Positions 1 to 21,977 of a stretch of DNA of 21,977 nt are shown here, piece after piece. The notes beneath the pieces are model-generated. The model was not told where the DNA came from. It saw only the letters and a list, made by a program, of their open reading frames with translations, and did not search any database. The position numbers and the translations under genes are program-made. Numbering within the stretch: position 1 is the stretch's first letter; each line of letters begins with the position of its first letter. Source of the DNA: a virus. The stretch is taken from positions 1 to 21,977 of the IMG/VR virus record IMGVR_UViG_3300025769_000958; one strand, given 5' to 3'.

Positions 1-119
1 AACAGTGACACAATTGTCACACACCATTGTTGCACAATTGTCACACTGTTACCCAGATGCAACACTGTGACACTATTGCAACAGTGATGTATTAGCAACA
101 GTGACAAATTTGTCACACT
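1..119. repeat. Iteron-like repeat array built on AACAGTGACA / TGTCAC
   Basis: Related copies of an AACAGTGACA(C/A)AATTG motif fill this stretch. They lie at 1-16, 60-78 (CAACACTGTGACACTATTG), 79-95 (CAACAGTGATGTATTAG) and 96-112 (CAACAGTGACAAATTTG), with an inverted copy at 33-50. The last two are exactly adjacent 17-bp units. A 14-bp direct repeat CACAATTGTCACAC occurs at 9-22 and 33-46. Many half-sites pair as inverted repeats such as GTGACA-CAAT-TGTCAC at 5-20. No gene is supported here. Such arrays are typical of repressor operators or of initiator-binding iterons; the sequence does not decide between them. The array begins at the window edge and may continue to the left. Confidence 0.7.
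101..116. promoter_or_regulatory. Perfect 16-bp palindrome, probable operator
   Basis: GTGACAAATTTGTCAC equals its own reverse complement over all 16 bases. It is the most symmetric member of the repeat family at 1-119 and lies 12 bp before the first LexA-like box. Perfect dyads of this size usually bind a dimeric helix-turn-helix repressor. No repressor gene is in the window, so the binding protein is unknown. Confidence 0.6.
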
Positions 120-127
120 CCCTGGGT

Positions 128-264
128 GTTCACGTTTTGTTCCAATTGTACAATTTTGTTCACGTTTTGTTCTCGGTCTCCTTTTGTTCACGTTTTGTTC
201 TTTTGGTCCTCCTTTGTTCCCCTTTTGTTCTCAACCTTGGACAAACCAGGAACAAAACGAGAAC
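128..264. promoter_or_regulatory. Array of five alphaproteobacterial LexA (SOS) boxes
   Basis: Five sites fit GTTC-N7-GTTC exactly. They are 128-142, 158-172 and 186-200 (all GTTCACGTTTTGTTC), 216-230 (GTTCCCCTTTTGTTC), and 250-264 on the opposite strand (GAACAAAACGAGAAC, which reads GTTCTCGTTTTGTTC on the minus strand). Starts of the four direct copies are 30, 28 and 30 bp apart, close to three helical turns, which would put them on one face of the DNA. GTTC-N7-GTTC is the known LexA operator of Alphaproteobacteria such as Rhodobacter, Caulobacter and rhizobia. The motif matches are seen directly; LexA binding is inferred. The array stands 73 bp before the -35 of the promoter at 337, so it could repress that promoter, a divergent promoter to the left, or both. 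Confidence 0.7.
175..234 (+). repeat. Diverged 30-bp tandem duplication inside the LexA-box array
   Basis: Positions 175-204 and 205-234 align as two 30-bp units. Each reads GGTC, seven bases, GTTC, seven bases, GTTC, so each holds a degenerate half-site followed by a complete box. The three half-sites are spaced by 11 bp. The array therefore appears to have grown by tandem duplication of a LexA-box unit, with mismatches since then. Confidence 0.55.
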
Positions 265-336
265 GCGACCCCCCCAGTGGTGGTTAGTTACTTTATAGTC
301 CAGTGCGTTCATTCCGGGGGGTATTTTGAAAACCTA

Positions 337-365
337 TTGACACAATTGTAAATCTATAGTATAAT
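337..365 (+). promoter_or_regulatory. Consensus sigma-70 promoter driving the structural operon
   Basis: TTGACA (337-342) and TATAAT (360-365) are separated by exactly 17 bp, a full match to the bacterial housekeeping promoter consensus. Transcription would begin near 372. The -35 lies inside TGACACAATTGT (338-349), a 12-bp string also present at 6-17 in the upstream repeat array, so a protein that binds that array could also bind over the -35. A promoter this strong without regulation would be always on, so repression is likely. A 7-bp inverted repeat (ACCCCCC at 268-274, GGGGGGT at 316-322) lies just upstream. Confidence 0.85.
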
Positions 366-371
366 AACATT

Positions 372-509
372 ATGAAGTATATTCCTGGATACCTTGGTGG
401 CACACCTGTAATAGTGCCTACATTACGAGAACAAATCGTAAACAAACTGAGAAAAACCATATGCCGAAAACAAGAAAGTTTGCCAGCTACGAAGACCCAA
501 AACCCTTAG
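372..509 (+). CDS. Possible 45-residue leader protein, perhaps leaderless
   Basis: An ATG at 372 sits at the transcription start predicted from the -10 element at 360-365. It opens a 45-codon frame beginning MKYIPGYLGGTPVIVPTLR and ending at TAG 507-509. Its end overlaps the first 49 nt of the small terminase gene in another frame. There is no Shine-Dalgarno sequence, so it would need leaderless translation. I recognise no family. The N-terminal half reads like plausible protein, but the basic, Gln-rich tail is the overlap with terS and may be chance. It could be a leader peptide, a small early protein or an unused frame. Confidence 0.3.
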   Translation: MKYIPGYLGGTPVIVPTLREQIVNKLRKTICRKQESLPATKTQNP

Positions 510-922
510 ACAAAGAAATGACCTCTAAGGAATATGAGTTTGTCGTCCAGTTAGTAGACAAGCACCTAGAGCCAGAGCAAGCGTTCCATGCAGCTGGGTA
601 CAAAGCTGAAGGCTCTCATGCAGGGCATAGGTCCAAACGGCTACAGCGGCACCTTTGGCTCCACATTGAAAAACGCATTAAGGAAAAAGTAGGTGAGACT
701 GCAACACTTGCCCTGTCTGTCCTGGAAAGCCTAATGCGAGAAGCTGATTCTGAAAATGTTAAACTAAACGCTGCCAGGGATATCCTATCGAGGGCTGGGT
801 ACGATGCTGTACACAAACAGGAAACAGTTGTTAAGGAGATTTCTGAGCTTACAGACGATGAGCTAGACGAGCAAATCCAGCGCCTTTCTGAAAACGTGGT
901 GCCTTTGCAACGTGGCAAGTAA
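461..922 (+). CDS. Terminase small subunit (TerS)
   Basis: A 153-residue protein with the size, charge and layout of phage small terminase subunits, which recognise the packaging site and hand concatemeric DNA to the large subunit. Residues about 20-50 hold a short helical domain (KEYEFVVQLVDKH, EQAFHAAGY) like the DNA-binding part of TerS. Residues about 85-115 (ALSVLESLMREADSE, KLNAARDILSRAGYD) match the helical oligomerisation region, where an A-R-D-I-L-x-R-A-G motif recurs in the family. The C-terminus is acidic and helical (ELTDDELDEQIQRL). The start is ATG 461 after a weak GAGAA-type binding site. Its last codons overlap the large-subunit gene by 11 nt, and that adjacency is the strongest support for the call. 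Confidence 0.82.
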   Translation: MPKTRKFASYEDPKPLDKEMTSKEYEFVVQLVDKHLEPEQAFHAAGYKAEGSHAGHRSKRLQRHLWLHIEKRIKEKVGETATLALSVLESLMREADSENVKLNAARDILSRAGYDAVHKQETVVKEISELTDDELDEQIQRLSENVVPLQRGK

Positions 923-2348
923 AGAAGAAATTTTAAAGCTGCTCCAGGAAAAGCAACGCCGGTTCGAGACAAGGCGTATTGAGCATTACGATCCTTACGA
1001 TTACCAAACTAGGTTTCATTTGGAAAGTAAAGACTGCGCCCAAAGAATTTTAATGGCTGCTAACAGAGTAGGAAAAACCTACTGCGGAGCAGCTGAAACA
1101 TCCTACCACCTAACAGGCAGCTACCCGGAGTGGTGGGAAGGTCGTAGATTTAACAAGCCTATTAGGGCATGGGCAGCGGGCGAATCAAACGACACTACAA
1201 GGGACATTATTCAAAAAGAACTATTTGGGAACCCACAAGACCCCTTGAAAAAAGGGACGGGGGCAGTACCCCTGGACAATATTGTAGAAACCGTTCGTAA
1301 ACCAGGAGTGCCGAATGCTTTTTCTAGCGTTTTGGTCAGACACAGGAGTGGTGGAAACTCCCAGATTAGTTTTAAGGCATATGAGCAAGGGTTTGAAAAG
1401 TTTATGGGCGAGGCTATTGATGTTGTCTGGCTTGATGAGGAACCTAAGCAGGAAATATTTTCCCAATGTATAACCAGGACCGCAGATACAAATGGTATAG
1501 TCTACATGACATTTACCCCAGAACGTGGGATGACATCAGTAGTAAGCAGTTTTATGAACGATCTAAAATCTGGGCAGAGCTTGATAACAGCAACTTGGGA
1601 CGATGTAGAACACCTGGACGAAAAGACAAAAGAACAACTTTTATCAGTTTATAGCCCTGCTGAAAGGGACATGCGTTCCAGGGGAATACCTGTATTTGGC
1701 TCAGGATTGGTATTTCCTGTATCTGAAGACGATGTCGTTTGTGAAGATTTTGAGATACCGGATTATTATCCAAAGTTGGCCGCTATTGATTTTGGATATG
1801 ACCACCCTACAGCAGTTTCTTGGGCAGCGTATGATCCAGATGATGATATTATCTATATCTACGATGAACACCGGAGAAGCAAAGAAACACCACTGACTCA
1901 CGCAGCTGTGTTAAACTCAAGAACACCGGGAATACCAGTAGCGTTTCCCCATGATGGGTTACAGCATGACAAAGGGTCCGGAATACAGTTAGCACAACAA
2001 TACAGAGACCTTGGCGTATATATGCTACCTGATCACTTTAGCAATCCCCCTACGGAGGGCAAATTAAATGGTAACAACTCTATTGAAGCGGGCCTTAGCA
2101 TCATGCTGCAACGCTTTGAAACTGGTCGCTTGCAAATTTTTATGTCTTGTGTTGAAACCCTTGAGGAAATGCGTCTCTACCATCGAAAAAATGGACGAGT
2201 GGTGCCGATTAAAGACGATCTTATAAGCGCAATGAGATACGCTTCCCTTTCCATAGAGAGGTTTGGAGAGCAAATGAAGAACAAAACGCACTACAGGAAA
2301 TATGGGTTTGAAAAAGAAATCAAGTACTCCAGTGTAGGGATCGTATAA
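912..2348 (+). CDS. Terminase large subunit (TerL), packaging ATPase-nuclease
   Basis: The motor that pumps DNA into the procapsid and cuts the concatemer. Its 478 residues show the two-domain plan. The ATPase has a deviant Walker A AANRVGKT at 49-56, Walker B VVWLDEEP at 171-178 (catalytic Glu after Asp) and the coupling motif TFTPERG at 200-206. An RNase H-like nuclease follows, with its first metal-binding Asp in AAIDFGYDHPTA (D293), an acidic pair near DEHRR (318-322) and a late acidic motif IKDDLISAMRYA (D435/D436). It begins with GTG at 912 inside the end of terS, giving an 11-nt overlap and implying coupled translation. All expected motifs are present and the length is normal for a podovirus TerL. 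Confidence 0.95.
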   Translation: MASKEEILKLLQEKQRRFETRRIEHYDPYDYQTRFHLESKDCAQRILMAANRVGKTYCGAAETSYHLTGSYPEWWEGRRFNKPIRAWAAGESNDTTRDIIQKELFGNPQDPLKKGTGAVPLDNIVETVRKPGVPNAFSSVLVRHRSGGNSQISFKAYEQGFEKFMGEAIDVVWLDEEPKQEIFSQCITRTADTNGIVYMTFTPERGMTSVVSSFMNDLKSGQSLITATWDDVEHLDEKTKEQLLSVYSPAERDMRSRGIPVFGSGLVFPVSEDDVVCEDFEIPDYYPKLAAIDFGYDHPTAVSWAAYDPDDDIIYIYDEHRRSKETPLTHAAVLNSRTPGIPVAFPHDGLQHDKGSGIQLAQQYRDLGVYMLPDHFSNPPTEGKLNGNNSIEAGLSIMLQRFETGRLQIFMSCVETLEEMRLYHRKNGRVVPIKDDLISAMRYASLSIERFGEQMKNKTHYRKYGFEKEIKYSSVGIV

Positions 2349-2366
2349 TGGACAAAGAGAAAAAGC

Positions 2367-4385
2367 ATGGCTCATAACCTAGACGACGATGAAATTTTAT
2401 CAATGGTCGAGGGGGAGATTAACGGTTCCTCTGACTATATGGATTCTGAAATTAGCTCCCAACGCGAAAAAGCAATGGAGTACTTTTACGGGGAGCCTTT
2501 TGGAAACGAAGAAGAAGGTCGCTCTCAGGTTGTTGTAACAGATGTTCAAGATACCCTGATGTGGATGATGCCATCCCTGATGCGTATTTTTACAGCTGGT
2601 GACAAAGTTGTTAAATTTGTTCCAGAGGGTCCAGAAGACGAAGACGTTGCAGATCAGGCTACTAAATATGTAAACCATGTTTTTTATAAACAAAACGATG
2701 GTTTTATGGTCTTATACAATATGTTCCTAGATGCGCTAATGCAAAAAGTAGGCGTTGTAAAACACTATTGGGAAGATATTGAAAAGACCACAACTGAAAC
2801 ATATGAAAATTTAACAAACAACGAATATAATTTATTAATACAAGACGAAAAACTAGACGAAATAGAACATGCTGAAACTGTCGTTGTAAAACAAGCACTC
2901 GATCCTATGACAGGCGAGCCTGTAGAAATCGAAGAGATTTCACACGATGTTACCTTTGTAAGATCAGCAATGACTGGTAAAGTCACTATTGAAAACGTAC
3001 CTCCAGAAGAATTTTTAATAAACAGAGGTGCTAAGACGATTGAAGACGCTAGGTTTATTTGCCATCGTTCTCACAAGTCCAAAAGTGATTTGTTAAAGAT
3101 GGGTTATGATTCAGAGGTTGTAGACTCCCTCCCAGGATATGTCGGAGGTGCGGACGATATTACAACGTCCCAAGAGTACATGGCTCGCCATGCTTACGAT
3201 GCAACAGATGTTTACCCTAATCAAGCCTCTGCTGATTCAGAAATGGTTGTGCAGATATACGAGTCGTACATGAAAATAGACATGGATGGCTCTGGTATTA
3301 GTGTCCTGCACAAAGTTTGTCATGCTGGTAACGAGTTGTTGGATGTTGAGCCTATAGATTACATTCCGTTTTCTACAGTTTGCCCAATCCCGATACCACA
3401 TAAGTTTTTTGGATTAAGCGTTGCAGAGACAATACAAGACATTCAGCTTATTCGTTCTACTCTAACTCGTAACTTACTAGACAATATGTACCTTGCCAAC
3501 AACGGTAGATTCCAAGTTGTTGAGGGTCAGGTAAACATTGACGATCTTTTAACAAATCGTCCAGGTGGGATTGTTCGTACTCGTAGTCCTAATGCTTTAA
3601 CGCCTATTGTAACACCTCCATTGAGTGGTGACAGTTTTAAAATGTTACAATACTGGGAGGATATTAAAAGTGGACGCACTGGGGTCAATCCTAAAACCCA
3701 AGGGTTGTCAGCTGATGTTTTAAAAACGCACGTAACAACGGGCGCAGTAACAGCTGCCTTGACAAATGCACAAGGACGGTTGGAGTTAATAGCTAGGATA
3801 TTTGCTGACACTGGTGTTAAAAACTTATTTAAACAGATTTACAATCTTATTCAACGCTACGAAGATCGTAAAAAGGTTGTACGTTTGAACAATGAGTATT
3901 TTGAAATTGATCCAGGCAGCTGGCGAGAAGACCTAGATGTAGACGTTGAGGTTGGTATTGGATACGGCGACCAAGATGTAAGGTTACAAAACATGAGCAA
4001 TTTTGCCGGTCTTGTGGAAAAGGTAGCTACGCAAACCAAAGGAATTGTACAGCCCCAGAACATATACAATCTCGTTACTGAAATAGCTGACGAGATGGGC
4101 ATCAAAAACGTAGATAAATTTATTAGCCAGCCTCCGACAGAACCTATGCCACTGAGTCCACAAGAGCAACTCGCACAGGCTCAAGCACAAGCTATGATAA
4201 CAGAAGCGCAAGCGTCTCAATTGGAAGCTCAGGTAAAAGCTAAAGAGCTAGAGTTAAAAGCTGCTAAGATGGAACTGGAACGAATTGAGCTTGAACATAA
4301 CATGGCACTAAAAAGAGAAGAACTAAAGCTCAAAGGTATAGAGCTAGGTTTTGAAATGAACTCAGATAAAAACATTAAAGCTTAG
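2367..4385 (+). CDS. Portal protein (P22/SU10-like podovirus type)
   Basis: A 672-residue protein directly after TerL, with the length and character of the large portals of P22/SU10-like phages. The dodecameric portal forms the unique vertex through which TerL packages DNA and to which the adaptor and tail attach. The N-terminus (SSQREKAMEYFYGEPFGNEE) and the following VVVTDVQDTLMWMMPSLMRI are typical of this portal family, as are FGLSVAETIQDIQLIRST and the segment around PGGIVRTRSPNALTP. From about residue 585 the protein becomes a long Gln/Ala/Glu/Lys-rich helix ending near 660, matching the C-terminal barrel or coiled coil. The ATG at 2367 has only a weak AGAG site. A nine-codon minicistron (ATG 2348, TAA 2375-2377) overlaps the TerL stop and this start, so translation may be coupled. 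Confidence 0.92.
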   Translation: MAHNLDDDEILSMVEGEINGSSDYMDSEISSQREKAMEYFYGEPFGNEEEGRSQVVVTDVQDTLMWMMPSLMRIFTAGDKVVKFVPEGPEDEDVADQATKYVNHVFYKQNDGFMVLYNMFLDALMQKVGVVKHYWEDIEKTTTETYENLTNNEYNLLIQDEKLDEIEHAETVVVKQALDPMTGEPVEIEEISHDVTFVRSAMTGKVTIENVPPEEFLINRGAKTIEDARFICHRSHKSKSDLLKMGYDSEVVDSLPGYVGGADDITTSQEYMARHAYDATDVYPNQASADSEMVVQIYESYMKIDMDGSGISVLHKVCHAGNELLDVEPIDYIPFSTVCPIPIPHKFFGLSVAETIQDIQLIRSTLTRNLLDNMYLANNGRFQVVEGQVNIDDLLTNRPGGIVRTRSPNALTPIVTPPLSGDSFKMLQYWEDIKSGRTGVNPKTQGLSADVLKTHVTTGAVTAALTNAQGRLELIARIFADTGVKNLFKQIYNLIQRYEDRKKVVRLNNEYFEIDPGSWREDLDVDVEVGIGYGDQDVRLQNMSNFAGLVEKVATQTKGIVQPQNIYNLVTEIADEMGIKNVDKFISQPPTEPMPLSPQEQLAQAQAQAMITEAQASQLEAQVKAKELELKAAKMELERIELEHNMALKREELKLKGIELGFEMNSDKNIKA

Positions 4386-4395
4386 GAAAAGTCAA

Positions 4396-4695
4396 ATGGC
4401 CCGACAAAATAACTACTACAGAGTAAATTCAAGTGAAAACTTGTCTGCTACAACTACCTCTGGAGCAACTCGTTCTGGAGGATGCCCAGCGCAAGTTACC
4501 AAAGTAAGAATCGCTACAACTGCTGATGTGTTTGTTAAAATTGGCCCTGGGGCAGACCCTACAGCTACGGTTGCAGCTGGTGTGCTGATAAACTCATCAG
4601 ATTCAAGCATTTTTACAGTTGTTGAAGCTGACGAAATAGCTGCAATTACTGCCAGCGGAACTGCTACGGTTAATATCACTTGGCTGGAAGGCTAA
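4396..4695 (+). CDS. Small phage structural protein of unknown role
   Basis: A 99-residue Thr/Ala/Ser-rich protein predicted to be mostly beta strand. The core VTKVRIATTADVFVKIGPGA, followed by a hydrophobic strand and ADEIAAITASGTATVNITWL, resembles a family of small phage proteins often encoded near portal and capsid genes, in which a modest beta domain repeats the theme 'values seen by the virion'. It could be a head-decoration or accessory structural protein; no enzyme motif is visible. The start at 4396 follows a TAGGAAAA binding site that overlaps the portal stop. It heads the cassette of fibre-like genes, so a tail or fibre-attachment role is also possible. Confidence 0.6.
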   Translation: MARQNNYYRVNSSENLSATTTSGATRSGGCPAQVTKVRIATTADVFVKIGPGADPTATVAAGVLINSSDSSIFTVVEADEIAAITASGTATVNITWLEG

Positions 4696-4707
4696 TAGGA
4701 GTTTACA

Positions 4708-5727
4708 ATGGCTACGAACAAAAAAATCACTGAGCTTACAGAGTTAGTTGAAGCGGATTTAGCAAACGATGATGTTCTAGCAATTGTAGATGTTAGTGCT
4801 GGAGAGACATTTAAAGTTAGAAAGTCAACTTTGGCATCTGCTTTGGCAGGGGTAGCTACCCTTGCAGCAACAACACCAGTAGCTGTCAATCAAGCTACAG
4901 GCTCTGTAACAGTAAGTTTAAACACTGTTCCTATTACATCTGGAGGAACTGGTGCTACTTCTGCTGGAGCAGCATTAACTGCCCTAGGCGGTCTTGCTGA
5001 TCCTATGACTACCAGAGGGGATATTATTACAAGGGGAGCTTCCGCAACTGGAAGACTTGCCGTAGGTTCGGCCAATCGAGTTTTAATTTCTGATGGAACT
5101 GATCCAGCATATGGACAAGTTCCTTTAGCAAGCGCAGTTAGCGGGACTCTACCATTAGCCAACGGTGGTACTAATGCTACATCAGCTGGAGATGCCAGGA
5201 CCAGTTTAGGCCTTGGATCAATAGCAACACAGGCCAGTAGCTCTGTGTCTATTAGTGGAGGTGCTATAACTGGCATTACAGACCTTGCTATTGCAGATGG
5301 TGGAACTGGGGCATCTTCAGCCTCTGCCGCCAGGACTAACCTAGGAGTTGCAATTGGATCAGACGTAGCTGCTTTCAACGCTGATACGCTTTTTGCAGAT
5401 GTCAGTGACAACCTTACCGCTGGTTATTCTAGCGACTTTGAAGCAATAGGAAATTCTGGAACGGGTACGCAGACGCTTGAAATTGCAACTGCAAAAGAAA
5501 ACCTTAAAACGCTTACAATTAATGGCAGCTTTACCCTTGCTCCACAGACTACCAATTCGGTAATTGCAGTAATCGCAACCAACGACGGCACAGGTGGTTA
5601 CACAATTACCACTTCTGGGTTTGACAAGGTTTCTGGAACTTACAACAACGCTGCATCTGCAAAGCATCTTATGCGCTCCACTGTCATTGATGGTACACAA
5701 GTTCTGGAAATTCTGGAGATTGCTTAA
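4708..5727 (+). CDS. Tail fibre protein with GGTGATSAG repeats
   Basis: A 339-residue fibre-like protein. The N-terminus (KITELTELVEADLANDDVLA, then IVDVSAG) is a motif I associate with the virion-attachment end of phage fibres. The body has three copies of the classic fibre repeat: TSGGTGATSAGAALTALGG (about 77-95), LANGGTNATSAGDARTSLG (about 150-168) and IADGGTGASSASAARTNLG (about 195-213). These make stiff trimeric beta structure in many phage fibres. Residues about 250-339 form a separate Thr/Asn-rich C-terminal domain that may cap the fibre or contact the next protein. AGGAG at 4697-4701 supports the start. Its stop overlaps the next start (TAATG), coupling it to the large adhesin. Confidence 0.85.
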   Translation: MATNKKITELTELVEADLANDDVLAIVDVSAGETFKVRKSTLASALAGVATLAATTPVAVNQATGSVTVSLNTVPITSGGTGATSAGAALTALGGLADPMTTRGDIITRGASATGRLAVGSANRVLISDGTDPAYGQVPLASAVSGTLPLANGGTNATSAGDARTSLGLGSIATQASSSVSISGGAITGITDLAIADGGTGASSASAARTNLGVAIGSDVAAFNADTLFADVSDNLTAGYSSDFEAIGNSGTGTQTLEIATAKENLKTLTINGSFTLAPQTTNSVIAVIATNDGTGGYTITTSGFDKVSGTYNNAASAKHLMRSTVIDGTQVLEILEIA

Positions 5728-8654
5728 TGACGCTTATTAACCCACTTTTGGGCAGTAATCTTGTTAGTTCTGGGTTTGACCCTGAGTTAATAGAAAACTC
5801 GGTGTGGCTGGACGGTACGACGGATTTTCTATCGGCAGAGCTAGGAGCAAAAACCAGAACCAAGGCTGTCATAGGAACTTGGATACAGAAAACTGGATTT
5901 ACTACCTCAGACGCTACAATATTTAGCAAAAAGGGTAGTGCACAGTTTGCCATCAGAATGCAAGATCAAGGTAGTAACGCAGGTAAAATTTCCATTTTTG
6001 ACTATGATGGTAGTAACTTTCAGTACTCAGCAGAATCAACCTCAATGCTTTTAAGAGACAATGGATGGTATCATATAATGATATCAATTGATACGACTGC
6101 TAGTGCAGGAAGCAGATTAAAATATTATATAAATGGTATTGATCAAACTTCTACTCTAACAGTCACTACTGATTATACTGCAAGTGATAATCCACGTATA
6201 ACTGGGGGTAGCGGTGAACCAACTCAATGGGGCGTTGGATATAGTGGTACTTCTCAATTTAATCCCTGTTACTTAGCACAATCTTTTATGTTAGATGATG
6301 ACAGTATACAGAATGGTGATGTAGCTGTTACAGATATTTTAGATTCATTTACATTTGGTAAAAATGGTTCGCAATTTGGTCCTAAGAAAAATGCTGCTAT
6401 AGCAACTTTAGCTAGTTCAGCAGGAGGTGATAGCTTCTGTCTTGACTATGCAAATAGCATTCTTCTCGGGCAAGACACTTCTGACAACAGCGAGGCAAAT
6501 GTTGCGCGCTCGATGACCGGATTGAAGTCAGACGATCTCGATGTCGGCGCGGCAAGTCTTTTAACGGACGGCACACAATTTGGTAGCTGGAACGCCGGTA
6601 GTAATCTTGTGTATCAAAATACTAACACAGCTACAAAAGCATGGTGGGGCGTTGACTTTGGTGCTGATGGAGTTGCAGTTACAAAAGCGATTCTGTATGG
6701 CAATCAGTCTGGTGATGCTTCAACTGCTGGATTCACATCGACCAGCATAAGCAATGTAACTTTTACACTTTTTGGATCGGATAGCGCACAAGCTACAAAC
6801 AATAATGATCTGTCTGGGCTAACAACAGTCGGTAGCGTTGTCGTCTCGAACACGCAAACGAAAGGTGTCACGGCGACTATTTCGGCAACAAGCAATACAA
6901 CAGAATTTCGTTATTATTACGTTCAAATGGACACGACAGAATCTACACGGCGTTTGCTTGGTGAAATCGAATTGTACACTGTTGGTAACTCGTTTTTGGC
7001 TACGTCCATGTCGGCGGCAAATCAGTCAACGAACACGCCGTCTCTTGTGTATCCAAAAATTTCAAACATTGGTATTCCTAGTGGAGATACAGCTGCTAAT
7101 TACACAATGGGTTTGGGCAGTAACCGTATGGTCTACAGCGGTGGCAACCAAGCAGCATTAGGACTTATAGGCACAACTCTAATACAACCAGATGATCCTA
7201 AAATATACTGGGAGTTTTACGTCGAGTCAGGGTCTGTTGGTGGAGCAGGAGGTGGACGGTTAGGAAATGGAATAGCTGTTCCTCATTTTAATAATGGCAC
7301 TGGAAATGGTTTTTATGGCGCTGGAGGAGAGTCAGCATTTTTCTATTTAGGAACACTGTACGATAATGGTGTAGAGTCTGTTACTGGATTCACCGCAGCA
7401 CCAGTTGGTGGGATACAGCAAATGGCCTTTGAACCATCCACAGGAAAAGTGTGGATAGGAGTCGATGGCACATGGCGTAATGGTGCTGGCACATCTGGAA
7501 CAACTTTAGATGAAAGCAATCCTGATGATCAACTTACAGTACAAGATTATGTTTTTATTATGGGTGCCAATAGATCATCTGACATAGGTGTTATGAATTT
7601 TGGCGACAACCCAACTATGTCTGGCAACATAACTGCTGGCGGTAATACTGATGGAAATGGTTATGGCAACTTTAAGTATGCGGTTCCATCTTCATTTTTG
7701 GCTCCAAATTCCGCAAACCTCACAGCACCAGAAGCACAAGGTGTTGATCATTTTGCGGTCACACTCGCGCAAGAAGGCTCGCTTTTTTCGGCAATGAACA
7801 CCGCCGAAGCGGCATACAGCGCGACTTTGCGAATTTATAAAAGCCGAGCGTCTGCCAGCGCCAGCGAAACATGGGGCTATAGCTTCTCGCACGATTCGAG
7901 TAACGAATACATACTGCCCGCCGCCAACACGGCGATGACCTACGGTTCGCTTCGCAGCTTGTCCGGCACAGACAACTGGGTCGGCTATTCGCTTGACATT
8001 TCCTCGACCGCCGGAACCGCAGCCGGAAGTGCATCGCACAGCAATGGTAGCGACACAACCGTCACGCACTCGCTTGGAAGCAGTCGATACATCGTGTTGC
8101 TGTTCTCTCGATCTGGCGGCGATATTTTTTATTACCATCCAGACGTTGCAGCGGGGAGTCTGTTAAAATTTAATTCTAGCGTGTTGCCGTTTTCCAGCAC
8201 AGTAATAACCGACATTACGACCAACTCTTTTGACATCGGTTCCGCTGCCGGATCAGCAACGTATGATTATTTAGTGTTGGCAGAGACGCCGGGTGTAACT
8301 GACATTTTTAGCTACACGGGCAACAACACCGGCAGTAACACAGACGGCCCCTACATAGCTTTAAACGCCATGCCCGAATTTTGGACGGCAAAATTAATCA
8401 CGACGCACGCAACGGAACATGTTGTGCTAGACCAGACTCGGTCGCCAATCAATGATTCAGACATTCCGTATATTATGCCTAATCAGCTCAGTGCGGAGTC
8501 AAACAACACGGCGTTTGTCACAGACTTTTTGTCGATGGCAGTAAAACTGCGGAATGCTTCGACGGATTTAAATTTCAACGGCGGCACATTTGTTGGTTTT
8601 AGCTTTGGAAAAATAGCTGGCAACGGCGACTTGCCACCGATTTACGGACGATAG
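5727..8654 (+). CDS. Large mosaic receptor-binding / tail adhesin (LamG-like, discoidin-like, SPRY-like, DUF7483-like)
   Basis: A 975-residue beta-rich protein that reads as a string of carbohydrate- or protein-binding modules. Residues about 25-215 look like a LamG/concanavalin sandwich (GWYHIMISIDTT, YYINGID). Residues about 276-420 resemble an F5/8 discoidin domain (KAWWGVDFGADGVAVTKA, FTLFGSDSAQ, LLGEIELYTVG). Residues about 490-630 resemble SPRY (KIYWEFYVESG, FEPSTGKVWIGVDGTW, VMNFGDNP). Residues about 785-970 match the DUF7483-type C-terminal module of phage tail proteins (FSYTGNNTGSNTDGPYIAL, VVLDQTRSPIND, FLSMAVKLR). No catalytic motif or tail-spike helix is evident. Base use shifts within the gene: the stretch from about 7735 to the end, and patches near 6465-6600, prefer G/C-ending codons, unlike the neighbouring genes. 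This suggests modules exchanged with other phages. Domain names rest on pattern recognition, not a profile search. Confidence 0.82.
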   Translation: MTLINPLLGSNLVSSGFDPELIENSVWLDGTTDFLSAELGAKTRTKAVIGTWIQKTGFTTSDATIFSKKGSAQFAIRMQDQGSNAGKISIFDYDGSNFQYSAESTSMLLRDNGWYHIMISIDTTASAGSRLKYYINGIDQTSTLTVTTDYTASDNPRITGGSGEPTQWGVGYSGTSQFNPCYLAQSFMLDDDSIQNGDVAVTDILDSFTFGKNGSQFGPKKNAAIATLASSAGGDSFCLDYANSILLGQDTSDNSEANVARSMTGLKSDDLDVGAASLLTDGTQFGSWNAGSNLVYQNTNTATKAWWGVDFGADGVAVTKAILYGNQSGDASTAGFTSTSISNVTFTLFGSDSAQATNNNDLSGLTTVGSVVVSNTQTKGVTATISATSNTTEFRYYYVQMDTTESTRRLLGEIELYTVGNSFLATSMSAANQSTNTPSLVYPKISNIGIPSGDTAANYTMGLGSNRMVYSGGNQAALGLIGTTLIQPDDPKIYWEFYVESGSVGGAGGGRLGNGIAVPHFNNGTGNGFYGAGGESAFFYLGTLYDNGVESVTGFTAAPVGGIQQMAFEPSTGKVWIGVDGTWRNGAGTSGTTLDESNPDDQLTVQDYVFIMGANRSSDIGVMNFGDNPTMSGNITAGGNTDGNGYGNFKYAVPSSFLAPNSANLTAPEAQGVDHFAVTLAQEGSLFSAMNTAEAAYSATLRIYKSRASASASETWGYSFSHDSSNEYILPAANTAMTYGSLRSLSGTDNWVGYSLDISSTAGTAAGSASHSNGSDTTVTHSLGSSRYIVLLFSRSGGDIFYYHPDVAAGSLLKFNSSVLPFSSTVITDITTNSFDIGSAAGSATYDYLVLAETPGVTDIFSYTGNNTGSNTDGPYIALNAMPEFWTAKLITTHATEHVVLDQTRSPINDSDIPYIMPNQLSAESNNTAFVTDFLSMAVKLRNASTDLNFNGGTFVGFSFGKIAGNGDLPPIYGR

Positions 8655-8665
8655 GAGATACAATA

Positions 8666-9283
8666 ATGATTGCATTAGAATCGAGTGGACGAATTGTTTA
8701 CCAAGGGTCTTGGACTTTAAAACTACAAGAAATGATAGGGCTTGTTGGTAATAAACAACCAAAGTTGCCGTTTGATACTTCTTTGGGAACACTACGAAAT
8801 GTAGGGTTTGCAAAACCAGTCTTGGACAAGTACCAAGTAGCAGGTACAGAAACTGGCGAGGTAAAAAATAACGAGTGGCTTATTACTTCTACTGCCAAAG
8901 ACATTTCTATAGAATCTGCTAAAGTTATAGCAAAAAACGAAGTGTCTCAAAAAAGATACGAAGTAGAAAACGGTGGCATATTTTTAAACAATAAATTTTA
9001 TGCAACAGACAGAGATTCACAATCTGCAATTAGCCGCATGACTGGGACAATTGCCTGGAAAGCAGCTGCCACAGTTGTTAAAGACGAGAAAACTTTTATT
9101 TCTGATTCTGAGTTTGTTGATACAGACATGGACGCTCTAAAGACCGCTGTTGCTGCCCACGTTGCAACTTCTTATGCTAAGGAAAAAGAATTTGTAACAG
9201 CCATTAACGCTGCTGACACTATTGCCGCTTTACGTCTGATTGATTTAACATCTGGCTGGACAGAAATACCTTTAAGGAACTAA
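8666..9283 (+). CDS. DUF4376-like tail accessory protein
   Basis: A 205-residue protein whose C-terminal part follows the DUF4376 pattern: a helical start (ESAKVIAKNEVSQKRYEVEN), a small hairpin GGIFLNNKFYATDRDSQSAI where a new variable is 'set' and residues are sampled, a Trp-containing strand (GTIAWKAAATVV), then an alpha-helical tail (ALKTAVAAHVATSYAKEKEF, AINAADTIAALRLID). DUF4376 proteins are usually encoded just after phage tail fibre genes and are thought to be fibre components or assembly helpers; their biochemistry is not settled. Residues 1-75 are separate and unrecognised. AGGAGA at 8653-8658 supports ATG 8666. Base composition returns to the AT-rich norm here, which contrasts with the end of the preceding gene. 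Confidence 0.72.
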   Translation: MIALESSGRIVYQGSWTLKLQEMIGLVGNKQPKLPFDTSLGTLRNVGFAKPVLDKYQVAGTETGEVKNNEWLITSTAKDISIESAKVIAKNEVSQKRYEVENGGIFLNNKFYATDRDSQSAISRMTGTIAWKAAATVVKDEKTFISDSEFVDTDMDALKTAVAAHVATSYAKEKEFVTAINAADTIAALRLIDLTSGWTEIPLRN

Positions 9284-9284
9284 A

Positions 9285-9662
9285 ATGCGTATATTTATTT
9301 TAATTTTAGCATTTTTTGCTATACCCCTACATTCAGCTGTAGCAGATACTTGGACTATTGGTGATAAAGTCAATGTGTTTTTTATGTGCATTGAAGAAAA
9401 AGATATAATGGACGTTGCTCATGCAGACTCTAAAAGTGAACTAAGATATGCCAGCACTCTGAAGATTAAACAATTTGATGGAAGATGTAACTTTGTTTAC
9501 CCACCTATTATGTTACATATAGACGAGATTGTAGCAGTTTACAACGATCATAGAAAAGAAGAAACTTCTATTTTAAAACTACATGATCCTGAGACGAATT
9601 TAAAAGCTGGTTATATTATAGCGGAAGGCAGACCAGCCAGTGCTAAAGAAATGTCACATTAG
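9285..9662 (+). CDS. Small exported (signal-peptide) protein of unknown function
   Basis: A 125-residue protein with a clear Sec signal peptide: basic MR, a hydrophobic run IFILILAFFAIPLHS, then AVADTW with probable cleavage after AVA at about residue 20. The mature part is about 105 residues with two cysteines (about residues 35 and 68) that could form one disulfide in the periplasm. It is not a lipoprotein, since no lipobox Cys follows the hydrophobic run. I recognise no family. AAGGA at 9274-9278 supports the start, one base after the upstream stop. An exported protein inside a tail-fibre cassette could be a superinfection-exclusion factor that masks the receptor, a lysis helper, or a late periplasmic protein. 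All of these are inferences. Confidence 0.75.
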   Translation: MRIFILILAFFAIPLHSAVADTWTIGDKVNVFFMCIEEKDIMDVAHADSKSELRYASTLKIKQFDGRCNFVYPPIMLHIDEIVAVYNDHRKEETSILKLHDPETNLKAGYIIAEGRPASAKEMSH

Positions 9663-9663
9663 C

Positions 9664-9692
9664 TTGACAACTGTTAAAAATAATGGTAAAAT
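9664..9692 (+). promoter_or_regulatory. Internal sigma-70 promoter before the collar gene
   Basis: TTGACA (9664-9669) and TAAAAT (9687-9692) are 17 bp apart: a consensus -35 and a one-mismatch -10. It lies in a 48-bp gap, one of the largest in this tight operon. Transcription would start near 9699, just before AAGGA (9698-9702) and ATG 9711, giving a very short leader. TGTCA at 9652-9656 and TGACA at 9665-9669 make an inverted repeat across the -35, echoing the TGTCAC/GTGACA half-sites at 1-119, so shared control is possible. It would boost the collar, scaffold and capsid genes. Confidence 0.65.
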
Positions 9693-9710
9693 AAACTAAG
9701 GACTAGACTA

Positions 9711-10199
9711 ATGACAGTAGAATCTGCCAGCTACATTAGCCAGCTAAGTACATCCAATCCAGCTGCTGGTGATAACATTTCTGAAGGTGACGATCATATT
9801 CGTCTTATAAAAACTGTCCTTCAGACACAATTTCCAAATTTAAGCACTGCGGCTGTTAATCCAACAGCAGCGCAATTGAACAAGTTAGGTTTCGAAACGG
9901 GTACGGTTATGATGTACGCATCTAACTCGATTCCTACGACTCAGACAATCAGCGGCATAAATGACTTTTTGTTATGTGATGGGTCATCGTTTTCAACATC
10001 TACATATTCTGTTTTGTTTGGTATAATTGGAACTACTTTTGGTGGATCAGGTGGTAACTTCAATGTTCCAGATTTTAGAACATTTTTTCCAGCGGGTGTT
10101 GGAAGTGGTTTTGTTTTAGGAACTTCTCAAACAGCTACCGCATCTTCTGGAACAGCTGTTTTAAAAGTGCAACCTATTAACTACATTATAAAGACCTAA
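9711..10199 (+). CDS. Short tail fibre with phage tail-collar domain
   Basis: A 162-residue protein with a phage tail-collar domain. The N-terminal region (SISQL-like start, SEGDDHIRLIKTVLQTQFPN) is a common virion-attachment motif in which GDDHIRLIK precedes helical and coiled segments. The collar domain covers about residues 65-130: GTVMMYASNSIP, FLLCDGSSFS, YSVLFGIIGTTFGG and NFNVPDFR, where the Cys-Asp-Gly and Val-Pro-Asp-x-Arg signatures are diagnostic. The C-terminus is short, lacking the long receptor-binding tip of many collar proteins, and ends in VQPINYIIKT, the usual final strand. It has its own promoter at 9664 and an AAGGA site. Confidence 0.88.
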   Translation: MTVESASYISQLSTSNPAAGDNISEGDDHIRLIKTVLQTQFPNLSTAAVNPTAAQLNKLGFETGTVMMYASNSIPTTQTISGINDFLLCDGSSFSTSTYSVLFGIIGTTFGGSGGNFNVPDFRTFFPAGVGSGFVLGTSQTATASSGTAVLKVQPINYIIKT

Positions 10200-10200
10200 A

Positions 10201-10452
10201 ATGGCAATTGACTACAGAGGTGAAAAGTTTTCGGGATACAATAAGCCTAAACGTACTCCTGGAAAAAACAAAAAGTTTGCTGTTTTGGCAAAGCAAGGCA
10301 GTACGGTTCGCCTAATACGATATGGTGATCCTAATATGTCTATTAAAAAAAACCAACCCAAGCGGCGTAAAAGCTTTAGAGCTAGGCACCGCTGCGATTC
10401 CAACCCACCCAGTAAGCTAACTGCACGCTACTGGTCTTGCAAAAAATGGTGA
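10201..10452 (+). CDS. Small basic conserved phage protein (SFRARHRCD...ARYWSCKKW family)
   Basis: An 83-residue, very basic protein. Its second half, MSIKKNQPKRRKSFRARHRC followed by DSNPPSKLTARYWSCKKW, matches a motif I recognise from many aquatic phage proteins, where R-K-S-F-R-A-R-H-x-C-D and A-R-Y-W-S-C-K-x-W are nearly constant. Two conserved Cys and one His suggest metal or nucleic-acid binding, but the function is unknown to me. The N-terminal half (YRGEKFSGYNKPKRTPGKNK) is also Lys/Arg-rich. It begins one base after the collar stop and has no separate binding site, so it is probably translated by reinitiation. Its stop is followed at once by the Cys-cluster microprotein. Confidence 0.75.
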   Translation: MAIDYRGEKFSGYNKPKRTPGKNKKFAVLAKQGSTVRLIRYGDPNMSIKKNQPKRRKSFRARHRCDSNPPSKLTARYWSCKKW

Positions 10453-10457
10453 TTAAA

Positions 10458-10553
10458 ATGCCCCCAGGACAACCTTACAATCAAAAACCTAAAAAGAAAA
10501 AAAAGAAACTAGGAAACAGAATTGAATGTGGCTGTACAGAATGTAAATGCTAA
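10458..10553 (+). CDS. 31-residue Lys-rich microprotein with C-terminal Cys cluster
   Basis: ATG 10458 opens a 31-codon frame with a run of six lysines (PKKKKKKLGNR) and the ending ECGCTECKC, followed by TAA at 10551-10553. Four Cys in nine residues (C-x-C-x3-C-x-C) would suit one zinc or iron-sulfur site. An in-frame ATG at 10446 would add four residues. No binding site is visible, so it depends on reinitiation from the upstream gene, whose TGA ends at 10452. It fills the gap between two good genes exactly, and the next ATG comes one base after its stop, which is the main support. I know small Lys/Cys proteins of this kind from aquatic phages but no function. Confidence 0.6.
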   Translation: MPPGQPYNQKPKKKKKKLGNRIECGCTECKC

Positions 10554-10554
10554 C

Positions 10555-10794
10555 ATGCCTAACCCATCAACTTTATCAAGAGAACAAGCTAGTCAAGCTA
10601 GTGTAATTCTTGAAAACCCAGTGTTTAAAAAAACACTACAGAGCATAAGTAACAGACTAATATCCCAATGGACAATAGCTGATACTGTAGAAGAAAGAGA
10701 ACTTTGTTGGATGAAGCTAAACGCTTTGAGTTCCGTTAAGGAAGACCTGCAAGCTTTTATACACAACGACAAAATTGAAAACGGAGAGAAATAA
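10555..10794 (+). CDS. Conserved small helical protein upstream of scaffold
   Basis: A 79-residue protein from ATG 10555; an in-frame TTG at 10522 would give 90 residues but would overlap the microprotein by 32 nt, so the ATG is preferred. The pattern LENPVFKKTLQSISNRLISQ, then a Trp, then ERELCWMKLNALSSVKEDLQ matches short all-helical proteins often found just before the scaffold gene in podoviruses, where a Trp/Arg-Glu-x-x-Trp signature recurs. Its role is unknown; position suggests help in capsid assembly or packaging. The stop overlaps the scaffold start (TAATG), giving tight coupling. Confidence 0.72.
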   Translation: MPNPSTLSREQASQASVILENPVFKKTLQSISNRLISQWTIADTVEERELCWMKLNALSSVKEDLQAFIHNDKIENGEK

Positions 10795-11780
10795 TGAGTG
10801 AGGCACCGACTAATCCCGAAGGGGAAGTCAAACAGCCACAACTTAACATGTTCGATGTCATGTTTGGAAGTGAGGAAAACACTAATCCGGAACAAGCAAT
10901 CGAAGAACCTACCATTGATGACTCAGAAGAGTATGAAGCTGAAGCCTTTGACGAGGCCGAAGAAGAAGAAGTTTCGGAAGAGTTTGAAGAGGTAGACGAG
11001 TACGAGGTAGCTGACGAAGAAACTCCTACAGAGACCCCACAAGCCTACACTGTTAAAGTAGACGGCGATGAGTTTGAGGTTACACTGGACGAGTTACGAG
11101 ATGGCTATCAGCGGCAAGCGGACTACACCCGTAAATCGCAATCTCTAGCAGAGCAACGTAAAACTTACGAAGCTAATCTACAAGCAGTCCAAAACGAGCG
11201 CCAACAGTATTCGCAAGTTTTGGAACAAATGTCTCAAAATCAAAGCTACGAGCTACAGCAGTTTGAGAACATTGATTGGAAGGAACTAAAAGACGATGAT
11301 CCTATGGAATACATGGAAAAACGTCTTGAGTACCAAGAGGCCAAAGACAGAGTAACTCAGCTGAATAACGAACGTGCCAGAGTGCATCAGCAGTCTCAGC
11401 AAGAGTTCAATGATATAGTATCTCAGAAGGTACAGAAAGAGGCAGAACTTTTAGCCAAAGCTTTACCAGAATACTCTGAGCCAGGATCAACATTAAAAAC
11501 TGATCTTAGAAACTATGCACTTAGTCTTGGTTTTCCATCCAGCGAAATAGATAGCATTACTGATCACAGGGTTGTAATGGTACTGCACAAAGCTATGATG
11601 CAGGACAATGCAGCTAAAGGTGTTAAGAAAGTTAAAGTTGCTCCCAAAGTTGTTAAATCAGGAACGCCCCAGACTAAATCACAAAGAGTCAAAAAGGTTG
11701 CCCAGGTTAAGCGAGAGAGATTGACAAAAACAGGTAATCCTAAAGATGCTGCAAATGTTTTTCTGGATTTAATCTCATAA
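10794..11780 (+). CDS. Capsid scaffolding protein
   Basis: A 328-residue protein directly before the major capsid gene, with the usual scaffold layout. Residues 1-80 are extremely acidic (EEYEAEAFDEAEEEEVSEEF). Residues about 84-115 hold YTVKVDGDEFEVTLDELRDG and YQRQADYTRKSQ, a signature of podovirus scaffold/capsid-assembly proteins. Residues about 115-230 are Gln/Glu-rich helix, probably coiled coil. The C-terminal 60 residues are strongly basic (KKVKVAPKVVKSG, KSQRVKKVAQVKRERLTK), as expected for the part that binds capsid protein in P22-type scaffolds. It would fill the procapsid and leave during maturation. No protease motif is seen, so exit without cleavage is likely. Confidence 0.88.
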   Translation: MSEAPTNPEGEVKQPQLNMFDVMFGSEENTNPEQAIEEPTIDDSEEYEAEAFDEAEEEEVSEEFEEVDEYEVADEETPTETPQAYTVKVDGDEFEVTLDELRDGYQRQADYTRKSQSLAEQRKTYEANLQAVQNERQQYSQVLEQMSQNQSYELQQFENIDWKELKDDDPMEYMEKRLEYQEAKDRVTQLNNERARVHQQSQQEFNDIVSQKVQKEAELLAKALPEYSEPGSTLKTDLRNYALSLGFPSSEIDSITDHRVVMVLHKAMMQDNAAKGVKKVKVAPKVVKSGTPQTKSQRVKKVAQVKRERLTKTGNPKDAANVFLDLIS

Positions 11781-11800
11781 CCTTTTAGGAGTAACTACAC

Positions 11801-12757
11801 ATGGCACAGCCAACTGGTGTATATGTTACGTTTTCCTCCAAAGGTCTTCGCGAAGACTTGGAAAATGTAATTTACGATATTTCCCCGACTGACACGCCCT
11901 TCATGTCGATGGGCAGTCGCTCAGACGCGATTGCAGTCAACCACGAATGGCAGACTGATGCTTTGGCAGCAGCTGCTAACAACCATCATGAGGAAGGAGC
12001 AACGCTGACAGCAGCAGAGCCAACAGCTACTACCCGTGTTGGTAACATTTGTCAGATTAGTCTCAAGACGACTTTGGTATCTGGTACGCTTGATGCGGTT
12101 TCAAAAGCCGGACGCAAGGAAGAACTTGCTTACCAAATGTCCAAGCGTTCCAAAGAACTCAAGCGTGACATGGAACGTGCGATGGTTGGTGTTAACCAAG
12201 CTAAGGCTGCAATGGCAGCTGACAGCACCGTGCGTAAGCTTGGTTCATTGACTACTTGGGTCAACACCAACATTTCTAAGGCAAGTGACGGTGCCAACGG
12301 TGCTGGTGCTGGTGCTGCTGCGCGTACCGATGGTACAGCCCGGACGTTTACCGAAGCTCTTCTCAAAGCGGCAATTCTGTCCGCCTATGATGAAGGCGCT
12401 GACATTAAGTATCTGATGATGGCTCCTGCCCAAAAACAAACCTTCTCCAGCTTTGTTGGTGTTGGTGGGTCGGCTGGAGTTAGCAACTTTAATGACGTTG
12501 CTGACCAGCGCATTATTGGCGGCATGGATGTTTACGTCAGTGACTTTGGTGAAATGGCGGTTGTACCTAATCGCTTCCAACGGTCGCGTGATGTATGGCT
12601 TCTTGATCCTGAGTACTACGGCGTAGCTTATCTGCGTCCGTTCTTCCAGCGTGAAGTTGCTAGTACGTCTGACGGTGAACAGCGTGCAATCATCGCTGAG
12701 TACACTCTCGTTTGTAAAAACGAAAAAGCTCTCGCAGCTGTGTACGACTTGTCGTAA
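11801..12757 (+). CDS. Major capsid protein, SU10/DUF5309 type (HK97 fold)
   Basis: A 318-residue protein with the family pattern of the DUF5309 major capsid proteins (phage SU10 type). It starts with MAQPTGVYVTFSSKGLREDL and ENVIYDISPTDTPFMSMGS, where I-x-x-I-S-P-x-D-T-P-F is a hallmark. It continues with HEWQTDALAAAANNHHEEGA, QISLKTTLVSGTLDAVSKAG and YQMSKRSKELKRDMERAMV. The C-terminal half has MMAPAQKQTFSSF, the strand IIGGMDVYVSDFGEMAVVPN and the ending ALAAVYDLS. A Gly/Ala-rich loop (GAGAGAA, about 167-173) lies in the middle. AGGAG at 11787-11791 gives one of the best binding sites in the window. Codon use is rich in C-ending codons, consistent with high expression. Confidence 0.94.
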   Translation: MAQPTGVYVTFSSKGLREDLENVIYDISPTDTPFMSMGSRSDAIAVNHEWQTDALAAAANNHHEEGATLTAAEPTATTRVGNICQISLKTTLVSGTLDAVSKAGRKEELAYQMSKRSKELKRDMERAMVGVNQAKAAMAADSTVRKLGSLTTWVNTNISKASDGANGAGAGAAARTDGTARTFTEALLKAAILSAYDEGADIKYLMMAPAQKQTFSSFVGVGGSAGVSNFNDVADQRIIGGMDVYVSDFGEMAVVPNRFQRSRDVWLLDPEYYGVAYLRPFFQREVASTSDGEQRAIIAEYTLVCKNEKALAAVYDLS

Positions 12758-12764
12758 TCTAGTC

Positions 12765-12790
12765 AGGGGGAGGGGTAATTCCCTCCCTCT
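12765..12790 (+). terminator. Strong hairpin after the capsid gene, possible partial terminator
   Basis: Eleven consecutive pairs can form between AGGGGGAGGGG (12765-12775) and TCCCTCCCTCT (12780-12790) around a TAAT loop, with two G-U pairs. There is no T-run after the stem (ATTAGGAG follows), so it is not a standard intrinsic terminator. It sits 8 nt after the capsid stop and just before the binding site of the next gene. It may protect the capsid mRNA 3' end or reduce read-through so that capsid exceeds downstream proteins. Confidence 0.45.
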
Positions 12791-12803
12791 ATTAGGAGTA
12801 AAA

Positions 12804-12938
12804 ATGTCATTATACAGAAATATTAATAACAAAAAACGTGCTGGTACTTCTAACCCTAAAAGCAAAAGCACAATTTCTCCTAAAGCGTATGCTAATATGA
12901 AAGCTGGTTTTCCTAAGAAAAAAAAGAAAAAGACATGA
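12804..12938 (+). CDS. 44-residue conserved basic phage protein
   Basis: ATG 12804 after TAGGAG (12793-12798) opens a 44-codon frame; the same frame is open upstream but that part overlaps the capsid gene. The sequence MSLYRNINNKKRAGTSNPKS followed by KSTISPKAYANMKAGFPKKK is a family I recognise directly downstream of major capsid genes in many aquatic phages, with K-S-T-I-S-P-K-A-Y-A-N-M-K almost invariant. It is strongly basic and ends in a Lys tract. Function is unknown; position and charge suggest a small virion or DNA-contact protein. Its stop overlaps the next start (ATGA). Confidence 0.8.
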   Translation: MSLYRNINNKKRAGTSNPKSKSTISPKAYANMKAGFPKKKKKKT

Positions 12939-13243
12939 ACGATCCTATTAAAACAACATTTAAGTATGATCATAATGAAGACAAGGTTATACTTAATAAT
13001 GTACAAGACATACAGCCTATCATAGAGCTTAACAAAAAAGAACAAAACAACGATTCTATGTATGGCATTGGCGAGAACGCAGCGGGTATGCGTAAGGTAG
13101 CCAGTATTCCTCTAGTGGTTATTGAAAAGTGGAAGCGTGAATTAGGCGTCGATATTATGAATAAAAACGACTGGCCTAAAATTAAACAGCTTCTTAACGA
13201 TCCTGAGAATAGATTTTTTAGGACTAATGAAAGCAAACTGTAA
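12935..13243 (+). CDS. Conserved phage virion-cluster protein, function unknown
   Basis: A 102-residue protein between the capsid and adaptor genes. Its layout is that of a widespread podovirus family: an N-terminal hairpin (TTFKYDHNEDKVILNNVQDI), QPIIELNKKEQN, then GMRKVASIPLVVIEKWKREL, GVDIMNKNDWPKIKQLLND, and the ending PENRFFRTNESKL. In relatives the P-(M/L)-V-V-x-E-K-W and L-N-D-P-x-x-R-x-x-R-T signatures are conserved. Its role is not known to me; constant placement beside the head-tail adaptor suggests a head-completion or assembly role. It starts at ATGA over the preceding stop and runs into TAATGG at the next gene. Confidence 0.75.
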   Translation: MNDPIKTTFKYDHNEDKVILNNVQDIQPIIELNKKEQNNDSMYGIGENAAGMRKVASIPLVVIEKWKRELGVDIMNKNDWPKIKQLLNDPENRFFRTNESKL

Positions 13244-13893
13244 TGGCTCTTTCTACGTTTTCAGAACTCAAAACATCTGTAGCAAACTATCTCAACAGAG
13301 ACGATCTTACAAGCGTCATCCCTGATTTTATAACGCTTACTGAAAATCGTATCAATAGAGAACTGAGAGCTAGAGCTAATGTAAGCAGGGTAACTACTAG
13401 CACTACTTCTGGAACAGACCTTTACGACTTGCCAGCTGATTTAATTGAACTTAGAAGTGTTAGCCGTATTTCAAGCAATAACAACACTTCTTTATCCTAC
13501 ATGACTCCAGAATCTAGCATTAGAGAATACGGCACTACTGCAAACGGTTCTCCAAAAGCATATTCCAATATGGGAAAAGCAATAAAGCTTAGTCCTACAC
13601 CCGATGCAGCATATACCATAGAGTTAATCTATTACAGCAAACTTGCCGGATTGTCCGACAGCGTAACTACTAATAATATCCTAGCAGAGTTTCCATCGTT
13701 GTACCTTTACGGTGCCTGTTTAGAAGGCGCTATATTTTTAAACGACTCTGACGAAATTACCAGGTTTGATGCTATTTTTAACAGAACCTTGGTAAGCATC
13801 CAAGAGTCAGAAGAAAAAGCTAGGTATGGCGGCAATGTTATGACCATGACAGTCCAAGGCGATCCTGGTTCTTTAGTTCGTAGGGGTGCGTAA
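13243..13893 (+). CDS. Head-tail adaptor (SU10/gp6-like)
   Basis: A 216-residue protein in the standard adaptor position between capsid and nozzle genes. The N-terminal helices (FSELKTSVANYLNRDDLTSV, IPDFITLTENRINRELRAR) are characteristic of the phage adaptor family that binds under the portal. YDLPADLIELRSVSRIS, a beta-rich middle (IKLSPTPDAAYTIELIYYSK) and helices FPSLYLYGACLEGAIFL and IQESEEKARYGG follow as usual. It would form a dodecameric ring joining the portal to the tail nozzle and help retain packaged DNA. Length and residue pattern are ordinary. It is coupled at both ends by TAATG overlaps. Confidence 0.85.
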   Translation: MALSTFSELKTSVANYLNRDDLTSVIPDFITLTENRINRELRARANVSRVTTSTTSGTDLYDLPADLIELRSVSRISSNNNTSLSYMTPESSIREYGTTANGSPKAYSNMGKAIKLSPTPDAAYTIELIYYSKLAGLSDSVTTNNILAEFPSLYLYGACLEGAIFLNDSDEITRFDAIFNRTLVSIQESEEKARYGGNVMTMTVQGDPGSLVRRGA

Positions 13894-14099
13894 TGGCTAC
13901 TAAGTTTCCAGATATAACAGTTGACGGTGGTATAGGAAACAGAATTAGCAAAACTGGAGGTACTAATTGGGTTCTTGATAATTTTAATATTATACAAGAG
14001 GAAGGCGGAAATTTGCTAACGGAAAATAACAAATATATGTCTCGCCAAGAGTTTAAAAATGTAGTGTGGACAACTGACGAAGCTACTGGCAATGGCTAA
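13893..14099 (+). CDS. Small protein between adaptor and nozzle, function unknown
   Basis: A 68-residue protein with no family that I can name. It starts at TAATG on the adaptor stop and its last codons overlap the nozzle gene by 8 nt, so both ends are fixed by neighbours and it is almost certainly translated. The N-terminal part (FPDITVDGGIGNRISKTGG, TNWVLDNFNII) could be beta, and the rest (NNKYMSRQEFKNVVWTTDE) short helix. It may be a small tail-tube or head-completion factor. I do not assign a function. Confidence 0.65.
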   Translation: MATKFPDITVDGGIGNRISKTGGTNWVLDNFNIIQEEGGNLLTENNKYMSRQEFKNVVWTTDEATGNG

Positions 14100-15660
14100 A
14101 CAAATATTTGACATATCCTCCAAGGCAGGAGCATTTTCCTTAAATAAGGATTTGTCTCCCTATGACATGCCCCCATCGTTTTTTAGCGATGCTCAAAATG
14201 CTAGGTTTGTAGACGGCAAAGCTGGTAAAATTTTAGGACACTCTCAAGTTTTAGGGACACCTTTAGTAGCTCCATTGTGGGCTACTGATTTTTTACAGGG
14301 TAGTAATAGCCTTTGGATTTACGGGGGTGCTACGTCTTTAAACAAGATAACTGGCACAACCCATGCAGCTGTAACGCGCAGCAGTGGAGCCTACACCACA
14401 CTATCAGGGACTTCCGATAGCTGGTGTGGTGGTGTTTTGGGAGGCGTACTGGTTTTAACAAATGGTCTGGACGTTCCTCAAAGTTTAACTCAAGCAGGTA
14501 GCGTGTTTACAGACTTGCCTGATTGGCCCGCTGCCTTAAAGTGTAAAGCTATTGTACCGTTTAAAAACCATCTAGTTGCTCTCAATCTTACTGACTCTGG
14601 TACAGCAAAACCTTTTACAATTAGGTGGAGCGATGCTATACCAGCAGGTGCAGCAACCAACGGTGCGGACACTTGGAACACAGGAAGTGCTGCTTCTCAA
14701 TCTGCTGAGACCTCTATATCGTCAGCAGAAGGACACATTTTAAACGCCTTACAAATGGGCAACGAGTTAATAGTTTACCTAGAGGATAGCATATACGCTC
14801 TTAATTTTGTAGGCGGTGCGTTTACCTTCCAAGTACGACAAAAGTTTAAAGATACAGGATTGTTTGCCAAAGAGGCTGTAGTTGACCTGGGTAACGGCAA
14901 TCATGTTTTAATGACCACTGACGATGTTGTGTTGCATAATGGCAACAGTATTAAAAGCGTAATTGAAGACAGAGTTAAAGAGTTTTTGTTTGGAGAAATT
15001 GACTCAGGCGCTGCTGATAAAACATTTTTAGTACATAACAAACACAAATCAGAAGTTTGGATTTGCTATCCTGCAACTAACGCAACTAATGATTTTCCTG
15101 ATTCTGCTGTCATATGGAACTACAAAGATAACACATGGTCTACTAGAGATTTACCAAATGTTAACTACATTGCCAAAGGTGTTGTAAATCCTGTTTTGGC
15201 TAACACCTGGACAGCATCTACATCAACTTGGGAAAAGTCTACTCTTAACTGGGCGCAAGCACCTTACAACCCTGTTATCAATTCGTTACTGATGTGTGGT
15301 ACAAACGATACTAAGTTTTATCTAGCAGACTCTTCAACTACATTTGACGGAACTAGCTTTTTAACAAAGCTGGAACGCATTGGTTTACACTCTGGTCGCA
15401 CAGATGCTGTTAAGTCTGTTACTAAGGTGTTTCCCAGAATAGAAGGAACAGGAAGTGTCAACATAAGTGTCGGCTCTGAGTTACAACCGTTCCAAGGTGT
15501 GTCCTATAATGATCCAGTGTCCTTTGAAATAGGTTCAGACTTTAAAGTAGACTGTAGAGTTAAGGGTAGATACATTGCTATTAAGATAGAAAGCAGTGCT
15601 GATACACAGTTTGAGCTATCTGGAATAGGCATAGAGGCAGAGGTGGTGTCAAAGAGATGA
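14092..15660 (+). CDS. Tail nozzle / tail tubular protein B-like
   Basis: A 522-residue beta-rich protein right after the adaptor, the position of the tail nozzle in T7-like (gp12), P22-like (gp10) and SU10-like phages. The N-terminus (FSLNKDLSPYDMPPSFFSDA, QNARFVDGKAGKILGHS) is typical: phage nozzle proteins open by naming a set of parameters, 'source lines' of a propeller. Repeated hydrophobic blades follow: SLWIYGGATSLNKITG, VLGGVLVLTNGLDVPQSL, FKNHLVALNLT, GNELIVYLEDSIYALNFVGG and VWICYPATN, consistent with a beta-propeller. The C-terminal region (KVFPRIEGTGSVNISVGSEL, FELSGIGIEAEVVSKR) forms a distinct beta domain. As a hexamer it would extend the tail and gate DNA exit. Confidence 0.87.
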   Translation: MAKQIFDISSKAGAFSLNKDLSPYDMPPSFFSDAQNARFVDGKAGKILGHSQVLGTPLVAPLWATDFLQGSNSLWIYGGATSLNKITGTTHAAVTRSSGAYTTLSGTSDSWCGGVLGGVLVLTNGLDVPQSLTQAGSVFTDLPDWPAALKCKAIVPFKNHLVALNLTDSGTAKPFTIRWSDAIPAGAATNGADTWNTGSAASQSAETSISSAEGHILNALQMGNELIVYLEDSIYALNFVGGAFTFQVRQKFKDTGLFAKEAVVDLGNGNHVLMTTDDVVLHNGNSIKSVIEDRVKEFLFGEIDSGAADKTFLVHNKHKSEVWICYPATNATNDFPDSAVIWNYKDNTWSTRDLPNVNYIAKGVVNPVLANTWTASTSTWEKSTLNWAQAPYNPVINSLLMCGTNDTKFYLADSSTTFDGTSFLTKLERIGLHSGRTDAVKSVTKVFPRIEGTGSVNISVGSELQPFQGVSYNDPVSFEIGSDFKVDCRVKGRYIAIKIESSADTQFELSGIGIEAEVVSKR

Positions 15661-15914
15661 CGGAGTTTTTAAGGTTTGATCCTTCAACTTGCCCTCAAGA
15701 TTTAAAAGACATTCCGAAGTTTGTAGACGAGATGCTTTTGCAGATTAAGGTTGTCGTAGACCTTTTAAGAGATGGTCACTTAGACGTAATTTATGTAGAA
15801 CCCGATAAACCACAACAAGGCGACATTAGATATGCTGACGGAAGTACATGGAATCCTGGATCAGGAGAAGGAATTTATTTTAGAAATTCCGCTGCCGCGT
15901 GGGTTAAATTATAA
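15657..15914 (+). CDS. Small conserved virion-cluster protein
   Basis: An 85-residue protein starting at ATGA over the nozzle stop. The first half is helical (LKDIPKFVDEMLLQIKVVVD). The second half (DVIYVEPDKPQQGDIRYADG, TWNPGSGEGIYFRNSAAAWV) belongs to a widespread phage motif in which Pro-x-x-G-x-I-x-Y-A-D-G-x-x-W-N-P-G-S-G-x-G precedes an aromatic strand and a final W-V/H-K-L. I know it only as a conserved phage protein of unknown function encoded near the tail nozzle. The motif continues to the last residue, so the frame is genuine over the part that overlaps the next gene. Confidence 0.78.
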   Translation: MTEFLRFDPSTCPQDLKDIPKFVDEMLLQIKVVVDLLRDGHLDVIYVEPDKPQQGDIRYADGSTWNPGSGEGIYFRNSAAAWVKL

Positions 15915-16329
15915 ATTTGTAAATTATAAACATAGTTCTTTATTTTCAAAGCTGTCTAAATGTTATGATTATTTCGAGAAAACAGTACAGCGTAGTTTAT
16001 GTTCTGATATTTACAATGCTAATGATCTGGTTAAACGAGTTGTTAAGGGAACAAGCGACTTATGGATTGCCTACGACAAAAATAAAAAGATTAAAGGATG
16101 TTTCATAATAGGGTTCGCTTACTATCCACAATGTACAGGCATACTAGCAGAAGCTATGGGTACTGATAGTTCTGATTTTGATTTTAAAAACATTGTTCCT
16201 AAAATTGAAGAATATTATAAAGACTTAGGATATGAGTTTTGGGAAATGACAGGTAGAAAAGGTTGGGAAAAAGTAATGGCTCCTTTAGGATACGAGTTTA
16301 AAACAATAACTTTAAGAAAGAGGCTATAA
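15832..16329 (+). CDS. GNAT-like phage protein with uncertain start
   Basis: The recognisable protein (FVNYKHSSLFSKLSKCYDYF, WIAYDKNKKIKGCFIIGFAY, EMTGRKGWEKVMAPLGYEF) matches a family of acetyltransferase-fold proteins encoded beside tail genes in many podoviruses. The G-R-K-G-W-E motif near the end is its hallmark. The substrate is unknown, and a structural role is possible. The only in-frame ATG is 15832, which makes an 83-nt overlap with the conserved end of the upstream gene; no ATG, GTG or TTG occurs at a sensible place afterwards. An ATT at 15877, preceded by AGGAG (15863-15867), would give ILEIPLPRGLNYKF and may be the true start. A +1 frameshift from the upstream gene would also join the two. 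The coordinates given use the ATG. Confidence 0.7.
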   Translation: MLTEVHGILDQEKEFILEIPLPRGLNYKFVNYKHSSLFSKLSKCYDYFEKTVQRSLCSDIYNANDLVKRVVKGTSDLWIAYDKNKKIKGCFIIGFAYYPQCTGILAEAMGTDSSDFDFKNIVPKIEEYYKDLGYEFWEMTGRKGWEKVMAPLGYEFKTITLRKRL

Positions 16330-16330
16330 A

Positions 16331-17422
16331 ATGAGCGCCCTATTCAGTAGTCCTCCTCCAGCTGTTATTCAACTGCCTCAGCAGTCTCAAGCAAGTGGCA
16401 GCGGAGAAGTAAAGCCATACGCTCCGGTAGAGCCTTTTATTGAAACACTGTTGCCAAGAATTGAAGAACAGTTTACAGCTGATCCTGTATTGTTTCAACA
16501 GTCTTTGGTTCCCCAAGACACTGCTGAAACTTTAGCAGCTAGGCAGGGCTTTGCCAATCTTGGTCAAACGGCAGCGGGTTTTGCTCCAGATTTTCAACAG
16601 CTGTACCAAGCTGATCTAGCCAGAGGATTGGCAGACCCTAGTCAAGACTCTTTGTTCTTGGCTGAAACAGGTACTATTGCAGACCAAGCCCGTAGGTTGA
16701 CAGAGCGCGATAAGCTTCTTGCCCAGCAGCAAGCCATACAAGCGGGACAGTTTGGTATGGGCAGTACGGCCTTGGAAGAGCTACAGCAAAACCAAGCAAG
16801 GAATAGAGAAGAGATTGTACAAAAACAATTGGCAGAATCACTTGGTCGAGCAGAGCAGAGACGCATAGGTGCTGCTGATAGAGCGCCGGGGTTTGCCCAG
16901 CAACAACTACAGGCACAGCTGACACAACCATCGTTGCAGGAAGCTTTGGGTAGAGACCTGGAAACCAGAGAAGCTGCAAGATTGGCAGACCAAGCTAGGT
17001 TGACACAACAGCCACAGGAAGCACAGAGAGAACAGATGATCAACCTGACTAACCTTTTAGGTGGCTTGGCTGGTCTAGGTACTTCAACAACCTTCCAAAA
17101 CCAAAGCTCTGGGTTTACCTCGCAAGCATTTGCCGGTGGGCCAAGTCCGTTCCAGCAGATTGCAAGCGCAGCGGCAGCAGCTGCTCCTTTTGCTATGGCA
17201 GCAAGTGACATTAGACTTAAAACTAACATTAAACAAGTTGGTAAACTTGACAATGGCATTAAGCTCTACACTTGGAAATGGACAGCTGAAGCTAAGAAGA
17301 TTGTCAACAACCAACCTGAGTATGGTGTCATTGCAGACGAAGTACAGCACATTATGCCAGAGGCTGTCATCAGGGGCAGTGATGGCTACTTGAGAGTCAA
17401 CTATGCTGCGATTGGAGCTTAG
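16331..17422 (+). CDS. Virion protein with C-terminal S74 chaperone motif
   Basis: A 363-residue protein. Residues 1-60 are Pro/Gln-rich (SSPPPAVIQLPQQSQASGSG), and residues about 62-245 are a long Gln/Ala/Arg-rich helical region, as in internal or injected virion proteins. After a Gly/Ala linker (ASAAAAAAPFAMAA) comes a short Peptidase_S74-type intramolecular chaperone: SDIRLKTNIKQVGKL (292-306), LYTWKW, YGVIADEVQHIMPEAV (331-346), and YLRVNYAAIGA. In family members the Ser and Lys of S-D-x-R-L-K form the self-cleavage dyad; S292 and K297 are present here. The domain is short (about 70 residues) compared with those on endosialidases. S74 domains usually cap trimeric fibres or spikes, so this may instead be a trimeric tail needle or internal fibre. 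It starts one base after the preceding stop. Confidence 0.75.
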   Translation: MSALFSSPPPAVIQLPQQSQASGSGEVKPYAPVEPFIETLLPRIEEQFTADPVLFQQSLVPQDTAETLAARQGFANLGQTAAGFAPDFQQLYQADLARGLADPSQDSLFLAETGTIADQARRLTERDKLLAQQQAIQAGQFGMGSTALEELQQNQARNREEIVQKQLAESLGRAEQRRIGAADRAPGFAQQQLQAQLTQPSLQEALGRDLETREAARLADQARLTQQPQEAQREQMINLTNLLGGLAGLGTSTTFQNQSSGFTSQAFAGGPSPFQQIASAAAAAAPFAMAASDIRLKTNIKQVGKLDNGIKLYTWKWTAEAKKIVNNQPEYGVIADEVQHIMPEAVIRGSDGYLRVNYAAIGA

Positions 17423-17425
17423 ATC

Positions 17426-17911
17426 ATGGGTAATATACACCACAGCGAACTAGCTTCTTACGATATGGCTATGAACGATGACTTCGATGATGGTATGGAT
17501 GATGTTCGTGCTATTATGCAAATGAACGAGGAAGCGGACGGATTTGGCGCGTCAGGAAATGATCCTGAAATGGATGACGATCTCCTCGATGTCAGTAACC
17601 CTACCCGTGACGGTGCTGAACCTTTAAAGTCAAACTTTTCAGATTGGTTAAACAATAATAAAGACAAGCTAAAAGATTTACCAGGTGGTAAAGGTTCTGG
17701 GCCTAAACCATTGGGAGACAGCGGAAGTTTGAAACTTGCTGACGATGGTTTAGTAGGTGCTAAAGGTTTTCGTCAAATGGAAAGCCCATATGCGGCCCCT
17801 AAGTACTACACTCCTCAAGGATCAGTAGAGTTCCAAAAGATGGTGTCTGGATTGTTGAGTAACGTATTTGGATCAAGTATACGCAAACCCACAATACGGT
17901 CTTTGATTTAG
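17426..17911 (+). CDS. Unrecognised virion-cluster protein with acidic N-terminus
   Basis: A 161-residue protein that I do not recognise. Residues about 13-60 are strongly acidic and Met-rich (MAMNDDFDDGMDDVRAIMQM, NEEADGFG, DPEMDDDLLDVS). Residues about 65-110 are Gly/Lys/Pro-rich and probably disordered (LKDLPGGKGSGPKPLGDSGS). The C-terminus (YTPQGSVEFQKMVSGLLSNV, FGSSIRKPTIRSLI) could be an amphipathic helix. It starts three bases after the S74 protein stops. Low complexity and position suggest a small virion or assembly factor for the large internal proteins that follow. Confidence 0.65.
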   Translation: MGNIHHSELASYDMAMNDDFDDGMDDVRAIMQMNEEADGFGASGNDPEMDDDLLDVSNPTRDGAEPLKSNFSDWLNNNKDKLKDLPGGKGSGPKPLGDSGSLKLADDGLVGAKGFRQMESPYAAPKYYTPQGSVEFQKMVSGLLSNVFGSSIRKPTIRSLI

Positions 17912-17920
17912 GAGATAATG

Positions 17921-19141
17921 ATGGCTGAACCAAGTATGTTAGATTTAGTAAATCAATTTAAAAAACGTAAAGATCGTAATTATGGGCTGGGCGCAGGGTT
18001 GCGGCGTCTTCCTAGTGGTCAAGTAGTACCAGCAGGAAGCACTGGAGAACAATTTGATCAAGGACTAGGAGGACTAGTTAGCAGGAAATTAGACGAAGGC
18101 GCAAAAAAACTAGAAAGAAAAAATAGTGTTGGGATGTCAGAATTTGTTAATGCAGACCCACCGTTGCCACTTCCTTTGCCAGTTCGTCCTTCTGAGCCTG
18201 TCCGTGCTAATACTAGCCCACTTGTTAACAATTTTGTTAATGGTGGATCAGAGATAGACGCTGACAACATTGCTATATCACAGTTAAGAAGCATCGCAAA
18301 AGAACCGGGAGCAGCTGCTGCTAATGAAGCTAAAGCCGCTGCTATTCTTGGTGTAGACTATGGTGCAAAAACAGCGCAATCTCAAAATCAAAAAGGCTTA
18401 ATTAACGAAGCATCTGATGCAATATCAGGACTGCTAGGCAATGTTGATTTCAAAGGGTTGTTTAGGGTCTTAGCACGGCCTGAGTTTGTCGCACCAATGG
18501 GACCAGGGCAAACACCCTTGACCAATTTTGTCAACGCTGCCGCCGCTGACCGTACAGCGCAAGCTGCCACCAGAGCCGCACAGCAAGAAGCTGGACTAGA
18601 AGGATTCAAAGCTGAGACAGATCGACTAAAGGCACTAATGCCTGATCCTTCTAAGATGCCTAAGCTTACTGGTGAAGTTAATAAAATGTACGATAGGATA
18701 GAATCTTCTAGGCGTATATCTGTAGTAGGTAATAAAATTAAAGCAGCGTTGAAAAAAAGCCCGTTTGCAACTGGAGGAACGGGAGAAGCTTCAAAAGCAG
18801 TAAGGGCAATAGCAGCTGCTTTTGGCATAAGTCCTGGAGTATTTACATCAGATGATGTAACAAAAAATGTAGCCAAACTAAAAGGAGAAGTGTTAAAATC
18901 TAAAACATTTGGTAGAGAAGCCAGCAGACAAGAATTAGAACAAATTTTAAATAAAATTTTAGCTTCTCCTAGTTTGTTTACGACATCAGATCAAATATTA
19001 GATTCAGTAGATAGCCTGATGCGAGACGCTGAACGAGATTCGTTTAACACAACAGCTAGACTAAAAGCTTATGGACTTCATACCAGTACAGACAAAAACC
19101 CTATGTCTCTTCCAACAAAATACTTTGATAGAAATAACTAA
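17921..19141 (+). CDS. Unrecognised Ala-rich helical protein, possibly internal virion protein
   Basis: A 406-residue protein from ATG 17921. Two ATGs are adjacent (17918, 17921), and GGAG at 17911-17914 is 6 nt from the second but only 3 nt from the first, so the second is preferred. The N-terminus is basic and flexible (LVNQFKKRKDRNYGLGAGLR), then comes a Pro-rich stretch (PLPLPLPVRPSEPVR). Residues about 130-270 are Ala/Gln-rich helix (AAADRTAQAATRAAQQEAGL). The C-terminal part is more globular (FGREASRQELEQILNKILAS). There is no catalytic motif. Position before a giant protein and after the S74 protein suggests an internal core or ejected protein, which is inference. The preceding stop overlaps the binding site. 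Confidence 0.7.
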   Translation: MAEPSMLDLVNQFKKRKDRNYGLGAGLRRLPSGQVVPAGSTGEQFDQGLGGLVSRKLDEGAKKLERKNSVGMSEFVNADPPLPLPLPVRPSEPVRANTSPLVNNFVNGGSEIDADNIAISQLRSIAKEPGAAAANEAKAAAILGVDYGAKTAQSQNQKGLINEASDAISGLLGNVDFKGLFRVLARPEFVAPMGPGQTPLTNFVNAAAADRTAQAATRAAQQEAGLEGFKAETDRLKALMPDPSKMPKLTGEVNKMYDRIESSRRISVVGNKIKAALKKSPFATGGTGEASKAVRAIAAAFGISPGVFTSDDVTKNVAKLKGEVLKSKTFGREASRQELEQILNKILASPSLFTTSDQILDSVDSLMRDAERDSFNTTARLKAYGLHTSTDKNPMSLPTKYFDRNN

Positions 19142-19152
19142 GGGCAAAAATA

Positions 19153-21977
19153 ATGTCTGAAATGCAAGATACGGTTACTCTTACCGATGGCTCTATTGTA
19201 AAAGTTCCCGGTATGAATAATATGTCTGATGATGAAATTACATCTGCCTTAATCAAAGCCTTGCCAGAAAAAATGGCTGGCCTTGGGGCTTTGCCAGACA
19301 TTGAACGCGAATACAACATTAGAGACGGTGTGCCTGATCTTAACCTAAGATTTCAAGAGGCGCTTACCGCTGGGAATCCTAAAGAAATAAAAGCTGTATT
19401 TGATGACCAAGCAGGTCCAGGTAATTGGGGCATTGACCCCACAACTAGGAAACCATTTGTTACTCCCCAAGGCCTCAGAAACCTAGGCATTGAACCTAAA
19501 GATGACCGCAAGGTATTCTTAGACGGTACAAGCACAGACATATATGATCTTACCGCTGATGCTACTAGGGAGATAGCCATAGGTGCTTCAGCAGTGGCAG
19601 CTGAGTTGGCTTTGCCAATGGTTCCCGGTAGTTTTTTACTAGGTCTGGGTGCTAGGGCTGGCGCTGCTGGTGTTGGTGGCACTGTTGCCTCCCTAGGCCT
19701 TGAAGGACTACAAGAGCTACAGGGTTACAATAAAGAGTCGGCAGTTGAGGTTTTAAAAAACGCTGGCACAGAAGGTGCCTTTATAGGTGCCGCCACGTTT
19801 GTCTTAGGCGCTCCCTTTGCCGCATATGGCTCTATTGCCAACAGGGTAAAAGCAGCTGCTAAAGAAGTTGATCCGGATGCGCCGCCCGTCACTAACACAA
19901 CTGTACAAGAAATGGTAGAGGCACAGCAAAGGGTTGCTGGAAGAGTTGGCGAAGAAGACGCTATGCTGTTAAGCATTCGCACTATGATCAACGAAGATGG
20001 AGCTATTGTAGGAAACTTGTTTAGCAAGATGGAAGGCATTGGAGCCAAACAAGCAGGAGATCAGTTTGCTGCTCGTGCTGGCAGTATAGTAGACAAATAC
20101 CGTAGCGCCTACCTAGCATCTATCAGGGCGGGTGACGATGAAATTGTTACCTTACAGAAGCTAAAAACTGCTCTGAGCAAAGACGAGCAAGATATGCTAA
20201 AGAATACTGTCCGTAGTATTCAACAGTTTGACGAAACACCTTTGGGCAAGGTTGGGACAGCGGGAGAAACACTGCGAGGTTTTAAAAACTTTGCACAACA
20301 GAAATTTACAGAGCAATACAAAGCTGGTCAGAAAGCGTTTGACGGTGATGAGTACTACGGTCAGTTTGCTTCTATGGGCGGTAGGGACGTTACTAACAAA
20401 GAGCTATCTATTTTGTTAAACCGTATATCAGACGATACAGGAATACTAATAGACGATGTTGTAAATGCTTTTGGTCCTGGAAATCCTTTACATTCTCGTA
20501 TTATTTCTCGCGTTAAACTTGATCAGAAGACAGGCCGTCTAAAGCCAGTAAAGGGGAAGAAAAGCAAAAAGACTGGTGATCGTCCTGACAAGGGGCGGGG
20601 TACTGCAATTACCGCTGGAGATTTGCTAGAGGCAGATCAAAGAATGCGCCAAAAGTCTTTTAAAACGTCTTCTGCTAATGAAGCTAGAATAAATTTAGAA
20701 ATGTCTAAATCTTTAGTCGATCAAGTAGAAAACCTTAACATTGCTCCAGCTGGATTTAGAAGCCAACTTAAAAAAGTAAACAGCGAGTATTCTCAGTTTG
20801 TCTCTCCGTACCGTGGTAAGAACGGATTGTTTGCACAGGTTGCTCAAAGACCACAGGCAGATGCTCAGAAGTATCTTTCTAGTTTTGTTTCTGGTAAAGA
20901 AGGCGCAGAGTTTTCAAAGTTGTTAGACGATCTTGACAAAGCTTTTGGTCCTAACGCTGTAGGCGGCAAACTTGGGTTAGACACAAAGGATGATATTCTT
21001 TCATCTATTGGTGTTAATTTTATTAGAGAAAACAAACTTGACATTGTAAACGCTGCTAATCCCTCAGTTGCCGCTAAAGCTGCTCTTAACAAAATTAACA
21101 ATATAGAGACAACAATTAAAAAACAGATGGGCGGCGGTGCTAAATCTAAGCAGGCTACTAATCAGATTTTCAGAGGCAACGTGCTTAAAGAGTACAAAAA
21201 GCTGTTGAAGGACGTTGCCAATGGTCGCCCTGCACAGGTTGATAAAGCCCTTGCTGAACTTGGTATGACCATGAGCTTTAAGGAAGCTGGTCAATTTGTC
21301 AACTCTGTAAACAGTGTTGCTATGAATTTGTCTAAAGCTGACCTAGACTCATTTGCTACACAATTGAGAGCATTGGAAGAGGTCTCTCCCGACAGTGCCA
21401 AGTTTGTCAGGGACATGCTTTTTACAGATAACTATAGCAGGTTGTTTAAGGCTGTCGAATCTCAAGACCCCAAGGCCAGACTGCTAGGTATTAAACAATG
21501 GGCAGACGATTGGTCAGCAGCTAAGTTAAACAATGCTGAAAATATGCGTTACATTTTCGGAGACGAGTTGTTTAAAGGTGTAGACGACTTTGCCCTAAAT
21601 ATGAAAGGCGCTTTAAACATAGACCCCGTTGCTGGAGCGTTGTCTGTATCCGAAGATGTCGTAGGAATTGGAAGAAAAGTTATAAGTGGCAGCATAGGAG
21701 CCTTGCGAAAACCCCTTAGTTTTATTTTCTTTACTCGTCAGTTTGCTCCTGGAACAGCGTTGCATACAAAAATGGTACAGGGTTTACAATCTGGTAAAAC
21801 AGCGGCTGAGATTACCAAAGAACAATCAGGCGCTGCTTTGAAAATGATGGACAAAGCTCAAGATTATGCTAAGGGGGTTATGAACGCTAGGGATGGTCTA
21901 GTTGCTGCCTCTATAGCTAACTACCTAGGCGAAGTAAACCAAGCGTCTCCTACAGAGGACGAGGTGCCAACTGTCAG
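19153..21977 (+). CDS. Giant probable ejection (internal virion) protein, cut by the window end
   Basis: ATG 19153 opens a frame that runs without a stop for 941 codons to the window edge, so it is incomplete at the C-terminus. It begins MSEMQDTVTLTDGSIVKVPG. Residues about 140-185 (IAIGASAVAAELALPMVPGS, FLLGLGARAGAAGVGG) and about 207-226 (GAFIGAATFVLGAPFAAYGS) are hydrophobic and Gly/Ala-rich, like membrane-inserting segments. The rest is mainly long helix with many Lys, Asp and Ser (KALAELGMTMSFKEAGQFVN). This is the style of podovirus ejection proteins, which leave the head and form a channel across the cell envelope, as T7 gp15/gp16 do. No transglycosylase or protease motif is visible in the part present, though one could lie beyond the edge. 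A weak AAGGG-like site precedes the start. Confidence 0.8.
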   Translation, partial: MSEMQDTVTLTDGSIVKVPGMNNMSDDEITSALIKALPEKMAGLGALPDIEREYNIRDGVPDLNLRFQEALTAGNPKEIKAVFDDQAGPGNWGIDPTTRKPFVTPQGLRNLGIEPKDDRKVFLDGTSTDIYDLTADATREIAIGASAVAAELALPMVPGSFLLGLGARAGAAGVGGTVASLGLEGLQELQGYNKESAVEVLKNAGTEGAFIGAATFVLGAPFAAYGSIANRVKAAAKEVDPDAPPVTNTTVQEMVEAQQRVAGRVGEEDAMLLSIRTMINEDGAIVGNLFSKMEGIGAKQAGDQFAARAGSIVDKYRSAYLASIRAGDDEIVTLQKLKTALSKDEQDMLKNTVRSIQQFDETPLGKVGTAGETLRGFKNFAQQKFTEQYKAGQKAFDGDEYYGQFASMGGRDVTNKELSILLNRISDDTGILIDDVVNAFGPGNPLHSRIISRVKLDQKTGRLKPVKGKKSKKTGDRPDKGRGTAITAGDLLEADQRMRQKSFKTSSANEARINLEMSKSLVDQVENLNIAPAGFRSQLKKVNSEYSQFVSPYRGKNGLFAQVAQRPQADAQKYLSSFVSGKEGAEFSKLLDDLDKAFGPNAVGGKLGLDTKDDILSSIGVNFIRENKLDIVNAANPSVAAKAALNKINNIETTIKKQMGGGAKSKQATNQIFRGNVLKEYKKLLKDVANGRPAQVDKALAELGMTMSFKEAGQFVNSVNSVAMNLSKADLDSFATQLRALEEVSPDSAKFVRDMLFTDNYSRLFKAVESQDPKARLLGIKQWADDWSAAKLNNAENMRYIFGDELFKGVDDFALNMKGALNIDPVAGALSVSEDVVGIGRKVISGSIGALRKPLSFIFFTRQFAPGTALHTKMVQGLQSGKTAAEITKEQSGAALKMMDKAQDYAKGVMNARDGLVAASIANYLGEVNQASPTEDEVPTV

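Follow-up and report, generated by a model that had tools for sequence, protein, structure and literature searches.

An uncultured virus, a phage of marine type, carries in the gap before its terminase genes an array of five GTTC-N7-GTTC sites that is real and far above chance. The array belongs to the early side of the genome and behaves as an exchangeable module. The window analysed here is the 21,977-base record of this virus, which is a fragment and not a whole genome. Its relatives form a large group of uncultured, apparently integrase-less podoviruses, about half of which have the array. GTTC-N7-GTTC is the LexA box of Alphaproteobacteria (PMC3323433, PMC9578287), and all five sites match the published box exactly. 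We tentatively read the array as a cluster of sites for a host regulator with the LexA of an alphaproteobacterium as the leading candidate, a reading that we rate at somewhat less than an even chance. No other regulator with this specificity and geometry is known in Alphaproteobacteria.

The preliminary description had reported five exact sites at 128-264, and all five are present at the positions and on the strands that it gave, three of them identical (Table 1). The whole window has six matches to GTTC-N7-GTTC against 0.60 expected by shuffling, and none of 100 shuffles gave six. When six sites were placed at random, five fell inside 400 bp in 0 of 5,000 placements. The 400-bp site maximum exceeds random placement in the window and likewise in G003, G005, G772, G773, G774, G775, G778 and G781. 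The description had also put the direct copies about three helical turns apart, but the site spacings of 30, 28 and 30 bp amount to 2.7-2.9 turns and relatives have 34, 28 and other values, which rules out helical phasing of whole sites. The conserved period is the 11-bp step between GTTC half-sites: 227 pairs on the same strand have this spacing and 9 do in a coding control, and at 22 bp the counts are 66 and 0. Relatives often have a plus-strand run followed by an inverted minus-strand run; the layout in L098 is GTTC-N7-GTTC-N7-GTTC-N8-GAAC-N7-GAAC-N7-GAAC.

Table 1 Features at the left end of the window.
Feature	Position	Strand	Remarks
CAACA/TGTCAC(AC) repeat block	1-120	none	Left of the array; in array-bearing and array-less relatives
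Site 1, GTTCACGTTTTGTTC	128-142	+	Exact GTTC-N7-GTTC
Site 2, GTTCACGTTTTGTTC	158-172	+	Exact GTTC-N7-GTTC; identical to Sites 1 and 3
Site 3, GTTCACGTTTTGTTC	186-200	+	Exact GTTC-N7-GTTC
Site 4, GTTCCCCTTTTGTTC	216-230	+	Exact GTTC-N7-GTTC
Site 5, inverted, GTTCTCGTTTTGTTC	250-264	-	Exact GTTC-N7-GTTC
C-run/G-run element, GACCCCCCCA ... TTCATTCCGGGGGGTATTTTGAAAA	267-334	none	Between array and promoter
Sigma-70 promoter TTGACA-N17-TATAAT	337-365	+	12/12 matches; conserved in relatives
Small ORF, 45 aa	372-509	+	Between promoter and terS; overlaps terS start; related sequence in relatives
terS, terminase small subunit	461-922	+	First large gene of late operon
terL, terminase large subunit	912-2348	+	Late operon

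Longer relatives place the array in a gap of about 1 kb between divergent early (replication) and late (terminase-structural) operons. The suggestion of a divergent promoter region is borne out by G010 and G011, relatives in which a leftward early operon lies across the gap. On the late side, the 45-aa ORF is followed by genes for TerS, TerL, portal, scaffold and major head protein. The array had been proposed to control expression of these genes or a divergent promoter; it does precede terS and a perfect promoter, but approximately 73 bp separate its end from the -35 box downstream, and no strong promoter overlapping the array was recognised. Because of this, the direction of any effect on transcription is something that we can only infer. 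The repeat block to the left has a weak 10-11-bp periodicity. The C-run/G-run element is strongly conserved and occurs in nearly all family members. Sinorhizobium phage phiM5 has a direct terminal repeat with a similar end, and the element may be a genome end or a terminase cut region. The gap upstream of terS in L038 holds several Fur-box-like copies, GAATCATTCTCA, which suggests a possible use of further host regulators in this gap.

For the distribution within the family, 140 relatives were fetched in two scans, and 86 of them had enough upstream DNA for the array to be counted. The array sought in related phages was indeed found: at least four half-sites are present in 43 of the 86, two or three in 17, and none or almost none in 26. 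Members without the array retain the repeat block, the C/G element and the promoter, and no gammaproteobacterial LexA box (CTGT-N8-ACAG) was seen as a replacement in the regions of array-less relatives that were examined. L010, which has the array, and L094, which has none, amount to a natural experiment. Their TerS proteins are identical, their terS-terL stretches agree at 98.8% of nucleotides over 1.8 kb and their promoters are alike, but the sequence left of the G-run is swapped and the array is gone in L094. Hence, the array is not needed by that TerS. The same pair displays a clean recombination joint in the C-run/G-run element, with the early side exchanged against a nearly identical late module.

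No full array was present in any isolate checked whose host is named. It is absent from Baldr, HTVC106P, Vibrio 1.262.O, HTVC023P, HTVC027P, CRP-902, ppBeUSDA76-2, phiM5 and nine further isolates, and from the uncultured psg01, DSL-LC04 and MW202462. BLAST searches against phages with the window region and then with an array sequence as query returned nothing useful. A TerL search of 385 alphaproteobacterial genomes gave distant relatives only, with no array at the ten loci returned.

Outside the family, a quadruple 11-bp pattern matches in 72 viral contigs. Intergenic matches have the consensus of the window, GTTC-[ACT]C[GC][TG]TTT-GTTC, in which spacer positions 5-7 are partly imposed by the search pattern and positions 1-4 are not. 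A terminase is recognisable in 29 contigs, spanning several unrelated terminase types, and the match lies upstream of it in 27 and within 2 kb in 20. G772, G773, G774 and G781 have unrelated terminases, yet their primase-helicase, DNA polymerase and other replication genes are common to the family of the window; G775 and G778 carry arrays without this shared replisome. In the uncultured Sieqvirus S42C7, the gap that follows terL contains two boxes. The array is therefore found in phages that are not closely related, a distribution that does not separate independent gain from module transfer. That one inner consensus recurs in unrelated phages is better explained by a host protein than by TerS or a factor encoded by the phage.

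Some of the other matches to the quadruple pattern fall within initiator-like genes, and their inner consensus is not that of the window. Replication-initiator-like genes that contain tandem 11-bp GAAC repeats occur at L163, L236, L474, L475, L476, L479, L480, L491 and L492, and these repeats are probably origin iterons. In L177 and L339, 11-bp GTTC arrays occupy the 3' end of a regulator-like gene of Lactobacillus-type phages, with no alphaproteobacterial context. Large GTTC 11-bp arrays on an Oligoflexia MAG contig (L276) adjoin a ParA-like gene and overlap an open frame, and are possibly a plasmid centromere or origin. Matches in Bacteroidota are microsatellite-like with identical spacers.

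As a chromosomal reference we collected 18 lexA-promoter and 15 recA-promoter boxes. The array unit is asymmetric in the way of recA boxes: its first half-site is preceded by a T and its second by a run of Ts. Its favoured spacer is AC[GC]TTTT, compared with TA[CG]TTT[AG] in lexA boxes, and recA boxes differ from it at positions 1-2. The window spacers fall at the 95th-99th percentile of a recA-box matrix. Against LexA, the first two spacer positions depart from those of chromosomal boxes, and across 385 alphaproteobacterial genomes the exact array variant shows no excess over the control (5 against 11). Runs of at least three half-sites are unusual for LexA and rare on chromosomes. In Alphaproteobacteria, three-half-site 11-bp arrays were found at recA (L303) and at an imuA-like gene (L403), the latter directly after TTGACA and beside a gene whose ImuA match is below the curated cut-off. 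Triple arrays occur in 2 of 385 alphaproteobacterial and 3 of 369 gammaproteobacterial genomes, counts in which one genome of each set was the search centre and was chosen for having such an array. Given this rarity, chromosome counts alone cannot name the binder. LexA as the controller, as proposed in the preliminary description, is supported in part: the published box, the recA-like flanks and the triples at recA and the imuA-like gene argue for it, and the inner consensus is not that of chromosomal boxes.

A conserved three-half-site GTTC box was also seen upstream of a small ORF in Rhizobiales (L277, L280, L290, L301, L315, L355 and others). It sits between dnaE-side and lolCD-side genes in Mesorhizobium, Aminobacter and Agrobacterium and is a candidate SOS promoter.

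A putative alphaproteobacterial host would agree with the DNA polymerase, for which 22 of the best 25 matches are from Pelagibacter or Roseobacter phages; TerL has its relatives in Vibrio and Pelagibacter phages. Host recA and lexA rise in SAR11 infected by HTVC027P (PMC12753301), which makes LexA cleavage during infection plausible. The early genes scanned in the near-complete relative G005 encode a T7-like primase-helicase, a family A DNA polymerase, a ribonucleotide reductase, a Cas4-type exonuclease, a GIY-YIG nuclease, Hsp20, a 2OG-Fe(II) oxygenase and a pyrimidine-dimer-glycosylase-like protein, together with a ThyX-like protein recognised by eye. Among the G005 proteins scanned, nothing was recognised as an integrase, a repressor or the product of any other lysogeny gene. 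This makes a classic SOS-induced prophage unlikely, and the earlier idea of damage-triggered prophage induction is not supported. The idea of a phage-coded LexA mimic fares no better, given that no LexA-like gene was recognised in that protein set either.

Two other explanations are serious rivals. The array could consist of replication-origin iterons, in which a winged-helix initiator would bind the 11-bp GAACAAA ladder and load the phage primase-helicase. We consider this unlikely, but it has several points in its favour: the array moves with the early/replication side in L010/L094, the family's replication genes accompany it in G772, G773, G774 and G781 despite their unrelated terminases, and other phages have 11-bp GAAC arrays inside initiator-like genes, as in lambda O. 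The half-site GTGAACA, which we take to resemble the P4 type I iteron GGTGAACA, is counted on the same side. The likeness to the initiator genes of L163, L476, L236 and L480 and to lambda O/ori-type iterons extends to tandem 11-bp repeats with a GAACAAA core. However, those in-gene repeats have another inner consensus, whereas the array of the window is intergenic, and no initiator-like winged-helix protein was recognised among the G005 proteins scanned, with small ORFs remaining. Moreover, G008 is a family member with homologous replication genes and no array, and arrays also stand beside other replication genes (G775, G778). The second serious rival, which we judge distinctly unlikely, is another conserved host regulator, for example a response regulator of the OmpR/PhoB type. 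It would have to share a GTTC-N7-GTTC specificity for which no alternative to LexA is known in Alphaproteobacteria, and the unit behaves as an asymmetric pair, like LexA boxes, and not as identical half-sites. Proteins of the OmpR/PhoB type do bind head-to-tail 10-11-bp direct repeats, which would explain runs of at least three half-sites, and such a regulator is consistent with the constant step of the tandem 11-bp runs and with a spacer consensus unlike that of chromosomal LexA boxes. CtrA arrays also share the N7 geometry, with TTAA as the half-site (PMC9437464).

Operators of an unrecognised phage-encoded regulator are quite improbable. Every genome has small early ORFs without assignment that could encode one, but no protein was found that occurs in every array-bearing phage and goes together with the array. 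A conserved 67-aa early protein was rejected as the binder, being missing in the array-bearing L005, L087 and G005 and present in the array-less L094. A packaging (pac or cos) site bound by TerS is very improbable, even though the array lies a short way upstream of terS, the ends of several long relatives fall close to the array region and the neighbouring C-run/G-run element resembles the phiM5 terminal repeat end. The L010/L094 pair, identical in TerS and different in the array, speaks against a TerS packaging site; about a third to half of the family lacks the array and keeps the C/G element, and the same consensus stands beside unrelated terminases, so that this explanation is largely refuted.

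The closest known parallel to a host-regulator array is Brevundimonas phage Delta, in which 12 CtrA sites lie in a divergent gap beside the terminase end and for which CtrA binding and regulation have been shown; 'lytic deferment' was proposed for such CtrA-site arrays (PMC9437464). The two arrays share clustered direct-repeat N7 sites that match a host regulator, a gap of about 1 kb, divergent modules and the terminase end. As with CtrA arrays, sites are gained and lost between relatives and occur in several lineages, perhaps independently. The half-sites differ, TTAA for CtrA and GTTC here, and for the present array binding and regulation are predictions. Likewise, the alphaproteobacterial LexA operators of recA, lexA and imuA have GTTC-N7-GTTC, the T/T-run flanks and an occasional three-half-site version, but they consist of one or two sites overlapping a promoter, whereas the window has five sites well upstream of one, and their spacers start with T.N and not with [AC]C[GC]. 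GIL01 and CTX are LexA-controlled temperate phages or elements (cited in PMC9437464, PMC3323433), and the window would resemble them as a phage genome with predicted sites of the host-LexA type. In GIL01 and CTX, however, the sites form a lysogeny switch jointly with phage regulators, and no lysogeny genes were recognised among the proteins scanned in G005.

If LexA is the binder, host LexA dimers would occupy the GTTC-N7-GTTC sites along the 11-bp ladder and their inverted partner, and the filled array would be a nucleoprotein patch that delays or tunes the flanking early and late operons. Single-stranded DNA would then arise as the phage replicates or host DNA is broken down, RecA would trigger LexA self-cleavage and the patch would fall away. 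The lytic programme of a seemingly non-lysogenic phage would in this way be tied to the damage state of its host, much as in CtrA 'lytic deferment'; 'non-lysogenic' refers here to the near-complete relatives that were read. That many unrelated, mostly uncultured phages carry exchangeable host-LexA operator arrays beside terminase, with the SOS repressor as an infection timer and not a prophage switch, is a broader claim that we hold to be possible rather than probable.

Marine Alphaproteobacteria have very abundant phages, and next to nothing is known about how the non-lysogenic ones sense the state of their host. A regulatory cassette that can be swapped and that recurs in unrelated phages with one consensus offers a handle on such sensing, and its sequence could help to assign uncultured phages to their hosts. 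Even with a binder other than LexA, the array indicates that many phages make use of some conserved protein. If the LexA reading is true, it would extend the idea of 'lytic deferment' from CtrA to a second host regulator.
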